From the NCBI RefSeq assembly GCF_003261055.1, contig NZ_CP030073.1:2542001-2606000 (forward strand): a DNA stretch of 64,000 bases, read 5' to 3'. Below the pieces are notes generated by a model, which had not been told where the DNA came from, ran no database searches, and worked only from the letters and a program-made list of their open reading frames with translations. Shown here one piece after another: positions 1 through 64,000 of this stretch. This stretch comes from Streptomyces cadmiisoli (lineage in GTDB: Bacteria; Actinomycetota; Actinomycetes; Streptomycetales; Streptomycetaceae). Position 1 is the stretch's first letter, and every line of letters begins with the position of its first letter. The position numbers and the translations under genes are program-made.

Positions 1-1
1 T

Positions 2-457
2 ACTCCCACGGGAGATTCCACGCCGGACGAACTGCGGGCCGCCGCGGCCGACTTCACGTGGCTGCTGAACCGTTTCGCGACGGAGACCGCGGGCGTCGTC
101 GACGCCATCGCCGTGTCCTCCGACGGCCTGCTCATCGCCGTGGCGCAGCTGCGGGAGCGGGCACACTCCGAGCGGCTGGCGGCGATCGTCTCCGGCCTCA
201 CCAGTCTCGCCGCCGGCGCGTCCGGCAACTACGGCCTGGGGGCCCTCAACAAGGTCATCATCGACCTGGAGGGCGGCCATGTGCTGGTCTCCGCGATCGG
301 CAGCGGTGCCGTGCTCGGCGTGGTCGCCGACAAGGAGGCCAAGCTGGGCAACATCGCGTACGAGATGACGCTGTTCGCCAACCGCGCCGGTGCCGCGCTC
401 AGCCCGCAGCTCGTGCTCGAACTGAAGAACACCGTCGGCGTCCCGTCGACGGGCTGA
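2..457 (+). CDS. cvnB: Roadblock/LC7 protein of a conservon (5' truncated by window edge)
   Basis: The frame is open from base 2, so the true start lies outside the window. The visible 151 residues form one roadblock/LC7 (MglB-like) domain, from the segment ELRAAAADFTWLLNRF to a C-terminus ending in VGVPSTG. Such domains regulate or scaffold small Ras-like GTPases at the membrane. The gene is followed by a DUF742 gene (34 bp gap, with a GAGGAGG ribosome binding site) and a GTPase gene, which is the invariant B-C-D order of Streptomyces conservons. The sensor kinase-like CvnA is expected just upstream, outside the window. Function as part of a G-protein-like membrane complex is family knowledge, not shown here. 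Confidence 0.9.
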   Translation, partial: TPTGDSTPDELRAAAADFTWLLNRFATETAGVVDAIAVSSDGLLIAVAQLRERAHSERLAAIVSGLTSLAAGASGNYGLGALNKVIIDLEGGHVLVSAIGSGAVLGVVADKEAKLGNIAYEMTLFANRAGAALSPQLVLELKNTVGVPSTG

Positions 458-491
458 CCGGTCCCCGCCCGGTCGAGGAGGAAGACACCCC

Positions 492-932
492 ATGGCGGAC
501 GGCCGCGCTGTGAGCAGTGCCGGCGAGGACGGCTCCACGCCCCCGGGCCCCGTCCCCGCCGTGCGGCCCTTCCTCGTCACCTCCGGGCGGGTGGCCGGCG
601 CGGGCGAGACCGCGTCCGGCCGGACGATCCCGGTCGAGACGCAGGTGGTCGCCACCGCCGAAGGGCTCGACCTCCTCGACCGGCTGTCCTTCGAGCGGCA
701 CGACATCGTGGCCGCCTGCCGGCAGCCGCAGTCGATCGCGGAGATCGCCGCCCGGCTGCGGCTGCATCTCAACGTCGTCCGGGTCCTCGCCGAGGACCTG
801 CGCAGCGCCGGTCATCTGGCGGTGTACGTGCCGAACACCGCCGTCACCCACGACGCGTCCGTCCTGCGAAGGGTTATCGATGGCCTCCGCGCCATCCCCG
901 ACTCCCGGGGGGTACTCCGTGACACCGACTGA
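492..932 (+). CDS. cvnC: DUF742 protein of a conservon
   Basis: The 146-residue product matches the DUF742 (CvnC) type: a flexible N-terminus, the segment VRPFLVTSGR at about 24-33, then a winged-helix-like region with ARLRLHLNVVRVLAEDL and a C-terminal RRVIDGLRAI segment. It probably bridges the roadblock protein and the GTPase in the membrane complex. The start ATG is chosen because a GAGGAGG ribosome binding site lies 9 bases upstream. Its 3' end overlaps the proposed GTPase start by about 50 bases, which implies translational coupling. Confidence 0.9.
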   Translation: MADGRAVSSAGEDGSTPPGPVPAVRPFLVTSGRVAGAGETASGRTIPVETQVVATAEGLDLLDRLSFERHDIVAACRQPQSIAEIAARLRLHLNVVRVLAEDLRSAGHLAVYVPNTAVTHDASVLRRVIDGLRAIPDSRGVLRDTD

Positions 933-1518
933 ACCGCTCACCATCGGCGCGGCCGCGCGACGAGCCGTACGGCCGCCGCTGCCGGTGAAGATGGTCATCG
1001 CGGGCGGCTTCGGCGTGGGCAAGACCACCGCCGTGGGGGCGATCTCCGAGATCGAGCCGCTCACCACCGAGGCGGCGATCACCGAGGTCGCGGCGGGCGT
1101 GGACGATCTGACCCACACCCCGCGCAAGACGACCACCACGGTCGCGATGGACTTCGGCTGCATCACCATCGACCCCACGCTGAAGCTGTACCTGTTCGGG
1201 ACTCCGGGCCAGGACCGGTTCGGCTTCATGTGGGACGACATCGTCGAGGGCGCGGTCGGCGCGCTGGTCATCGTCGACACCCGCCGGCTCGACGACTGCT
1301 ACGCCGCGGTGGACTACTTCGAGCACCGGCAGGTCCCGTTCGCCGTGGCGATCAACGCCTTCGACGGGAACGTCGAGCACGCCCTGGAGGAGGTCCGCTG
1401 GGCCCTGGACGTCGCCGACCATGTCCCGCTGGTCGTGTTCGACGCCCGCGAGCGCGGCTCGGTGCGGGACGCGCTGCTCGTCGTACTGGAACTGGCGCTG
1501 GCCCGCACCGAGGGGTGA
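880..1518 (+). CDS. cvnD: Conservon small GTPase (CvnD)
   Basis: A Ras/MglA-like small GTPase of 212 residues. The P-loop GGFGVGKTT is at about residues 42-50, a TTTTVAMDFG switch I segment follows, and FGTPGQDRF is the switch II/G3 motif. AINAFDG sits at the G4 position in place of NKxD, a substitution I believe is usual in this family. The ATG at 880 has GAAGGG 5-11 bases upstream; a GTG at 919 is an alternative start that would avoid most of the overlap with the DUF742 gene. No cytochrome P450 gene (the usual E component) follows; transcription meets the convergent transporter operon instead. Confidence 0.92.
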   Translation: MASAPSPTPGGYSVTPTEPLTIGAAARRAVRPPLPVKMVIAGGFGVGKTTAVGAISEIEPLTTEAAITEVAAGVDDLTHTPRKTTTTVAMDFGCITIDPTLKLYLFGTPGQDRFGFMWDDIVEGAVGALVIVDTRRLDDCYAAVDYFEHRQVPFAVAINAFDGNVEHALEEVRWALDVADHVPLVVFDARERGSVRDALLVVLELALARTEG

Positions 1519-1540
1519 GCCGTCCGGCCGCCGTCCGGCC

Positions 1541-1562
1541 GCCGCCCGCCGGGGCGGGCGGC
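1541..1562. terminator. Bidirectional hairpin terminator
   Basis: A perfect 10-bp inverted repeat (GCCGCCCGCC pairing with GGCGGGCGGC) with a 2-base spacer lies between the convergent GTPase and transporter genes. There is no T-run, which is usual in Streptomyces terminators. Confidence 0.7.
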
Positions 1563-1569
1563 CCGGGGC

Positions 1570-2238
1570 TCAGCCGCTGCGGCGCACTCCCCTCGACACC
1601 GTGAGGCGTCCGACCGCCCAGAACACCGCGAGGGTGGTCAGCGCCATCACGGCGACCAGCGTGGCGCCGCCCACCACCTTCTCGTAGTCGCGCTGGTAGA
1701 GGCCGTCGACGATGTAGCGCCCGAGACCGCCGAAGCTGACGTAGGCGGCGATGGTGGCCGTGGAGACGATCTGGATGGCCGCGGAGCGCAGGCCGCTGAG
1801 GATCAGCGGCAGCGCCACCGGCAGTTCGACCCGGAACAGCACCTCGGCCTCGGCCATGCCCATCCCGCGTGCGGCGTCCACCGGCGCGGGGTCGACGGAG
1901 CGCATCGCCTCGTAGGTGGTGACCAGGATGGGCGGCACGGCGAGGACGACCAAGGGGATCATCACCGGCGCCATGCCGAGTCCGAGCAGCACGAACAGCA
2001 GCACCATCAGGCCGAAGCTGGGCAGGGCGCGGCCGGCGGTGGCGATGAGCGCGAGGGTGTTGCCGCCGCGTCCGGTGTGCCCGGTCAGCAGTCCGACGGG
2101 GAGCCCCACGGCGGCGGCGATACCGAGTGCCATCAGGGTGTACTGGATGTGCTCCAGGACGCGGGTCGGGATGCCGTCGTAGCCCTGCCAGTGGGCGCTG
2201 TCGCTGAAGAAGGCGTCGACGAAGTTCAGTACGTTCAC
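1570..2238 (-). CDS. OpuC-type ABC transporter permease (second)
   Basis: An integral membrane permease of 222 residues with about five to six hydrophobic segments and the EAA-type coupling loop (DAARGMGMAEAEVLFRVELP). It resembles the OpuCB/OpuCD (ProW-like) permeases that import glycine betaine, choline or carnitine. The start GTG overlaps the stop of the preceding permease gene by 4 bases (GTGA), so translation is coupled. It is the last gene of a three-gene minus-strand operon. The substrate is inferred from family only. Confidence 0.88.
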   Translation of the reverse strand: MNVLNFVDAFFSDSAHWQGYDGIPTRVLEHIQYTLMALGIAAAVGLPVGLLTGHTGRGGNTLALIATAGRALPSFGLMVLLFVLLGLGMAPVMIPLVVLAVPPILVTTYEAMRSVDPAPVDAARGMGMAEAEVLFRVELPVALPLILSGLRSAAIQIVSTATIAAYVSFGGLGRYIVDGLYQRDYEKVVGGATLVAVMALTTLAVFWAVGRLTVSRGVRRSG

Positions 2239-2957
2239 CGGGCGGCGTCCTTCAGGGCGAGCGCGGCGGGTCCGGGCCGGGCGTCGGCGCCGGTCCTGGC
2301 GCGCCCGGTCTTCCCGGTGCCGCGGGGCATCCAGGGGGTCAGCAGCACACGCAGGCCGATCAGTACGGCGTCCACGAGGACGGCGAGCACGGCGGTGCCC
2401 ACGACCGAGAGCCACACCAGGCGCGGCTGGTTGTAGATCATGCCGCTGTTGAGCAGGTTGCCGAGGGCGCCCTGGTTCCCGATCAGCATGCCGACGCTGA
2501 CGAGGGAGATGCTGGACACCGACGCCACCCGCAACCCGGCGAAGATCGCGGGAGCGGCGATCGGCAACTGGACCAGCACATAGCGTCGTACGGGCCCGAA
2601 GCCCATGGCGGTGGCGGCGTCGAGGGTCTCCCGCGGCACCGAGCGGACGCCGTCCACGATCGCCGGGACGAACACCACCAGGCTGTAGACGGCCAGCGGG
2701 ATCATCACCGTGATCTCGCTCATGCCGGTGTAGTCGATGAGGACGACGAAGAAGGCCAGCGACGGGATGGCGTACAGCACCGTCGTCACCCACAGCACGG
2801 GCGGGTACAGCCAGCGCAGCCGCACGCACAGCTGGGCGACGGGCAGGGCGACGAGCAGCCCGGCCAGGACCGGCAGCAGCGCTTCGCGCAGGTGGAGCCC
2901 GACCAGGCCGAGGTAGCTGTTCTGGAGGTCGCTGGGCATGTCGAAGAATTCGGTCAT
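2235..2957 (-). CDS. OpuC-type ABC transporter permease (first)
   Basis: A 240-residue permease with the same fold as its downstream neighbour. It has a coupling loop (DAATAMGFGPVRRYVLVQLP) and hydrophobic segments from about residue 25 to 215, followed by a basic, Ala/Pro-rich cytoplasmic tail (RTGADARPGPAAL) of about 35 residues. It overlaps the ATP-binding gene by 4 bases (ATGA) and the next permease gene by 4 bases. Two different permeases probably form a heterodimer with the CBS-domain ATPase, as in Bacillus OpuC. Confidence 0.88.
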   Translation of the reverse strand: MTEFFDMPSDLQNSYLGLVGLHLREALLPVLAGLLVALPVAQLCVRLRWLYPPVLWVTTVLYAIPSLAFFVVLIDYTGMSEITVMIPLAVYSLVVFVPAIVDGVRSVPRETLDAATAMGFGPVRRYVLVQLPIAAPAIFAGLRVASVSSISLVSVGMLIGNQGALGNLLNSGMIYNQPRLVWLSVVGTAVLAVLVDAVLIGLRVLLTPWMPRGTGKTGRARTGADARPGPAALALKDAAR

Positions 2958-4093
2958 CGCGCGACCTTCTCCGCCCCGCCGTCCGCACGCCGTTCGGCGT
3001 GGGCGCCGCGGATCGCCTCGCCGATGGCCTGCTGGGAGACGACTCCGGCCGCGCGGCCCTCGCCGTCCACGGCGACGGCCCAGCCGGTGGGCGAGAGCAC
3101 GGCGCAGTCGAGGGCGGCGCGCAGCGAGTCGGTGCCGGCGACGAACGGCCGTCCGTGCGGCAGCAGCCGCTCCGGCACGATGCTCCCGGCGGTCAGCTCC
3201 CGCGGGGCGCTCCAGCCGAGCGGCCGGCCGTCGAGGTCGGTGACGAGCAGGTAGCGCACGTCGCCGACGGAGCGCGCGGCGATCTGTTCGGCGCTCGCGT
3301 CGACGGCGACGATCGGCGCGGTCAGCAGTTCCAGGCCCGCGGAGGGGAAGAAGGACAGCCGCCGGATGCCCCGGTCGGCGCCGAGGAAGTCCTCCACGAA
3401 CGCGTCGGCGGGGCTGGTCAGCAGCTCCGCGGGCGGCGCGAACTGGGCGAGCCGGCCACCGGTGCGCATCACGGCGACCATGGTGCCGAGCTTGACGGCC
3501 TCGTCGATGTCGTGGGTGACGAAGACGATCGTCTTGCCCAGTTCGCCCTGGATGCGCAGGAGTTCGTCCTGAAGGCCCTTGCGGACGACCGGGTCGACGG
3601 CGGAGAACGGCTCGTCCATCAGCAGCACGGGCGGATCGGCCGCCAACGCGCGGGCCACGCCGACGCGTTGCTGCTGGCCGCCGGAGAGCTGGTAGGGGTA
3701 GCGCTTGGCCAGGGAGGCGTCGAGGCCGACGCGTTCCATCAGCTCCCGGGCGCGGGAGCGCGCCTTCTCCTTGCCCCAGCCGAGCATGCGGGGCACGGTG
3801 GCGATGTTGTCCACGATCGTGCGGTGCTGGAAGAGTCCGGCGTTCTGGATGACGTAACCCATGGACCGGCGCAGGGTGTTGACCGGCTGCTGGAGGATGT
3901 CGACGCCGTCGAGGAGGATCCGGCCCTCACTCGGCTCCACCATCCGGTTGATCATGCGCAGGGTCGTCGTCTTGCCGCACCCCGAAGGACCGACGAGGAC
4001 CGTGATCGACCGGTCCGGTATCTCGAGTGACAGACGGTCGACCGCCACCGTGCCGTCCGGGTACCGCTTGGTGACTGAATCTATCCGTATCAA
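2954..4093 (-). CDS. OpuC-type ABC transporter ATP-binding protein with CBS domains
   Basis: An ATPase of 379 residues: Walker A GPSGCGKTT at about 35-43, Q-loop near 83, signature LSGGQQQR near 140, Walker B LLMDEP, and H-loop VFVTHD. A C-terminal region of about 120 residues fits a CBS pair, which in OpuA/OpuC-type transporters senses ionic strength. I choose a TTG start (4093) because it gives the family N-terminus MIRIDSVTKRYPDG and has GAAGGG 12-17 bases upstream. An upstream GTG at 4105 would place that ribosome binding site against the start codon. No binding-protein gene adjoins the operon. Confidence 0.9.
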   Translation of the reverse strand: MIRIDSVTKRYPDGTVAVDRLSLEIPDRSITVLVGPSGCGKTTTLRMINRMVEPSEGRILLDGVDILQQPVNTLRRSMGYVIQNAGLFQHRTIVDNIATVPRMLGWGKEKARSRARELMERVGLDASLAKRYPYQLSGGQQQRVGVARALAADPPVLLMDEPFSAVDPVVRKGLQDELLRIQGELGKTIVFVTHDIDEAVKLGTMVAVMRTGGRLAQFAPPAELLTSPADAFVEDFLGADRGIRRLSFFPSAGLELLTAPIVAVDASAEQIAARSVGDVRYLLVTDLDGRPLGWSAPRELTAGSIVPERLLPHGRPFVAGTDSLRAALDCAVLSPTGWAVAVDGEGRAAGVVSQQAIGEAIRGAHAERRADGGAEKVAR

Positions 4094-4444
4094 AACGCCG
4101 AACACCCTTCGGGCTTGGCTGTCGTTGCTCGCCCGTGCCGTGGCGGCGGGCCGTTGCGGGGAGAGTCTAGACCGGTCGCGTGACCGAACTCTGGCGGGAT
4201 CCGGCGCTCCTTCACCGTTCCATGACAGGGTCCGACCGCCCCGGACGTCCACGAGAGGCGCCCCGTGCGTCCCGCGGCGCGGTGCAACGGCGGTGGAACG
4301 CCGGCGGATCGGCCGTACGGCGCGTCGGTCCGGCCCGGGGCCCGTCGTCAAATTCCCGCCTGCCCCGCCCTTCGGGCAGCGACAGCAATGTGACGACAGG
4401 CCCTCGGACCGACCCCGCACCGCCGCACCGCTCCTGTCACCCCG
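4094..4444. other. Intergenic region upstream of the OpuC-type operon
   Basis: The 351 bases separate the start of the ATP-binding gene from the end of apbE, both on the minus strand. On the minus strand a TAGACT -10-like hexamer lies near 4165-4170, with no clear -35. It would give a leader of roughly 65 bases. A GC-rich stretch near 4330-4350 may form a hairpin after apbE. I see no convincing gene here. Confidence 0.4.
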
Positions 4445-5167
4445 TCACGCCGCGAGCGGCAGCCCGGCGGTTCGCCGCACCCGGCGCCGTGTGTCCACGG
4501 CGTACACCTCGCAGCCCTCGCGCCGGGCCGCCCAGGCGACTCCCTCGGGACCCAGCGCGAACGCCGCGGTGGCCGCGGCGTCCGCCTCCGTCAGGGTCGG
4601 GGCAACCACGGTGACGCTGAGCAGGCCGGTCGCCGGACGTCCGGTGCGCCCGTCGACGATGTGCCCGCCCCGCTCGTAGAGCGCGGAGGTTGCCACCGCA
4701 CCGTCGGTCAGTTCCAGGACGGCGCACACCCGGCCCGCGTCGTCGGGGTGCCGCACACCCACGCGCCACGGCCCGCCGGCGACGACCACGTCTCCCCCGG
4801 CGTTGAGGCAGAACCGCCGTACCCCGGCGGCCGTCAGCAGCTCCGCCGCCCGCTGCACCGACCAGCCCTTGACCACCGCGCACGGGTCGAGGCCGCGCCC
4901 GGGCAGACGGGCGTCGAAGGCGCCGCCGGTCGCCACGCGGTACCGCTCGCACAGGTCGAGCACCTCGGTGAGGTCGGCGCCGACCTCGCCGGGGGCGATC
5001 TCGCCGCGGTCGAGCCGGGACACCTCGCTGCCCTCCTTGAACGGGCTGAACCGCTCGTCGGCCTCGCGCAGCCACGCGAACACGGCGTCGGCGAGCCCCT
5101 CGGGGACCTCCTCGTCGTCGATCCTCAAGGAGACGGGGAAGCCCATCACGTGCTCGACCCGGCGCAC
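4445..5167 (-). CDS. apbE: FAD:protein FMN transferase (ApbE family)
   Basis: ApbE enzymes attach FMN from FAD to a threonine of a target protein outside the membrane. The 240-residue product has the segment FSPFKEGSEVSRLD, the conserved DPCAVVKGWSVQRA, NAGGDVV and the GHIVDGRTG region near 165. It is shorter than the usual 300-350 residues and shows no clear signal peptide or lipobox from the GTG at 5167. Its most probable target is the FMN-binding protein encoded one base upstream. The weak ribosome binding site makes the start uncertain; an ATG seven codons downstream is possible. Confidence 0.88.
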   Translation of the reverse strand: MRRVEHVMGFPVSLRIDDEEVPEGLADAVFAWLREADERFSPFKEGSEVSRLDRGEIAPGEVGADLTEVLDLCERYRVATGGAFDARLPGRGLDPCAVVKGWSVQRAAELLTAAGVRRFCLNAGGDVVVAGGPWRVGVRHPDDAGRVCAVLELTDGAVATSALYERGGHIVDGRTGRPATGLLSVTVVAPTLTEADAAATAAFALGPEGVAWAARREGCEVYAVDTRRRVRRTAGLPLAA

Positions 5168-5168
5168 G

Positions 5169-5594
5169 TCAGGCGCCCCGCGCGTCGATGGCGGCCTGGA
5201 GGGAGTCCTGGTACGCCTCGCTGGTGATCGTCGCGCCGGACACGGTGTCGATGTCCGCGCTCTGCGCCCGGAGCGTCTCCTCGATCAGCGTCGGCACCGC
5301 GGCCGTGGTCTGCGGGTGGTTCGGCTGCTTCAGCATCCGCACGACACTGATCGCCTCGCCCTCGAAGGTCACCTCGACCTGGACGTCGCCCTTCTCGGTG
5401 GCGACGGTCGGGCCCGCGACGACGAGGGAGGCGGCGCCCGAGGCTCCCGCCGACGGGGTGCCGGAGGCGGTCGCGGCGGGGGGCGGCGCGGGCCGGTCGG
5501 GCCCGGCGGTGGCCGTGCCGTCCGCGGGTGCGTACCGCCAGACGGGGACGATCCCCGCGACGGTCAGGACCAGGACGGGAAGTGCTCGCTTCAC
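5169..5594 (-). CDS. FMN-binding domain protein, membrane-anchored flavinylation substrate
   Basis: A 141-residue protein with an N-terminal signal anchor (LPVLVLTVAGIVPVWRYA, about residues 5-22), then a 35-residue Ala/Pro/Thr linker, then an FMN_bind domain. The motif SGATITSEAY near residues 119-128 contains the threonine that ApbE flavinylates in RnfG/NqrC-type domains. The protein therefore probably carries covalent FMN on the outer face of the membrane. It sits between the flavocytochrome gene and apbE on the same strand, which supports a shared role in extracytoplasmic electron transfer. Confidence 0.9.
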   Translation of the reverse strand: MKRALPVLVLTVAGIVPVWRYAPADGTATAGPDRPAPPPAATASGTPSAGASGAASLVVAGPTVATEKGDVQVEVTFEGEAISVVRMLKQPNHPQTTAAVPTLIEETLRAQSADIDTVSGATITSEAYQDSLQAAIDARGA

Positions 5595-5613
5595 GGTGTG
5601 TTCCCCGTTTCCG

Positions 5614-6951
5614 TCAGCCGGCCAGGCTGAAGCGCTCGAAGTGGATCTGCCGCCTGGGCACGCCCAGCTCGCGCAGGCTGCGCAGCACGGCGGCCGTCAT
5701 ACCGGGCGGCCCGCACAGGTAGACGTCGCGGTCGGTGACGTCGGGGACCAGCCGGGCCAGTTCGTGCGGCGCCAGCCGGTCCGGGGCGACGGGGCCGGTG
5801 ACCAGGTGCAGTTCGGCGCCCTTGGCCTCGGCGAGTTCGCGCAGCTCGTCGTGGAGCACGGCGTCCCGTTCGGTGGCCACGCGGTGGATCACCACGGCAT
5901 GGCCGTGCAGTTCCTCCAGCAGGGCCCGGATCGGGGTGACGCCGACGCCGCCCGCGATGAGCAGCGCGTCGGGCCGGGTGCGGTGCAGGGTGGTGAAGGC
6001 GCCGTAGGGGCCCTCGGCGAACACCCGGGTGCCGGGCCTGAGCCGGCGCAGCGCGGCGCTGCCGTCGCCCGCGGCCTTCACGGTCAGCCGCAGGGTGCGG
6101 CCGTCGGGGGCCGCCGAGAGGGAGAACGGGTTGGCCTGCCACCAGCGGTCGGGGGTGAGGAACCGCCACAGGAAGAACTGGCCGGCCCGCGCCGGCAGCC
6201 GGTCGAGGTCGCGGCCGGTGACATGGACGGAGACGACGTCGTCGTTCTCCGGGACGACGGCCGAGACCCGCAGCCGGTGACGGTGGTTGCGCCACAGCGG
6301 CAGCACCAGGCGGCCCAGGGCGACGGAGCCGAGCGCGACGCTCCACAGGGTCCACCAGTACGCGGTGGCCGCGGGCGAGGAGACGAAGGTCGACCCGGCG
6401 GCCACCTGGTGCGAGAAGGCGAGCACGACGGCGACATAGGTGTACAGGTGGATGAAGTGCCATGTCTCGTAGGCCAGCCGGCGCCGGGCGGAGCGCGCCG
6501 AGACCGCGCCGACGGCCATGATCAACGCCAGTGCGACGACCGCGCGCAGCACGCCCTCGACCGTCTCGGCGAGGTCGACCAGCTGGTTCACCGGGTCCAG
6601 GCCCGAGGAGTCGGCGTAGCCGAGGACGATGAACACCACGTGCGCCACCAGGGTCCACAGCAGACCGAAGCCCACCCAGCGGTGCCACAGGGTCAGCCGG
6701 TCCATGCCGATCCGGCGGTCGAGCCAGGGCAGCCGGGCGACGAGCAGCAGTTGGAAGGCCATGAGCAGGGCGCCGTACAGCCCGGCCGCCCGGCCCAGGA
6801 CGATCAGCGCGTTGGAGGCGAATCCGGCCTGCGCGAAGAAGACGGTGACCACGGCCGCGTTGGCGGCGAGCACGGCGTACAGGCCGGCGCGGGCCATCAC
6901 CTTCGGGCGTATCGCCGCGGTGGGCGCGGGCGGTGACTGGACGGTCGTCAC
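5614..6951 (-). CDS. Ferric-reductase-like flavocytochrome (heme membrane domain plus FNR domain)
   Basis: About 445 residues. The N-terminal half has six hydrophobic segments with His residues suited to heme binding (LTLWHRWVGF, LVAHVVF, ETWHFIHLYTY, AFSHQV). The C-terminal half is a ferredoxin-NADP reductase-like domain: RAGQFFLWRF and NPFSLSAAP for FAD, GGVGVTP for NAD(P)H, and CGPPGM near the end. It likely carries electrons from cytoplasmic NAD(P)H across the membrane to the FMN-binding protein. I choose GTG 6951 because GAGGAG lies 9 bases upstream; the TTG at 6960 would touch that site. Confidence 0.9.
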   Translation of the reverse strand: MTTVQSPPAPTAAIRPKVMARAGLYAVLAANAAVVTVFFAQAGFASNALIVLGRAAGLYGALLMAFQLLLVARLPWLDRRIGMDRLTLWHRWVGFGLLWTLVAHVVFIVLGYADSSGLDPVNQLVDLAETVEGVLRAVVALALIMAVGAVSARSARRRLAYETWHFIHLYTYVAVVLAFSHQVAAGSTFVSSPAATAYWWTLWSVALGSVALGRLVLPLWRNHRHRLRVSAVVPENDDVVSVHVTGRDLDRLPARAGQFFLWRFLTPDRWWQANPFSLSAAPDGRTLRLTVKAAGDGSAALRRLRPGTRVFAEGPYGAFTTLHRTRPDALLIAGGVGVTPIRALLEELHGHAVVIHRVATERDAVLHDELRELAEAKGAELHLVTGPVAPDRLAPHELARLVPDVTDRDVYLCGPPGMTAAVLRSLRELGVPRRQIHFERFSLAG

Positions 6952-7047
6952 GGACGGCAACTCCTCGATCGGGGCCTCAGGACACCGAGCTTCGCCGCCG
7001 GGAGCTGTCGAATCGCTGTCGTACGACTTTCAAGTGGATATCGATGT

Positions 7048-7071
7048 GGGCCCGGGGTCGCCACCGGGCCC
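7048..7071. promoter_or_regulatory. Inverted repeat in the divergent region before the response regulator gene
   Basis: GGGCCCGG and CCGGGCCC flank an 8-base spacer, 34 bases before the response regulator start and within the divergent region shared with the flavocytochrome gene. It could be an operator or a leader hairpin; the sequence does not decide between these. Confidence 0.4.
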
Positions 7072-7104
7072 GGTGCCGGTGAACGCCTGCCGCACTATGA
7101 ACGG

Positions 7105-7794
7105 GTGGAAAAAGTACGACTCCTGGTCGTGGACGACGACCCGCCGATCGCCGATCTCGTCGCCACGGTCGCCCGCTACGAGGGCTGGGAGGCGGTCACC
7201 GCGAACTCGGGCGAGCAGGCGCTGAGCCGCGCCGCCGAGTTCCGCCCGGACATCGTCGTGCTCGATCTGATGCTGCCCGACATCGACGGCTTCGGCGTCC
7301 TGGACCGGCTGCGCGGGTCCGGGGCGATGGTGCCGGTGGTGTTCCTCACCGCGCGGGACGGGGTGGCCGACCGGGTGGCGGGGCTGACCCGCGGCGGGGA
7401 CGACTACCTGGTCAAGCCGTTCGCCGTGGAGGAGCTGATGGCCCGGCTGCGGACGGTGCTGCGGCGCGCCGCGGGGCCCGGGTTCCAGCGGTCCGTGCTG
7501 CGGGTGGCCGATCTGACGATGGACGAGGACACCCGTGAGGTGCGGCGGGGCGGGAGACTGCTGACGCTGACCCCGACGGAGTACGAGGTGCTGCGCTATC
7601 TGATGCGCAGGTCGCCGACCGTGCTCACCAAGGCGCAGATCCTCGACCACGTGTGGGAGTACGGCTTCGGCGGCCGCTCCAACGTCGTCGAACTGGTCGT
7701 CAGCCGGCTGCGCCGCAAGCTGGACGAGACCGGCGCGCCGCTGATCCACACCGTGCGCGGCTTCGGATACGTGGTCCGGCGGGCCGCCGAGTGA
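7105..7794 (+). CDS. OmpR/PhoB-family response regulator
   Basis: The 229-residue product has a complete receiver domain: acidic pocket D10-D12, phosphoacceptor D54 in VVLDLMLPD, T82 and K104 in DYLVKPF. It is followed by a winged-helix DNA-binding domain with LTPTEYEVLRYLM and the terminal HTVRGFGYVVR. Its stop overlaps the GTG of the kinase gene by 4 bases, so the two form a cognate pair. It is transcribed away from the flavin electron-transfer genes and is a reasonable candidate to control them, but this is inference. The start GTG has only a weak ribosome binding site. Confidence 0.93.
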   Translation: MEKVRLLVVDDDPPIADLVATVARYEGWEAVTANSGEQALSRAAEFRPDIVVLDLMLPDIDGFGVLDRLRGSGAMVPVVFLTARDGVADRVAGLTRGGDDYLVKPFAVEELMARLRTVLRRAAGPGFQRSVLRVADLTMDEDTREVRRGGRLLTLTPTEYEVLRYLMRRSPTVLTKAQILDHVWEYGFGGRSNVVELVVSRLRRKLDETGAPLIHTVRGFGYVVRRAAE

Positions 7795-9251
7795 TCCGCC
7801 GGCTGCGGCGGACGTACCGGCGGCTGCGCCTGGGCACCCGGCTGGCGCTCGGGCTGGGCGCGCTGTCGCTGGTGGTGTTCGCGGTGGTGGGCACCGCCCT
7901 GACGACGTACATGCGCGACTACCTGTCCGCCCAGCTCAACGAGCAGCTGACACTGGGTCAGCTCGCCCAGTCCAAGAGCATCGCCGACCACGGCACGCTC
8001 CAGGGGAAGAAGTACTACCGCTGGTACTACGCCGTGTACGACGTGTCGGCGGGCACGCCGCTGCTGCGCAGGCCCGAGGATCCCGCCGATGTGCCGGAGG
8101 ACCTCGCCGAGTTCACCGCGCTGGCCCGGGCCCAGACCTCCTCGGACACGGAGCTGCTGAGCACCGGGCACCTCACCGGCAAGGGCACCTACCGGCTGCG
8201 TGCCTGCGAGGTGGAACCCGGGGTGGTCCTGGTGAGCGCCGCGCCGATGGACGCCATCGAGGACACCGTGAGCCAGCTGATCACGATCCAGGTCGTGACG
8301 TTCGCGCTCGCGCTGGCCGCGCTCGTCGTCTTCGGACGGAAGATGCTGCGGCGCGGGCTGAAGCCGCTGAGCGACATGGCGCACACCGCGCACGGCATCG
8401 CCTCGCACGATCTGACCGAGCCGGCGGCGCGGCTGCCGCTGCGGGCCGACGGGCCGGGCGGCGGGCCGGAGGTCGAGGAACTGCGCACCGCGTTCAACAC
8501 GATGCTGGAACACATCGACGACTCCCTCGCCGAGCGGGCCCGTGCCGAACAGCGGCTGCGCCGGTTCGTCGCGGACGCCTCGCACGAGCTGCGGACCCCT
8601 TTGATGTCCGTACGGGGGTACGCGGACCTGTTCCAGTACGCGGCCGCCAACGCGCCCGGGGAACGCGACGGGCATCTGGCACGGCTGCGGGCCGAGGCCG
8701 CCCGGATGGGCTTCCTGCTGGACGACCTGCTGCTGCTCGCACGGCTCGACGCGGCCGAGGTGGAGGCCCCGCTGCGGCTCGCCGAGGCCGACCTGGTGGA
8801 ACTGGTCGCGCAGGCGGCCGACGCCTTCCGCGCCGCCCACCGGGACCATCCGCTGAAGGTGTCGACGCCGGACCGCCCCGTGCGGCTGCGGATGGACGCG
8901 CAGCGGATCCGTCAGGTGCTGGACAACCTGCTCACCAACGCCGCCGTGCACACCCCGGCCGGGACGGAGGTGTGCGTGGGGGCCGCCGTGACCGACGGCA
9001 CGGCGCTGGTGCGGGTCACCGATCGCGGACCGGGCATACCGGCCGCCGACCGGGAGCGGGTCTTCGACCGCTTCTACCGCGTCGACAAGGCCCGCAGCCG
9101 TGACCGCGGCGGCAGCGGGCTCGGACTGTCGGTGGCGGGTTCACTGGTCCGGGCCCACGGCGGCACGGTCGAACTGACCGGCGAACCGAGCGGGACGGTG
9201 TTCACCGTACGACTCCCGATGCGGGCGGCCGAGGCGCCGGAGGCGCAGTGA
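7791..9251 (+). CDS. Membrane sensor histidine kinase
   Basis: A 486-residue kinase. Transmembrane helices lie at about 17-40 and 162-185, flanking an extracytoplasmic sensor of about 120 residues. A HAMP linker follows, then a DHp domain with phosphoaccepting H265 in DASHELRTPL. The HATPase domain carries the N box DNLLTNAAVH, G1 VTDRGPGIP, F box DRFYRVDKARS and G2 GGSGLGLSV. The start GTG overlaps the response-regulator stop (GTGA). The sensor contains Tyr/Trp-rich KKYYRWYYAVYD, but I cannot name a ligand. Confidence 0.93.
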   Translation: MIRRLRRTYRRLRLGTRLALGLGALSLVVFAVVGTALTTYMRDYLSAQLNEQLTLGQLAQSKSIADHGTLQGKKYYRWYYAVYDVSAGTPLLRRPEDPADVPEDLAEFTALARAQTSSDTELLSTGHLTGKGTYRLRACEVEPGVVLVSAAPMDAIEDTVSQLITIQVVTFALALAALVVFGRKMLRRGLKPLSDMAHTAHGIASHDLTEPAARLPLRADGPGGGPEVEELRTAFNTMLEHIDDSLAERARAEQRLRRFVADASHELRTPLMSVRGYADLFQYAAANAPGERDGHLARLRAEAARMGFLLDDLLLLARLDAAEVEAPLRLAEADLVELVAQAADAFRAAHRDHPLKVSTPDRPVRLRMDAQRIRQVLDNLLTNAAVHTPAGTEVCVGAAVTDGTALVRVTDRGPGIPAADRERVFDRFYRVDKARSRDRGGSGLGLSVAGSLVRAHGGTVELTGEPSGTVFTVRLPMRAAEAPEAQ

Positions 9252-9351
9252 CGGCGGGGGGTGCGGTGCGGGAGCGGTGGTGCCGTCACCCCGGCGGCAC
9301 CCCCTGGCGTCGGCGTACCCCGGCGACGGCGCGCGGTGCGCGTACGGCGGC

Positions 9352-10053
9352 TCACGGAGCGGGGCCGGAAGCCTCGTCGGCCTGTGGCGGGCGGTCTCGC
9401 AGGCGTGCCGCCAGGACCGCCACGTCGTCCTCCGCGTTCCGGGCGTCGAGACGGGCGAGGACGCTGTCCAGGATGCCCTCGACACCGTCCGCCGCGTCGA
9501 AGCGGAGCCTGGCGAGGCGGTCCAGGGACTCGTCGATGTCCTCGCCGCGGTGCTCGACGAGCCCGTCCGTGAACAGCATCAGGGTCTGACTCGCGTCCAG
9601 CCGGTACGTGGCCGGTTCGTAGCCGCCGAAGCCGGTGCCCAGCGGCGGGCCGACCGGCACCGGGAGCAGGGAGGTCTCCCCGTGCGCGTCGATCACGGCC
9701 GGCGGCAGGTGGCCGGCGCCCGCCACCGTGACCTGTCCGCGGTTCGGGTCGACGCGGGCGATCAGGCAGGTGGCGGGCCGCCGGTCGGGTTCGTGGGCGG
9801 CGATGTCGTCGAGCTGGCGCAGCACCCGGTGCGGCGGCAGGTCGGCGGAGGCGATGTAGCGCAGGGCCGAACGGTAGGCGGTCATGTCGACGGCCGCCTC
9901 CAGGCTGTGCCCCATCACGTCCCCGACGACGAGCAGCGTCCGCCCGAAGTGCAGCCGGACGGTCTCGCACCAGTCACCGCCGACCAGGGCGCGCTGCCCG
10001 TCCCGGAACCCGCCGGACCGGGCCGAACGCCGTCCGGGGCGGGACGCGTCCAT
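9352..10053 (-). CDS. Short SpoIIE/PP2C-type phosphatase
   Basis: A 233-residue protein made only of a SpoIIE-type PPM phosphatase core. The metal-binding motifs are present: GGDWCE near residue 25, GDVMGHSLEAA, LFTDGLVEHRG and EDDVAVLAARL. The domain normally begins some 30 residues earlier (LLP...GLEVAARY), and that part is missing here, as are any sensor (PAS/GAF) domains. The start is set at ATG 10053; upstream sequence in frame is not phosphatase-like. It may be a minimal anti-anti-sigma factor phosphatase or a 5'-eroded remnant. It is convergent with the kinase gene and divergent from uppP. Confidence 0.8.
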   Translation of the reverse strand: MDASRPGRRSARSGGFRDGQRALVGGDWCETVRLHFGRTLLVVGDVMGHSLEAAVDMTAYRSALRYIASADLPPHRVLRQLDDIAAHEPDRRPATCLIARVDPNRGQVTVAGAGHLPPAVIDAHGETSLLPVPVGPPLGTGFGGYEPATYRLDASQTLMLFTDGLVEHRGEDIDESLDRLARLRFDAADGVEGILDSVLARLDARNAEDDVAVLAARLRDRPPQADEASGPAP

Positions 10054-10202
10054 TCTCTTGCCCAATTCCCACCTCCGGCCGGACTTCCTGGATTCGGTGA
10101 GATCCGGTGAGAATTTCACCGGTCCACGACCGGCGGTCCGATGAATCCTCGGCAATTCCCGAGTCGAACTCGGGCCCGGGGAAAAGCAGCTGGTTATGCT
10201 GT

Positions 10203-10271
10203 CGCTTCCTTCACGGACATCGGATCCTTACCGACAGCGGATCCTCAGGAACAGCGAATCCTTCACGGACA
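10203..10271. repeat. Four imperfect 17-bp tandem units upstream of uppP
   Basis: Units begin at 10203, 10221, 10238 and 10255 and share the core CG(G/A)ATCCTT or a close variant. The first and last are most alike, both containing TCCTTCACGGACATCG (10207-10222 and 10259-10274). They end about 25 bases before the uppP start codon, in the presumed promoter or leader. Confidence 0.65.
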
Positions 10272-10297
10272 TCGAAATACAGGGTGGCCAGAACCCC

Positions 10298-11164
10298 ATG
10301 AGCTGGTTCGAATCCATCGTCCTCGGTCTGGTCCAGGGCCTGACCGAGTTCCTGCCCATCTCCTCCAGCGCCCATCTGCGGCTCGTGGCGGCCTTCTCGG
10401 GCTGGCCGGATCCGGGCGCGGCCTTCACGGCGATCACGCAGATCGGCACGGAGACGGCCGTGCTCATCTACTTCCGGGCGGACATCGGCCGCATTCTCGC
10501 CGCCTGGTCCCGTTCCCTGGTGGACCGGGAGTCACGCCGGGACCAGGACGCCCGGATGGGCTGGATGCTGGTGATCGGCTCCATTCCCATCGGTGTGCTC
10601 GGCCTGGCGTTCGACGACCAGATCGAGGGCCCCTTCCGGGATCTGCGCCTGACGGCCGCGATGCTCATCGGCATGGGCCTCGTCCTCGGGGTCGCCGACC
10701 GCCTCGCCGCCCGGACGGAGGCCGGTGCCACGTCCGTCCCGGGCAAGTCGCTGCGCGACCTCACCGTCAAGGACGGCCTGGTCTACGGCCTGTGCCAGGC
10801 GATGGCGCTCATCCCCGGCGTCTCCCGTTCGGGCGCCACCACCAGCGGCGGCCTCTTCATGGGCTACACGCGCGCGGCCGCCGCCCGGTACTGCTTCCTG
10901 CTCGCCGTCCCGGCCGTGCTCGCCTCCGGGCTGTTCGAGCTGCGGCACGCCGGCCAGGGCGGCCGAACCTCGTGGGGTCCCACGCTGCTGGCCACCCTCA
11001 TCGCGTTCGCCGTCGGCTACGCGGTGATCTCCTGGTTCATGAAGTTCATCGAGACCAGGAGTTTCATGCCGTTCGTGCACTACCGCGTCGCCCTCGGCCT
11101 GGTGATCATCACCCTGGTGACCTCCGGCGTGATCAGCCCGCACGCGGCCGGGTCAGCCGGCTGA
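10298..11164 (+). CDS. uppP: Undecaprenyl-diphosphatase
   Basis: An integral membrane phosphatase (BacA/UppP) of 288 residues. It recycles undecaprenyl pyrophosphate to the monophosphate carrier for peptidoglycan and other wall polymers and can confer bacitracin resistance. Signature motifs are E17 in LTEFLPISSSAH (catalytic Glu and His26) and PGVSRSGATTSGG with the phosphate-binding Arg. The start ATG gives the family N-terminus MSWFESIVLGLVQG and has GGGTGG about 12 bases upstream. A hairpin separates it from the convergent msrB gene. Confidence 0.95.
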   Translation: MSWFESIVLGLVQGLTEFLPISSSAHLRLVAAFSGWPDPGAAFTAITQIGTETAVLIYFRADIGRILAAWSRSLVDRESRRDQDARMGWMLVIGSIPIGVLGLAFDDQIEGPFRDLRLTAAMLIGMGLVLGVADRLAARTEAGATSVPGKSLRDLTVKDGLVYGLCQAMALIPGVSRSGATTSGGLFMGYTRAAAARYCFLLAVPAVLASGLFELRHAGQGGRTSWGPTLLATLIAFAVGYAVISWFMKFIETRSFMPFVHYRVALGLVIITLVTSGVISPHAAGSAG

Positions 11165-11193
11165 CACCGGCCCGGGGACACCCCGGACCGGTG
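11165..11193. terminator. Bidirectional hairpin between uppP and msrB
   Basis: Arms CACCGG-C-CCGGGG and CCCCGG-A-CCGGTG pair with one mismatch around the loop ACA. It lies directly after the uppP stop and before the convergent msrB stop. Confidence 0.7.
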
Positions 11194-11205
11194 CGACCGG
11201 CGCCG

Positions 11206-11613
11206 TCACTCCCCTTCGGGCTGAAGCCTCAGGGAGATCGAGTTGATGCAGTACCGCTGGTCGGTGGGGGTGGGATACCCCTCACCGTCGAAGACGTGCC
11301 CGAGGTGCGACCCGCACCGCGCGCAGAGCACCTCCGTGCGGACCATCCCGTGCGAGCGGTCCGAGACCAGTTCCACCGCGTCGGTGTCCTTCGGGTCGAA
11401 GAAGGACGGCCAGCCGCAGTGCGAGTCGAACTTGGTCTCCGAGGTGAACAGATCGGCCCCGCAGGCCCGGCAGGAATAGACACCCTCGGTCTTGGTGTCG
11501 GTGTACTCACCGGTGAACGCGGGCTCGGTGGCGGCCTGGCGCAGCACGGCGTATTCGGCCGGGCTGAGCTCCGCGCGCCACTGCTCGTCCGGCTTTTCGA
11601 CGTCGTACGACAT
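11206..11613 (-). CDS. msrB: Peptide-methionine (R)-S-oxide reductase
   Basis: A 135-residue MsrB that repairs methionine-R-sulfoxide in proteins. Four structural zinc cysteines are in SCRACGADLF and LCARCGSHLGH, substrate residues in HCGWPSF, and the catalytic cysteine in RYCINS near the C-terminus. The ATG at 11613 is chosen because GTGAGGTG, part of the murC stop region, lies about 10 bases upstream; a GTG four codons earlier is possible. It follows murC by 13 bases and is probably co-transcribed with it. Confidence 0.95.
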   Translation of the reverse strand: MSYDVEKPDEQWRAELSPAEYAVLRQAATEPAFTGEYTDTKTEGVYSCRACGADLFTSETKFDSHCGWPSFFDPKDTDAVELVSDRSHGMVRTEVLCARCGSHLGHVFDGEGYPTPTDQRYCINSISLRLQPEGE

Positions 11614-11626
11614 GTGCGACAGCACC

Positions 11627-13015
11627 TCACTTCATCAGGCGGTCCAAAATGAGCGGGCCGAGGTCGGTGACATCGCCCGCGCCCATGGTGAGAACCAGAT
11701 CGCCACCCCTGGCCATTCCCGCGACCACCTCGGGGACCTCCGCCTTGTCGTGGACCGGCGTCACGTCGGCACCGGCGGCGCGCGCCGCGTCGATGATCAG
11801 CTCGCTGGTCACGCCGGGGATCGGGTCCTCACGGGCCGGGTAGATGTCCAGGACCACGGAGGCGTCCGCCAGGGCCAGCGCCTCACCCATCTCCTTGCCG
11901 AGCTCCTGCGTGCGGGAGAACAGGTGCGGCTGGAAGACGACGAGGATGCGCGCGTCGTCCGCCGCCGCCCGCATCGCCTCCAGGTCGGCCGTCATCTCGG
12001 TCGGGTGGTGGGCGTAGGAGTCGATCACCTGGACCCCGGCCGCCTCGCCCTTGAGCTGCAGCCGCCGCTTCACTCCCGTGTACGCCGCCAGCGCCGGGGC
12101 CAGCTCCGCGGCCGGTACGCCGAGCGCGGCGCCCGCGGCGAGCGCCGCGACCGCGTTGTGGGCGTAGTGACGGCCCGGCACGGAGACGGTGAAGGTGATC
12201 CGCTCGCCGTCCAGCAGGACGGTGACCTCGCTCCTGAGCCCCTGCGGCACGACCGACAGGACGCGCACGTCGGCGTCGTCCGCCTCGCCGTACGTCACCG
12301 TCCGCACCTTCGTGCCCAGCCGCCGCGTCAGCTCCCGCGCGCCCTCGTGGTCCGCCGAGATCACCAGCGTCCCGCCGGGCACGATCCGGTCGGCGAAGGT
12401 CTCGAAGGACTCGTGGATCTCCTCCATCGACGCGTAGTTGGCGTGGTGGTCGAGCTCGACGTTGAGGACGATCGCCACCTCGGGCGCGTACTTGTGGAAG
12501 CTGCGGTCGCTCTCGTCCGCCTCTGCCACGAAGATCTCGCCGTCGCCGTGCAGCGCGTTGGAACCGGGGGCGTCGAGGTCGCCGCCGATCGCGTACGACG
12601 GGTACAGACCCAGTTCGGACAGGGAGACCGCCAGCATGGAGGTGGTCGTCGTCTTGCCGTGCGTGCCGGCCACCGCGATCGGGCGCAGGCCGTCCATCAG
12701 GGCCGCGAGCGCGTCGGAGCGGTGGACCACCGGGATGCCCAGTTCCGCGGCCCGGGTCAGCTCCGGGTTGTCGGCGCGGATCGCCGAGGACACCACGACA
12801 CAACTGGCGTCGTCCGCGAGGTGCTCCGCCGCGTGCCCGATGTGCACGGTCGCGCCCAGCGCGCGCAGCGCCTCGGCGGTGGCGGACTCCTTCGCGTCGC
12901 TGCCGGCGACCTCGGCACCGCGCTGCGCGAGGATCTTCGCGATCCCCGACATCCCGGCGCCGCCGATGCCGATGAAGTGCGGTCGGTCCATGGCGTCAGG
13001 AAGGCCGGGTGCCAT
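11627..13015 (-). CDS. murC: UDP-N-acetylmuramate--L-alanine ligase
   Basis: MurC adds L-alanine to UDP-MurNAc, the first step of the peptidoglycan stem peptide. The 462-residue protein has the Rossmann N-terminal motif IGIGGAGMSG (about 14-23), the ATP loop AGTHGKTTTT (near 114-123), the central domain with EADESDRSF and NVELDHHA, and the C-terminal domain with DSYAHHPTEM. The ATG has GGGGAG about 8 bases upstream. The gene lies outside any mur/fts division cluster, next to msrB and close to uppP. Its upstream flank is the repeat-containing gap at 13.0-13.4 kb. Confidence 0.96.
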   Translation of the reverse strand: MAPGLPDAMDRPHFIGIGGAGMSGIAKILAQRGAEVAGSDAKESATAEALRALGATVHIGHAAEHLADDASCVVVSSAIRADNPELTRAAELGIPVVHRSDALAALMDGLRPIAVAGTHGKTTTTSMLAVSLSELGLYPSYAIGGDLDAPGSNALHGDGEIFVAEADESDRSFHKYAPEVAIVLNVELDHHANYASMEEIHESFETFADRIVPGGTLVISADHEGARELTRRLGTKVRTVTYGEADDADVRVLSVVPQGLRSEVTVLLDGERITFTVSVPGRHYAHNAVAALAAGAALGVPAAELAPALAAYTGVKRRLQLKGEAAGVQVIDSYAHHPTEMTADLEAMRAAADDARILVVFQPHLFSRTQELGKEMGEALALADASVVLDIYPAREDPIPGVTSELIIDAARAAGADVTPVHDKAEVPEVVAGMARGGDLVLTMGAGDVTDLGPLILDRLMK

Positions 13016-13200
13016 GCGTCTATCTCCCCAAGATCCGGTACGACGGTGAGCGCGCTCCTCGGGCGGACCGCGTCCCCACCTTATTGCGTGCGCGGGCCGT
13101 CACCTCGCAAGGGACGCCGGCAGCCGGGAGGCACGCGGACGCGCGTGTACCCGTGCGGACCAGGCCGCACAGGGGCGGTACCGGTCCGTGCCGGGCCTTG

Positions 13201-13402
13201 CTGGTGCCGCGTCGGGCAACGTTTGCCGGTCGAGGAGCGGCGTCCGGTGCGTGCTCTCGGCGTGCCGGCCGTGAGTCCTCGTACTGGATGTACTCGGGCT
13301 CTCGGCCGGTGCGGCGAGTGGGGGCACCTCCCACGCCTTTCAGGCAGTGGGGGAGCGTGCCGGGCGTCGCGACGGGGCGAACGTTGCCTGACGCGGCACT
13401 AG
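13201..13402. repeat. Palindromic MITE-like element, copy 1 (with nested insert)
   Basis: A non-coding element of about 200 bp whose two halves are near-complementary over its whole length. The left end reads CTGGTGCCGCGTCGGGCAAC and the reverse complement of the right end reads CTAGTGCCGCGTCAGGCAAC. The centre is around GTACTGGATGTAC. Compared with copy 2 it carries about 33 extra bases (13319-13353) holding a smaller hairpin (CTCCCAC/GTGGGGGAG). A 10-bp direct repeat GGCCTTGCTG flanks it (13194-13203 and 13402-13411), consistent with a target-site duplication. Its right end supplies the TAG stop of the adjoining gene. Confidence 0.8.
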
Positions 13403-13872
13403 GCCTTGCTGTGCGAGAACAGCTTCAGGACCGGCACCCCCACCTTGTGCCGGGCCCGCGAGGCCCAGTCGCGGTGGAAGAACTCCTCCACGTAGTGCGG
13501 GTCGGTCAGCACGATCACCTCGTCGGCGCCGGTCTCCTCGACCATGCCCTTGAGCGCGTCGAGCGGGTGGTCCTCGATCAGCCGCCCGTCCGCCGTGCTG
13601 CCCGAGGCCCGCAGGCCCTGGAGGGACACGTCGAGCGCCCGCTGCCCCTCGCTCCGGGCCTCCTCCCCCTCCGGGGTCCGCCCCTCGCGCGCCGCCTCGT
13701 CGAGTTCGCCGAGGGCGAGGTCGTCGATGGCGCGCAGCAACCGGTCCGCCTGATCGCCGCGGGGCTGGAGCAGCACATGGAAGTCGACCGGCTCGTCACC
13801 GTGCAAGGTGGTGACGAACTCCACGTCGGCGGACGTCAGGGCTTTCTCGATCATCAAAACGCTAGTGAACAC
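13399..13872 (-). CDS. Conserved hypothetical protein, USP-like
   Basis: A protein of 157 residues from GTG 13872; GGAGGAG lies 13 bases upstream, and ATG 13854 is the alternative start. The visible pattern is MIEKALTSADVEFVTTLHG, an acidic helical middle, then a Rossmann-like end with DEVIVLTDPHYVEEFFHRDW and VGVPVLKLFSH. This resembles the nucleotide-binding half of universal stress proteins, but I cannot assign a function. The stop codon TAG is formed by the end of the repeat element. Without the element the frame would continue into sequence now lying beyond it, so the C-terminus may have been changed by insertion. Confidence 0.75.
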   Translation of the reverse strand: MFTSVLMIEKALTSADVEFVTTLHGDEPVDFHVLLQPRGDQADRLLRAIDDLALGELDEAAREGRTPEGEEARSEGQRALDVSLQGLRASGSTADGRLIEDHPLDALKGMVEETGADEVIVLTDPHYVEEFFHRDWASRARHKVGVPVLKLFSHSKA

Positions 13873-14026
13873 CAGGCGCCCCAATCTCCTCCGGGGCCCG
13901 CGAGACCCCTGTCCTCCGTGGCCCGTGCCAGGCCCTGCGGAAACCATCCTGCCCCGTGATCGCACGGGTACTGCGAGTCTTAGTGTGCCCGGCGAAAGCT
14001 AAACGGAACGGCATATTCCACCGATC

Positions 14027-14794
14027 TCAGGACCGACCGTGGCGAGCGAACAGAAAACCGTCCTCCTCCAGCAGGGACACCAGAGCCAAACGCTGCGGGA
14101 CCGCTACCGACGGCCCACCGGTGATGCGCTGCGCGTCGCCCGCGGCAAGCATCGGGGAGATCGTCAGACACAGCTCGTCCAGCACCCCGGCCGCCACGAA
14201 CTGGCCCAGCAGTCGCGGACCTCCCTCGGTCAGCAGCCGCGTGTGGCCCAGCTCGGCCAGGGCCCGTACGGCACGGGCGGGCTCCACGCCCACCCCGTCA
14301 CCGGCGATCAGCACCCGGGCGCCCGCCTTCTCGGCCGCCGCGATCCGGTCCGCAGGCGCCGCGGCGCCGGTGAGGATCAGGGTCGGGGTCAGCGGCGAGG
14401 TGAACAGCGGCAGTGCGAAGTCCAGGTCCAGACGGGCGCTGACGACCGCGATCGCGGGCGCGGGCGGCTGTCCGGCGGCCGCGCGCAGGTCCTCGAACCC
14501 GGCACGCGCGCGTGCCGGGCGGTAACCCTCCTGGCGGACCGTTTCAGCACCGACCACGACGACATCCGCCAGCGCCCGCAGCGTGCCGAAGATCCGCATG
14601 TCGGTGGCGTTGGAGATGGGCTGCGAGCGGCCCTCGTGCTGGGCGGCGCCGTCGAGCGTGGTCACCATGTTGCCCCGCAGCCAGGCCCCCGACTCCCCGG
14701 GGCGGGGTTCGGGATGGGCGTAGGCCGCGGCCAGCTCGGCAAGGCTCCACTCGCGGTCGTCCGTCTCGGCGGTCACAGGGAACAGGCGTCGCAT
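14027..14794 (-). CDS. Pyrimidine reductase family protein (RibD C-terminal domain)
   Basis: A 255-residue protein containing one RibD_C/dihydrofolate-reductase-like domain. Motifs include NMVTTLDGAAQHEGRS near the N-terminus, DVVVVGAETVRQEGY, and LLTEGGPRLLGQFVAAGVLDEL. RibD reductases reduce the riboflavin precursor with NADPH, but this protein has no deaminase domain and is not in a rib operon, so its substrate is unknown. The start ATG at 14794 is followed by MRRLFPVTAE. It is divergent from zapE, separated from it by the second repeat copy. Confidence 0.85.
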   Translation of the reverse strand: MRRLFPVTAETDDREWSLAELAAAYAHPEPRPGESGAWLRGNMVTTLDGAAQHEGRSQPISNATDMRIFGTLRALADVVVVGAETVRQEGYRPARARAGFEDLRAAAGQPPAPAIAVVSARLDLDFALPLFTSPLTPTLILTGAAAPADRIAAAEKAGARVLIAGDGVGVEPARAVRALAELGHTRLLTEGGPRLLGQFVAAGVLDELCLTISPMLAAGDAQRITGGPSVAVPQRLALVSLLEEDGFLFARHGRS

Positions 14795-14935
14795 GCGGTG
14801 AGTGTTCCACGCGTGGCCGAAACCATCCGCCCCGGATACGGCCGACCGGGCTCCTCCCCCGCCGCTCGGCCGCTCGCGCGGTCTGCGTGACCCGTGACGA
14901 TCCGGCGGCACCGAAAACGGCCGCCCGGCGCGGCA

Positions 14936-15104
14936 CTGGTGCCGTGCCGGGCAACGTTTGCCCGTCAAGGAGCGGCGTCCGGTGCGTGCTCTCGGTGTGC
15001 CGGCCGGAAGTCCTCGTACCGGACGTACTCGGGCTCTCGGCCGGTGCGGCGAGAGGGCGTGCCGGGCGTCGCGACGGGGCGAACGTTGCCTGGCGCGGCA
15101 CTAG
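14936..15104. repeat. Palindromic MITE-like element, copy 2
   Basis: The second copy is about 169 bp, in the same orientation as copy 1 and without the nested insert. Its ends pair: CTGGTGCCGTGCCGGGCAAC on the left, and CTAGTGCCGCGCCAGGCAAC as the reverse complement of the right end. The centre is GTACCGGACGTAC. Inner segments such as GCGGCGTCCGG (left) and its counterpart GCGACGCCCGG (right, reversed) also pair, so a transcript could fold into one long hairpin. There is no obvious target-site duplication. Its right end abuts the TAGCAT -10-like hexamer of zapE. Confidence 0.8.
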
Positions 15105-15107
15105 CAT
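15102..15107 (+). promoter_or_regulatory. Probable -10 element of a leaderless zapE transcript
   Basis: TAGCAT ends 8 bases before the GTG of zapE, which has no ribosome binding site, so transcription may begin at the start codon. The hexamer overlaps the last bases (CTAG) of repeat copy 2. No clear -35 is seen. Confidence 0.5.
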
Positions 15108-15115
15108 GGGTAAGC

Positions 15116-16219
15116 GTGTCCTCCTCCACCGCCGCCGGGCGGAGCCCGATAACCGAAGCCGGCCCGCTGTCCCTCTGCGCGCGTGAGCCGCGCGTCCCCG
15201 CGGACCGGCTGGTCGCCGAGATGGTGCCGCCACCCCGCTTCGACTCCGTGCGCTTCGACACGTACATCCCGGACGCCGCCCAGCCCAGCCAGACGGACGC
15301 CGTGCGGATCCTGGCGGACTTCGCGGCCGGCCTCGGCGGCGCGCACGCGTCGGGCGCCGGCCGGCGCGGCTTCCTCGGTTTCGGCCGGGCCAGGGCGCCG
15401 AAGGCCCCGACGGGCCCCCGCGGCGTCTATCTCGACGGCGGCTACGGAGTCGGCAAGACCCACCTGCTCGCCTCCCTGTGGCACGCCACCCCGGCCGAGC
15501 CCGCCCTGAAGGCGTTCGGCACGTTCGTGGAACTGACCAACCTGGTCGGCGCCCTCGGCTTCCAGGAGACCGTCCGCACGCTGTCCGGTCACCGTCTGCT
15601 GTGCATCGACGAGTTCGAGCTCGACGACCCCGGTGACACCGTGCTGGTCTCCACGCTGCTCGGGAAGCTGGTCGACGCGGGCGTCGCCCTGGCCGCCACC
15701 TCGAACACGCTGCCGGGCAAACTCGGCGAGGGCCGCTTCGCGGCGGCCGACTTCCTGCGGGAGATCCAGGGCCTGTCCGCCCGCTTCCGGACCCTGCGCA
15801 TCGACGGCGAGGACTACCGCCACCGCGGCCTCCCGCAGGCCCCGGCGCCCTGGTCGGACGAGGAGGTGACCAAGGCGGCGTACGCCACCGAGGGCGCCTC
15901 GCTCGACGACTTCCCGCATCTGCTGGACCATCTGGCGCGGGTCCATCCCAGCCGCTACGGCGCACTGAGCGACGGTCTCACGGCCGTGTGCCTGACGGAT
16001 GTGCGGCCGGTCCCGGACCAGTCGACGGCGCTGCGCCTGGTGGTGCTCGCGGACCGGCTCTACGACCGCGAGGTCCCGGTGCTCGCCTCGGGGCTGCCGT
16101 TCGACCAGCTGTTCAGCGAGGAGATGCTGAACGGCGGCTACCGCAAGAAGTACTTCCGGGCGATCTCCCGTCTGACCGCGCTGGCGCGCGACGCGAAGCA
16201 CCTGGCCGAGCCCCGGTAG
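15116..16219 (+). CDS. zapE: Cell division protein ZapE (AFG1-like ATPase)
   Basis: A 367-residue AFG1/ZapE P-loop ATPase. Walker A GGYGVGKTH is near 100-110, Walker B LLCIDEFELDD near 165, the sensor segment AATSNTLPGKLGEGRF follows, and the C-terminal arginine-rich GGYRKKYFRAISRLTAL is present. In other bacteria ZapE acts at the Z-ring and AFG1 in proteostasis; the role in Streptomyces is not established. The start GTG at 15116 has no ribosome binding site, and a -10-like hexamer lies 8 bases upstream, so the mRNA may be leaderless. ATG 15106 is in another frame. Confidence 0.9.
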   Translation: MSSSTAAGRSPITEAGPLSLCAREPRVPADRLVAEMVPPPRFDSVRFDTYIPDAAQPSQTDAVRILADFAAGLGGAHASGAGRRGFLGFGRARAPKAPTGPRGVYLDGGYGVGKTHLLASLWHATPAEPALKAFGTFVELTNLVGALGFQETVRTLSGHRLLCIDEFELDDPGDTVLVSTLLGKLVDAGVALAATSNTLPGKLGEGRFAAADFLREIQGLSARFRTLRIDGEDYRHRGLPQAPAPWSDEEVTKAAYATEGASLDDFPHLLDHLARVHPSRYGALSDGLTAVCLTDVRPVPDQSTALRLVVLADRLYDREVPVLASGLPFDQLFSEEMLNGGYRKKYFRAISRLTALARDAKHLAEPR

Positions 16220-16301
16220 CGGACACGCGCCTCGCGGACAAGAGCCGAATCACGCCAGGCCACCCGCGCTTTTGAGGCTCTGTGCGGCGCGAAACGCCGA
16301 G

Positions 16302-16331
16302 TTAACCCTGCAAACAACTTTGCAGGGTTAA
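16302..16331. terminator. AT-rich hairpin downstream of zapE
   Basis: Perfect 13-bp arms TTAACCCTGCAAA and TTTGCAGGGTTAA flank the loop CAAC, followed by the T-rich TGTCTTTCTT. This is the most classical intrinsic terminator in the window. A smaller hairpin (CGGCG/CGCCG, about 16285-16299) precedes it. An operator for the downstream promoter is the alternative reading. Confidence 0.6.
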
Positions 16332-16351
16332 TGTCTTTCTTGACCAGCTGT

Positions 16352-16373
16352 TGACCAACCGTTGGTCCGCACT
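16352..16373 (+). promoter_or_regulatory. Candidate sigma-70-type promoter before the 16403 reading frame
   Basis: TTGACC, a 16-base spacer and TAGAGG form a plausible promoter (approximate positions). The -35 lies next to the small palindrome GACCAACCGTTGGTC, which may be an operator. Confidence 0.45.
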
Positions 16374-16402
16374 AGAGGCGTGGCGAAAGCGGAAGGGGGC
16401 TC

Positions 16403-16801
16403 ATGTTCCGAGGTGGGAGGACTCCGACCCGGCTCTCGGCCGACACCGCCGTCCCGCCCGCCCGCCCGCTCCGCACGCCCGCGGCACCCTTCGCAGCTGC
16501 GCACACGTTCCGTCATGCAGAGGCCAAGGCCCTGCCCGGAAGCGAACCCTCCGGCAGGCCGCCGCGCATCGAGGACACCGGGTGCCGTCGCGTCACGCAC
16601 CCCGGGGACCCCACCGGGCCCCGGCGAATACGCGACCGCCGCCGTGTGATCGCCCCCGCGCCCTTCGCGCCCGAGCGCCCCTTGCCGGCGCGGGGTCCGG
16701 GGGCCGAAACCGACACCGGCGCGTGCGACGCCGCACGCGCCGACACGTCGAGACGGGCGACCGCCCACGCTCCGGCCGCACTTGAGCCCTTCCGCGGCTG
16801 A
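16403..16801 (+). CDS. Hypothetical small basic protein (candidate)
   Basis: A 132-residue reading frame starting ATG, with GGAAGGGGG 5-13 bases upstream and a plausible promoter just before it. The product is rich in Arg, Pro and Ala, with no recognised domain, signal or membrane segment. It is weaker than the neighbours: disordered composition is common in spurious high-GC frames. The ribosome binding site, the promoter and its position just before the carbonic anhydrase gene argue for it. If it is not translated, the stretch 16374-16875 is a long leader of about 500 bases. Confidence 0.35.
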   Translation: MFRGGRTPTRLSADTAVPPARPLRTPAAPFAAAHTFRHAEAKALPGSEPSGRPPRIEDTGCRRVTHPGDPTGPRRIRDRRRVIAPAPFAPERPLPARGPGAETDTGACDAARADTSRRATAHAPAALEPFRG

Positions 16802-16875
16802 GAACAGGGCAGTCCCCCACCACCGTCCTGCCCGCCCGACGCGCCCCCACGCGCGCCAGGAGGAAACACCACGTC

Positions 16876-17457
16876 ATGCAGCCCCTCATCGACAACGCCC
16901 GTACGTTCGGACAGCGCCCTGAGGAGTTCGCCCGGTTGGCACAGGGCCAGTCCCCCGAGGTTCTCTTCATCACCTGCTCCGACTCACGGGTCGTACCGGC
17001 CCTGATCACGGGCGCCCGCCCCGGCCAGCTGTTCGAACTGCGCACCGCGGGCAACATCGTTCCCCCCTACACCTCCGACCTCCCCACCGGTGAGGCCGCC
17101 ACGATCGAGTACGCCGTCGAGGTGCTCAGAGTGCGCGACGTCGTGGTCTGCGGCCATTCGCACTGCGGCGCCGTCGGCGCGCTGGTGCGCGGCGACGACC
17201 TCGACGCCGTGCCCGCCGTGCGCGACTGGCTCGCGCACGCCGCCGGTGAACCACCGGCGGCCGACCCGGGCGACCCGACCGTCGCCGAGGCGGTGCAGAG
17301 CCACGTACTGGCGCAGCTGCTGCGGCTGCGGTCGTACCCGTGCGTGGAGCGGCGCCTCGCGGACGGCCGGCTGCGGCTGCGCGGCTGGTACTACGAGGTG
17401 CACACCGGTGCCGTGCGCGAACACCGCGCGGACACCGACGCGTTCGAGGCCCTGTGA
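16876..17457 (+). CDS. Beta-carbonic anhydrase
   Basis: A 193-residue beta-class carbonic anhydrase that interconverts CO2 and bicarbonate. Zinc ligands are C34 (in CSDSR), H94 and C97 (in GHSHCGAV), with the D36/R38 dyad. The ATG has AGGAGG about 12 bases upstream. Its stop overlaps the GTG of the SulP gene by 4 bases, so the two are translationally coupled. The pairing suggests that the transporter moves bicarbonate or that the enzyme supplies it. Confidence 0.94.
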   Translation: MQPLIDNARTFGQRPEEFARLAQGQSPEVLFITCSDSRVVPALITGARPGQLFELRTAGNIVPPYTSDLPTGEAATIEYAVEVLRVRDVVVCGHSHCGAVGALVRGDDLDAVPAVRDWLAHAAGEPPAADPGDPTVAEAVQSHVLAQLLRLRSYPCVERRLADGRLRLRGWYYEVHTGAVREHRADTDAFEAL

Positions 17458-18920
17458 GTCCGGACGTGACCAAGTATCCGTATCTCAAGCAGGATCTGGC
17501 CGCCTCCCTCGTCGTCTTCCTGGTCGCGCTGCCGCTGTGCGTCGGTGTGGCCGTCGCCTCCGGCGTCCCGGCCGAACTGGGCCTGGTCACCGGCATCGTG
17601 GGCGGTCTCGTCACCGGTCTGCTGCCCGGCAGCAGCCTCCAGGTGTCGGGACCGGCCGCGGGGCTCACCGTGCTGGTCTTCGAGGCGGTCCGCGAGTTCG
17701 GGCTGCCGACGCTCGGCGCGATCGTGCTGGCCGCCGGAGTGCTCCAGCTCGCCATGGGCGCCCTGAGACTGGGCCGCTACTTCCGGGCCATCTCCGTCTC
17801 GGTCGTCGAGGGCATGCTGGCCGGTATCGGACTCGTGATCATCGCGGGCCAGGTGTACGCGGCGGCCGGCCTCCGGGCCCCGGCCTCCGGGGTCGACAAG
17901 ATCGTGGGCGTGCCCGGTGCCCTGGCCGGGGCCGTGACCAGCCCCACGACCCTGACCTCGGTCTCGGTGGGCGTCGGCACCATAGCCGTGCTCGTCCTGT
18001 GGCGGCGGCTGCCCGAGCGGGTTCGGGTGGTGCCCGGCGCGCTCGCGGCGGTGGCCCTGGCCACGCTCGTCACCTGGGCGTTCCATCTGCCGGTGGCCAC
18101 CGTGCATGTGCAGGGACTGCTCGACGCCGTCCACGTGCCCGGGGCCGACGCGTTCGGCGCGCTGGTGAGCCCGGCCGCGCTCGGCACGGTGGTCGCCTTC
18201 GCCCTGATCGCCTCCGCCGAGTCGCTGTTCAGCGCGGCGGCGGTCGACCGGCTGCACGACGGTGAGCGCACCCGGTACGACAAGGAACTGATGGCGCAGG
18301 GCGCGGGCAACACGGTGTCCGGCGCGCTGGGCGCCCTGCCGATGACCGCGGTCATCGTGCGCAGCTCGGCCAACGTCCAGGCGGGCGCGCGGACCAAGGC
18401 GTCCCGGGTCCTGCACGGCGTGTGGCTGCTGCTGTTCGCCGCGCTGCTGCCGGCCGCCCTGGAGCTCATCCCGCTGCCCGCGCTGGCCGGCGTCCTCGTC
18501 CACGCGGGCTGGAAGCTGATCCCGTTCCGGCAGGTCGTGTCCCTGTGGCGGGACCAGCGCGGCGAGGCACTGGTGCTCGTCGTCACCGCGGTGGCCATCG
18601 TCGTGGTGAACATGTTCGAGGGCGTTCTGCTCGGTCTGGCCCTGTCGGTGGTCAAGACCGCCTGGGAGGCCTCGCACATCAAACTCGAGGTCATGGACAA
18701 AGGCGCGGGACCGATCCGGGCCTACCTCTCCGGCAACGCGACCTTCCTGCGGCTGCCGAAAATACTGGACAGCCTGGAGGCGCTGCCCAAGGACCGGCCC
18801 ATCGAGCTGGACCTGTCCGGTCTCCACCATCTCGACCACGCCTGCCGCACGGCGCTGGAGACCTGGGTCGAACGGCACAGCGCGACCGGTGTCGATCCGG
18901 TGAGGATCACCGCACCCTGA
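17454..18920 (+). CDS. SulP-family anion transporter (probable bicarbonate transporter)
   Basis: A 488-residue SulP/SLC26-type carrier with 10-14 hydrophobic segments from about 15 to 400 and motifs LVVFLVALPLCVGVAVASG, SLQVSGPAAGLTVLV and ALPMTAVIVRSSANVQAGARTKAS. The C-terminus is a short STAS-like domain (LSGNATFLRLPKIL, ELDLSGLHHLDHACRTALE). The Asp of the usual DxSGV motif is kept. Substrates of SulP proteins include sulfate and bicarbonate; overlap with a carbonic anhydrase gene favours bicarbonate. The start GTG overlaps the anhydrase stop. Confidence 0.9.
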   Translation: MSPDVTKYPYLKQDLAASLVVFLVALPLCVGVAVASGVPAELGLVTGIVGGLVTGLLPGSSLQVSGPAAGLTVLVFEAVREFGLPTLGAIVLAAGVLQLAMGALRLGRYFRAISVSVVEGMLAGIGLVIIAGQVYAAAGLRAPASGVDKIVGVPGALAGAVTSPTTLTSVSVGVGTIAVLVLWRRLPERVRVVPGALAAVALATLVTWAFHLPVATVHVQGLLDAVHVPGADAFGALVSPAALGTVVAFALIASAESLFSAAAVDRLHDGERTRYDKELMAQGAGNTVSGALGALPMTAVIVRSSANVQAGARTKASRVLHGVWLLLFAALLPAALELIPLPALAGVLVHAGWKLIPFRQVVSLWRDQRGEALVLVVTAVAIVVVNMFEGVLLGLALSVVKTAWEASHIKLEVMDKGAGPIRAYLSGNATFLRLPKILDSLEALPKDRPIELDLSGLHHLDHACRTALETWVERHSATGVDPVRITAP

Positions 18921-18928
18921 CCGCCGCC

Positions 18929-18975
18929 CGGCGTCGGGTCCGGGGGCCGGCAATGGCCCGGGACCCGGCGCCGGG
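18929..18975 (+). terminator. Hairpin after the SulP gene
   Basis: Imperfect GC-rich arms of about 20 bases (CCGGCGTCGGGTCC on the left, GGACCCGGCGCCGG on the right) around a short loop centred near 18951, just after the stop codon. Confidence 0.6.
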
Positions 18976-19034
18976 CATATCGTTGGACGTGTAGGTTTTC
19001 AGGATTTTGGTCTCCTCGGGGCGAGGGGGTCGTC

Positions 19035-19856
19035 ATGGTCGAAGATCTCCTGGTGGCGGTCGCGACGGTCGGTGCCGCGGGCGTGGTGTACCTGGCCGCG
19101 GCGGCGCGAGTGGTCAAGCAGTACGAACGCGGCGTGGTCCTGCGCCTCGGGCGGCTCAGAGGAGAGGTGCGCCAGCCCGGCTTCACGCTGGTGATCCCGT
19201 TCGCGGACCGGCTGCACAAGGTCAACATGCAGATCGTGACGATGCCGGTGCCCGCCCAGGAGGGCATCACCCGCGACAACGTCACCGTGCGTGTCGACGC
19301 GGTGGTGTACTTCCGGGTGGTCGACGCGGCGAGCGCCCTCATCACCGTCGAGGACTACAAGTTCGCGGTGTCGCAGATGGCGCAGACCTCGCTGCGGTCG
19401 ATCATCGGCAAGAGCGATCTGGACGATCTGCTGTCCAACCGCGAAAAGCTCAACCAGGGCCTGGAGCTGATGATCGACAGCCCGGCCGTCGGCTGGGGCG
19501 TCCAGGTCGACCGGGTCGAGATCAAGGACGTGTCGCTGCCGGAGACGATGAAGCGCTCCATGGCGCGGCAGGCCGAGGCGGACCGTGAGCGCCGGGCCCG
19601 GGTCATCAACGCGGACGCCGAGCTCCAGGCGTCCCGCAAGCTTGCCGAGGCGGCGAAGGAGATGTCCGACACGCCCGCCGCGCTGCAACTGCGGCTGCTC
19701 CAGACGGTCGTGGCGGTCGCCGCCGAGAAGAACTCGACGCTCGTGCTGCCCTTCCCGGTGGAGTTGCTGCGTTTCCTGGAGGGCCGCACCCCGGACACAC
19801 CCGTGGAACGTGGGACACCTGCTCCGCGCGTGGTTCCCGGGACGGACGACACCTGA
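19035..19856 (+). CDS. Slipin/stomatin-like SPFH protein
   Basis: A 273-residue membrane-anchored SPFH protein. One N-terminal hydrophobic segment (about 4-22) is followed by the band-7 domain with VKQYERGVVLRLGRL, PGFTLVIPFADRL, AVVYFRVVDAASAL and SLRSIIGKSDLDDLL. A charged helical stretch (RQAEADRERRARVINADAELQASRKLAEAA) then leads to ALQLRLLQTVVAVAAEKNSTLVLPFP. Such proteins oligomerise in membrane microdomains and often regulate proteases. No NfeD-type protease gene adjoins it here. GAGGGGG precedes the ATG. Confidence 0.93.
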   Translation: MVEDLLVAVATVGAAGVVYLAAAARVVKQYERGVVLRLGRLRGEVRQPGFTLVIPFADRLHKVNMQIVTMPVPAQEGITRDNVTVRVDAVVYFRVVDAASALITVEDYKFAVSQMAQTSLRSIIGKSDLDDLLSNREKLNQGLELMIDSPAVGWGVQVDRVEIKDVSLPETMKRSMARQAEADRERRARVINADAELQASRKLAEAAKEMSDTPAALQLRLLQTVVAVAAEKNSTLVLPFPVELLRFLEGRTPDTPVERGTPAPRVVPGTDDT

Positions 19857-19904
19857 TAGACACGGCCGGGTCACAGTCCTGTCCGCCAGCAGGAAGGTTT
19901 CCCC

Positions 19905-21281
19905 ATGTCCGTGACCCGTCGTCACGCACTCGTCCGCGGCGGTGCCCTGGGAGTGGGCATCGCATTCTCCGGCGCCCTGTCCGAACTCTTCGCGGGGACG
20001 GCCGCCGCCCAGCAGCTCGGCCACTCCGGCTACGGCCCCCTCCGACCCGACCCGAACGGCCTGCTCGACCTGCCGGAGGGCTTCCGCTACCGGGTGCTCT
20101 CCCGCGAGGGCGACCCGCTGCGCTCCGGTGAGGGCCCCGTCCCGTCCAACCACGACGGGATGGCCGCGCTGGCCGGCCGTCGCGGCAAGGCACGCGTCGT
20201 CCATCTCGTCCGCAACCACGAGAACCGCGCCAACGGCAGAATCGGCGTCCCGACGGTGGAGGGCCTCACCTACGACCCGGCCGGCAAGGGCGGCTGTACG
20301 GCCCTGACGCTGGACTCGCGGGGCGCCGTGCTGTCCGAGCGGGTCGGCATCGCCGGTACCGCCGTCAACTGCGCGGGCGGCCCCACGCCCTGGCACACCT
20401 GGCTGACCTGCGAGGAGACCGAGGACAAGGCCGGGACCAGCGGCTACACCAAGGACCACGGCTTCATCTTCGAGGTGGATCCGGCCGATCCGCACCGTAC
20501 CGGCGCGGTCCCGCTGACCGCGATGGGCCGCTTCCAGCACGAGGCGGTCGCGGTCGACCCGCGCACCGGCATCGTGTACGAGACGGAGGACGCCTTCGTA
20601 CAGCCCTTCGGCCTCTTCTACCGCTTCCTGCCGAGGAAGCCGCTCGGCGGCACCGGCTCCCTGCGGGCCGGCGGCCGCCTCCAGGCGATGCGCGTGCCCG
20701 GCCTGCCCGACCTGTCCTCGGTCCAGGAGCCGGGGGCGTGCTTCGACGGCGTGGAGTGGGTGGACGTGCCGGACCCGCTCGCCGCCGAAACACCGGTCCG
20801 CCTCCAGGACTTCGGCCGCAAGGGCGTCACCCGCGCGCAGAAGCTGGAGGGCTGCTACTGGGGCGACCGGTGCGTGTACTTCGTGTCGTCGTTCGCCCGC
20901 AGCGCGGAGGGTTCGGCGGGCGACCACTTCGGGCAGATCTGGCGCTACGACCCGCGCGACCGGAGCCTGACACTGGTCGTCGTCTTCGGCCCCGACACCG
21001 ATGTGCAGCTCCCCGGCGAGTCGCCGGACAACATCTGCCTGGCCCCCAGCGGCGGACTGATGGTCTGCGAGGACGGCAACGGCGCCCAGCACGTCTACGG
21101 CGTCACCCGCGGGGGCGAGGTGTACACGCTGGCCCGCAACCGCCAGAACATCGGCACGCCCGAGGAACCGGAGTGGGGGGAGTTCGCCGGTGTCGCCTTC
21201 TCCCCGGACGGCGCGACGATGTACGTCAACTGCTACGCGCCGGGGACGACGTTCGCGGTGACCGGGCCGTGGCGTAGGTAG
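19905..21281 (+). CDS. Tat-exported PhoX-family (DUF839) protein
   Basis: A 458-residue protein of the PhoX/DUF839 family. It has a twin-arginine signal (TRRHALVRGG, then a hydrophobic stretch to about residue 36, GTAAAQQ), with AGGAAGG before the ATG. Motifs include SNHDGMAAL, LVRNHENR, TWLTCEETEDK, GRFQHEAVAVDP, YETEDAFVQPFGLFYRF and LPGESPDNICLAP. PhoX proteins are calcium/iron phosphatases; several Glu and Asp ligands appear to be present, but phosphatase activity of this subgroup is not established. Export in folded state fits cofactor insertion in the cytoplasm. A strong hairpin follows. Confidence 0.88.
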   Translation: MSVTRRHALVRGGALGVGIAFSGALSELFAGTAAAQQLGHSGYGPLRPDPNGLLDLPEGFRYRVLSREGDPLRSGEGPVPSNHDGMAALAGRRGKARVVHLVRNHENRANGRIGVPTVEGLTYDPAGKGGCTALTLDSRGAVLSERVGIAGTAVNCAGGPTPWHTWLTCEETEDKAGTSGYTKDHGFIFEVDPADPHRTGAVPLTAMGRFQHEAVAVDPRTGIVYETEDAFVQPFGLFYRFLPRKPLGGTGSLRAGGRLQAMRVPGLPDLSSVQEPGACFDGVEWVDVPDPLAAETPVRLQDFGRKGVTRAQKLEGCYWGDRCVYFVSSFARSAEGSAGDHFGQIWRYDPRDRSLTLVVVFGPDTDVQLPGESPDNICLAPSGGLMVCEDGNGAQHVYGVTRGGEVYTLARNRQNIGTPEEPEWGEFAGVAFSPDGATMYVNCYAPGTTFAVTGPWRR

Positions 21282-21290
21282 CCCGCCGAG

Positions 21291-21318
21291 TCCGGGGCCC
21301 CGGCTTCGGGGCCCCGGA
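21291..21318 (+). terminator. Hairpin terminator after the PhoX-like gene
   Basis: Perfect 12-bp arms TCCGGGGCCCCG and CGGGGCCCCGGA with loop GCTT, ten bases after the stop codon. Confidence 0.8.
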
Positions 21319-21452
21319 CGCACCGGGCGGCGGGCGGGGGCGCACCGCTGCTCCGGTGGGTCGCAGGACGTCCGGGTGCCGGGGCTCCGGAAGGCACGGG
21401 TGGGTCCGGGCGGGTGAGACAGGGCGGGCACCGCCGGGCGAAATACCCTGTT

Positions 21453-21458
21453 TATACT
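21453..21458 (+). promoter_or_regulatory. Probable -10 element before the deacetylase lipoprotein gene
   Basis: TATACT lies in an unusually AT-rich 35-base patch (21450-21475) and ends 23 bases before the GTG of the deacetylase. No good -35 is visible, so the promoter class is unclear. Confidence 0.45.
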
Positions 21459-21481
21459 TTTTTCTGTTTTACGTTCGTCCG

Positions 21482-22321
21482 GTGATCCTTCCCGTACGAC
21501 GCCTCACCGCCGGGTGCCTGCTCGGGGTCGCCCTCGCCGCCTGCGGCACCGCCGAAGCCCCGCAGCCCCGTCCGCGCCCGCCGGCCCCGGCGCCGCCCGC
21601 GGTGCCGGTGCCCACCCTCGCCGCGGGCCCCGAAGGTCTCACCCCCGTCTTCACCAACGGCCCGCGCACCCTGGGCAGGGCGGTCGCGCTCACCTTCGAC
21701 GCCGACATGACCGCCGACCAGGGCCCCCGGGCGGCGGCGGGCGAACACTTCGACAACCCCGCACTGATCGCGACACTGCGCGAACTGAAGGTCCCGGCCA
21801 CCGTGTTCATGACGGGGCGCTGGGCGGAGGAGTACCCGGCGCAGGCCCGCGGCATCGGCCGGGACCCGCTGTTCGAGGTCGCCAACCACTCCTACAGCCA
21901 CTACGCCTTCACACCCGACTGCTACGGACTGCCCACCCTCGGCGAGGACCGGATGCGGGAGGACGTGGAGCGGGCGTTCACCGCCCTGCGCCGGGCCGGC
22001 GTACCGAACGCGAAGCCGTACTTCCGCTTCCCCGGCGGCTGCTACGACCGGAAGGCGCTGCGCACCCTCGGCGCCACGGGTGTGACCGCGGTGCAGTGGG
22101 ACGTGGTGGGCGGGGACGCGTTCGCGACGGACGCCGACGCGGTGGCGCGGGACGTGCTGGACGGCGTACGGCCGGGATCGGTCGTCGTGCTGCACTGCAC
22201 ACGCAGCGCGGCCCCGGCGACCGAGAGCGCCGTCCGCACGGTCGTCCCCGAGCTGCGCCGCCAGGGCTACCGCTTCGTGAAGGTCTCCGAGCTGATCGGG
22301 GCCGCGGCCGGACGGACGTGA
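21482..22321 (+). CDS. Polysaccharide deacetylase lipoprotein (NodB homology)
   Basis: A 279-residue lipoprotein: basic N-terminus, hydrophobic core, and lipobox LAAC at about residues 17-20, followed by a Pro/Ala linker. The NodB domain has ALTFDADM (first Asp motif), the metal His pair in NHSYSHYAF, RFPGGCYD and WDVVGGDAF, and a late VVLHCT motif. Family members remove N-acetyl groups from cell-wall or exopolysaccharide chains with a divalent metal. The start is a GTG without a clear ribosome binding site; the AT-rich patch just upstream suggests a short leader. Confidence 0.88.
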   Translation: MILPVRRLTAGCLLGVALAACGTAEAPQPRPRPPAPAPPAVPVPTLAAGPEGLTPVFTNGPRTLGRAVALTFDADMTADQGPRAAAGEHFDNPALIATLRELKVPATVFMTGRWAEEYPAQARGIGRDPLFEVANHSYSHYAFTPDCYGLPTLGEDRMREDVERAFTALRRAGVPNAKPYFRFPGGCYDRKALRTLGATGVTAVQWDVVGGDAFATDADAVARDVLDGVRPGSVVVLHCTRSAAPATESAVRTVVPELRRQGYRFVKVSELIGAAAGRT

Positions 22322-22339
22322 CCCGCATACGCTGGAGGT

Positions 22340-22552
22340 ATGAGCGAGAACCACGACTACTGCGCGAGCGACGCGACCGGGCTGCCCGGTGTGTCGTCCG
22401 ACACCCTCCGGGCGGCGGCGGACGACGGCACACCCCGTGCCGAGTGCGTGCTGTGCCGGAAGCCCACGGAGTACCCGGAGTCCGCCAAGGGGATCACCCT
22501 CTGCCCGGTCTGCGAGTGGCAGGAGGCCCAGCGCACGACCTGCTCGGGGTGA
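22340..22552 (+). CDS. Small Cys-rich zinc-ribbon-like protein
   Basis: A 70-residue protein with six cysteines: C8, the pair C36/C39 (CVLC), the pair C55/C58 (CPVC) and C68. Two CxxC pairs separated by 15 residues suggest a zinc ribbon. The ATG has GGAGG 2-6 bases upstream and a TACGCT -10-like hexamer 6 bases before the start. It follows the deacetylase by 18 bases and lies two genes before the DUF692 enzyme. Function is unknown; because DUF692 enzymes modify Cys-rich peptides, a substrate role is possible but unsupported. Confidence 0.75.
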   Translation: MSENHDYCASDATGLPGVSSDTLRAAADDGTPRAECVLCRKPTEYPESAKGITLCPVCEWQEAQRTTCSG

Positions 22553-22613
22553 GCGGGCGCGCGGGACACGGCCGCCCGATCGCCCGCGCCGCGGGCTTGG
22601 CAGACTGGACGGC

Positions 22614-23321
22614 GTGAGTGAGGAAACGACTGACAGTCCCTTCCGGTCCGAGGCGGGGGCACGCGACACGGCTCCCCAGTACGTGCTGCCGCTCGTCGTA
22701 CGGATCGAGCGGAGCGCGCCTCCGGGGCGGACCGACGCGCTGGAGACGGCCGCCCGCGCCGTGCTGGTGCTGCTGAGCGATCCGCGGGCGCTGGGTGAGG
22801 GCGAGTGGGCGCGGGCCGTGCGGGACTGGCAGGACGCGCGGATCCGCAAGGTGGTGCGGCGGGCGCGGGGCGCCGAGTGGCGGCGGGCCGAGGCGCTGCC
22901 CGGGATCACGGTGACGGGCAAGGCGGCGGAGGTGCGGGTGTTCCCGCCCGTTCCGCTGGACGGCTGGCCCAAGGACCTGGCCCGCCTCCAGGTCTCCGGC
23001 ACCGACCTGGACGACCCGGAGCCGCCGGTCGAGGCGGCCGGGGGCACGCCGGTGCTCTGGCTGAACCCGGAGTTGGAGATGTCGGCCGGCAAGGCGATGG
23101 CCCAGGCCGGTCACGCGGCGCAGCTCGCCTGGTGGGAGCTGTCCGACGAGGACCGTGCCGCCTGGCGCGACGCGGGCTTCCCGCTGTCGGTGCGGGTCGC
23201 GGACCCGGCTTCCTGGCGTGACCTCACGTCGATCGGGCTGCCGCTGGTCCGGGACGCGGGCTTCACGGAGATCGCGCCCGGCTCGTGCACGGTGGTCGCC
23301 GACCATCCGGCGCTGCGCTGA
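22614..23321 (+). CDS. PTH2-like peptidyl-tRNA hydrolase domain protein
   Basis: A 235-residue protein. The C-terminal 100 residues contain the PTH2 signature MSAGKAMAQAGHAAQLAWW, then FPLSVRVAD and GSCTVVADHP. PTH2 enzymes release peptides from peptidyl-tRNA and are otherwise mainly archaeal and eukaryotic. The N-terminal 130 residues (IERSAPPGRTDALETAARAVL, WQDARIRKVVRRARG) are an extra domain I do not recognise. The GTG start lacks a ribosome binding site, and CAGACT lies 7 bases upstream, so the message may be leaderless. Confidence 0.8.
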   Translation: MSEETTDSPFRSEAGARDTAPQYVLPLVVRIERSAPPGRTDALETAARAVLVLLSDPRALGEGEWARAVRDWQDARIRKVVRRARGAEWRRAEALPGITVTGKAAEVRVFPPVPLDGWPKDLARLQVSGTDLDDPEPPVEAAGGTPVLWLNPELEMSAGKAMAQAGHAAQLAWWELSDEDRAAWRDAGFPLSVRVADPASWRDLTSIGLPLVRDAGFTEIAPGSCTVVADHPALR

Positions 23322-23327
23322 GCAATT

Positions 23328-23350
23328 TCCGGCCGACGTTCCTGGCCGGA
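23328..23350 (+). terminator. Small hairpin after the PTH2-like gene
   Basis: TCCGGCC and GGCCGGA arms with a 9-base loop directly after the stop codon. The remaining bases to 23564 are GC-rich and show no clear gene. Confidence 0.5.
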
Positions 23351-23564
23351 TCTGAACTCCTCGGGCCCGCCGTCCGTACCTCCTGACGGCGGCCGCGCCA
23401 ACCTCAAATGTTGCTCTGAAGGTGCGCGCCCGGGGGTTGGGGCGCCCGGGCCGGGGCGATACCCCCCTCACGCCGGAGCGGCGGACCGTCGAAGGAGACG
23501 AGACAGCGGATCCAGGTGCAGCCGGGCGGGGACCGTGCGCGAGCGGGACATGGCGGAGGGGACG

Positions 23565-24863
23565 ATGGAGCGACTGGGTACCGGAATCGGGTGGCGGCCG
23601 GAGATCGCGGACGCCGTGGAGGCCATGCCGGGCATCGACTGGGTCGAGGCCGTCGCCGAGAACGTCTGCCCCGGCCACCTCCCCGACTCGCTGGCGCGGC
23701 TGCGCGAACGCGGGGTGAGCGTCGTCCCGCACGGTGTCTCCCTCGGCCTCGGCGGCGCCGAACGGCCCGACGCCGGGCGTCTTGCGGCGCTCGCGGAGCG
23801 GGCCGTGGCGCTGGACGCGCCGCTGGTGACCGAGCACATCGCGTTCGTGCGGGCGGGCGGCGCCCTGACCGCGTCGCCGCCGCTGGAGGCGGGGCACCTG
23901 CTGCCCGTGCCGCGCACCCGGGACGCCCTCGACGTGCTGTGCGAGAACGTGCGCATCGCGCAGGACGCGCTGCCCGTACCGCTCGCCGTGGAGAACATCG
24001 CGGCGCTGATCTCCTGGCCCGGCGAGGAGATGACCGAGGGGCAGTTCCTGTACGAGCTGGCCGACCGCACCGGCGTACGTCTGCTGATCGACGTGGCGAA
24101 CCTGCACACCAACCACGTCAACCGCGGCGAGGATCCCGCCGAGGCGCTCGCCGAGATCCCGCTCGAGGCGCTCGCCTACGTCCATGTGGCGGGCGGCTTC
24201 GAGCGCGACGGCGTCTGGCACGACAGCCACGCCCACCCGGTGCCGCGGCCGGTCCTCGACATCCTGACCGACCTGGCGTCCCGGACGTCACCCGCCGGTG
24301 TCCTGCTGGAGCGCGACGAGAACTTCCCCGACCCGGCGGAGCTGGAGCGGGAGTTGTCCGCGATCCGGAGCGCCGTCGAGGCGGGACGGGCCAGGGCCGG
24401 GAAGCCGGCCCGCGCGGATGTCCCGCGGACGGGCCCCGCCGCCGCGCCCGAGCCCCGTGACGCCGCCCGCCAGCGGCTCGGTCTCGCGCAAGCGGCGCTG
24501 CTGTCCGCGCTCGTCGCCGGTACGCCCGTTCCGGAGGGGTTCGACCGGGCGCGGCTGGGCGTGCAGGCGCGGGCGCTGGCCGGGAAGCGGGCGGACGTGG
24601 TGGCCAAGGTCGCACCCGAACTGCCGGAGATACTCGGCGCCGGCTACCGGCCCGCCTTCGTCGCGTACGCCCAGCGGCACCCGATGACCGGCGGCTACCG
24701 CCGCGACGCGCTGCACTTCGCCGAGCAGTCCCTGAGCGCCGGACACCCCGAGGACGCCCGTACGCGCCGGGAGTTGCGGGAATGGTGGCTGGACCGCGCG
24801 GGCACGGCCCCACGTCCCCGCTCCCGCATGGCCCGGGCCCGCCGGGCCCTGCTCCGCCGCTGA
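23565..24863 (+). CDS. DUF692 (MNIO) enzyme with fused partner-like C-terminal domain
   Basis: A 432-residue protein. Residues about 1-275 form a DUF692 TIM barrel with the expected metal ligands: [60 protein letters not shown] and LLERDENFP. These multinuclear iron oxidases (MbnB, TglH) modify cysteines or the backbone of ribosomal peptides. Residues about 310-400 ([48 protein letters not shown]) look like the helical partner or substrate-recognition protein (DUF2063/TglI type), here fused in one chain. ATG 23565 has GGAGGGG just upstream; ATG 23550 is possible. A TIGR04222-type membrane gene follows. Confidence 0.88.
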
Positions 24864-24959
24864 CCCGGGGCCCGAGCGGAACGTCACAGAGCCGCAACTC
24901 TCCGTCCGGATGATGAACGGGGCATGGTGTTTCCCAGGCCGGTGGCATAGAAACGCGGC

Positions 24960-25736
24960 ATGTTCTGGGTCCTCTTCCTGCTGTCCGCCTGGGTCGTCGC
25001 CGGTACGGCGTGCACCCGGCTGTGCCTGGCCGCCTACCGTTCGGCGGACGTCGACGCCACCGCGCGGCGGACACACGATCTGACGCTCTACGAGGCCGCG
25101 TTCCTGTCCGGCGGTCCCGCGCGGGTCGCCGAGCTGACCCTCGTCTCGATGGCGCGCCAGCGCCGGCTGCTCCTCGCGCACACCGGTTGGGCGACGGTCG
25201 TGGACCCGCAGGGACGCGACGACATGGAGCGGTCCGTGATAGGGGCCATCGGGCCGGAGGGCCAGTCCCGGATAGCCCCCGTGCGCGCGGCGGCGGCCGG
25301 CGCCGAAGCGGTGCGCGGGCTCGCCGACCGCCTCGTCGACGCGGGCCTCGCCGTCCCGGCCGGCGCCCGTACGACGGTCGCCTCCGGGGTGCGCCAGGTA
25401 CGGGCAGCGGCCGTGGCCGTCCTCCTTCTCGGCGTGACCGCGTTGCTGATGCCCGCTCAGGACGACGCGCCCCGGCATCTGATCGCCCTCTGGTTCGCGC
25501 TGCCGCTCCTGCTCAGCCTGAGCTGCCTGGCCCTCGCCCGGATCGAGGCCCACCCGTACTCGGCCTGGGCCTCCCCCGCGGGACAGCGCCTGCTGGGCAC
25601 CCTGACCCGGCACGTGGAGGAAGTCGGGGACGACCGCGCCTACCTCGCCTCGGTGGCCGTGCGCGGCGTCCACGCGATCGGTGAGCCCGAACTGCGCGCA
25701 GCGTTCGCGCACCGGGGCCAGTACCGGCGCGACTGA
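24960..25736 (+). CDS. TIGR04222-type membrane protein
   Basis: A 258-residue protein with an N-terminal membrane segment (FWVLFLLSAWVVAGTACTRLC, about 2-22), the TIGR04222-like stretch HDLTLYEAAFLSGGPARVAELTL, a soluble helical part, and a pair of helices at about 145-180 (AVAVLLLGVTALLM, ALPLLLSLSCLAL). Related proteins often end in a long Gly/Cys tail, but this one stops at HRGQYRRD and has only three cysteines. It follows the DUF692 gene by 96 bases on the same strand. I infer a functional link; substrate, partner or export role cannot be told apart. The ribosome binding site is weak. Confidence 0.75.
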   Translation: MFWVLFLLSAWVVAGTACTRLCLAAYRSADVDATARRTHDLTLYEAAFLSGGPARVAELTLVSMARQRRLLLAHTGWATVVDPQGRDDMERSVIGAIGPEGQSRIAPVRAAAAGAEAVRGLADRLVDAGLAVPAGARTTVASGVRQVRAAAVAVLLLGVTALLMPAQDDAPRHLIALWFALPLLLSLSCLALARIEAHPYSAWASPAGQRLLGTLTRHVEEVGDDRAYLASVAVRGVHAIGEPELRAAFAHRGQYRRD

Positions 25737-25868
25737 CCCGCGCACCGCCGGATCCCGAGGGGGGCGTACGGGCGCATTGGCGCCGACACCGGCCGCTCGG
25801 TGCTTGCCTTCCCCGACAACCGACCGAAACATCCCTTTTGTCGCTGCCGCGCTTCGAAGGGATACGCG

Positions 25869-27506
25869 ATGAGAGCTGCCGTCCTCCACACGGCCGCCGG
25901 TTGTCTGCTGCTCACCACCCTCGCCGCCGCCCCGGCCCGGGGCGCGTCCGCCCCGGAGTCGGCGCAGACCCGCGGCACCGCCCTGGCCGCCGCCCGCGCC
26001 GGGGCCGAGGGCATCTCCTTCGGCCGGTGCGCCGACGCCCACGACGCCGCGGGCGGCCTGGAGTGCGGCACGCTCACCGTCCCGCTCGACTACGCCCGGC
26101 CCGACGGCCGGCAGATCGAACTCACCGTCAGCAGGGCGCGGGCCACCCAGCGGGACCCGCTCGACAGCAAGCGCACGGTGCCGCGCCAGGGCGCCCTGGT
26201 CTACAACCCGGGCGGTCCGGGCGAGTCCGGCCTGCACTTCCCGCTGGTCGGCCGGCTGCCGGAGTGGAAGCGCCTCGCGGGCGCGTACGACCTGGTCGGT
26301 TACGCCCCCCGCGGTGTGGGCCGCTCCGCCCCTCTGTCGTGCCAGGACCCCGGGCAGCACTTCACGGGTCCCACGCAGTCCCCGGAGCACCCCTCGGAGT
26401 CGTACAAGCGGGAGCGCATCGCACGGGCGAAGGCCTACGCCCGCGGCTGCGCCGACCGGGCCGGCGCCGCCCTGAAGCACTATCACTCCCTCAACAACGC
26501 CCGCGACCTGGACGTCCTGCGCGCGGCGCTCGGCGAGAAGAAGCTGACGTTCATGGGGGCGTCGTACGGCACCTACTTCGGCGCGCTGTACGCGACGCTG
26601 TTCCCCTCCCACGTACGCCGGATGGTGTTCGACTCCGCGGTGAACCCGGACCCGGCGCAGATCTGGTACCGCAACAACCTCGCCCAGTCGGCCGCGTTCG
26701 AGGGCCGCTGGTCGGACCTGAAGGAGTGGATCGCCAAGCACCACTCCGTGTACGGGCTCGGCACCACCGCGGAGCGGGTGCAGCGCGGTTACGACACGGC
26801 GCGGGACCGGCTCGCCGCCGCACCGGCGGGCGGCCGGGTCGGACCGGGCCAGTTGCAGGACGTGTTCCTGGAGGCCGGGTACCACGACGACTTCTGGCCG
26901 CAGCGCGCCGAGGCGCTGTCGGCGTATCTGAAGGGCGACCCCGAACCGCTGATCGCGCTGGCCTCGCCGCGCCCGGAGACGGCGGTGGCGGCGGAGAACA
27001 CCAGGGCGGTGTACACGGCCGTCGAGTGCAACGACGCACCCTGGCCGACGGACTGGAAGGTCTGGGACCGCGACAACACCCGGCTCGCGCGCGTGGCGCC
27101 GTTCGAGACCTGGGACAACGCGTGGATGAACCTGCCGTGCGCGTACTGGCCGGCGCGGCGCCAACGGCCCCTGGACGTGCGGACCGGACCCGGGGAGCTG
27201 CCGCCGACGCTGATCCTCGCCGCCGAACGGGACGCGGCGGCCCCCTACGACGGCGCCCTCGAACTCCACCGCCGGCTGTCCGGGTCGGTCCTGGTGACCG
27301 AGCGCGACGCGGGGACGCACGGCATCGCCGGCGGCCACAACACCTGCGTCAACCGGCACATGGAGGCGTACCTGCTGGAGGGCAGTCTGTCCGGCCGCCG
27401 CGCGACCTGCGCGCCGCACGCCGAGCCGGAGCCGGCGCGGCCGGAGCCCGCCGGCCGGGCGGGCGGCGGGACCCCCGGGGCGCAAGCGGTACCGGGAGTG
27501 CGCTGA
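25869..27506 (+). CDS. Secreted tripeptidyl aminopeptidase-like alpha/beta hydrolase
   Basis: A 545-residue secreted serine hydrolase of the Streptomyces Tap/SlpD/SlpE type, which remove tripeptides from N-termini. The signal peptide is at about 1-30 (AGCLLLTTLAAAPARGASA). Motifs: NPGGPGESG (oxyanion region), nucleophile elbow GASYGTYFG, the charge-relay Asp region in LILAAERDAAAPYDGA, and His in GTHGIAGGHN. The C-terminal 40 residues are a Pro/Ala/Gly-rich tail. The ATG has GAAGGG upstream and yields a proper signal peptide; an upstream in-frame ATG at 25800 would not. Confidence 0.93.
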   Translation: MRAAVLHTAAGCLLLTTLAAAPARGASAPESAQTRGTALAAARAGAEGISFGRCADAHDAAGGLECGTLTVPLDYARPDGRQIELTVSRARATQRDPLDSKRTVPRQGALVYNPGGPGESGLHFPLVGRLPEWKRLAGAYDLVGYAPRGVGRSAPLSCQDPGQHFTGPTQSPEHPSESYKRERIARAKAYARGCADRAGAALKHYHSLNNARDLDVLRAALGEKKLTFMGASYGTYFGALYATLFPSHVRRMVFDSAVNPDPAQIWYRNNLAQSAAFEGRWSDLKEWIAKHHSVYGLGTTAERVQRGYDTARDRLAAAPAGGRVGPGQLQDVFLEAGYHDDFWPQRAEALSAYLKGDPEPLIALASPRPETAVAAENTRAVYTAVECNDAPWPTDWKVWDRDNTRLARVAPFETWDNAWMNLPCAYWPARRQRPLDVRTGPGELPPTLILAAERDAAAPYDGALELHRRLSGSVLVTERDAGTHGIAGGHNTCVNRHMEAYLLEGSLSGRRATCAPHAEPEPARPEPAGRAGGGTPGAQAVPGVR

Positions 27507-27516
27507 CGGTGCGCGC

Positions 27517-27550
27517 CAGGGTCCGGCCCGGTGGACCGGGCCGGACCCTG
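27517..27550. terminator. Bidirectional terminator between the aminopeptidase gene and hemQ
   Basis: Perfect 15-bp arms CAGGGTCCGGCCCGG and CCGGGCCGGACCCTG with loop TGGA between convergent genes. Confidence 0.85.
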
Positions 27551-27605
27551 CCGCGTTCGCGTGGAGCGGGGCGGTCCCCCGCCTCGTCCCGGTGGGCCGG
27601 CCCCG

Positions 27606-28337
27606 TCAGGCCAGGCCCGCCACCAGTTCGGCGACGTCCTTGCGGCGGCCGGTGTAGAACGGGACCTCCTCGCGGACGTGCATCCGGGCCTCCGAGCCGC
27701 GCAGATGACGCATGAGGTCGACGATGCGGTACAGCTCGTCGGCCTCGAAGGCGAGGATCCACTCGTAGTCGCCGAGGGAGAAGGACGCGACCGTGTTGGC
27801 GCGCACGTCCGGGTAGCCGCGGGCCATCTTGCCGTGGTCGGCGAGCATGCGGCGGCGGTCCTCGTCGGACAGCAGGTACCAGTCGTAGGAGCGCACGAAG
27901 GGGTAGACGCTGACGTAGTCGCGCGGCGTCTCGTCGGCGAGGAACGCCGGGATGTGCGAGCGGTTGAACTCGGCGGGGCGGTGCAGCGCCATGTTCGACC
28001 ACACCGGCTCCAGGGCGCGACCCAGCCGGGTGCGGCGGAAGAGGTTGTACGCCTCCTGCAGCTGGTCGCTGGTCTCGGCGTGCCACCAGATCATCAGGTC
28101 GGCGTCCGCCCGCAGCCCGGAGACGTCGTAGGTGCCGCGGACGGTGACGTCCTTGGCGGCGAGCTGGTCGAACAGCTCCTGGACCTCCTCGGCGTAGCCC
28201 GCGCGGTCCTCGGGCAGCGCGTCCTTGAGCCGGAACACGGACCACAGGGTGTAGCGGATGACCTCGTTGAGGTCCTTGGCCAGCTTGCCCTTGTTCGGGA
28301 TCCGAGCAGGGCCGGTGGTGGGGGCGTCGTCACTCAT
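27606..28337 (-). CDS. hemQ: Coproheme decarboxylase (chlorite-dismutase-like)
   Basis: HemQ performs the last step of the coproporphyrin-dependent heme pathway of Gram-positive bacteria, turning coproheme into heme b with peroxide. The 243-residue protein has [12 protein letters not shown] with the reactive tyrosine, the proximal heme histidine in [13 protein letters not shown], and the C-terminal [16 protein letters not shown] segment ([11 protein letters not shown]). ATG 28337 is 4 bases after the stop of hemG, so the two are co-transcribed, hemG first. The N-terminus [18 protein letters not shown] is typical for actinobacteria. Confidence 0.95.
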
Positions 28338-28341
28338 GCCC

Positions 28342-29796
28342 TTATTCTCCCGCTCCGCCGTGCAGACTCTGCACCGGGTTGGCGGTGAGCTCCCGCACGG
28401 CATCGAGGTCGCCGCCGACCTGGTCGACGGCGGCGTACGCACTGGCGACGCACGCCGGGATGCCGACGCCGTCGTACACCGCGCCGCACACCGCAAGACC
28501 CGGGAGCTTGCCGACGTGCTCGCGGATGCGGGCCACGCGCGCGTGATGCCCGACGGGGTACTGGGGCAGGCCGTCGGTCCACCGGGTGACGCGGGTCTCG
28601 ACGGGGGCCGCGTCCAGCCCGGTCGCCTCGCGCAGATCGGCGCGCGAGACCTCCACCAGCCCGGCGTCGTCGCGCCGGAGGATCTCCGTCTCGCCGTGCC
28701 GCCCCACGGAGGTGCGCAGCACCACCAGGTCCGGGTCCTCCTCGGCGATCCAGCCCCATTTCTGCGAGGCGAAGGTGGACGCCTTGACGGTGCGGCCGTC
28801 GACCGGCGGCACCAGGAACCCGCTGCCCTCGGGAAGCCGCGCCTCGGTCCGGCGCAGGGCGAGGGTGATCAGCGCCATCGACGCGTACTCCACGGCGGCG
28901 AGCTCCGCGGCGGCCGCGGGGGCCTCGGCACGCAGCAGCCGGGCCGCGGCGGGCGCGGGCACGGCCACGATCACGGCGTCGGCGTGCCGGACCCGGTCGG
29001 CGGCGGTGACCCGCCACCCGCCGCCCGGCTCGCGGCGCAGCTCGGTGACCGGCGCCCCGGTGACGATCTCGCCGCCGCGGGCCCGCACCGATGCCGCGAC
29101 GGCGACGGGCAGACCGCCGACACCGCCCCGAAGGCCCATGAACACCGGCCCGGTCTGCGCGGCCGCGGCCGCCTCGGCCTGGATCTCGCGCACGCCCTCG
29201 GTGAGCGAGTCGTGGGTGCGGGCAGCCCGGAACAGCTGGGGGACGGCGGAACGCATCGAGATGCGGTACGCGTCGCCTGCGTACACCCCGCCGAGCAGCG
29301 GCTCCACCAGCCGGTCGACGACCTCTCGGCCGAGCCGCCGGGCCACGAACTCCCCCACGGCCACGTCGTCGCCGACCTCGGTGCGGGGCAGCTCGGCGTC
29401 GCGCTCGATACGGCGCAGCCCCTCCTCGGACAGCACCCCGGCCAGGGCGGACGCGGTGCCCGGCACACCCATGACGTGGCCCTTGGGCATGGGACGCAGG
29501 GCGCCGCGGGTCCAGATCGAAGCGGTCGAGGTGGCCGGCGGCTCCAGCCGGTCGGCCAGCCCGACCTCGCGGGCCAGGTCCACCGCCTCCGGACGGCGCG
29601 CCAGCATCGACTCGGCGCCCAGGTCGACCCGGACGCCCGCGATGTCGCCGGGCAGCAGCTTGCCGCCGACCCGCTCCGACGCCTCCAGCACGGTCACCCG
29701 CGCCCCGCGGGCCAGCAGACGGTGCGCCGCGGCCAGCCCGGCGATTCCGGCTCCGATGACGACGACCTGCCCGAAGTCCCTGGGTGCTGCGCTCAT
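28342..29796 (-). CDS. hemG: Protoporphyrinogen/coproporphyrinogen III oxidase
   Basis: An FAD-dependent oxidase of 484 residues (HemY/CgoX type). In organisms with HemQ it oxidises coproporphyrinogen III to coproporphyrin III. The FAD motif [16 protein letters not shown] is at about 11-26, the second dinucleotide strand [12 protein letters not shown] follows, and [16 protein letters not shown] is the C-terminal FAD contact. AAGGTGGAG precedes the ATG. It sits four bases upstream of hemQ. hemE lies 4 kb away in the same orientation. Confidence 0.93.
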
Positions 29797-29956
29797 GGCT
29801 CCACCTTCTCAGACCGCGCGGACCGGCCCACCGCGCCCCCGTGGCCCCGCCGAGTCCCGACCGTGACCGCATCGGGATCCACCCGGTCCAACGTCTTGCC
29901 CCCCACCCGCGTCGAAGAACTGTCAGTCGCCACCACCCCCGGGGGGATGCACCCAT

Positions 29957-30952
29957 ATGCGCGCACCACGTTCCGCACGACGTCCGGCCCAGGCACTGGC
30001 CGGGATCCTGCTCGGCGCCGCCCTCGCCGTCACGGGCTGCTCCGCCGCCTCCGACGACGGAGGCAGCACCAGCAAGGCCGCCGACGAGGCGGCGGCCCAC
30101 CGCGACGCCAAGGGCGTGCAGGAGGGCGCGCCCGGCGGCGGCCGCGCGGACGCCGCCCGGGCCACCGCGCCGCCTCGGCTCGGCACCAGCCACATCATCC
30201 ACACGGTGTCCCTGTCCGTGCAGGTCAAGGATGTGCCGAAGGCCCTGGACGAGGCCCGCGCCACCACCGAGAACGCCGGCGGCTACGTGGGCAGTGAGGC
30301 CACCACACGGGGCGAGGAGGACAACGAGCACACCCGTGTGGTGCTGCGCGTGCCCGCCGACAAGTACAAGGACGTCCTCGCCGAACTGGAGGGCGCGGGC
30401 CGGCTCCTCGACCGCACCGCGAAGGCCCGGGACGTCACCGACCAGGTCGTCGACGTGGAGAGCCGCATCAGCACACAGCGCGCCAGTGTCGCCCGGATCC
30501 GCGAGCTGATGGACCGGGCCACGAAGCTGAGCGACGTGGTCCAGCTGGAGGGCGAGCTGAGCCGCCGCCAGGCCGACCTGGAGGCGCTGCTCGCCCAGCA
30601 GGCGTCCCTCAAGGACCGCACCAGCCTGGCGACGATCACGCTGTCCCTGTCCGAGCCTCCGGCGAAGAACACGGCCGGGAGTGACGACGACCCGGGCGTC
30701 ATGGACGCGCTGACCGGCGGCTGGGACGCGTTCGTGGCGACGCTGCGCTGGATCGTCGTGGCCGTCGCCGCGGTGCTGCCGTTCGCCGCGCTCGCGGCAC
30801 TGCTCGTCCTGCTCTGGCTGCGACTCGTACGGCCCCGGCTGTCCCGGCCGGCCGGTGTGACGGCCGCGCCCGCGCCCGCGCCGGGTCCGCTGCCGGCCGC
30901 CCGGCCCGCGCCGGAGGCGGCCGGCTCCCCGGAGCGGGGCGGGCAGGACTGA
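29957..30952 (+). CDS. DUF4349 lipoprotein
   Basis: A 331-residue lipoprotein: lipobox VTGC near residues 25-28, then a low-complexity Ala/Gly/Asp linker, then the DUF4349 domain from HTVSLSVQVKDVPKALDEA to ATITLSLSEPP. It includes a long coiled-coil stretch (VVDVESRISTQRASVARIREL, LEGELSRRQADLEALLAQQ). A transmembrane helix (about 262-290, WIVVAVAAVLPFAALAALLVLLWL) and a Pro/Ala-rich cytoplasmic tail follow. Function is unknown. The gene is divergent from hemG; GGGGGGAT precedes the ATG. Confidence 0.88.
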   Translation: MRAPRSARRPAQALAGILLGAALAVTGCSAASDDGGSTSKAADEAAAHRDAKGVQEGAPGGGRADAARATAPPRLGTSHIIHTVSLSVQVKDVPKALDEARATTENAGGYVGSEATTRGEEDNEHTRVVLRVPADKYKDVLAELEGAGRLLDRTAKARDVTDQVVDVESRISTQRASVARIRELMDRATKLSDVVQLEGELSRRQADLEALLAQQASLKDRTSLATITLSLSEPPAKNTAGSDDDPGVMDALTGGWDAFVATLRWIVVAVAAVLPFAALAALLVLLWLRLVRPRLSRPAGVTAAPAPAPGPLPAARPAPEAAGSPERGGQD

Positions 30953-30966
30953 GTTCCCGCCTCGCC

Positions 30967-30972
30967 GTAGCG
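30967..30972 (+). promoter_or_regulatory. Probable -10 of a leaderless transcript
   Basis: TAGCGT ends 8 bases before the ATG of the flavoprotein gene, which has no ribosome binding site. The same hexamer and spacing recur before the NYN gene at 50918. Confidence 0.5.
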
Positions 30973-30980
30973 TGTTCGGC

Positions 30981-32384
30981 ATGAGCATGAGCCGTACGAA
31001 CCGTGGCGCCGGGGCGGAACGACTGGTCGTGATCGGCGGTGACGCCGCGGGAATGTCCGCGGCGTCCCGCGCCCGCCGGCTGAGAGGCCCCGACGAGCTG
31101 GAGATCGTGGTCTTCGAACGCGGCCACTTCACCTCCTACTCGGCCTGCGGCATCCCCTACTGGGTGGGCGGCGACGTCTCCGACCGGGACGAGCTGATCG
31201 CGCGCACTCCCGAGGAACACCGCTCGCGCGACATCGACCTGCGGCTTCGTTCGGAGGTCGTGGAGATCGACGTGGCGGGCCGGGGCGTACGCGTGCGTGA
31301 GGTGGATCGCGGCGCCGAGTCCTGGACGGCGTACGACCACCTCGTGATCGCCACCGGTGCCCGGCCGATCCGCCCCGCGCTGCCCGGCATCGACGCGCCC
31401 GGCGTGCACGGCGTGCAGACCCTGGACGACGGCCAGGAGCTGCTGGACACCCTCACCCGCACACAGGGCCGGCGCGCGGTGGTCGTCGGTGCGGGCTACA
31501 TCGGCGTGGAGATGGCCGAGGCGCTGATCAACCGCGGCTTCCGGGTGACGGTCGTCAACCGCGGCGAGGAACCGATGTCCACCCTCGACCCGGACATGGG
31601 CCGACTGGTCCACCGGGCCATGGAGGGCATGGGCATCACCATGGTCAACGACGCCGAGGTCACCGGGCTCAGCACCGGGGTGGACGGCCGGGTGCGGGCG
31701 GTGGGCACCGCGTCCGCCGAGTACCCGGCGGACGTCGTGGTGCTCGGCATCGGGGTGCGTCCGGAGACCGGGCTGGCGAGGGCGGCGGGGCTGCCGCTCG
31801 GGCGGCACGGCGGGCTGCTCACCGATCTGTCGATGCGGGTGCGCGGACACGAGAACGTCTGGGCCGGCGGAGACTGCGTGGAGGTCCTCGACCTCGTCTC
31901 CGGCCGCGAGCGGCACATCGCGCTCGGCACCCACGCCAACAAGCACGGCCAGATCATCGGCGCGAACATCGGCGGCGGTTACGCCACCTTCCCCGGTGTC
32001 GTCGGCACGGCGGTGAGCAAGGTGTGCGACCTGGAGATCGCCCGCACGGGCCTGCGCGAGAAGGACGCCCGCCGGGCGGGCCTCCAGTTCGAGACGGTCA
32101 CCATCGAGTCCACCAGCCGCGCCGGCTACTACCCCAACGCCTCCCCCATGACCGTGAAGATGCTCGCCGAGCGCAGCACCGGGCGGCTCCTCGGGGTGCA
32201 GATCGTCGGCCGCGAGGGGGCGGGCAAGCGGGTGGACGTCGCGGCGGTGGCGCTCACGGCGGGCATGACGGTGGAGCAGATGACGGCCCTGGACCTCGGG
32301 TACGCGCCGCCGTTCTCACCGGTGTGGGACCCGGTGCTGGTCGCCGCGCGGAAGGCCGCGTCGGTCGTGCACCGGACGCCGTAG
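30981..32384 (+). CDS. CoA-disulfide-reductase-like FAD/NAD(P) oxidoreductase
   Basis: A 467-residue two-dinucleotide-fold flavoprotein of the CoADR/Npx/NADH oxidase group. The FAD motif VVIGGDAAGMSAAS is at the N-terminus, and a single redox cysteine lies in SYSACGIPY (near residue 52), as in CoA-disulfide reductases. The NAD(P) motif VVVGAGYIGVEMAEAL is near 165-180, and GGDCVEV is in the second FAD contact. A C-terminal dimerisation domain follows (DLGYAPPFSPVWDPV). The exact substrate (CoA disulfide, persulfide, oxygen) cannot be read from sequence. ATG 30981 is preferred; ATG 30987 is also possible. Confidence 0.9.
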   Translation: MSMSRTNRGAGAERLVVIGGDAAGMSAASRARRLRGPDELEIVVFERGHFTSYSACGIPYWVGGDVSDRDELIARTPEEHRSRDIDLRLRSEVVEIDVAGRGVRVREVDRGAESWTAYDHLVIATGARPIRPALPGIDAPGVHGVQTLDDGQELLDTLTRTQGRRAVVVGAGYIGVEMAEALINRGFRVTVVNRGEEPMSTLDPDMGRLVHRAMEGMGITMVNDAEVTGLSTGVDGRVRAVGTASAEYPADVVVLGIGVRPETGLARAAGLPLGRHGGLLTDLSMRVRGHENVWAGGDCVEVLDLVSGRERHIALGTHANKHGQIIGANIGGGYATFPGVVGTAVSKVCDLEIARTGLREKDARRAGLQFETVTIESTSRAGYYPNASPMTVKMLAERSTGRLLGVQIVGREGAGKRVDVAAVALTAGMTVEQMTALDLGYAPPFSPVWDPVLVAARKAASVVHRTP

Positions 32385-32467
32385 CGGAGTCGCACGCCAA
32401 GGCCGTGTCGCAGGCCGGGTACGCCCGTGGTGGTGCCGTACCCCGCCGCCCTGCCCGGCCCCGGCGG

Positions 32468-32800
32468 CTACGCCGTGCCGTTGATCCGGTCGATCGCCTG
32501 ACGCGCCTGCTCCGCCGGCGGCCGCGCCGGCAGGGACGACACCGACGACACGGACGACGAGGAGGCCTGCACGGCCGCCGGCTGAGTGCCGGCCGGCTTC
32601 GCGTGGGCGCCCGGGGAGACCGACCGCAGCCGGTGGCTCACCGCCTCGTCCAGGGTCACCGGCCGCTGCAACTGCGCCGCCAGCCGTCCGGCCTCCTGGC
32701 CGAGCCGGGCGACGTCGTCCCAGGGGAGGTGGACCACCAGCGCCAACTGCGCCTCACCGTCGGGCGTGGCCTGCATCGCGGGAGTGACTCGGTCGTTCAT
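32468..32800 (-). CDS. Conserved hypothetical protein
   Basis: A 110-residue protein with a compact N-terminal part (LALVVHLPWDDVARLGQEAGRLAAQLQRPVTLDEAVSHRL) that may be a small helical fold, then a Ser/Ala/Pro-rich linker and a terminal helix ARQAIDRING. There is no signal or membrane segment. The ATG at 32800 has GAGGTGAGGAA about 7 bases upstream, strong support for this start. It lies between the flavoprotein gene (convergent) and the rhomboid gene (divergent). I do not recognise a family function. Confidence 0.7.
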   Translation of the reverse strand: MNDRVTPAMQATPDGEAQLALVVHLPWDDVARLGQEAGRLAAQLQRPVTLDEAVSHRLRSVSPGAHAKPAGTQPAAVQASSSSVSSVSSLPARPPAEQARQAIDRINGTA

Positions 32801-32923
32801 CGCCTGTTCCTCACCTCGTCCCGCGACGCGCCTCACCGTGCCGCGGCCGGTCGAGAAGACATACGCGGGCCCCGGCGGCGGCGTTCACCGATTCGGCGGG
32901 CGCTTCGGGGGCAGTCTTTCCTT

Positions 32924-33748
32924 GTGGTCATCCCCGTCCATGACGTGAACCCCGTGCGCCGTACGCCCTGGGTGACGTACGCGCTGATCGCCGCGAACGT
33001 CGTCGTGTTCCTGTCGATACCCGGCATGGCGGGTTCGGTGGCGGGCGACAGCGGCCTGGCTCAGCTGTGCCATCTCCAGGCCTTCCTGGACCAGTACGCG
33101 GTGGTGCCGCGTGAGCTGATCCACCATCAGATGCCCCGTCTGGTGCCCAACGGCGAGATCGCGGTGGGTCCGCAGGGACCGGGCTGCCTGGTCGGCCCGC
33201 CGGGCTACGACAAGTCGCCGGAACTGAGCGTCCTGACCGCGATGTTCCTGCACGGCGGCTGGCTGCACCTGCTGGGCAACATGCTCTTCCTGCTGATCTT
33301 CGGCAACAACGTCGAGGACCGCATGGGCCACGTCCGGTTCGCACTCTTCTACGGCGTCTGCGGCTACGCGGCCTCGTACGGCTTCGCGCTCCTCAACAAC
33401 GAGTCGGGCGAGCCGCTGATCGGCGCCTCCGGGGCCGTCGCCGGCGTGCTCGGCGCCTACCTCGCGCTGTACCCGAAGGCGCGCGTCTGGGTGCTCGTGC
33501 CCTTCCTGATCTTCCTGCCGCTGCGCCTTCCGGCCTGGCTGGTGCTGGGCTTCTGGTTCGTGCTCCAGGCGGTGTACTCCTCCGGGGAGGGCGTCTCCGC
33601 CGCGGGCACCGTGGCGTACGCGGCACACATCGTCGGCTTCATCGCCGGCCTGCTGCTCGCCTGGCCGCTGCGGCCGGGCACACCGCCGCCCCCGGAGCCG
33701 CGCGGCCTGTTGTTCGGACGGCGGGCGCGGCCCCGGAACACCTGGTGA
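32924..33748 (+). CDS. Rhomboid-family intramembrane serine protease
   Basis: A 274-residue protein with six or seven hydrophobic helices. The catalytic serine is in GASGAVAGVLGAYL and the histidine in AAHIVGFIAGLL. FLHGGWLHLLGNMLFLLIFGNNVEDRMGH is the characteristic helix-2 region with HxxxN. A 60-residue luminal loop between helices 1 and 2 contains two Cys (QLCHLQ, GPGCLVG) that could pair. Rhomboids cleave membrane proteins within the bilayer. Its stop lies one base from the convergent hemE stop. Confidence 0.93.
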   Translation: MVIPVHDVNPVRRTPWVTYALIAANVVVFLSIPGMAGSVAGDSGLAQLCHLQAFLDQYAVVPRELIHHQMPRLVPNGEIAVGPQGPGCLVGPPGYDKSPELSVLTAMFLHGGWLHLLGNMLFLLIFGNNVEDRMGHVRFALFYGVCGYAASYGFALLNNESGEPLIGASGAVAGVLGAYLALYPKARVWVLVPFLIFLPLRLPAWLVLGFWFVLQAVYSSGEGVSAAGTVAYAAHIVGFIAGLLLAWPLRPGTPPPPEPRGLLFGRRARPRNTW

Positions 33749-33749
33749 G

Positions 33750-34817
33750 TCAGCGGGCCGATCGTGTGTGGACGTAGTCCACGAGGCGGGTCAGCGCGTC
33801 CGGGTCGGTGGACGGCATCACACCGTGACCGAGGTTGAAGACATGGCCGTCCAGGTGCGCCGCCGAGTCGAGGACCTCACGGGCCTTGGTCTCGACGGCC
33901 TCCTTCGAGGCGAACAGGACCGTCGGGTCGATATTGCCCTGGAGCGCCTTGCCGGGGCCGACGCGGCGAGCGGCCTCGTCGAGGCTCACACGCCAGTCGA
34001 CACCGACGACGTCTGCGCCGGCCTCGCCCATCAGGCCGAGCAGTTCGCCCGTGCCGACCCCGAAGTGGATACGCGGCACACCGTACGACTCGACCGCCCG
34101 GAAGACCTTCGACGAGGCGGGCAGCACGGAGCGCCGGTAGTCGGCCGGGGCCAGGGCGCCGGCCCAGGAGTCGAAGAGCTGGACGGCGCTCGCGCCCGCC
34201 TCGATCTGCACCTTCAGGAACGCGGCCGTGATGTCCGCGAGGCGGTCGAGCAGGTCGGCCCACAGCTCGGGGTCGCCGTACATCATCGCCTTGGCGTTCT
34301 CGTACGTGCGGGACGGGCCGCCCTCGACGAGATAGCTCGCCAGGGTGAACGGGGCGCCCGCGAAACCGATGAGCGGAGTACTGCCCAGCTCGCGGGTGAG
34401 CAGGCCGATCGCCTCGGTGACGTAGGAGACGTCCTCGGGGGTCAGATCGCGCAGTGCGGCGAGATCCTCGCGGGTGCGGATCGGGCGCTCGACCACCGGG
34501 CCGACGCCGGGCTTGATGTCGAGATCGATGCCGATGGCCTTGAGCGGGACGACGATGTCGCTGAAGAAGATCGCCGCGTCCACGCCGTGCCGGCGCACCG
34601 GCTGGAGCGTGATCTCGGTGACCAGCTCGGGCCGCATGCAGGATTCCAGCATCGGGATGCCCTCACGGACCTTGCGGTACTCGGGCAGGGAGCGCCCGGC
34701 CTGCCGCATGAACCACACGGGGGTGTGCGGCACGGGTTCACGCCTGCACGCCCGGAGGAAGGCGGAGTCGTACGTCGCTGTCGGCTGCTGGCCCGCAGGG
34801 CTTCCGTTGGCACTCAC
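33750..34817 (-). CDS. hemE: Uroporphyrinogen decarboxylase
   Basis: HemE converts uroporphyrinogen III to coproporphyrinogen III by four decarboxylations. The 355-residue protein has the N-terminal signature [16 protein letters not shown] with the conserved Arg pair, FFSDIVVPL with the catalytic Asp, [17 protein letters not shown] and [13 protein letters not shown] with the C-terminal His. The start GTG follows a weak Shine-Dalgarno region. Together with hemG and hemQ in this window it supplies three consecutive late steps of the coproporphyrin-dependent heme route, in separate transcription units. Confidence 0.96.
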
Positions 34818-34988
34818 GGGGCCAATTTTCGCACGGCGCCGGGGCGGGGCCGGCAGCGGCGTTCGCGGCCCTCGGTCCTGTCCGGAAGGGCGGGCCGAAC
34901 CGGCCTCGGCGGGCATCGGAGCGGCTCCGGCGGGCAGGCGCGAGCGCACAGGCGGGGTGTCTAGCCTGCGCTCGGCTCCCGTTCCGCT

Positions 34989-34994
34989 TAATCT
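34989..34994 (+). promoter_or_regulatory. Probable -10 of a leaderless transcript
   Basis: TAATCT ends 7 bases before the ATG of the DUF3000 gene, and no ribosome binding site is visible between them. Confidence 0.5.
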
Positions 34995-35001
34995 TCCCCG
35001 C

Positions 35002-35670
35002 ATGGCTGCGGCTCAGGGACGACTGTCGGACGACGCTGGCGGAATGGAAGACCCGAAGGGGGAGGACCTGCATACGGGCGAGACGGTGCCGCCGGCCTTC
35101 CGGGCCGCTGTCGACACGCTGCGGTCCGCGCGGCCGCGCCCGCAGATCGAGATCGAGCCGACCCGCGCGCCGAAGCGGCTGGCGCCTCACGCGTACGCGC
35201 TGGAGGCCACCGTCGTCGAGGGCGACGACGACCTGGCCGACGGCCGGCTGGTACTGCTGCACGACCCGGCCGGGCACGACGCCTGGCGGGGCACCTTCCG
35301 GCTGGTGACGCTGGTGCGCGCGGAGCTGGAGGCGGAGATGGCCGCCGACCCGCTGCTGCCCGAGGTGTGCTGGAGCTGGCTGACGGGAGCGTTGCAGGCA
35401 CGCGGTCTGACGTACGGGGAGCCCAGCGGCACCGTCACGCGCGCGAGCTCGCACTACTTCGGCGGGCTGTCCGCGCGCCCGGCCGCCTCGCAGATCGAGA
35501 TCCGCGCCTCCTGGACCCCGCGCGAGGGCCGGGACGGGGTGCCGGACACGGCGGCGCACCTGGCGTCCTGGTGCGATCTGCTCGCGCAGGTGGCGGGTCT
35601 GCCGCCGGCCGGTGCGGGCGACACGTCCGTGGTGACGCTGCCCCAGCGGCGCGACCCGCAGTCGCGCTGA
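35002..35670 (+). CDS. DUF3000 protein
   Basis: A 222-residue actinobacterial protein of the DUF3000 family: [40 protein letters not shown], then [14 protein letters not shown], then SSHYFGGL and EIRASWTP. No catalytic motif is recognised. The gene sits between hemE (divergent) and whiI and is conserved at this position in Streptomyces as far as I recall. The ATG seems leaderless, with a TAATCT hexamer 7 bases upstream. Confidence 0.88.
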
Positions 35671-35777
35671 GCCCTGCGGGACGGACACCGGACACCGCGG
35701 GAGGGATCCCGAGCCCCACCGGACAGGTGACGGCACGGGACTCAGGACCGCCGACGGCGCGAAGGTCCGGGACCGCA

Positions 35778-35850
35778 GGAACCCCGGAACTCCGGAACTC
35801 CGGAACTCCGGAACTCCGGAACTCCGGAACTCCGGAACTCCGGAACTCCG
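35778..35850. repeat. 8-bp tandem repeat, GGAACTCC x 9
   Basis: Eight perfect consecutive copies of GGAACTCC run from 35786 to 35849. One variant copy, GGAACCCC, precedes them. Because 24 bases equal three units, the antisense frames read as a repetitive peptide (PEFRSSGV), which should not be taken as a gene. Confidence 0.95.
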
Positions 35851-35863
35851 GCAGAACGATCTT

Positions 35864-35930
35864 GCGGGGGCGTCGGGGCGAGGGAGGGACCTCCGTCCGG
35901 GCTGTTCCTCCCTCTCCGTCGAACCCCCGC
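35864..35930. terminator. Interrupted stem-loop between DUF3000 gene and whiI
   Basis: Outer arms GCGGGGG (35864) and CCCCCGC (35924) and inner arms GAGGGAGG (35880) and CCTCCCTC (35907) can pair in one structure. It may terminate transcription from the repeat side or insulate whiI. Confidence 0.45.
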
Positions 35931-36073
35931 GTGGCCGATTTCCATCGAGGCTCTTTGTCGACACGGCCACTTTCGAGCGCACAGCGATGCGGATCGAAAC
36001 CGTTCGATCTTCGAATGATCGATCGCGTGTCCGAATTGCCCGGATTGTTACTCACTAGATCGTGATCATTCTC

Positions 36074-36101
36074 TAAAGGCGGACCGGTTTGTTGCCGAAG
36101 A
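36074..36101 (+). promoter_or_regulatory. Candidate sigma-WhiG promoter of whiI
   Basis: TAAA (36074-36077), a 16-base spacer, and GCCGAAGA (36094-36101) match the TAAA-N15/16-GCCGATAA pattern of FliA/WhiG-type sigma factors. It lies 80 bases before the whiI start. In S. coelicolor whiI is known to depend on sigma-WhiG, which agrees. Confidence 0.75.
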
Positions 36102-36180
36102 CGACTGTGACCTTGAAAGCACGGTTCGTCCCGGCTTCACCCCCCACGAGCCGGCCCCGTCCCGCACCCCAGGAGGCCTG

Positions 36181-36843
36181 GTGTCCGTTCTCCTCGAGCA
36201 GCCCACAAGCCTGGTCGCCTACCGCCCGAACAAGCCGACCGCCATGGTGGTCGTGGCCGACCCCCGCGTGCGATCCACCGTCACCCGCCATCTGTGGGCG
36301 CTCGGTGTACGCGATGTCATCGAGGCCTCGTCCATCGCAGAGGCTCGTCCCCGCGTCGGCAACCCTCGTGACATCTGCGTCGCCGACGTCCACCTGCCCG
36401 ACGGCTCCGGGCTCACGCTCCTGTCGGAGACCCGCGCCGCGGGCTGGCCGAACGGCCTGGCCCTGTCCGCCGCCGACGACATCGGGGCGGTCCGCAACGC
36501 CCTCGCCGGCGGAGTGAAGGGCTACGTCGTGACCGGCACCCGTACCAACGTCGGGCTCCCCACCCGGCCGGGTGCCGCTCCCATCGGCGCTGCCGCCGCA
36601 CGTCTGCACCGCCGCCCCCCGGGTGCCCCGAGTCACCCGGGTGGCTACCGCGAGCTGTCCGGCCGCGAGGTCGAGGTGCTGCGGCTGGTCGCCGAGGGTC
36701 AGTCGAACAAGGCGATCGGCGTCTCGATGGGCCTGTCGGCCCTGACCGTCAAGAGCCACCTCGCCCGCATCGCCCGCAAGCTCGGCACGGGTGACCGCGC
36801 CGGCATGGTGGCCGTGGCACTGCGCACCGGCATCATCCACTGA
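36181..36843 (+). CDS. whiI: Orphan atypical response regulator WhiI
   Basis: A 220-residue regulator with a receiver-like domain (about 20-115) and a LuxR/NarL-type helix-turn-helix (YRELSGREVEVLRLVAEG, NKAIGVSMGLSALTVKSHL). The phosphorylation pocket is degenerate: only one acidic residue in VVVADPRV where two are usual, with D in VADVHLPD and K in GGVKGYVV. This fits WhiI, which pairs with BldM to activate late sporulation genes. The identification rests on the atypical receiver, the WhiG-type promoter and the hemE-DUF3000-whiI-rnd-fadAB order. AGGAGG lies 7 bases before the GTG. Confidence 0.88.
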   Translation: MSVLLEQPTSLVAYRPNKPTAMVVVADPRVRSTVTRHLWALGVRDVIEASSIAEARPRVGNPRDICVADVHLPDGSGLTLLSETRAAGWPNGLALSAADDIGAVRNALAGGVKGYVVTGTRTNVGLPTRPGAAPIGAAAARLHRRPPGAPSHPGGYRELSGREVEVLRLVAEGQSNKAIGVSMGLSALTVKSHLARIARKLGTGDRAGMVAVALRTGIIH

Positions 36844-36992
36844 TCTCCGCCCCTTCGAGCCCCCTCCCCGCGACCCGCCGCCCCTTCACGGACGTGAACC
36901 CGACCGCCCGCCGGTTCCGGCCCCCGTCCCCTTCCCGTCGTGTTCCCGTCGCACGTCCGGTCCACCACCGGGCTGACTGATTCACGACCCTC

Positions 36993-37030
36993 CGGCGCCC
37001 GCCGACGGAACGTTCCGTCGGCGGGCGCCG
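36993..37030. terminator. 38-bp perfect palindrome between whiI and rnd
   Basis: Two 19-base arms meet with no spacer (centre GGAACGTTCC). As RNA it would form a stem of about 17 pairs, suited to terminate whiI. It lies only 24 bases before the rnd start, so it could also affect rnd expression. Confidence 0.75.
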
Positions 37031-37054
37031 TGCATACACGGATACCCTTGACAG

Positions 37055-38368
37055 GTGACCGACGCCCAAGACACCGCAGCAGACACTTCACTGCGAACCC
37101 CCGGGGGCGCCCCTCCGGACGACGGCGGAACTTCTGCAGCAGGGGCGCCCGACCCGTCACCGAGCCCGACGCCGATCCCTTTGCTGGAGCCGCGCGAGGG
37201 CATTCCGCCCGTGATCGCCGACGAGACCGCCCTCGCCGAGGTGATCGCCGCCTTCGCCGCCGGCTCCGGCCCGGTCGCCGTGGACGCCGAGCGGGCCTCC
37301 GGCTACCGCTACGGCCAGCGGGCCTACCTGGTGCAGCTGCGCCGGGAGGGCGCGGGCACCGCGCTGATCGACCCGGTGGCCTGTCCCGATCTGTCGGGGC
37401 TCGGCGAGGCGCTGTCCGGCGTCGAGTGGGTGCTGCACGCCGCCACCCAGGACCTGCCGTGCCTGCGGGAGATAGGCATGCTCCCCACGGCGCTGTTCGA
37501 CACCGAGCTGGCCGGACGGCTCTGCGGGTTCCCGCGGGTCGGTCTGGGCGCCATGGTCGAGGGCGTGCTGGGCTTCGTGCTGGAGAAGGGGCACTCGGCG
37601 GTCGACTGGTCCACCCGTCCCCTCCCCGAGCCCTGGCTGCGCTACGCGGCCCTGGACGTCGAACTGCTCGTCGACCTGCGGGACGCCCTGGAGAAGGAGC
37701 TGGACCGGCAGGGCAAGCTGGAGTGGGCCCGGCAGGAGTTCGCGGCGATCGTGGCCGCACCGCCGCCGGAGCCCCGCAAGGACCCCTGGCGCCGTACGTC
37801 CGGGATGCACAAGGTGCGCCGGCGGCGGCAGCTCGCCGTGGTGCGGGAACTGTGGCAGGCCCGGGACCGGATCGCGCAGCGCCGGGACGTCTCGCCCGGC
37901 AAGGTGCTCTCGGACGCGGCCATCGTGGAGGCCGCGCTGTCCATGCCGTCCCAGGTGCACGCCCTGTCCGCGCTGAACGGGTTCGGGCACCGGGTGGGGC
38001 GGCGGCAGCTGGAGCAGTGGCAGGCCGCGGTGGACCGGGCCAGGGCGCTGCCCGAGTCGCACCTCCCGCAGCCGGGGCAGCCGGTGACCGGTCCGCCGCC
38101 GCCCAGGGCGTGGGCGGACAAGGATCCGGCAGCGGCGGCGCGGCTGTCCGCGGCGCGGGCCGGCGTCTCCGCGCTCGCCGAGCAGCTCAACCTGCCGCAG
38201 GAGAATCTGATCGCGCCGGACTCGGTCCGCCGGGTGTGCTGGGAGCCGCCGGCCGGCTCGGACGCGGACGGCGTCGCCGCGGCGCTGGCCGGATACGGCG
38301 CCAGGCCGTGGCAGGTCGAGCTGGTCACCCCGGTTCTGGTGACCGCCCTGGCCGCGAAGGTGCCGTAA
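37055..38368 (+). CDS. Ribonuclease D-like exonuclease with HRDC domain
   Basis: A 437-residue 3'-5' exonuclease. The DEDD catalytic residues appear in VAVDAERASGYRY (D and E), LHAATQDLPCL (D) and YAALDVELLVDL (Y and D), within about residues 70-225. An HRDC domain follows (about 245-330, RQLAVVRELWQARDRIAQ), with a further C-terminal region containing LAEQLNLPQENLI. RNase D trims tRNA and other RNA 3' ends. The GTG start is close to the palindrome that ends whiI; GATACC lies 8 bases upstream, so the transcript may be leaderless. Confidence 0.92.
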   Translation: MTDAQDTAADTSLRTPGGAPPDDGGTSAAGAPDPSPSPTPIPLLEPREGIPPVIADETALAEVIAAFAAGSGPVAVDAERASGYRYGQRAYLVQLRREGAGTALIDPVACPDLSGLGEALSGVEWVLHAATQDLPCLREIGMLPTALFDTELAGRLCGFPRVGLGAMVEGVLGFVLEKGHSAVDWSTRPLPEPWLRYAALDVELLVDLRDALEKELDRQGKLEWARQEFAAIVAAPPPEPRKDPWRRTSGMHKVRRRRQLAVVRELWQARDRIAQRRDVSPGKVLSDAAIVEAALSMPSQVHALSALNGFGHRVGRRQLEQWQAAVDRARALPESHLPQPGQPVTGPPPPRAWADKDPAAAARLSAARAGVSALAEQLNLPQENLIAPDSVRRVCWEPPAGSDADGVAAALAGYGARPWQVELVTPVLVTALAAKVP

Positions 38369-38605
38369 AGATCGTCGTCGCCCGGCGCCCCGCGCCATGA
38401 AGGCGCGGTGGAGGAAGCGCACCGAACGCGCCACCGAAGCGGAACGGCGACGTCGACTTCACGCCAGGATCCTTCGAGGCCTGCGCCCGGACGCTTGGGC
38501 GATCCGGGGCGGGCCCCGGGGGCGGCGGTGCGGTGCGCGACCGGCGAGGGCGACGGCGGCCGTCTGCCCGGCGGCCCGCACCCGCGGCACGGCGCACACC
38601 GCGGA

Positions 38606-38644
38606 GACCGCCGCGACCGCCGCGACCGCCGCGACCGCCGCGAC
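38606..38644. repeat. 9-bp tandem repeat GACCGCCGC x 4
   Basis: Four perfect head-to-tail copies of GACCGCCGC followed by a partial GAC. It lies in non-coding sequence 200 bases before fadA. Confidence 0.9.
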
Positions 38645-38768
38645 TACGACAACGAGCGCCGGCGTTTGCCGCCGCCCACGGTCCGGGACCCGGGCGGACG
38701 ACGCCTCTTTCGGGATGTGACGTTCGCCGCTCCCCCCGGAGGGACTGGGCAGCTACGTTACCCACAAG

Positions 38769-38793
38769 TAGCATGGGTCTGAGCGCCCGCTCA
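38769..38793 (+). promoter_or_regulatory. Candidate fadA promoter and operator
   Basis: A TAGCAT -10-like hexamer (38769) is followed at 38780-38793 by the perfect palindrome TGAGCGCCCGCTCA, close to the expected transcription start. The position suits a repressor; TetR-type regulators of acyl-CoA metabolism often use such sites. The -35 is unclear; GTTACCCACAAGTA just upstream is a second imperfect inverted repeat. Confidence 0.45.
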
Positions 38794-38842
38794 GCGAAGC
38801 GCATCGCAGCAGTGCCATCCCGCACCCTGGAGGAGAGCCATC

Positions 38843-40060
38843 GTGCCTCGTACCGTCAGGGACGTCGTCTTCGTCGACGGCGTCCGCACCCCGTTCGGCA
38901 AGGCGGGCCCGAAGGGCATCTACCACGAGACCAGGGCCGACGACCTCGTCGTGAAGGCGATCCGGGAGCTGCTGCGCCGCAACCCGGGCCTCGACCCGAA
39001 GCAGATCGACGAGGTCGCCATCGCCGCGACCACGCAGATCGGCGACCAGGGTCTGACGCTCGGCCGTACCGCGGGCATCCTCGCGGGCCTGCCGCAGTCC
39101 GTGCCCGGCTACTCCATCGACCGCATGTGCGCGGGCGCGCTGACGGCGGTCACCACGACCGCCGGCTCCATCGCCTTCGGCGCCTACGACGCCGTCATCG
39201 CGGGCGGTGTCGAGCACATGGGCCGCCACCCGATGGGCGAGGGCGTGGACCCGAACCCGCGCTTCGTCAGCGAGAAGCTGGTCGACGAGTCCGCCCTGTT
39301 CATGGGGATGACCGCGGAGAACCTGCACGACCGCTACCCGCACATCACCAAGCTGCGCGCCGACGAGTACGCGGTGCGTTCGCAGGAGAAGGCCGCCAAG
39401 GCGTACGCCGACGGCAAGATCCAGGCCGACCTGGTGCCGATCTCGGTGCGCCGTACCGACCCGCAGGTCGGTGAGACCGGCTGGGGCCTGGTCACCGCCG
39501 ACGAGCCGATGCGTCCGGGCACCACGCTGGAGAACCTGGCCGGTCTGAAGACCCCGTTCCGCGTGCACGGCCGGGTCACCGCCGGCAACGCGGCCGGTCT
39601 GAACGACGGCGCCACCGCCTCGATCATCGCGTCCGAGGACTTCGCGCGCGAGCACGGCCTGCCGGTCAAGATGCGCCTGGTCTCCTACGCCTTCGCGGGC
39701 GTCGAGCCGGAGGTCATGGGCTACGGCCCGATCCCGGCCACGGAGAAGGCCCTCGCCAAGGCCGGCCTCGGCATCGGCGACATCGGCCTGTTCGAGGTCA
39801 ACGAGGCCTTCGCCGTCCAGGTCCTGGCGTTCCTGGACCACTACGGCATCGCGGACGACGACGAGCGCGTCAACCAGTACGGCGGCGCCATCGCCTTCGG
39901 CCACCCGCTGGCCTCCTCCGGCGTCCGTCTGATGACGCAGCTGGCCCGCCAGTTCGAGGAGCAGCCGGACGTCCGCTACGGCCTGACCACCATGTGCGTC
40001 GGCTTCGGCATGGGCGCGACCGTCATCTGGGAGAACCCGCACTTCGAGGGGGACAAGTGA
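38843..40060 (+). CDS. fadA: Acetyl-CoA acyltransferase (thiolase, beta-oxidation)
   Basis: A 405-residue thiolase that releases acetyl-CoA in the last step of fatty-acid beta-oxidation. The nucleophilic Cys is in DRMCAGALTA (near 93), the active-site His in FGHPLASSGVR and the second Cys in TTMCVGFGMG near the C-terminus; NEAFAVQVL is also present. The GTG has GGAGGAG about 8 bases upstream. Its stop overlaps the fadB start by 4 bases, so both subunits are made together. Confidence 0.95.
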   Translation: MPRTVRDVVFVDGVRTPFGKAGPKGIYHETRADDLVVKAIRELLRRNPGLDPKQIDEVAIAATTQIGDQGLTLGRTAGILAGLPQSVPGYSIDRMCAGALTAVTTTAGSIAFGAYDAVIAGGVEHMGRHPMGEGVDPNPRFVSEKLVDESALFMGMTAENLHDRYPHITKLRADEYAVRSQEKAAKAYADGKIQADLVPISVRRTDPQVGETGWGLVTADEPMRPGTTLENLAGLKTPFRVHGRVTAGNAAGLNDGATASIIASEDFAREHGLPVKMRLVSYAFAGVEPEVMGYGPIPATEKALAKAGLGIGDIGLFEVNEAFAVQVLAFLDHYGIADDDERVNQYGGAIAFGHPLASSGVRLMTQLARQFEEQPDVRYGLTTMCVGFGMGATVIWENPHFEGDK

Positions 40061-42186
40061 GCACCACCGCAGAGCTGTTGAAGGGGGCGGCCCAGCTGTT
40101 CCCCGACGAGGTCGTCACGAGCGCGCACGTGCGCCACTTCGACCTGCCGTTCCAGGCCGGGCGGTTCGCCCTGATCACCCTGGACAACGGCCACGACCAC
40201 ACCAAGCCGACCACCTTCGGGCCGCAGTCGCTGGCGAACCTCGACGCCGCCGTCGACCAGGTCGAGAAGGAGGCCGCGGACGGCGAGATCGTCGGTGTCG
40301 GCATCACCGGCAAGCCGTTCATCTTCGCCGTCGGCGCCGATCTCAAGGGCGTCGAGCTGCTGAAGCGGCACGAGGACGCGCTCGCCATCGGCAAGGGCGG
40401 CCACGAGGTCTTCAAGCGCCTCGCGGGCCTCGCGGTGCCGACCTTCGCGTACTACAACGGCGCCGCCATGGGCGGCGGTGTCGAGGTCGGTCTGCACTGC
40501 ACCTACCGGACCGTCTCCAAGTCGCTGCCGGCCTTCTCGCTGCCCGAGGTGTTCCTGGGTCTGGTCCCGGGCTGGGGCGGCTGCACGCTGCTGCCGAACC
40601 TCATCGGTGCCGACAAGGCCGTCTCGGTCGTCATCGAGAACTCGCTCAACCAGAACAAGCAGCTCAAGGGCAGCCAGGTCTTCGACCTCGGTATCGCCGA
40701 CGCCCTGTTCGAGGGCGCGGACTTCCTGGAGCAGTCGCTGCTGTGGACGGCCTCCGTCCTCAAGGGCGACATCGAGGTGGAGCGTCCGGTGATCGACCGC
40801 GGCGAGGCCTGGGACCAGGCCGTCGCCAAGGGCCGCTTCATCGCCGACGGCAAGGTGCACGGCGCCGCCCCGGCCGCCTACCGTGCGCTGGACATCATCG
40901 CCGCCGCCAAGAACGGCGACCTCCAGCAGGGCTACGACGCCGAGGACAAGGCGCTCGCCGACCTGATCATGGGTGGCGAACTGCGGTCCGGCATCTACGC
41001 CTTCAACCTGGTGCAGAAGCGCGGCAAGCGCCCCGCGGGCGCCCCGGACAAGAACCTGGCGCGTCCGGTCACCAAGGTCGGCGTCGTCGGTGCCGGTCTG
41101 ATGGCCTCCCAGCTCGCGCTGCTGTTCCTGCGCCGGCTGGAGGTGCCGGTCGTCCTGACCGACATCGACCAGGAGCGCGTCGACAAGGGTGTGGGCTACG
41201 TCCACGCCGAGATCGACAAGCTGCTCGGCAAGGGCCGCGTCAACCAGGACAAGGCCAACCGTCTCAAGGCGCTGGTGACCGGTGTCCTGGACAAGGCCGA
41301 GGGCTTCGCCGACGCGGACTTCATCATCGAGGCCGTGTTCGAGGAGATGGGCGTCAAGCAGCAGGTGTTCGCGGAGGTCGAGGCGGTCGCCCCGGCGCAC
41401 GCGATCCTCGCCACCAACACCTCCTCGCTGTCGGTCTCGGAGATGGCCTCGAAGCTGAAGCACCCGGAGCGGGTCGTCGGCTTCCACTTCTTCAACCCGG
41501 TCGCGATCCTGCCGCTGCTGGAGATCGTCCGCGGCGAGCTGACCGACGACGCCTCGCTGGCCACCGCGTTCGGTGTGGCCAAGAAGCTGAAGAAGACGGC
41601 GGTCCTGGTGAAGGACGCCCCGGCGTTCGTCGTGAACCGCATCCTCACCCGCTTCATGGGCGAGATCCAGAACGTCATCGACGAGGGCACCCCGGTCGAC
41701 GTCGCCGAGAAGGCCGTCGAGCCGCTCGGCCTGCCGATGTCCCCGCTGGTGCTCCTGGAGCTGGTCGGCCCGGCGATCGGTCTGCACGTCTCCGAGACGC
41801 TGCACCGGGCCTTCCCCGACCGCTTCACGGTCTCCCCGAACCTGAAGGCGGTCGTGGAGGCGGGCAAGCGCGGCTTCTACCTCTACGACAGCGGCAGGCC
41901 CGAACTGGACCCGGAGGTCGCCGCGCTGCTCAAGCAGGGCGACACCGTCCTGACCGAGGAGCAGGTCCGGGCGCGGGTGCTGGAAGCGGTGGCGCGGGAG
42001 ATCGGGCTCATGCTCGACGAGGGCGTGGTCGCCGAGGCCCAGGACATCGACCTGTGCCTGATCACCGGCGCCGGCTGGCCCTTCCACCTGGGCGGCATCA
42101 CGCCGTACCTGGACCGCGAGGGTGTCTCGGAGCGGGTGAACGGCGAGCGCTTCCTGACGCCCGGCGTGGCGAGCGTCCCGGCCTAG
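40057..42186 (+). CDS. fadB: Fatty-acid oxidation complex alpha subunit (hydratase/3-hydroxyacyl-CoA dehydrogenase)
   Basis: A 709-residue bifunctional protein. The N-terminal crotonase domain (about 1-310) has FIFAVGADLKG, NGAAMGGGVEVGLH and LPEVFLGLVPGWGG, with both catalytic Glu positions. The dehydrogenase part has the NAD motif VGVVGAGLMASQLA (near 345-358), the catalytic His in GFHFFNPVAILPLLE and NRILTRFMGE. It hydrates enoyl-CoA and oxidises the 3-hydroxy product, passing it to FadA. The start GTG overlaps the fadA stop (GTGA). A strong hairpin follows. Confidence 0.95.
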   Translation: MSTTAELLKGAAQLFPDEVVTSAHVRHFDLPFQAGRFALITLDNGHDHTKPTTFGPQSLANLDAAVDQVEKEAADGEIVGVGITGKPFIFAVGADLKGVELLKRHEDALAIGKGGHEVFKRLAGLAVPTFAYYNGAAMGGGVEVGLHCTYRTVSKSLPAFSLPEVFLGLVPGWGGCTLLPNLIGADKAVSVVIENSLNQNKQLKGSQVFDLGIADALFEGADFLEQSLLWTASVLKGDIEVERPVIDRGEAWDQAVAKGRFIADGKVHGAAPAAYRALDIIAAAKNGDLQQGYDAEDKALADLIMGGELRSGIYAFNLVQKRGKRPAGAPDKNLARPVTKVGVVGAGLMASQLALLFLRRLEVPVVLTDIDQERVDKGVGYVHAEIDKLLGKGRVNQDKANRLKALVTGVLDKAEGFADADFIIEAVFEEMGVKQQVFAEVEAVAPAHAILATNTSSLSVSEMASKLKHPERVVGFHFFNPVAILPLLEIVRGELTDDASLATAFGVAKKLKKTAVLVKDAPAFVVNRILTRFMGEIQNVIDEGTPVDVAEKAVEPLGLPMSPLVLLELVGPAIGLHVSETLHRAFPDRFTVSPNLKAVVEAGKRGFYLYDSGRPELDPEVAALLKQGDTVLTEEQVRARVLEAVAREIGLMLDEGVVAEAQDIDLCLITGAGWPFHLGGITPYLDREGVSERVNGERFLTPGVASVPA

Positions 42187-42192
42187 TCCCGG

Positions 42193-42246
42193 CGGAACCC
42201 CCGGTGTTCCGCGTGACGTCGGTCGCGCGGGACACCGGGGGTTCCG
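42193..42246 (+). terminator. fadAB terminator
   Basis: Arms CGGAACCCCCGGTGT (42193-42207) and ACACCGGGGGTTCCG (42232-42246) are a perfect 15-bp match; additional pairs are possible inside the loop. Confidence 0.85.
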
Positions 42247-42273
42247 CGTGACGTCGGTCGCGCGGGACACCGG
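42206..42273. repeat. 33-bp direct repeat at the fadAB terminator
   Basis: The segment at 42206-42238 (starting GTTCCGCGTGACGTC and ending GGGACACCGG) recurs identically at 42241-42273. The second copy duplicates the loop and right arm of the terminator, as expected for a recent short tandem duplication. Confidence 0.9.
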
Positions 42274-42306
42274 CTTTCGCGGGCCGCCTGAAGACCCGGA
42301 AGGGGC

Positions 42307-43323
42307 TCACACCTCTGCCCAGGCCGACAGGGCCAGGCCCGGCTCGTCCTTCTGGCGGGCCAGGCGGAGCACGCCGTCCGGTGTGACGCTGGCGGCCACC
42401 ACACGGCCCTCAGCGTCCTCCGCCAGGCCCACCCGGCTGCCCGCCGGCAGCGGGGGGCCGGATTCCGACCACCACAGGCCCGCCGACTCCCGCTCGGTCG
42501 GATAGGCGGCGAAGGCGACGCGGCCGGAGGCCGAACGCTGGGCAAGGACCGTGCAGTCGTGGCCCTGAAGGATGCAGCGCAGGGCGGCCACCGGCCCGGG
42601 GCCCGCCACGGAGAGCAGGGCGACGGGGTCGCCGCCGGGCCGCCGGGCGAAGAGGGTGCCCTCGGGATCGCTGAAGAACAGCGTCGTGTGCTCCTTCGAG
42701 GTGGGCAGCGCGGTCAGCGAGCCCGCCACCGCCCGCACCGGCAGCGGATCGTCCTTGACCGGACGGGCTCCCGGCTCCTCCTGGTACCAGCGCAGGACGC
42801 CCTCGGGGCTGGTGGCGTACACCTCGACGCGTCCCGACTCCCCGGTGACGGCGACGAGTTCCTCGTCCACCTTGGAGCCCCTCAGGTCGTGCCAGCCGTT
42901 CCAGCCACCGCGTTCCTTCTGGTTGACGGTGTGGACGCCCTTGCCGCGGTTGCGTACGAAGACGTAGGCGCGTCCCTCGGCGTCGACGGTGACGGCGGGG
43001 TGCCCGGTCCGGTCGCCCTTCTTGTTGGGGTGCCCGATCGGGAGCCAGTCGAGCGGGGCGAGATGGGGGCGGAAGTGGGTGGAATGCACCAGCCCGGACT
43101 CGCCCTGGGCCGTGGGACGCCAGGAGACGAGGTGTGCGTATCCGTCGGCGCCCTGGCCGACCGCGAGCCCGGAATGCAGCTTCTGGTCGCCGCCCACCCT
43201 GCGGGGGGCGTCGTCCCAGGCTCCGCCGGGTACGCGCTCTGCGCGGCACAGGACGGCGTCGTTCGAGGGCCAGTAGACACCGAGTCGGCCGTCACGGCCG
43301 CGGATGAGCCAGTCGCCGTTCAC
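42307..43323 (-). CDS. PLL/sialidase-like beta-propeller protein
   Basis: A 338-residue protein made of repeated short blades: HPAVTVDAEGRAYVFVRNRGKGVHTV followed by GGWNGWHDLRG, and similar elements LVAVTGESGRVEVYATSPEGVLRWYQ and LTALPTSKEHTTLFFSDPEGTLFARR. This pattern matches PLL-type lectin propellers. There is no signal peptide or membrane segment. The start GTG (MNGDWLIRGRDGRLGVYW) lies at the edge of a 205-bp divergent region shared with the CBM3-GH16 gene. A sugar-binding role is inferred, and its place beside polysaccharide genes is suggestive. Confidence 0.75.
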   Translation of the reverse strand: MNGDWLIRGRDGRLGVYWPSNDAVLCRAERVPGGAWDDAPRRVGGDQKLHSGLAVGQGADGYAHLVSWRPTAQGESGLVHSTHFRPHLAPLDWLPIGHPNKKGDRTGHPAVTVDAEGRAYVFVRNRGKGVHTVNQKERGGWNGWHDLRGSKVDEELVAVTGESGRVEVYATSPEGVLRWYQEEPGARPVKDDPLPVRAVAGSLTALPTSKEHTTLFFSDPEGTLFARRPGGDPVALLSVAGPGPVAALRCILQGHDCTVLAQRSASGRVAFAAYPTERESAGLWWSESGPPLPAGSRVGLAEDAEGRVVAASVTPDGVLRLARQKDEPGLALSAWAEV

Positions 43324-43528
43324 CGGTTCACTCTAAGCGGGGCGGCCAGGTCCGGTCGGTGCCGGGCCCCGACTTCACTCCTGGGGTCACACGCATCGCG
43401 AGCCGTTATGGGACCGGTACCGCCTCACCCGTTACAGCGCTCCGATAGGATCCCCACAATATCTGACCATATGTTTACGACTGCCTGACGTCCTCGACCA
43501 AGGCCCAGTGTTCTGCGGAGGAGCTTCC
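43324..43528. promoter_or_regulatory. Divergent promoter region of the polysaccharide locus
   Basis: About 205 bases between the propeller gene (minus) and the CBM3-GH16 gene (plus). The right part (43450-43490) is AT-rich, with ACAATATCTGACCATATG containing the palindrome CATATG. It is the only non-coding stretch upstream of the two plus-strand genes, so their promoter should be here. Confidence 0.5.
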
Positions 43529-44962
43529 GTGGCGTCCACCCGTCGCCCGTCATCCCGTCGCCGGGTTTGGCCAAAGATCAAGTTGCTGCTCCTGGTGTGC
43601 GCGATCGCCGCCGGCGCCACGGCGCTGTATCCGGTGTGGCGCGCCGCGAACCCGGAACCGCCGGACTTCGTCGTCCGTTACCGGACCGACACCCCGGCGT
43701 CCGCGGAGGCGGCCAAGCCCTCCCTGGAACTCTTCAACGACACGAAGAAGCCGGTGTCCCTGAGCGACATGACGCTCCGGTACTACTTCACCGCCGACGA
43801 CGACACCGCGTACGCCGTCAACTGCGTCCAGGCCGCGGTCGGCTGCTCGAACATATCCGGCACGGTGGGCACGCTCGACAAGCCCACCGACACGGCGGAC
43901 CACTATCTGGAGATCGGCTTCACCGCGGACGCGGGCAGCCTGAAGGCTGGCGCGAACAGCAAGGGCATCGACCTGCAACTCTTCCGGGTCGACCACAAGA
44001 AGCTGAAGCAGTCCAACGACCACTCCTTCGACGCGGAGAAGTCCAGCTACAAGGAGTCGAAGGCGGTGACCGCCTACCGGCGCGGAGCGCTGGTCTGGGG
44101 CGAGGAGCCGGGCGGCGGCGGCGCCACCCCCTCGCCGGACGCCTCCGCGGCGGCGGCCCCGAAGATCGAGGTGCCGTCCGGCGTCCTGTTCGACAACTTC
44201 GACTACCTCGACGCCAAGGACCCCGCGCTGTTCAAGCACGGCTGGCTGGTGCGCACCAGCAAGGGCGGCCCCGGTATCGAGGACACCTGGTCGGCCGACG
44301 GCGTCACGTTCCCCGCCGACAAGGACGCGATGGGCGGCGGTCAGGTGCTGCAACTGCGCGCCAGCACGGACGGCACCGAGGCCGGCACCAAGCAGGCGAG
44401 CCTCGGCACCGCGCAGAGCAAGTTCCGCGAGGGGACCTACGCGGCCCGTATCCGCTTCAGCGACGGCCCGACCTCCGGTGACGAGGGCGACCACGTCAAC
44501 CAGACCTTCTACACCATCGGCGGCAAGGGCTCGAAGTACAGCGAGCTGGACAACGAGTACATGCCGAACGGCGGCTGGGGCCGGCCCGGACCCAAGCTCG
44601 ACACGGTCACCTGGTACGACCACAAGACGAACGACCGCGTCTACCAGACCACGAACGAGAGCCTCGACGGCTGGCACACGGTCATGATCCGGGTGAAGGA
44701 CGGCGTCGTCGCCTACTGGCTCGACGGCAAGAAGCTCTTCCTCAGCAACGGGAAGTACGCCCCGCGCGCCGACATGTCGGTGAACTTCAACCACTGGTTC
44801 ATCGACCTGCCCTTCGAGGGCGAGCGCGCCTGGGACATGAAGGTCGACTGGCTTTACTACAACGCGAACGAAACCCTGTCGGAGAAGGAAGTCCAAGCCC
44901 AGGTCGAGGGCTTCGCCGACACCGGGATGAACTACTTCGACACGGTTCGGGGGTCACAGTGA
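43529..44962 (+). CDS. Membrane-anchored CBM3-GH16-type glycoside hydrolase
   Basis: A 477-residue protein. A basic N-terminus and hydrophobic segment (about 17-34, IKLLLLVCAIAAGATALY) act as signal or anchor. Residues about 50-195 resemble a CBM3 cellulose-binding module (SLELFNDTKKPVSLSDMTLRYYF, NCVQAAVGCSNISGT, EIGFTADAGSLKAG). After an Ala/Ser linker, residues about 230-470 fit a GH16-type jelly roll with the catalytic pattern E-x-D-x-E in YSELDNEYMPNG. It probably trims or binds a beta-glucan-like polymer outside the cell. GTG 43529 has GGAGGAG 5 bases upstream; an in-frame GTG at 43508 lacks one. It overlaps the deacetylase gene by 4 bases. Confidence 0.83.
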   Translation: MASTRRPSSRRRVWPKIKLLLLVCAIAAGATALYPVWRAANPEPPDFVVRYRTDTPASAEAAKPSLELFNDTKKPVSLSDMTLRYYFTADDDTAYAVNCVQAAVGCSNISGTVGTLDKPTDTADHYLEIGFTADAGSLKAGANSKGIDLQLFRVDHKKLKQSNDHSFDAEKSSYKESKAVTAYRRGALVWGEEPGGGGATPSPDASAAAAPKIEVPSGVLFDNFDYLDAKDPALFKHGWLVRTSKGGPGIEDTWSADGVTFPADKDAMGGGQVLQLRASTDGTEAGTKQASLGTAQSKFREGTYAARIRFSDGPTSGDEGDHVNQTFYTIGGKGSKYSELDNEYMPNGGWGRPGPKLDTVTWYDHKTNDRVYQTTNESLDGWHTVMIRVKDGVVAYWLDGKKLFLSNGKYAPRADMSVNFNHWFIDLPFEGERAWDMKVDWLYYNANETLSEKEVQAQVEGFADTGMNYFDTVRGSQ

Positions 44963-46437
44963 GGAAGAGGCGCTCCGGCGCACACAGCCACGCCGCGGAC
45001 GACAAGCCGGTGGTGAGCCGGCGCTCGGCGCTGTTCATGGGTGGGGCGGGCGGCGTCGCCATGGCGGGCGCGGGCGCCTGGCTGGGCAATGTCGCCGCCC
45101 AGCCGGCCGGCGCTCCCGTCGCCCAGGGGGCCATCGGCGGACTGACCACGGCGCCGCCCTACGCCCCGTCGGGCCGCCGGCCGAAGAACCGCCGGGCCAC
45201 CTGGTCCCAGCAGTTCCAGGCCTCCCACGGCTGGACCCCCGGGGGTACGGGCACCGCATCCGCCGAGGCGAACGACAAGACGCAGTTCGTCCGGGGCACG
45301 CAGGCGGTGCGGGTGACGACCAACGGCACCGGCAAGCAGTCGTACATCCGTAAGTCCGGTATGACCGCGATGAACCTCACCGGCAAGATGATCAGGCTCC
45401 TCTTCCGTGTCGAGGACGTGACCGACCTGGCGAAGATGGTCTTCTACGTCGGCAGCGGCGGACTCCAGAACTTCTTCTCCTGGACGTTCCACACCCACTC
45501 CAAGACGTCGGCCAACTACGTCCAGTCCGGGGAGTGGGTGACGGTCCACCTCCAGTGGGCCGACGTCACCAGCGCGACCGGCAGCTACACGATCTCGGCG
45601 TCGGGCAAGCCGTCCACCACGACCGGCTTCACCGACATGTCGTTCGCCGTGTACGACAGTGCGGGCGGGCCGGTGACCTACCGGCTCCAGGCCGTCGAGG
45701 TGGTCCCGGACACCTCCGGCGTCTTCCCCAAGGGCGCCGTCTCCATCACTTTCGACGACTCCCACAAGTCGATCCACGACCTGGCCCGTCCGGTGATGGA
45801 CTCCTTCGGCTTCCCCGGCACGGTGTACAACATCGCCGACGCGATCGGCACGGGCAGCTTCCTGACCGTCGATCAGATGCGCTCCATGCAGAACTACTCC
45901 GGCTGGGAGATGGCCGGGCACTCGTACGCCAACGCGGTGCACACCGCGAGCTACCCCAAGCTGACCGCGGAGCAGGCCGACGACGACTTCCGCAAGCTGC
46001 GGGAGTGGCTGGTGTCCAACGGCTTCACCAGCGAGCACTTCGCCTATCCGCACGGCGCGTTCCAGAAGACCACGGACGGCGTCCCGGTGGACCTCATAGC
46101 GAGCCGCCACTTCACCACCGCCCGGTCGATCATCTCCGAGACGATCGAGAGCATCGCCCCGGCGAACCCGTACCGCCTGAAGTCGCTGACCGGTATCACC
46201 GACGGCACGGGCATCGGCGGTACGGCGCTGTCGAAGCTCACCGCCGCGGGCGGCAAGCTGGACCGGTGCGTCAACAACGGGGACTGGCTGATCCTGTGCC
46301 TGCACAAGATCGTGACGGGAGCGCCGGCCACCAGCACGGAGATCGGCACGGCGGGGCTCACCACGCTGATGAAGGCGATCGACGAGCGGGACATTCCCGT
46401 GGTGACCGTGGCGGAGGCCATGGAGTACTACACGTAG
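44959..46437 (+). CDS. Tat-exported polysaccharide deacetylase
   Basis: A 492-residue exported protein. The twin-arginine signal (VSRRSALFMGGAGG, about 19-45) is followed by a jelly-roll-like domain of about 170 residues (MIRLLFRVEDVTDLAKM, FFSWTFHTH, TYRLQAVEVVP) that may bind carbohydrate. A NodB deacetylase domain completes it: SITFDDSHKSIHD, MAGHSYANAVH, FAYPHGAF, LILCLHKIV. It overlaps the GH16 gene by 4 bases (GTGA), so the two enzymes are co-produced and likely act on the same extracellular polymer. A strong bidirectional terminator separates it from the convergent synthase gene. Confidence 0.88.
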   Translation: MRKRRSGAHSHAADDKPVVSRRSALFMGGAGGVAMAGAGAWLGNVAAQPAGAPVAQGAIGGLTTAPPYAPSGRRPKNRRATWSQQFQASHGWTPGGTGTASAEANDKTQFVRGTQAVRVTTNGTGKQSYIRKSGMTAMNLTGKMIRLLFRVEDVTDLAKMVFYVGSGGLQNFFSWTFHTHSKTSANYVQSGEWVTVHLQWADVTSATGSYTISASGKPSTTTGFTDMSFAVYDSAGGPVTYRLQAVEVVPDTSGVFPKGAVSITFDDSHKSIHDLARPVMDSFGFPGTVYNIADAIGTGSFLTVDQMRSMQNYSGWEMAGHSYANAVHTASYPKLTAEQADDDFRKLREWLVSNGFTSEHFAYPHGAFQKTTDGVPVDLIASRHFTTARSIISETIESIAPANPYRLKSLTGITDGTGIGGTALSKLTAAGGKLDRCVNNGDWLILCLHKIVTGAPATSTEIGTAGLTTLMKAIDERDIPVVTVAEAMEYYT

Positions 46438-46448
46438 GCGGACAGGAC

Positions 46449-46486
46449 GAAGGAGGGGGCGGACCGTGCGGTCCGCCCCCTCCTTC
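46449..46486. terminator. Bidirectional terminator inside the polysaccharide locus
   Basis: Perfect 17-bp arms GAAGGAGGGGGCGGACC and its complement around the loop GTGC, between the convergent deacetylase and synthase genes. Confidence 0.9.
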
Positions 46487-46506
46487 ATGTGCCGCTCGTC
46501 GCCGCC

Positions 46507-48267
46507 CTACCAGCGCGGCCCGTTGCCCTGCTGCCAGGACGGGTCCTGGGGGCCGCCCTGCGGGTGCTGGGGCTGCTGCGGGTGCCGGCCGCCCTGCTGC
46601 CACTGCTGGTGCGGCGGCTGGGGCTGCTGGGGCTGCTGGGCGCCGCCCGGGTTCCACCGGCCGTCCGGCGGGCCCGGCTGCGCGGGCACGCCCCAGGAGA
46701 CCGGCTGCTGGGGGTTCACGGCGTACTGCTCGTCGTAGCCGGGCAGCGCCTGCGGCGGGGTGATGGTGGCCGCCTGGCGGGGCCTGGTGCGCAGCGCCAC
46801 GCCTTCCAGACGCATCAGCTGGAGCGTCTCGGTGACCTTCTTGTCGGAGTAGGGGTCCTCCTCCTCGAAGATCTCCGTCACATCGGCCTCGTGGTCACCG
46901 GCCACGGACACCTCGACACCGCCCTGGCGGGTGCCCCAACTGCCCTTGTGCAGGGTGAGCAGGGCGTAGAAGCGCAGCGGGGTCAGCAGGGTCAGCTGGA
47001 TCACGCCGTAGATCGGCGCGAGCAGGAACATGCCGAACCGCTTGATGAAGCCCATCCCGCGGCGGGGGAAGTCGAGGTAGCGCACATTGCGCAGGTAGCC
47101 CATGAGGACCATGAAGACCAGGTAGTCACCGATGTGGTTGACGAACCGCGCCGGGTGCACGATCGGCAGGATGACCATGGAGTAGAACATCGCCGAGCCG
47201 AAGACCAGCCACAGCGCGAGTTCCATGCAGGTCAGCCAGAAGGCGGGCCGGGTCTTCTTCTGGTTCCGGAAGGCCCACAGGGACTCCCGGAAGAAGGACT
47301 TGTTCCAGCGGACCTGCTGACGCAGGAAGTGCGGCACCTTCTCCGGTACGGCCGTGTAGCCGACGGCGGTCTCCTGGAAGACGACCTGGCCCTCGATGAG
47401 GCAGTAGTTGGTCATGCGGCGGTCGTCGCCGAAGACGGCCGGCTTGCCCAGGAACTGCTGGTTGAGGAAGTCCGGCAGGTACTTGCGCACCAGCGAGCCC
47501 CGGTAGGCGGACAGCGCGCCGCAGCAGCACAGGACCGACTTCAGACGGGAGTAGGCGGCCCGCTCGAAGAGGAAGGAGTTGCCGTACCGCAGGTCCTGCA
47601 GGCGCGTGAAGATGTTGCTGTCGTGGTTGAGCGCCAGCACCATGCCGGTGGAGGCCATGATGCGCTCGTCGGCCAGCGGCAGCAGCAGTTCGCGGACGGT
47701 GTCCCGGGACAGCACGGTGTCGGAGTCGACGCACAGGAAGATGTCCGAGTACGGGGCCGCCTCGAAGCCGAGCGCCAGGGCCTCGCGCTTGCCCTTGTTC
47801 TCGGGCTGGACGCTGACGGTGTACTTGACGCCCCTGGCCTCGAACTCGCGGCGCATCTTCTTCGCCGTCCGGATGCCGGAGTCGTCGGCGCTCGCGTCGT
47901 CGATGATGTGGATCTCGTTCGGCAGCCGGCTCTGCGCGAGAAGGCTGCGCATGCCCTGCTCGAACATCACCGGGTCCTCGTTGTAGATCGGGATGACCGC
48001 GGTGACCCAGGCGTTCTCGATGTACTCCAGTTCCTCCCGGCCGGCCTTGGCCGGACGGTAGAAGAGGGCACCGATCATCTTCAGCGCCAGCAGGCCCATC
48101 GCACCCATCGAGTACAGGTGCAGCGAGCCCGCGTCCAGCTTGGTGACGATCAGCGCGCCGAGGCCGAGAAAGACGAAGTACGAGACCTTCAGATGCCTTC
48201 GCCTGCGGTGCCGCTGGCGGCCGCCGGCGTCGACGGCTCCCGGTACGTAGGTGTCGTCGGTGGTCAC
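46507..48267 (-). CDS. Hyaluronan-synthase-like GT2 family glycosyltransferase
   Basis: A 586-residue processive membrane glycosyltransferase. Two N-terminal helices (about 22-62) precede the GT2 domain, with VTAVIPIYNEDP, the DxD-type VDSDTVLS, GDDRRMTN and the processivity motif QQVRWNKSFFRE, very close to bacterial hyaluronan synthases. Four or so C-terminal helices follow. The last 100 residues are a Gln/Pro-rich tail (QQPQQPQPPHQQWQQGG) not found in HasA. The GTG overlaps the stop of the sugar dehydrogenase gene, which supplies a uronic-acid-type donor. The exact polymer is unknown. Confidence 0.9.
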   Translation of the reverse strand: MTTDDTYVPGAVDAGGRQRHRRRRHLKVSYFVFLGLGALIVTKLDAGSLHLYSMGAMGLLALKMIGALFYRPAKAGREELEYIENAWVTAVIPIYNEDPVMFEQGMRSLLAQSRLPNEIHIIDDASADDSGIRTAKKMRREFEARGVKYTVSVQPENKGKREALALGFEAAPYSDIFLCVDSDTVLSRDTVRELLLPLADERIMASTGMVLALNHDSNIFTRLQDLRYGNSFLFERAAYSRLKSVLCCCGALSAYRGSLVRKYLPDFLNQQFLGKPAVFGDDRRMTNYCLIEGQVVFQETAVGYTAVPEKVPHFLRQQVRWNKSFFRESLWAFRNQKKTRPAFWLTCMELALWLVFGSAMFYSMVILPIVHPARFVNHIGDYLVFMVLMGYLRNVRYLDFPRRGMGFIKRFGMFLLAPIYGVIQLTLLTPLRFYALLTLHKGSWGTRQGGVEVSVAGDHEADVTEIFEEEDPYSDKKVTETLQLMRLEGVALRTRPRQAATITPPQALPGYDEQYAVNPQQPVSWGVPAQPGPPDGRWNPGGAQQPQQPQPPHQQWQQGGRHPQQPQHPQGGPQDPSWQQGNGPRW

Positions 48268-49535
48268 AGCTTGACCACCCGGGGGTGATCGGCGGACTTG
48301 CCGCGGGTGTCGAACAGCACCTGGGCGCGGTCGGCGAGCAGGGGCAGGTCGATCTCCCGGTGCGGCTGGAGCAGCACCGTGATGTCGGCGGACTCGGCCG
48401 TGGCGAGGTAGTCGTCGGTCCGCTCGACGGGCACGCCGCCGACCGACCAGTCCTCGACCCGGGGGTCGAAGTAGACGAGCTCGGCGCCCCGTGCGCGCAG
48501 GCTCTCCGCGACCGCGAGGGCGGGGCTCTCGCGCTGGTCGGAGATGTCGGGCTTGTAGGTCACGCCCAGCAGCAGGATCCGGGAGCCGCGCACGGCCTTG
48601 CCGTGGTCGTTGAGCAGGTCGGCGGTGCGGTTGACCACGTGCACGGGCATGCGCTGGTTGATCTCCTGGGCCAGCTCCACGAACCGGAACGGGATGCCCA
48701 GCGAGCGCACCTTGTACGACAGGTAGTTCGGGTCGATCGGGATGCAGTGGCCGCCGACACCGGGCCCCGGGTAGAAGGGCGAGAAGCCGAACGGCTTGGT
48801 GGAGGCGCAGCGGATCGCGTCCCACAGGTCGACGCCGATCTCACGGCAGAACATCGCCATCTCGTTGACCAGGGCGATGTTCACGTGCCGGTAGGTGTTC
48901 TCCAGCAGCTTGGCCATCTCGGCCTCACGGGTGCCCTTGGCCTCCACCACGCGGGCCACGAAGCGCTCGTAGAGGGCGCGGGCGGCCTTGGTGCAGTCCG
49001 GGGTGACACCGCCGACGACCTTGGGGGTGTTCTCCAGGCCGTAGGTGGGGTTGCCCGGGTCGATGCGCTCCGGGGAGAAGGCCAGGTGGAAGTCCTCGCC
49101 GACACGCAGGCCGCCGGCCTCCAGCCGCGGGCGCACGACCTCGTCGGTGGTGCCCGGGTAGGTGGTCGACTCCAGCACCACGAGGGTGCCCGGGGTCAGA
49201 TGGGCGGCGATGTCGTCGACGGCGGCGTCCACCGCGCCGAGGTCCGGGGCGCCGTGCTCGGTGAGGGGGGTCGGGACGCAGATGACGACCGCGGCGGCGT
49301 CGGCGATGACATCGGCCCGGTCGACCGCGCGGAAGCCCTGGTCGAGCATCGTGGCGACTTCAGCGTCGGTGATGTCGTCGACATGCGAACGACCGGCGTT
49401 CAGCCCTTCGACGACCCGGCTGCTGCGGTCCAGTCCGACGACCTTCAGTCCGGCCCCCGCGGCGGAACGGGCCAGTGGCAGACCCACGTAGCCGAGTCCA
49501 ACAACGACGAGATCCACTGTGGCGGTTCTGCTCAC
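48264..49535 (-). CDS. Nucleotide-sugar dehydrogenase (UDP-HexNAc 6-dehydrogenase type)
   Basis: A 423-residue UDP-sugar dehydrogenase that oxidises C6 of the sugar to a carboxylate with two NAD+. Motifs: VVGLGYVGLPLA (NAD), ESTTYPGTTDEVV, FSPERIDPGN, ENTYRHVNIALVNE, and the active-site PGPGVGGHCIPIDPNYL with the catalytic Cys. The GGHCIPIDP form is typical of UDP-GlcNAc/ManNAc dehydrogenases (WbpA/WecC) rather than UDP-glucose dehydrogenases (GGxCxPKD). GTG 49535 is preferred; TTG 49550 is an in-frame alternative. It overlaps the synthase gene by 4 bases. Confidence 0.92.
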   Translation of the reverse strand: MSRTATVDLVVVGLGYVGLPLARSAAGAGLKVVGLDRSSRVVEGLNAGRSHVDDITDAEVATMLDQGFRAVDRADVIADAAAVVICVPTPLTEHGAPDLGAVDAAVDDIAAHLTPGTLVVLESTTYPGTTDEVVRPRLEAGGLRVGEDFHLAFSPERIDPGNPTYGLENTPKVVGGVTPDCTKAARALYERFVARVVEAKGTREAEMAKLLENTYRHVNIALVNEMAMFCREIGVDLWDAIRCASTKPFGFSPFYPGPGVGGHCIPIDPNYLSYKVRSLGIPFRFVELAQEINQRMPVHVVNRTADLLNDHGKAVRGSRILLLGVTYKPDISDQRESPALAVAESLRARGAELVYFDPRVEDWSVGGVPVERTDDYLATAESADITVLLQPHREIDLPLLADRAQVLFDTRGKSADHPRVVKL

Positions 49536-49774
49536 GACACCAATCCCCAACCCCGTTGCGTCGGCCCGAGCCGCGTGAAGGGCGCTTATAAGTTCCTGAT
49601 TCGAACAAGAGTGAGGATGCTAACAAGAACTTCACAGTTCACACACTGATCATGCAGTGCCTCTTATCACTCGACAGGTCATACAACCTTCCCTTCATCT
49701 CGCGTGTCTCAGTGATCCCGTTTTCCTCCGCACCGTCGGAGGTTCGCCCGCGCATACATCCAGCCCGGAGAGAC
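49536..49774. promoter_or_regulatory. AT-rich divergent regulatory region
   Basis: The 239 bases between the dehydrogenase (minus) and LCP (plus) genes are clearly AT-richer than the window. Short inverted repeats are visible: GTTC-N7-GAAC near 49592, and CACTG-N6-CAGTG near 49645. Promoters for both directions must lie here; this is a likely site for developmental control of the polysaccharide operon. Confidence 0.5.
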
Positions 49775-50887
49775 ATGAGCCAGACCCACCGCGCCACGGC
49801 CGACGACCGGCCTCGCAGCCGCCGCCGCGCGCCCAGCCCGAAGCGCGGCCGGCGGCTGCGGCGCGGCCTCCTGCTCGGGCTCCTGGTGGTGCTCCTCACC
49901 GGCGGCGGAACGGCCTGGTGGCTGTACCACGGCCTCGACTCCAACCTCAAGGACGGGGCGGTCGATCTGGACCGGGCGCTCGGCGACGAGAAGAACCGGC
50001 CGGCCCGTCAGGCGTCGGCCGGGGACGCGGTGAACCTGCTCGTGCTGGGGTCGGACTCGCGCGCGGGCGACAACGCGGCGCTCGCCGGAGGCTCGACCGA
50101 CGGGGCACGGGCCGACACCACATTGCTGGTGCACATAGCCGCGGGGCGGACCGAGGCGGTCGCCGTGAGCATCCCCCGCGACACGCTGGTCACCCGCCCG
50201 GCGTGCACGGGGCGGGACGGCACCGCGTTGCCGTCCGCGGATCGCGTGATGTTCAACTCCGTGTACGCGCAGGCGGGTCCGGCCTGCACGGCGAAGACGG
50301 TGGAGAAGATGAGCCGGGTCCGCGTGGACCATCTCGTCGAAGTGGACTTCGCCGGTTTCAAGGAGATCGTCGACGCGATCGGCGGTGTGCCGCTCACGGT
50401 CCGCGAGGACCTCCACGACCGCTCCGCCGGGCTCGATCTGGCGGCCGGCACGCACCGGCTGGACGGCACCGAGGCCCTGGCCTTCGTCCGGTCCCGCAAG
50501 GGCGTCGGGGACGGCAGCGACCTGGGCCGGATCGGCCGTCAGCAGCAGTTCATGACCGCGCTGCTCACCGAGATCAGACGCCAGGACCTGCTGGGCCACC
50601 CCACCCGGACGTACCGGATCGCCGACTCCCTCACCGGTTCCCTGACCACCGACTCCGAACTCGCCTCGCTCAGCGCGCTCGTCGACTTCGGCCGCAGCCT
50701 GGACGGCATCGACCCCGCGGCGATGGAGACGATCATGCTGCCGGTGGAGTACGACCGGGTCGACCCGAACCGGGTGGTCGCCGTGGAGCCGCAGGCGTCG
50801 GCGCTGTGGCGGGCCGTCCGCGCCGACGAGGAGATCCCGGCCTCGGCGAGGCGGTCTCCGGCGAACGGTGGGACGCCGGCCTCGTGA
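49775..50887 (+). CDS. LytR-CpsA-Psr (LCP) family protein
   Basis: A 370-residue LCP protein: cytoplasmic basic tail, one transmembrane helix (about 33-52, GLLLGLLVVLLTGGGTAWWLY), then the phosphotransferase domain with VLGSDSRAGD, TTLLVHI, SIPRDTLV, FKEIVDAIGGVPL and LDGTEALAFVRSRKG...LGRIGRQQ (Arg and Asp residues that bind pyrophosphate and metal). LCP enzymes attach undecaprenyl-linked polymers to peptidoglycan. Its location beside the synthase/dehydrogenase operon suggests anchoring of that polymer. The ATG at 49775 has GGAGAG about 6 bases upstream. Confidence 0.92.
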   Translation: MSQTHRATADDRPRSRRRAPSPKRGRRLRRGLLLGLLVVLLTGGGTAWWLYHGLDSNLKDGAVDLDRALGDEKNRPARQASAGDAVNLLVLGSDSRAGDNAALAGGSTDGARADTTLLVHIAAGRTEAVAVSIPRDTLVTRPACTGRDGTALPSADRVMFNSVYAQAGPACTAKTVEKMSRVRVDHLVEVDFAGFKEIVDAIGGVPLTVREDLHDRSAGLDLAAGTHRLDGTEALAFVRSRKGVGDGSDLGRIGRQQQFMTALLTEIRRQDLLGHPTRTYRIADSLTGSLTTDSELASLSALVDFGRSLDGIDPAAMETIMLPVEYDRVDPNRVVAVEPQASALWRAVRADEEIPASARRSPANGGTPAS

Positions 50888-50904
50888 GCCGGTCCGCACC
50901 GGCG

Positions 50905-50910
50905 TAGCGT
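50905..50910 (+). promoter_or_regulatory. Probable -10 of a leaderless transcript
   Basis: TAGCGT ends 7 bases before the GTG of the NYN gene, with no ribosome binding site between them. Confidence 0.5.
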
Positions 50911-50917
50911 CGGACCC

Positions 50918-51277
50918 GTGACGGAACTGCTGATCATCGACGCCGCCAATGTCATCGGCTCGGTGCCCGACGGCTGGTGGCGCGACCGGCGCGGAGCGGT
51001 GGAACGGCTCCGGGACCGGCTGGCGCTCGACGGGGTGCCCGGCCACGAGGACGGCGCGGAGATCGTCCTGGTGGTGGAGGGCGCCGCCAAAGGTGTGGAG
51101 TCCGTGCCCGGAGTGCGGGTCGAGGCGGCGCCCGGCAGCGGGGACGACCGCATCGTCGAGCTGGTCTCCGAGGCGGGCGAGCGCCCCTGTCTGGTGGCCA
51201 CGGCCGACCGCGAACTGCGCCGCAGGGTCACGGCCCTGGGCGCGGACGTGCTGGGACCACGCTCCGTACGCCGCTGA
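50918..51277 (+). CDS. NYN (PIN-like) domain protein
   Basis: A 119-residue protein consisting of a single NYN/PIN-like fold. The acidic residues expected at the metal site are in LLIIDAANVIG, GDDRIVELV and VATADRELRRRV, so it could be a small ribonuclease. No antitoxin gene adjoins it, so I do not call it a toxin. The GTG start appears leaderless. It follows the LCP gene by 30 bases but has its own -10-like hexamer. Confidence 0.82.
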   Translation: MTELLIIDAANVIGSVPDGWWRDRRGAVERLRDRLALDGVPGHEDGAEIVLVVEGAAKGVESVPGVRVEAAPGSGDDRIVELVSEAGERPCLVATADRELRRRVTALGADVLGPRSVRR

Positions 51278-51371
51278 GCGACCGCTGAACGACCGGGGGA
51301 CGCCGGGTCGGTGGCCGGGCCCCGAGGGGGTGTCCCGGCCTGCGGGGGCGCTGCTGCGCGCCGGGACGGCG

Positions 51372-51403
51372 AGGTGCCGGCACCCGCCCGGGTACCGGCA
51401 CCT
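51372..51403. terminator. Bidirectional hairpin after the NYN gene
   Basis: AGGTGCCGG and CCGGCACCT arms with a 14-base loop between convergent genes. The rest of the 285-base gap shows no gene. Confidence 0.6.
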
Positions 51404-51562
51404 GGCCTTGCTGAGCTGTCACGCCGTCACCGACGGCTGGCGTATCCGCCCCCGGATCCGCCACGCGGGGCCTCCACGGGGGCGGGCTCCTCACAGCGGC
51501 CGGGCTCGGGCGACGTCACGGCCGTGGCCCGCGGCGGTAAATGCCGCGTGGCCGGCGGGGCG

Positions 51563-53086
51563 TCAGCCTCCCTGGCCCCGGGGCTGTCCCTTCACCTCGT
51601 CGGTCGTGGTCTCCTCGTGGCGGCCCAGACGGCTGTGGGAGCGGCCGTAGAGGAAGTACACGACGACGCCGATCGCCATCCAGATGGCGAACCGGACCCA
51701 GGTCTCGGCGGGCAGGTTCAGCATCAGCCACAGCGAGGCCAGCACCGACACGATGGGCAGCACCGGGACCCAGGGAGTGCGGAAGGCGCGGGGCAGGTCC
51801 GGGCGGGTGCGGCGCAGGATGATCACGCTGATGGCGACCAGGACGAACGCGAACAGGGTGCCGATGTTGACCAGCGCGGCGAGTTCCTCCAGCGGGGTGA
51901 AGCCCGCGACGATCGCGATGATCACGCCCAGCAGGATGGTCGGCCGGTGCGGGGTCCGGAACCGCGGGTGGACCCGGGAGAAGAAGCGGGGCAGCAGTCC
52001 GTCGCGGCTCATCGCGAAGAACACCCGGGTCTGGCCGAGCAGCAGGATCATGCAGACCGTGGTCAGGCCGACGGCGGCGCCGAAGCTGATGAAGCCGGCG
52101 AACCAGGGGTGCCCGACGGCCTTGAACGCGTCGGCGAGCGGGGCGTCGACGGACAGTTCGCTGTAGTGCTGCATTCCGGTGACGACGATCGAGACCGCCA
52201 CGTACAGGGTGGTGCAGATGATCAGCGAGCCGAGGATGCCGCGGGGCATGTCGCGCTGGGGGTTCTTGGTCTCCTCGGCGGCGGTGGCCACCACGTCGAA
52301 GCCGATGTAGGCGAAGAAGACCACCGACGCGGCGGTGAAGATGCCCATCACGCCGAAGTCGGCCGGCGCCCAGCCGAACATCAGCTGGATGAGCGGGGAG
52401 TCCAGGCTCCGCCCCGCCTCCTGCGGCTTCGACTCGGGGATGAACGGGCTGTAGTTGTCGGAGTTGATGAAGAAGATGCCCGCGATGATCACGACGAGCA
52501 CGACGGTCACCTTGATGGCGACGACGACCGAGGTGACCCGCGCGGAGAGCTTCATGCCGACCACCAGGATCGCGGTGAGCACCAGCACCAGCGCCGCGGC
52601 GAAGATGTCGAAGCCGAAGCCGTCGGCGCCACCCCTGGTCCCGATCGCCTCGGGTACCTGCCAGCCCGCGTTCTCCAGCAGTGAGGCGATGTAGCCCGAC
52701 CAGCCGACGGCCACCACCGCCGTGCCCAGCGCGAACTCCAGGACCAGGTCCCAGCCGATGATCCAGGCGGGCAGCTCGCCGAGCGAGGCGTAGGAGAAGG
52801 TGTAGGCGGACCCGGCCACCGGGACGGTGGAGGCGAACTCCGCGTAGCACAGGGCGGCGAGGGCGCAGACGACGCCGGAGACGACGAAGGACAGGGCCAC
52901 GGAGGGTCCGGCGTCGTTCTTCGCGACCGTGCCGGTGAGGACGAAGATGCCGGTGCCGATGATGACACCGACGCCGAAGACCGTCAGGTCCAGGGCGGAC
53001 AGGGACTTCTTGAGCGCGTGCTCGGGCTCCTCGGTGTCGAGGATGGACTGCTCGACATTCTTCGTCCTGAATAGGGTGCTGCTCAC
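51563..53086 (-). CDS. APC-family amino acid permease
   Basis: A 507-residue transporter with 12 or more hydrophobic helices. The APC signature is at the first helices (LDLTVFGVGVIIGTGIFVLTG), followed by FVVSGVVCALAALCYAEFAS and the cationic-amino-acid-type motif FFAYIGFDVVATAAEETKNPQRDMP. These features place it near the CAT/YfnA branch; substrate specificity is not readable. The start GTG (MSSTLFRTKNVEQ) has GGGAGG about 8 bases upstream. It is transcribed alone; dxs upstream has its own terminator. Confidence 0.92.
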   Translation of the reverse strand: MSSTLFRTKNVEQSILDTEEPEHALKKSLSALDLTVFGVGVIIGTGIFVLTGTVAKNDAGPSVALSFVVSGVVCALAALCYAEFASTVPVAGSAYTFSYASLGELPAWIIGWDLVLEFALGTAVVAVGWSGYIASLLENAGWQVPEAIGTRGGADGFGFDIFAAALVLVLTAILVVGMKLSARVTSVVVAIKVTVVLVVIIAGIFFINSDNYSPFIPESKPQEAGRSLDSPLIQLMFGWAPADFGVMGIFTAASVVFFAYIGFDVVATAAEETKNPQRDMPRGILGSLIICTTLYVAVSIVVTGMQHYSELSVDAPLADAFKAVGHPWFAGFISFGAAVGLTTVCMILLLGQTRVFFAMSRDGLLPRFFSRVHPRFRTPHRPTILLGVIIAIVAGFTPLEELAALVNIGTLFAFVLVAISVIILRRTRPDLPRAFRTPWVPVLPIVSVLASLWLMLNLPAETWVRFAIWMAIGVVVYFLYGRSHSRLGRHEETTTDEVKGQPRGQGG

Positions 53087-53287
53087 GGCGTACCTCCCAG
53101 CTTGTCGTCCCCGACATGATCGAGAGGGGGCTCCATCCGTATGCCCCGACGCGGAGGCATTCACGCGGAAGGACTTGTTCCGCCACCCTTCGCGGTGGCG
53201 TCTGCGGCCCATCCGGACGCAGGGCGGCCGCCCGGATTCGCGTACGCCCGCGGTTGCGTGCCCGGGCGTTCGCGTCGCGGACGCAAC

Positions 53288-53319
53288 GGTGCCCCCGGCC
53301 GTCGTCGGCCGGGGGCACC
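53288..53319 (-). terminator. dxs terminator
   Basis: Arms GGTGCCCCCGGCCG and CGGCCGGGGGCACC with loop TCGT form a perfect 14-bp stem 55 bases after the dxs stop. Confidence 0.85.
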
Positions 53320-53373
53320 CGGTGTGCTGCGGTGGCGGGACGCCTGCGGCCCTGAGGCCTGTCGTCACATGCC

Positions 53374-55293
53374 CTAGTCGCGGGCGGCCTCGACCTCGGC
53401 CGTGGCCCGCTCGTAGCGTCCGTCGAGCTTGGCGACCAGACCGGTGACCTGGCGGGCGATGTCCGGGGCGGTGAGCCCGATCTCCGCCATGACCTCGGCG
53501 CGGGAGGCGTGGTCGAGGAAGCGCGGCGGGATGCCGAAGTCGCGCAGCGGCACGTCGACCCCGGCGTCGCGCAGCGCCTGCGCCACCGCGGAGCCGACAC
53601 CGCCCACACGGGAGTTGTCCTCGACGGTGACCACCACGCGGTGCTGCTCGGCGAGCGGGGCCATGGCCTCGTCGACGGGCTTGACCCAGCGCGGGTCGAC
53701 GACGGTGGTGGAGATGCCCTGCTTGTCGAGGAGCGAGGCGATCTCCAGGCACATCGGGGCGAGGGCGCCCACCGAGACCAGCAGTACGTCCGGGGTGGTG
53801 GTGCCGGGCTCCCGCAGGACGTCCATGCCGCCGATCCGGCGCACGGCCGGTACGGCGGGGCCCACGGCGCCCTTGGAGAAGCGGACCACCGTCGGGGCGT
53901 CGTCGACCGCGACGGCCTCACGCAGCTGGGCGCGGACCTGCTCGGCGTCGCGCGGCGCGGCCAGCCGCAGCCCGGGGACGACCTGGAGGATCGACATGTC
54001 CCACATGCCGTTGTGGGAGGCGCCGTCGGTACCGGTGATGCCGGCCCGGTCCAGCACGAAGGTCACACCGCACTTGTGCAGGGCCACGTCCATCAGCACC
54101 TGGTCGAAGGCGCGGTTGAGGAAGGTGGCGTACACCGCGAAGACGGGGTGCACCCCGCCGGTGGCCAGGCCCGCCGCGGAGACGGCCCCGTGCTGCTCGG
54201 CGATCCCGACGTCGTAGACGCGGTCGGGGAAGTACTTGGCGAACTTGTCCAGGCCGACGGGCTGGAGCATCGCGGCCGTGATGGCGACGATGTCCTCGCG
54301 CTCCTTGCCGAGTTCGACCATCTCGTCGCCGAAGACGGAGGTCCAGTCCGCGCCCGAGGAGGCGATGGGCAGACCCGTGTCGGGGTGGATCTTGCCCACC
54401 GCGTGGAAGCGGTCCGCCTCGTCCTGGAGGGCGGGCTGGTAGCCGCGGCCCTTCTCGGTGAGGCAGTGGACGATCACCGGGCCGCCGAACCGCTTCGCCC
54501 GCGCCAGCGCCGACTCCAGCGCCTCGATGTCGTGGCCGTCGATCGGGCCGACGTACTTCAGACCGAGGTCCTCGAACATGCCCTGGGGTGCGATGAAGTC
54601 CTTCAGGCCCTTCTTCGCGCCGTGCAGGGTGTCGTAGAGCGGCCTGCCGACGACGGGGGTGCGCTCCAGCACCTCCTTCGTGCGGGCGAGGAAGCGCTCG
54701 TAGCCGTCGGTGGTGCGCAGGGTGGCCAGGTGGTTGGCGAGGCCGCCGATGGTGGGCGCGTAGGAGCGCTCGTTGTCGTTGACCACGATGACGAGCGGGC
54801 GGTCCTTGGCGTCCGCGATGTTGTTGAGCGCCTCCCAGGCCATGCCGCCGGTGAGGGCGCCGTCGCCGATGACCGCCACCACGTGGTCGTCACGTTTGCG
54901 CAGCTGGCTGGCCTTGGCGAGGCCGTCGGCCCAGCCGAGGACCGTGGAGGCGTGGCTGTTCTCGATGACGTCGTGCTCGGACTCGGCCTGCGAGGGGTAG
55001 CCGGACAGGCCGCCCTTCATCTTCAGCTTGGAGAAGTCCTGTCGGCCGGTGAGCAGCTTGTGGACGTAGGCCTGGTGGCCGGTGTCCCACAGCACCTTGT
55101 CCTTGGGTGAGTCGAACACGCGGTGCAGGGCGATGGTCAGCTCGACCACACCGAGGTTGGGGCCGAGGTGGCCGCCGGTCTTGGAGACGGCGTCGACGAG
55201 GAAGGTCCGGATCTCCTGTGCCAGCTGGTCCAGCTCCTCCAGGCTGAGCCGATCCAGATCGCGCGGTCCCGTGATGCGGGTCAGCAGCGGCAC
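53374..55293 (-). CDS. dxs: 1-deoxy-D-xylulose-5-phosphate synthase
   Basis: DXS condenses pyruvate and glyceraldehyde 3-phosphate, the first step of the MEP isoprenoid pathway, using thiamine diphosphate. The 639-residue protein has the conserved [16 protein letters not shown] near the N-terminus and [11 protein letters not shown]. The ThDP/Mg motif is [16 protein letters not shown]...VNDN, and [26 protein letters not shown] (transketolase pyrimidine domain) and [10 protein letters not shown] follow. AAGGAGG lies 6 bases before the GTG. It lies between the xyl operon and an amino-acid permease and seems monocistronic. Confidence 0.96.
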
Positions 55294-55436
55294 CCGTGCC
55301 TCCTTGCTGTAGAGCTGTTCGAGCTGTTGCCGGGCTTGTCGAGTCTAATGTTCCGCTCGGGCGGCCGACGCCCGGGCGGCGGGTCACACGTCACGGGATC
55401 GGCTCTACCCAGCGCGAGCCGTTCCTACGACATGGC

Positions 55437-55468
55437 TGTGCCCGGTACCGCCATTGGTACCGGGCACA
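55437..55468 (-). terminator. xylFGH operon terminator
   Basis: Perfect 13-bp arms TGTGCCCGGTACC and GGTACCGGGCACA with loop GCCATT, just after the xylH stop. Confidence 0.85.
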
Positions 55469-55483
55469 GGTCTCGCGGGGCGC

Positions 55484-56776
55484 CTAGGCGCGTCCGGCCG
55501 TCTTCTGGGTCTTGCGGGTGATGGAGTCGATGACCACGGTGGTCAGCAGGACGCCGGCGGTGATCATGTACTTCACCGGTTCGGCGATGGACTCCAGCTG
55601 GAGGCCGTACTGGATCGAGACGATCACCAGGACACCGAGCAGCGCGTTCCAGGTGCGGCCGCGGCCGCCGAAGAGGCTCGTGCCGCCGATCACGGCCGCC
55701 GCGATCGCGTTCATCAGCAGGTCGCCGGTACCGGCGCTCTGGTTGGCCGAGGCGATCTTGGAGGCCAGGAAGAGGCCGCCGATGGCCGCGAAGCCGCCGG
55801 AGATCGCGAAGACCGAGATCCGGACCGCGGTGACGTTGATACCGGCGCGGCGCGAGGCCTCGACGCTGCCGCCGAGCGCGAACACCTTGCGGCCGTAGGA
55901 CGTGCGCCGCAGCACGAAGTCCGTGCCGACCAGGAACACCAGGAAGATCACCGTGGCCAGCGGCAGGCCCTTGTACTGGTTGTACATGAACGCCGCGGCG
56001 AAGGAGACCACCGCCAGCAGACCGGTGCGCAGCAGCGTGTCGCTCAGCGGCCGGGACGGGACGCCCGCCGCCTCACGGCGCCGGTTGCCGAGGAACGAGG
56101 TGACGAAGAAGACCGCGGTGACCACGGTCGCCAGGCCGTAGGCGGCGGCGACGTCCGTGAAGAAGTACGTCGTCAGCTTGCCGATGAAGCCGTCGCTGTC
56201 GAGGTTGATCGTGCCGTTCTCGCCCAGTGTCTGGAGCATGAAGCCCAGCCAGAACAGCAGACCGGCCAGGGTGACCGCGAACGCCGGAGCCCCGAGGACC
56301 GCGAAGAAGAAGCCGTGCATCACGCCGATGACGATGCCCGCGCCGATCGCGAAGAGCACGGCGACCCACTCGGGCCAGCCCTGGTTGACCGCGAGCACGG
56401 CGGCGATCGCGCTGGACGCGCCGCTGACCGAGCCGACGGACAGGTCGATCTCGCCGAGCAGCAGCACGAAGACGATGCCGACCGAGATCATGCCCGTGCC
56501 GACCATCGTGACGGTGATGTCACTGATGTTCTGCGCGGACAGGAACGCCGAGTTGAGGCTCTGGAAGACGACGCAGATGATGATCAGGCCGAGGACGACC
56601 GGGATGGAGCCCAGCTCACCCGCCTTCATCTTCCGCTTGAACTCGCCCCAGTAGCCGGCCAGGCCCTGCTCGCGGACGAGCAGGCGCGGGTCGACCGCGG
56701 TGACGGCGGCGGCGGCCGCCTCGGGGTTCTCGACGGACTGCTCGTCGGTCGACGTGGAGGTCTTGTCGATGCTCAC
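55484..56776 (-). CDS. xylH: Xylose-type ABC transporter permease
   Basis: A 430-residue CUT2-family permease (XylH/RbsC type). A soluble N-terminal part of about 55 residues precedes roughly ten hydrophobic helices. Characteristic segments are SVGIVFVLLLGEIDLSVGSVSG, GAPAFAVTLAGLLFWLG, TSYGRKVFALGGSVEASRRAGI and AAAVIGGTSLFGGRG. It overlaps the ATP-binding gene by 4 bases. Assignment as xylose transport follows gene order with the ROK regulator and similarity; ribose or another pentose is not excluded. Confidence 0.9.
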   Translation of the reverse strand: MSIDKTSTSTDEQSVENPEAAAAAVTAVDPRLLVREQGLAGYWGEFKRKMKAGELGSIPVVLGLIIICVVFQSLNSAFLSAQNISDITVTMVGTGMISVGIVFVLLLGEIDLSVGSVSGASSAIAAVLAVNQGWPEWVAVLFAIGAGIVIGVMHGFFFAVLGAPAFAVTLAGLLFWLGFMLQTLGENGTINLDSDGFIGKLTTYFFTDVAAAYGLATVVTAVFFVTSFLGNRRREAAGVPSRPLSDTLLRTGLLAVVSFAAAFMYNQYKGLPLATVIFLVFLVGTDFVLRRTSYGRKVFALGGSVEASRRAGINVTAVRISVFAISGGFAAIGGLFLASKIASANQSAGTGDLLMNAIAAAVIGGTSLFGGRGRTWNALLGVLVIVSIQYGLQLESIAEPVKYMITAGVLLTTVVIDSITRKTQKTAGRA

Positions 56777-57555
56777 TTGGAAACCTCCCCGGTCGTGCGC
56801 GCCGCACGGCGGGTCACGGCGTTGTCGGTGGCGCCGGTGATGGCGGAGATGATCTCCTCCTGCGAGGTCGTCTTGACCTCGAAGACGCCGTTGTTGCGGC
56901 CCAGGCGCAGCACCGCCACCTTGTCGGCGACGGCCTTGACATCGGCCATGTTGTGGCTGATCAGGATCACGGCGTGGCCGCGCTCCCGCAGACGCTCCAC
57001 CAGGTCGAGCACCTGGGCGGTCTGCTCGACGCCGAGGGCGGCGGTCGGCTCGTCGAGGATGACGAGCTTGGGCTCACCGAGCATCGAGCGCGCGATGGCC
57101 ACGGTCTGGCGCTGACCGCCGGAGAGCGAGGCGATCGGGATACGGACGCTGGGGATGCGGATCGACAGCGTCGTCAGCAGCTCGCGGGCCCGGCGCTCCA
57201 TCTCGACCTCGTCGAGGACGCCCCACTTCCGCAGCTCGCGGCCGAGGAACAGGTTGCCGACGACATCGATGTTGTCGCACAGCGCGAGGTCCTGGTAGAC
57301 CGTCGCGATGCCCAGCGCCTGGGCGTCGTGCGGCCTGTTGATCGTTACGGCCTTGCCGTCCCACTCGATGACACCTTCATCGATGGGGTGCACGCCGGCG
57401 ATCGTCTTGACCAGCGTGGACTTTCCGGCGCCGTTGTCGCCGACGAGGGCGACCACCTCACCGGCGTGGACCTCAAGCTCTACGTCGGTGAGCGCCTGGA
57501 CGGCACCGAACCGCTTGGAGACCCCGCGCAACGCCAGCACGGGCGTAGCGGACAC
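56773..57555 (-). CDS. xylG: Xylose-type ABC transporter ATP-binding protein
   Basis: A 260-residue ATPase with a single nucleotide-binding domain: Walker A GDNGAGKST near 39-47, signature LSGGQRQ, Walker B LVILDEPTAAL, and H-loop ILISHNM. E. coli XylG has two fused domains; the single domain here is the actinobacterial form and would work as a homodimer. GTG 57555 is preferred because GAAGGAG lies 9 bases upstream; ATG 57564 would touch that site. A 214-base gap with two stem-loops separates it from xylF. Confidence 0.92.
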   Translation of the reverse strand: MSATPVLALRGVSKRFGAVQALTDVELEVHAGEVVALVGDNGAGKSTLVKTIAGVHPIDEGVIEWDGKAVTINRPHDAQALGIATVYQDLALCDNIDVVGNLFLGRELRKWGVLDEVEMERRARELLTTLSIRIPSVRIPIASLSGGQRQTVAIARSMLGEPKLVILDEPTAALGVEQTAQVLDLVERLRERGHAVILISHNMADVKAVADKVAVLRLGRNNGVFEVKTTSQEEIISAITGATDNAVTRRAARTTGEVSK

Positions 57556-57621
57556 GTGAACCATCTCCTTCGCCGCCTGACCCGGCGGGAGGTTGTGCAG
57601 AAAGACTGGGGGGATGTTCCG

Positions 57622-57673
57622 TCCGGCGCCCCGGGACTAGCTTGCGGGGCTGTCTGATGCGCGGGGCGCCGGA
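57622..57673 (-). terminator. xylF-xylG intercistronic stem-loop (distal)
   Basis: TCCGGCGCCCCG and CGGGGCGCCGGA, a perfect 12-bp match with a 28-base loop. It may limit read-through or protect the xylF message. Confidence 0.65.
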
Positions 57674-57696
57674 TGGAGCCTGGTGCGCGGGTCCCC

Positions 57697-57716
57697 GACG
57701 GGCCCGAGGGCCCGTC
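57697..57716 (-). terminator. xylF-xylG intercistronic stem-loop (proximal)
   Basis: GACGGGCCC and GGGCCCGTC around GA, 53 bases after the xylF stop. Such a hairpin typically raises binding-protein mRNA relative to the downstream genes. Confidence 0.65.
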
Positions 57717-57769
57717 CCGTACGGGGCTTCACGAATGAATCGCCGTACGGTGGGAGGGACTTGTCGCGC

Positions 57770-58885
57770 TTACTTGATGCCGAGCTTGTCGCAGGCGGTC
57801 TTGTAGTTGCCGGCGCAGATCTCGTCGACGGTGTAGATGCCGTCCTTGATCACGGTGTCGTTGATGTTCTCCTTGGTCAGGGAGACCACCGGGACCAGCA
57901 CGGACGGGATGTCCTGCGCGCTGCCGCTGTTGACCTTGTCCTTGGCGATGGCACCGAGGTCCTCACCCTTGGCCAGGGCGACCGCCATCTCGGCGGCGAC
58001 CTCGGCCTCCTGCGGGTAGGACTTGTAGACGCTCATGTACTGCGCGTCCGTGATGATGCGCTGGACGGCGGCGAGTTCGGCGTCCTGGCCGGTGACCGGG
58101 ATGTCGTCGATGCCCGCGGCCTTCAGGGCGGTGATGATGCCACCCGCCATGCCGTCGTTGGCCGAGTAGACACCGGCGATCTTGCTCTTGCCGAGCGCCG
58201 AGATCGCCGTCTCCATGTTGGCGTTGGCGTTGTCCGGCGACCACTCCTTGGTGTCGAACTCGCGGCCGATCTTCACCTTGCCGTCGAGAACGGAGTGCGC
58301 GCCCTTCTTGAACATGGCGGCGTTCGGGTCGGTGACCGAACCGTTCATCATGACGATCTGGCTGCCCTTGGCCTTGTCGCCCAGGGCCTCCAGCAGGGCC
58401 TCGCCCTGGGTGCGGCCGACCTCTTCGTTGTCGAAGGAGGTGTAGGCGCTGATCGGGCCCTCGGCGAGGCGGTCGTAGGCGACGACCTTGATGCCGGCGT
58501 CCGCGGCCTTCTGGATCGAGTTCTTGATCGCCTTGGCGTCCACGGCGTCCAGGATCAGCACGTCCACCTTGTTGGTGATCATCGTGTCGACCTGCTGCGC
58601 CTGGAGGTTGGCGTCCTGGCGGGCGTTGTTGTACTGGATCTCCGCCTTGTTGTTCGTCAGCTCCTTGATCTTCTTCTCGATCAGCGGCCGGTCGAACTTC
58701 TCGTAGCGCGCGGTCTTGTTCTCCGGAAGGAGAAGGCCGACCTTGATGGCGTCGCCCTTGGCGGCGGCGGAGCCCTTGGATTCCTTGTCGCCTCCCGCTT
58801 CCTCAGCACTGCCACAGGCGGCGAGAGAGACTGCCATCGCACCCGCGGCGACAGCAATGGCGGCACGACGCATACGCGTGTTCAC
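57770..58885 (-). CDS. xylF: Xylose-binding lipoprotein of ABC transporter
   Basis: A 371-residue lipoprotein with lipobox SLAAC near residue 24, then a periplasmic-binding type I fold similar to XylF: KVGLLLPENKTARYEKFDRPLIEKKI, ILDAVDAKAIKNSIQKAADAGIKVVAYDR, IVMMNGSVTDPNAAMFKKGAH and GVYSANDGMAGGIITAL. GGGAGG lies 7 bases before the GTG. It is the first gene of xylFGH, with rok7B7 immediately upstream on the same strand, and is probably controlled by that ROK protein and by xylose. Confidence 0.93.
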   Translation of the reverse strand: MNTRMRRAAIAVAAGAMAVSLAACGSAEEAGGDKESKGSAAAKGDAIKVGLLLPENKTARYEKFDRPLIEKKIKELTNNKAEIQYNNARQDANLQAQQVDTMITNKVDVLILDAVDAKAIKNSIQKAADAGIKVVAYDRLAEGPISAYTSFDNEEVGRTQGEALLEALGDKAKGSQIVMMNGSVTDPNAAMFKKGAHSVLDGKVKIGREFDTKEWSPDNANANMETAISALGKSKIAGVYSANDGMAGGIITALKAAGIDDIPVTGQDAELAAVQRIITDAQYMSVYKSYPQEAEVAAEMAVALAKGEDLGAIAKDKVNSGSAQDIPSVLVPVVSLTKENINDTVIKDGIYTVDEICAGNYKTACDKLGIK

Positions 58886-59005
58886 TTCATAACCTCCCTG
58901 ACGAGGCCGCGTCGTTGCGGCCGAGGTGGCTGGAAGTCAACTCGGCCGCACGTGCGACGTCAAGAAGTAAATCCTTAACGGGTTGGCAACGGTGCCATCC
59001 GTTCT
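58886..59005 (-). promoter_or_regulatory. xylF promoter region
   Basis: A 120-base gap between rok7B7 and xylF. On the minus strand the part before the leader (AAGGATTTACTTCTTGACG, about 58952-58970) is AT-rich and a likely promoter or operator. I cannot define a precise ROK operator by eye. Confidence 0.45.
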
Positions 59006-60217
59006 CTAAGTGAAGGCAGGTGCCACAGCCTGCAACACACCGGTCGCAGTTCCGTCCAAAAGGGTCGAATCGCCCATCTCGCTGAGGGCGAGAGCCAGCG
59101 CTCCGAGCACCTCCGCGCGGCCCCCCAGTGCCCCCGGAAGGATCGAGAGCTGGCGGGCCGCGCTCGGTATGGCGTAGCGGCCGACGGACTCCCTTATGGG
59201 CCCCAGCACCAGCTCACCGGCCTCGGCGAGGTCGCCGCCGAGCACCACGCGGCTCGGGTTCAGCAGGTTGCAGAGGTTGGCGACACCGCTGCCGACGTGG
59301 CGGCCGACATCGGCGATCACCCGGCGGCAGCCCGGGTCCCCGTCCCGTGCCAGCCGTACGACGCCCTCCATCGTCAAGTCCGTACCGTGGCTGGGCTGGA
59401 GGAGCGGGAGCACGTACCGCGCGGCCGTGAAGGTCTCCAGGCAGCCCCGGTTGCCGCAGCGGCAGACGGGACCCGATTCGTCGAGGGTGATGTGACCGAT
59501 CTCACCGGCCGTGCCGCCGGGTCCGCGGTAGATCTTGCCGTCGATCACCAAACCGGCGCCGACACCGCTGGAGACCTTGATGTATGCCAGGTCACGCACG
59601 CCCTTGCCGCTGCCCCAGACCAGCTCGCCCAGGGCGCCCAGGTTGGCGTCGTTGTCCACGTGCACCGGCACGCCGATCCGCCCGCGCAGCTCCTCGGCGG
59701 GCCGGGCGCCGGTCCAGCCGGGCAGGATGGCGGTCGAGCCCAGCGTCCCGGACTCCACGTCGATCGGGCCGGGCACGCCGAGGCCCACTCCGGCGATCTT
59801 GCCGCGGTCCACCCCGGTCGCCTCGATCAGCCGGTTGACCAGCTCCTCCGCCCGGTCGAAGCCCTGGGCGGCGGAGGCGTCCACATCCAGCGGCTCGGAC
59901 TCCTCGGCCAGCACCTGATGAGCGAGGTTCCCGACCGCGACGCGCAAATGGCTGTGCCCGAAATCCACTCCGATGACGATCCCGGCGTCACCGCTGAGCG
60001 AGACGCTGCGGGCCCGCCGGCCCCCGGCGGAGGTGGGCGTGACCTCGACCGTTCCGTTTTCCCTGAGCTCTCGGACGATGTTGGAGACGGTGGCCGCGGA
60101 CAGTCCGGTCGTCCTCGCGATCTCGGCCTGTGTGAGGGATCCCGCCAGCCGCACGGCTCGTACCACCCGCTCCAGGTTGGCTCGGTGCAGCGACGACTGC
60201 GACCCCGGAGTCTCCAC
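59006..60217 (-). CDS. rok7B7: ROK-family transcriptional regulator
   Basis: A regulator of 403 residues from GTG 60217, which has GGGAGG 5 bases upstream. A longer form from TTG 60268 (420 residues) is possible and could be leaderless, since TAGAGT lies 7 bases before it. The N-terminal winged helix is LTQAEIARTTGLSAATVSNIVREL. The ROK domain has VIGVDFGHSHLRVAVG, GVGLGVPGPID, DNDANLGALGE and the zinc site CRCGNRGCLE with GEIGHITLD. The order ROK-xylFGH matches S. coelicolor rok7B7, a regulator of xylose transport, development and antibiotic production. Effector binding is not known. Confidence 0.88.
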   Translation of the reverse strand: METPGSQSSLHRANLERVVRAVRLAGSLTQAEIARTTGLSAATVSNIVRELRENGTVEVTPTSAGGRRARSVSLSGDAGIVIGVDFGHSHLRVAVGNLAHQVLAEESEPLDVDASAAQGFDRAEELVNRLIEATGVDRGKIAGVGLGVPGPIDVESGTLGSTAILPGWTGARPAEELRGRIGVPVHVDNDANLGALGELVWGSGKGVRDLAYIKVSSGVGAGLVIDGKIYRGPGGTAGEIGHITLDESGPVCRCGNRGCLETFTAARYVLPLLQPSHGTDLTMEGVVRLARDGDPGCRRVIADVGRHVGSGVANLCNLLNPSRVVLGGDLAEAGELVLGPIRESVGRYAIPSAARQLSILPGALGGRAEVLGALALALSEMGDSTLLDGTATGVLQAVAPAFT

Positions 60218-60350
60218 GACGACCTCCCGCGCGCGGGACCGCTTCGATGAGGCCCCGTCTATGTCCAACTAGTGAACTCTAAGCTGAGCCGTTCGGGTTG
60301 CCTCCCGTCAAGAGGTTGAACAGTATCCGGGTCCGTGCACACAGCAAACA

Positions 60351-60377
60351 CACCGCTCCCCAGCAGCGGGAGCGGTG
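60351..60377 (-). terminator. ngcEFG operon terminator
   Basis: CACCGCTCCC and GGGAGCGGTG arms with loop CAGCAGC, 24 bases after the ngcG stop. Confidence 0.8.
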
Positions 60378-60400
60378 CGCGTGCAACCGGTTACGGAACG

Positions 60401-61324
60401 CTACTTCAAGGTGGCGGAGGTCAGGCCTGCCTGCACCTGACGCTGGAAGGACAGGTAGACGACGAGCATCGGGATCATCGCGATGGTCACGCCCGCGAAC
60501 AGCACCGGCAGATCGGACGCGTATCCCTGTTGCTGCTGGAGCTGGATCAGGCCCTGGGTGAGCACGTACCGTTCCGGATCGTCACCGCTCTGCGGCTGCA
60601 TCAGGACCGTCGGCAGGATGAACTGGTTCCACTGGCCGAGCGTGTTGAAGATCCCCACGCTGATCAGTCCGGGCTTGGCCATCGGCAGCATGACCTGGAA
60701 GAACGTCCGGGTGTGCGAGGCGCCGTCCAGGATCGCCGCCTCGAACACCGCCGTGGGCAGGGTCCGGAAGAAGGCGTGCATGAAGAACACCGTGAACGGC
60801 ATCGAGTAGGCGACGTACACCAGGATCAGGCCCTGGTAGGTGTTCAGCATGTCCAGCCGCTTGACCATGAAGAACAGCGGGACGAGGGCCAGGAACACGG
60901 GGAACATGGCCCCCGCGACGAAGAAGTAGTAGAGCAGGCGGTTGCCCCAGAACTCGTAGCGGGCCAGCACGTAGGCGGCCATCGAGCCGAAGAGCATGGT
61001 CAGCGGCACCGAGAAGGCCAGCACCACGACCGTGTTGAGGAAGTAGTCCCCGATGCCCTTGTCCCAGGCCCGGGTGAACACGTCGAAGGTCCAGTTCTGC
61101 GGCCAGCCGAAGGCCGAGCCCGCGATCTGGGTGTCGGTCTTGAAGGAGCTGAACACCAGCCACAGCAGTGGCAGGACGATCATCAGGGCCCACAGGGCGA
61201 GGAAGCCGTGCGAGAAGGCGTTCAGGGCGATGCCCTCGCCGGGCCGCTGCCCCGACCGGGCCGAGGGCTTGTGCACGGACCGCTGGGCGGGGACGGCCGC
61301 GGTCTCCTTGATGGGTGCGCTCAT
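60401..61324 (-). CDS. ngcG: Chitobiose/GlcNAc ABC transporter permease NgcG
   Basis: A 307-residue CUT1-family permease (MalG-like) with six hydrophobic helices and the EAA motif EAAILDGASHTRTFFQVMLPMAKPG at about 205-230. A hydrophilic N-terminal extension of about 35 residues precedes the first helix. GGGAGAG precedes the ATG. It is the last gene of the operon after the MalF-like permease (15-base gap). No ATPase gene is present; Streptomyces CUT1 importers share the distant MsiK ATPase. Assignment to ngc rests on gene order beside rok7B7/xyl. Confidence 0.9.
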   Translation of the reverse strand: MSAPIKETAAVPAQRSVHKPSARSGQRPGEGIALNAFSHGFLALWALMIVLPLLWLVFSSFKTDTQIAGSAFGWPQNWTFDVFTRAWDKGIGDYFLNTVVVLAFSVPLTMLFGSMAAYVLARYEFWGNRLLYYFFVAGAMFPVFLALVPLFFMVKRLDMLNTYQGLILVYVAYSMPFTVFFMHAFFRTLPTAVFEAAILDGASHTRTFFQVMLPMAKPGLISVGIFNTLGQWNQFILPTVLMQPQSGDDPERYVLTQGLIQLQQQQGYASDLPVLFAGVTIAMIPMLVVYLSFQRQVQAGLTSATLK

Positions 61325-61339
61325 CGTCGTCTCTCCCGC

Positions 61340-62269
61340 TCAGAACTCGACGCGCTCGCGGCGGGTGGCGCGCAGCATGACCACGGACACGATCAGGGTC
61401 AGGAGGAGCATGACGACGCCCATGGCGCAGGCGTAGCCGCTCTTCCCGTAGTAGAGGAAGTTGCGCATCATCACGGTGGACATGACCTCGCTGGCGTGGT
61501 CCGGTCCGCCGCCGTACTCGCCCGAGGTCATGGTGGACACCAGGATGAACATGTCCATCGCCGCGATGCCGAGGTAGACCCACGCCGTCTGCACGGAGTC
61601 CCACAGCAGCGGCAGGGTGATGCGGAAGAAGGACTGGGCGCGGCCGGCACCGTCGATCAGGGCGGCCTCGTAGATGTCCCTCGGGATGGACTGCATCGCG
61701 GCGGAGAACAGCACGAGGTAGAAGCCGACGCCGTGCCACACGACGACCAGGATCAGCGCCCACAGCACGAAGTCCGGCTCGTTCAGCCACTCGATCGGGT
61801 CGCCGGCGTCGACGAGGCCCAGCTTCACCAGGAGGCCGTTGAGCATGCCGCCGCTGTCACTGCGGTACACGGCGCCGAACAGCACCGCGAGGATCGCCAT
61901 CGACAGCACCTGCGGGAAGAAGTAGACGACCTTGTAGAAACCGGACCCGGCCACCCCCGCGACCCCGCCGGCCCGTCCGCGACCGCCCGCGTTCAGCATG
62001 AAGGCGAAGAACAGGGCGAGCAGAATGGTGATCACCGGGATGAACACCAGAAACAGGATGTTGTGCCAGATGGCACCCATGAAGATGTCGTCCTGGACCA
62101 GCGCCGTGTAGTTGTCCAGTCCGACGAAGCTGAAGGTCTGCGACTGCCCCTTCCAGTCGGTCAGCGAATAGCCGAAGGTCTGGATGTACGGCCAGATCAC
62201 GAAGATCAGATATAGCGCCACGGGGATGAACAGAAAACCCGCGACGAACCGGTGCTGCCCTTTGCGCAT
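61340..62269 (-). CDS. ngcF: Chitobiose/GlcNAc ABC transporter permease NgcF
   Basis: A 309-residue CUT1-family permease (MalF-like): MRKGQHRFVAGFLFIPVALYLIFVIWPYI at the N-terminus, six hydrophobic helices, and the EAA motif EAALIDGAGRAQSFFRITLPLLWDS near 215-240. An unusual Gly/Arg-rich loop (NAGGRGRAGGVAGVAGSGF) lies between helices 2 and 3. It forms the membrane channel with NgcG. A gap of 130 bases with a large stem-loop separates it from ngcE. Confidence 0.9.
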   Translation of the reverse strand: MRKGQHRFVAGFLFIPVALYLIFVIWPYIQTFGYSLTDWKGQSQTFSFVGLDNYTALVQDDIFMGAIWHNILFLVFIPVITILLALFFAFMLNAGGRGRAGGVAGVAGSGFYKVVYFFPQVLSMAILAVLFGAVYRSDSGGMLNGLLVKLGLVDAGDPIEWLNEPDFVLWALILVVVWHGVGFYLVLFSAAMQSIPRDIYEAALIDGAGRAQSFFRITLPLLWDSVQTAWVYLGIAAMDMFILVSTMTSGEYGGGPDHASEVMSTVMMRNFLYYGKSGYACAMGVVMLLLTLIVSVVMLRATRRERVEF

Positions 62270-62305
62270 TGGCGATCCTGCCCTGTTGTCCCGACGGCCA
62301 CTGCG

Positions 62306-62389
62306 GCGCCGCCGAGGGGGCGCGGGGAACCGGGCGGCCGGTCCACCACGGACCGGCACCCGACGCTCCACCGCACCCCCTGGCGGCGC
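62306..62389 (-). terminator. Nested stem-loop between ngcE and ngcF
   Basis: Outer arms GCGCCGCC-GA-GGGGG (62306) and CCCCC-T-GGCGGCGC (to 62389) enclose an inner perfect hairpin GCCGGTCC/GGACCGGC (62337-62357, loop ACCAC). It probably attenuates read-through and stabilises the binding-protein mRNA. Confidence 0.65.
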
Positions 62390-62399
62390 TCTCCCCGCA

Positions 62400-63854
62400 C
62401 TACTCCCGGCGGTTGTTCTTGGCCGCCGGGTCCTTGGCGGCCTTGTCGACGGCCGCCTGCGCCCGCTTGAGCCATTCCTTCGGCTGGATCCGCTGCGCCA
62501 TCAGCTCGTTGGACGCGTTCTGGATCGCGGTGTCCATCTCGCTGTACCACTCGGTGTACAGGAACCGGAAGGTGTTGTCGCCGGCCGCCTTGGACGCCTC
62601 GACGGTCGACTGCGTGCCCGGCCGCAGCTGAACGCTCGGGTCGACACCGTCCTGAAGGATCGTCAGCGAGTTGGCCTCCTTGGCGAACAGCGTCGACCAC
62701 TCCCGGGAGAGCATCAGCCGCATGAACTCCTTGGCGCCCGGCAGGTTCTTCGCCTTGGACGGGATGATGAAGGGCTCACCGGAGCCGGCCCGGATCGCCT
62801 CGAACGGCATCGCGCTGTCCGCCAGCAGCGGCATCGGCATGAACTTCATGTCGAAGTCCTCCGGCGTCTGCTTCAGCTGCTCGTTCTCCAGCCAGGAGCC
62901 GCTCGTGATGAAGACGGCCTTGGACTGGTTCCAGCGGGTCTGCGACTCGGTGTGGGTCAGGCCGTTGGTGCCGGGCATCAAGTAGCCCTTCTCCACGACC
63001 TCGTAGACCGCCTCGACGGCCGCCAGCGCCGCGTCGGAGCCGACGAACGCCTTCGGGTCGAGGTTGTCGATCGCCTTCATGGCGTCCAGACCGCCCTTCT
63101 TGGCGATCAGGTCCATGATGGCGACGTTGATGTAGTACGGGTACTTGCCCTGGTGGGCGAGACCGCCGATGCCCTCGGACTTGGCGTCCTTGCAGATGGC
63201 GAGGAAGTCCTCCCAGGTCTGCGGCACCTCCCAGCCCTTGTCCTGGAACAGCTTGCCGGAGTACCACAGGCCCCACACCGTGTAGATGTAGTTGAGGGCG
63301 ACGACCTTGCCCTCCTGGAGGCCCGGGTCGAGGGTGCCGGGGATGACGGTGTCGCGGACCTTCTTCGACGGATCGTCCACGCTCGGCGCGTCCAGGACCT
63401 CGGCGAGGTCGAGGAGTTGGCCGTTCTTGTAGAGGACGTCGATCTTGATCTTCTGGGCGCCGGAGTTGTCGACGATGTCCGGCGGGTTGCCCGCGTTGAA
63501 GCGGGGCTGGAGCTTGCCGGTGATCTCCTGGGTGCCGGTGTGGGTGGAGGTGACGCCCCGCTTCTTCTGGAAGTCGGCCTCCCACGCCTTGGCGTAGTCG
63601 TCGCCGTAGCCGCCCTTGAAGATGACGACGTCGAGCTTGCTGCCCTTCTTCACTCCGAAGGGGTTGTCCTTGGACGTCTCACCCTTGGTGTCCTCGCCCG
63701 AGTCCTCGCCGCCGCCACCGCTGGCACAGGCGGACAGGAAGCTCATCGCGGGTACGGAGACCAGACCGAGCGCGGCGGACCGCTTCATGAGTGAGCGGCG
63801 GCCGACGCTTTCGGAACCGTTGTTCTCGGCATTCTCGGCGGAAGTGGATCCCAT
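62400..63854 (-). CDS. ngcE: Chitobiose/GlcNAc-binding lipoprotein NgcE
   Basis: A 484-residue extracellular solute-binding protein of the CUT1 class. The N-terminus has a twin-arginine motif (GRRSLMKRS) and a lipobox ending in SAC (near 40-43), so it is a Tat-exported lipoprotein. The mature domain shows the usual pattern (VVIFKGGYGDDYAKAWEADF, NPPDIVDNSGAQ, LNYIYTVWGLWYSGKLF, SRWNQ-like TRWNQSKAVFITSGSWLENE). NgcE of S. coelicolor binds N,N'-diacetylchitobiose. ATG 63854 has GGCGAGGA about 8 bases upstream; TTG 63860 is an alternative. Confidence 0.92.
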   Translation of the reverse strand: MGSTSAENAENNGSESVGRRSLMKRSAALGLVSVPAMSFLSACASGGGGEDSGEDTKGETSKDNPFGVKKGSKLDVVIFKGGYGDDYAKAWEADFQKKRGVTSTHTGTQEITGKLQPRFNAGNPPDIVDNSGAQKIKIDVLYKNGQLLDLAEVLDAPSVDDPSKKVRDTVIPGTLDPGLQEGKVVALNYIYTVWGLWYSGKLFQDKGWEVPQTWEDFLAICKDAKSEGIGGLAHQGKYPYYINVAIMDLIAKKGGLDAMKAIDNLDPKAFVGSDAALAAVEAVYEVVEKGYLMPGTNGLTHTESQTRWNQSKAVFITSGSWLENEQLKQTPEDFDMKFMPMPLLADSAMPFEAIRAGSGEPFIIPSKAKNLPGAKEFMRLMLSREWSTLFAKEANSLTILQDGVDPSVQLRPGTQSTVEASKAAGDNTFRFLYTEWYSEMDTAIQNASNELMAQRIQPKEWLKRAQAAVDKAAKDPAAKNNRRE

Positions 63855-63962
63855 GCTCAAGTCCTCGCCTTCTCCAGGACTCAGGCGGTGAACCGGATCC
63901 TCCCCGGCACCGCGGTGGGGTCATGCTGAGTTGTGCGGAAGTGCGGATCCTGTGAATCGCCG

Positions 63963-63978
63963 ACAGGTATAGTCCACT
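63963..63978 (-). promoter_or_regulatory. Candidate DasR site (dre) overlapping the ngcE promoter
   Basis: On the minus strand AGTGGACTATACCTGT matches 12 of 16 positions of the dre consensus ACTGGTCTAGACCAGT. It overlaps a probable -10 (TATACC) with TTGCCC 18 bases upstream as -35. Control of a GlcNAc/chitobiose importer by the GlcN-6-P-responsive repressor DasR would make sense, but the match is by eye. Confidence 0.45.
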
Positions 63979-64000
63979 TCCCGCCAACGGGGCAAGATCG

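Follow-up and report, generated by a model that had tools for sequence, protein, structure and literature searches.

A Streptomyces MNIO enzyme with a fused partner domain, a tailless TIGR04222 neighbor and a candidate substrate encoded in trans

The locus among described MNIO systems

The closest described relatives of the locus analyzed here are clusters in which adjamnio-II, an MNIO enzyme and a TIGR04222 protein are encoded in that order, a cluster type already published (PMC12452194, Table 2, cluster II). In that survey, more than 1,000 cysteine-containing proteins lacking signal peptides are encoded before MNIO genes, 40 percent of them TIGR04222 proteins whose modification and role are given as not yet established. 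The window, by which we mean the whole 64,000-nucleotide stretch of the Streptomyces cadmiisoli genome that was analyzed, shares this gene order in the following features.

22340..22552, + strand: 70-aa protein with six cysteines, a CxxC...CxxC ribbon and a C-terminal C-S-G
22614..23321 (about), + strand: PTH2-like protein, counterpart of the published adjamnio-II; 235 aa, provisional start; PF01981 at 39.5 bits
23400..23420, + strand: conserved element AACCTCAAATGTTGCTCTGAA, lying 144 nt upstream of the MNIO ATG
23565..24863, + strand: MNIO enzyme, its partner domain fused at the C terminus; 432 aa counted from the ATG, with an in-frame GTG upstream at 23535
23580..24374, + strand: MNIO TIM-barrel domain; matched by Pfam at residues 16-280 when translated from 23535
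24459..24797, + strand: helical partner domain, fused; model residues 299-411 (of 432), with free-standing homologues beside MNIO genes elsewhere
24864..24959, + strand: gap, empty here; in other Streptomyces the site of gene A (a Cys-tailed TIGR04222 gene) and/or a DUF4142 gene
24960..25736, + strand: TIGR04222 membrane protein (TIGR04222.1), tailless paralogue B, grouped by its own profile and its missing tail
25011..25025, + strand: conserved C18-x3-C22 of B near the end of TM1, in nearly invariant columns
25524-25526, + strand: third conserved cysteine of B, C189, in a nearly invariant column

The published PTH-like proteins have 233-256 aa and one cysteine, and that of the window also has one, though PF01195 is cited for them (PMC12452194) whereas the window's protein matches PF01981. 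This peptidyl-tRNA-hydrolase-like gene, part of the published cluster type, was left unmentioned by the first-pass annotation; it occurs in 139 of 150 Streptomyces genomes. The available portion of PMC12452194 mentions neither fusion of the partner nor a second paralogue without a tail, and neither loss of A nor an unlinked coregulated gene. TglH/TglI and MbnB/MbnC show 18-24 percent barrel identity to the window's enzyme, whose partner is fused, and differ in substrate type. The best NCBIfam models for the barrel are BufB (176.5 bits against an equivalog cut-off of 310) and HvfB (140 against 360), followed by ApyH (117 against 400), ChrH (39.3 against 600) and MbnB (29.1 against 325), all below their cut-offs, and no bufferin-type precursor or DUF2063 gene was recognized beside the enzyme.

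An MNIO enzyme with a fused partner domain

The window is predicted from its sequence to encode an iron enzyme of the peptide-modifying kind, belonging to the MNIO superfamily, and the enzyme with its fused partner, taken alone, is a reading that we hold with high confidence. The DUF692 barrel described in the first-pass annotation is matched by PF05114 over residues 16-280 of a 442-aa reading (255.8 bits, cut-off 25; E 5.3e-76) and has the fold of solved MNIOs. The His/Asp/Glu/Asn motifs quoted for it are present in the translation, and their 15 residues, running from PHGVSLGL to LLERD and taken by us to be metal ligands, are invariant in 106 of 106 aligned Streptomyces sequences (103 of 106 loci were used for the ligand-motif alignment). 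Several characterized MNIOs act on cysteine.

The view of the C-terminal domain as a built-in partner is borne out by homologues that stand as their own open reading frames beside MNIO genes in other genera. Among 24 such non-Streptomyces loci (L185 and L203 omitted as ambiguous), 17 were found in one pass of phmmer (E 7.7e-18 to 1.1e-6) and the remaining seven were reached by an iterated profile only. Within Streptomyces the partner is fused at 111 of 123 MNIO loci and forms a separate or split frame at 12. In the model, blocks of ten residues across 301-410 of the domain have pLDDT values of 89-98. Short proteins whose genes adjoin actinobacterial MNIO genes are among its homologues, which makes it a putative PME-type 2 partner, a class of short protein whose gene directly follows that of MNIO in actinobacteria (PMC12452194). 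The proposed check, a match to DUF2063, TglI or MbnC profiles, in contrast, came out weak or failed. PF09836 (DUF2063, the N-terminal domain of HvfC/BufC) gave no Pfam match to the window's domain and matched one of 35 relatives at E 0.17, whereas hhalign returned E 0.36 against one DUF2063 protein and E 0.0021 against a DUF2063 alignment, the latter with a probability of 13 percent over 89 columns. A PDB sequence search with the domain found no credible match, and a structure search for likeness to NGO1945 or TglI, run with the whole enzyme model, returned results filled by barrels. A built-in partner should ease expression of the enzyme.

Tandem TIGR04222 genes in Streptomyces

In many Streptomyces the enzyme gene is followed by a tandem TIGR04222 pair, comprising A, with a Cys/Gly/Ser-rich tail, and the tailless B (labels follow scripted counts of tail cysteines, at least three for A; the tails of L147 and L216 are odd in length). 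A fits the description of the tailed TIGR04222 proteins in PMC12452194 and is probably the substrate of the enzyme in these relatives, whereas the window's B is of the same domain family and tailless. PMC12452194 predicts the tail to be periplasmic, but charge counts suggest that both tail and domain of A are cytosolic. The two-paralogue arrangement is a new observation here, and the window keeps B only. B (24960-25736, +) scores 143.6 bits against the TIGR04222.1 cut-off of 43, as expected of the same-strand TIGR04222-type gene reported downstream of the enzyme; it ends in ...HAIGEPELRAAFAHRGQYRRD, seven residues past the domain and without cysteine, and its structure model has a pLDDT of 91.6. 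The Gly/Cys tail noted as missing is indeed absent, but B is not the usual partner without its tail, being instead the second member of an original tandem pair.

We sampled 150 Streptomyces genomes, of which 141 had an MNIO match and nine did not. For 113 of the 141, the fetched locus extended 3 kb or more downstream; gene A was present in 61 of these and absent from 52, counts that retain the first 20 whole-genome loci, chosen partly by TIGR04222 score. In the tree the window falls within a set of 36 rows, all lacking A, with support 96. The association of enzyme and TIGR04222 protein, a check named in the first-pass annotation, held up across the sample: TIGR04222 matches were found in 128 of 141 genomes with MNIO versus three of nine without, where absence of this protein, as of the six-cysteine protein below, means not detected because a limited number of candidates was scored per genome (here 17).

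A shared upstream element and the substrate in the A-less clade

At 114 of 123 MNIO loci the element CTCAAATSWWSCTCTGAA is found upstream of the enzyme gene. The window contains one match, compared with none in 100 shuffles, and its genome contains three sites at up to three mismatches, compared with none for the reversed pattern. One of the two further copies is situated about 105 nt upstream of a TIGR04222-type gene, here called C-type, that is unlinked to the enzyme gene and some 2 Mb from it, and this shared element lends substance to the earlier suggestion that the substrate may be elsewhere. Across the 150 genomes, a search for the AA form at one mismatch, which by design misses most GTT-type MNIO sites, gave unlinked sites in 30 of 52 A-less versus one of 61 A-bearing genomes (Fisher p 3e-12); G102, without an MNIO match, also has a site at the orphan locus, which counts against the proposal below. 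Besides the enzyme gene, the element marks another, unlinked locus in species without A, giving a short and testable list of substrates.

The C-type protein of this genome, encoded at 530289-530990 of contig C1, has a Gly-rich tail with a single cysteine (...GGNGGYFYCGSGGGGGGGGGSD) and no obvious membrane segments, setting it apart from the tailed TIGR04222 proteins in PMC12452194, and its TIGR04222 score is marginal (43.6 bits against 43); two other C-type proteins fall below the cut-off (33.4 and 31.6 bits). Among 19 C-type genes, the element lies upstream of 15, starting 119-156 nt before the homology start, and is missing just upstream of four; 15 of the 19 tails hold at least one cysteine and four hold none. 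At E <1e-15 the C-type was detected in 17 of 52 A-less and none of 61 A-bearing genomes, with weak relatives in nine of the latter, and in many other A-less genomes no C-type frame was found behind the element at the same syntenic spot; the enzyme therefore persists without it. The C-type is our best candidate for a substrate in trans, though a detectable copy is absent from most A-less genomes.

In our proposed explanation, the window carries one half of a Streptomyces MNIO/TIGR04222 system, that of the enzyme. The fused domain would present a Gly-rich, unfolded tail to the iron center, and the enzyme, by likeness to several characterized MNIOs, would oxidize cysteine in that tail. The substrate in this lineage would be the coregulated C-type protein, apparently soluble and with its gene about 2 Mb away, and not B, which is probably an accessory membrane protein. 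This whole explanation, with enzyme and fused partner, A lost, the enzyme gene still under purifying selection, C-type substrate in trans and B accessory, is offered tentatively, at slightly less than an even chance. Its extension to one large Streptomyces clade, where enzyme and substrate gene would stand apart, tied by the element, and a membrane-anchored Cys-tail substrate would have given way to a soluble TIGR04222-derived protein with a tail drifting between Cys-rich and His-rich, is possible but on balance doubtful. Were this split true, the element would offer a key for mining genomes for MNIO substrates in trans, and a cluster that shows no precursor need not be an orphan, as the precursor may sit elsewhere and be findable by its promoter.

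Other readings of the A-less clade have to be weighed against this C-type proposal. The enzyme may serve one or several unlinked proteins beyond the candidates named here, with the C-type a minor client or unrelated, which we regard as unlikely yet the weightiest of these alternatives: no candidate is universal, the ligand motifs are intact throughout the aligned sequences, and two A-less, enzyme-bearing genomes (G139 and G080) have neither B nor the six-cysteine protein detected, G139 also lacking the C-type. Missing candidates could, however, reflect draft gaps or diverged copies, and the element marks just three sites in the window's own genome. Somewhat less probable is a role for B itself as substrate or obligate partner, with the enzyme acting on its membrane-proximal C18, C22 and C189 and the two forming the working pair of the A-less clade. 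B sits directly after the enzyme, shares in the TIGR04222-MNIO association above, is retained in 44 of 52 A-less versus 32 of 61 A-bearing genomes (p 2.9e-4) and is more constrained without A (median dN/dS 0.311 versus 0.536, the biggest shift among the compared genes), and 39 of the 45 B proteins from A-less loci have all three cysteines. Against this, B is well folded and these cysteines are located within or beside its predicted membrane helices, whereas RiPP tails are flexible; at least one is missing from six of 45 B proteins without A and 10 of 34 with A; and in eight of 52 A-less genomes the enzyme is kept although a downstream B was not found, six of these having no TIGR04222 match at all.

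The six-cysteine protein at 22340, singled out in the first-pass annotation as a nearby candidate and read by us, as there, as 70 aa with six cysteines (22340-22552), is an improbable substrate, modified in that case at its conserved C-terminal Cys-Ser-Gly. Among 114 genera it was detected only in Streptomyces, CSG ends 46 of 50 matched frames, and with 21 or 42 candidates scored per genome it was detected in 104 of 141 genomes with MNIO and none of nine without (p 1.3e-5, which overstates independence because the latter may be mutually related). Its CxxC-x15-CxxC nevertheless resembles a zinc ribbon; the gene lies on either strand by lineage, opposite in four of six loci labeled with A; in G060 it adjoins PTH2 with the MNIO matches on other contigs; it went undetected in 10 of the 52 genomes that have the enzyme but lack A; and no second element copy was found within the fetched MNIO loci. 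Least probable is that the enzyme is a relic being lost after the loss of A, though nine of 150 genomes have no MNIO match and 13 of the 141 that do have no TIGR04222 match. Compared by NG86, with six loci on short contigs dropped, the barrel is equally or more constrained in A-less genomes (median dN/dS 0.146 versus 0.213 with A; ratio 0.62-0.77, bootstrap over genomes), and the enzyme gene remains under purifying selection there, with no relaxation. Its ligand motifs are unbroken in all 106 sequences and the element is retained at 56 of 59 A-less MNIO loci.

Published cluster type and the fused partner domain

The genes of the window on which the analysis centers are as follows:
22340-22552 (+), the six-Cys protein (70 residues)
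22614-23321 (+), PTH2
23535/23565-24863 (+), MNIO, a DUF692/PF05114 iron enzyme with a barrel and a C-terminal partner domain (442-residue reading)
24960-25736 (+), B, a TIGR04222 paralogue without a tail

The MNIO of the window is genuine and carries a fused partner; its cluster type is already published, and its lineage has lost the adjacent gene for a Cys-tailed putative substrate. Passages of PMC12452194 describe the cluster "Adjamnio-II - MNIO - TIGR04222," whose PTH-like protein has 233 to 256 residues and one Cys; the PTH-like protein of the window resembles it (235 residues, one Cys). They also put forward some groups of TIGR04222 proteins with Cys tails as substrates of MNIOs, and name PME-type 2 partners. 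Among the fusions named in these passages is one of MNIO with nitroreductase and none of MNIO with a partner. Literature from 2025 on, searched with TIGR04222 and related terms, yielded only this paper, which alone carried the word TIGR04222 among the matches listed for all years.

The first-pass annotation had likened the C-terminal domain to the separate partner proteins of known MNIO systems. Homology to separate MNIO neighbors held up, but a DUF2063-type profile match failed or was weak. As sole query in a one-pass search, residues 305-442 retrieved proteins encoded beside MNIO in other actinobacterial genera; across 24 non-Streptomyces loci (two ambiguous loci excluded), a free-standing domain ORF was found in one pass in 17 (E 7.7e-18 to 1.1e-6) and by the iterated profile only in 7. 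In Streptomyces, the domain is fused in 111 of 123 loci and separate or split in 12, of which L216 is irregular. Searches with the domain gave no credible match among PDB sequences and nothing relevant in NCBIfam, PF09836 produced a single match (E 0.17) against 35 partner-domain proteins, and hhalign was weak against both one DUF2063 protein (E 0.36) and a DUF2063 alignment (E 0.0021, probability 13 percent). The partner label is therefore founded on where the domain lies and on its homology to PME-type 2-like neighbors, not on a DUF2063 match. PF26136, a Pfam label that the 120 relatives listed carry beside PF05114, may denote this domain. Family f18 of other actinobacteria (L181, L184, L186, L187, L188, L190, L195, L202) has MNIO and partner domain in one ORF, a fusion outside Streptomyces. 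A few Streptomyces (L004, L005, L006) carry a second MNIO type (358-371 bits); in L004 it is followed by a DUF2063 protein with relatives that bear the names HvfC/BufC.

Distribution of the TIGR04222 paralogues and selection on the enzyme

Many Streptomyces have the order MNIO, A, B, sometimes with a DUF4142 gene between A and B, where A bears a Gly/Ser/Cys-rich tail of mostly 55-125 residues and B has none; the window has B only, starting 96 nt past the MNIO stop. In the loci that extend 3 kb or more downstream (n = 113), A was present in 61 (A-plus) and absent in 52 (A-minus), and B was found in 44/52 A-minus versus 32/61 A-plus genomes. A tree of 103 MNIO rows, built by a quick method, places the window inside an entirely A-minus set of 36 rows (support 96), and the A label needs seven changes on it, at least three forced by well-supported branches. 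Outside Streptomyces, a TIGR04222 ORF with at least three tail Cys precedes MNIO in 24 of 35 loci. The DUF4142 protein (75.4 bits), whose gene lies between those of MNIO and B in L065, L066, L073, and other loci, replaces A or comes after it in many Streptomyces. In B, C18, C22, and C189 are nearly invariant and lie at membrane helices; in MNIO-minus genomes B occurs at two loci, L307 and L308, and both have Val in place of the second Cys.

By pairwise NG86, median dN/dS of the barrel was 0.213 for A-plus genomes and 0.146 for A-minus ones (bootstrap ratio 0.62-0.77), and that of B 0.536 and 0.311 (0.52-0.67), with ratios of 0.75-0.97 for the partner domain, 0.69-0.94 for PTH2, 0.80-0.95 for the hydrolase, and 0.78-1.22 for the deacetylase. 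Because several neighboring genes shift likewise, pairs are non-independent, and NG86 is crude, we take this only as "no relaxation": MNIO appears to be under no relaxed selection after the loss of A, and not to be decaying.

An upstream element at MNIO and C-type genes

Upstream of MNIO, a AASCTCAAATGTTSCTCTGAA block is nearly invariant across 36 A-minus loci while flanking DNA drifts. The wider pattern CTCAAATSWWSCTCTGAA, at two mismatches, precedes MNIO in 58/64 A-plus and 56/59 A-minus loci, with 112 of 114 sites at 100-200 nt before the barrel. The 21-nt form, at up to three mismatches, has three sites in the window's own genome (reversed control, 0):
before MNIO
about 105 nt before C1:530289-530990, a gene for a C-type protein (unlinked, TIGR04222-type)
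a third site without a TIGR04222-type gene

Across 150 sampled Streptomyces genomes, CTCAAATSAASCTCTGAA with one mismatch, a form that misses most GTT-type MNIO sites by design, matched 89 sites in 87 genomes (reversed control, 0): 42 beside MNIO, 40 at a 77-aa/carboligase locus, and 7 elsewhere, three of which precede C-type genes (window genome, G017, and G024). An unlinked site occurs in 30/52 A-minus versus 1/61 A-plus genomes; such association tests assume independent genomes, an assumption that does not hold. Eight of the nine MNIO-minus genomes have no site; in the ninth, G102 (a draft of 1,420 contigs), a site lies at the 77-aa ORF.

The own-genome C-type protein scores 43.6 bits for TIGR04222 (cut-off, 43), has no membrane segment evident by eye, and ends ...GGNGGYFYCGSGGGGGGGGGSD. 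In 15 of 19 C-type genes examined, the element precedes the start of homology by 119-156 nt; at least one tail Cys is present in 15/19 proteins and none in four, some tails being Gly/His-rich. All 18 C-type genes of other genomes lie near the 77-aa ORF, a convergent gene for glyoxylate carboligase, or both; in the window genome the third, gene-less site does so and the C-type gene does not. Relatives with E below 1e-15 occur in 17/52 A-minus versus 0/61 A-plus genomes, and weak ones in nine A-plus genomes, eight in one tree group. We propose a putative regulatory element shared by MNIO and C-type genes, which would be co-regulated.

The C-type tails of L361, L364, and L365 are Gly/His-rich (e.g., GGHDHGGHDYGGG) with one Cys or none, which suggests a metal-binding tail with switched ligands. 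A ZMP/ZTP riboswitch (L345 589-674, minus strand, 58.2 bits) and the C-type gene of the window genome are about 1 kb apart. Elements without a detectable C-type ORF (G000:C1:2416221-2416241 [L346, L347], L367, L375, L380, L385, L388, L396-L408, L410-L413) lie near the 77-aa ORF and/or the carboligase gene. A strongly paired hairpin, GGGCCCGCCGGCACGGGGGCGGCGGGCCC, follows the gene-less element (except in L414), with some compensatory changes in the outer stem; together they possibly represent a small RNA or leftover leader.

Topology and candidate substrates

With helices picked by hydropathy, the two 15-residue segments that flank the TM2-TM3 hairpin of A (n = 65) together hold 7.0 Lys/Arg and 0.8 Asp/Glu, against 0.4 and 1.6 in the loop; B (n = 79) has a weaker bias (3.9 and 2.2; loop, 0.6 and 0.9). 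Given the positive-inside rule, this charge bias would place domain and tail in the cytosol, within reach of an MNIO, whereas passages of PMC12452194 place them in the periplasm.

The likeliest present substrate of MNIO is, tentatively and with somewhat less than even confidence, the co-regulated C-type protein. In many A-minus genomes the orphan element is present and a C-type ORF was looked for and not found, so MNIO would not need the C-type protein everywhere. B is a further candidate, as is the six-Cys protein, which occurs in 104/141 MNIO-plus versus 0/9 MNIO-minus Streptomyces genomes and ends in CSG in 46 of 50 ORFs, but is ribbon-like, lies on either strand, and was undetected in 10/52 A-minus genomes. 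B, the six-Cys protein, and the C-type protein were all undetected in G139.

SCO6045 is presumably the UPF0276/DUF692 protein of S. coelicolor. Parts of PMC4991794 report this gene 3.0-fold up in the wild type after 0.15 mM peroxide, and no gene up in the hbpS-senS-senR mutant; many cysteine and sulfate genes stand in the list with it.
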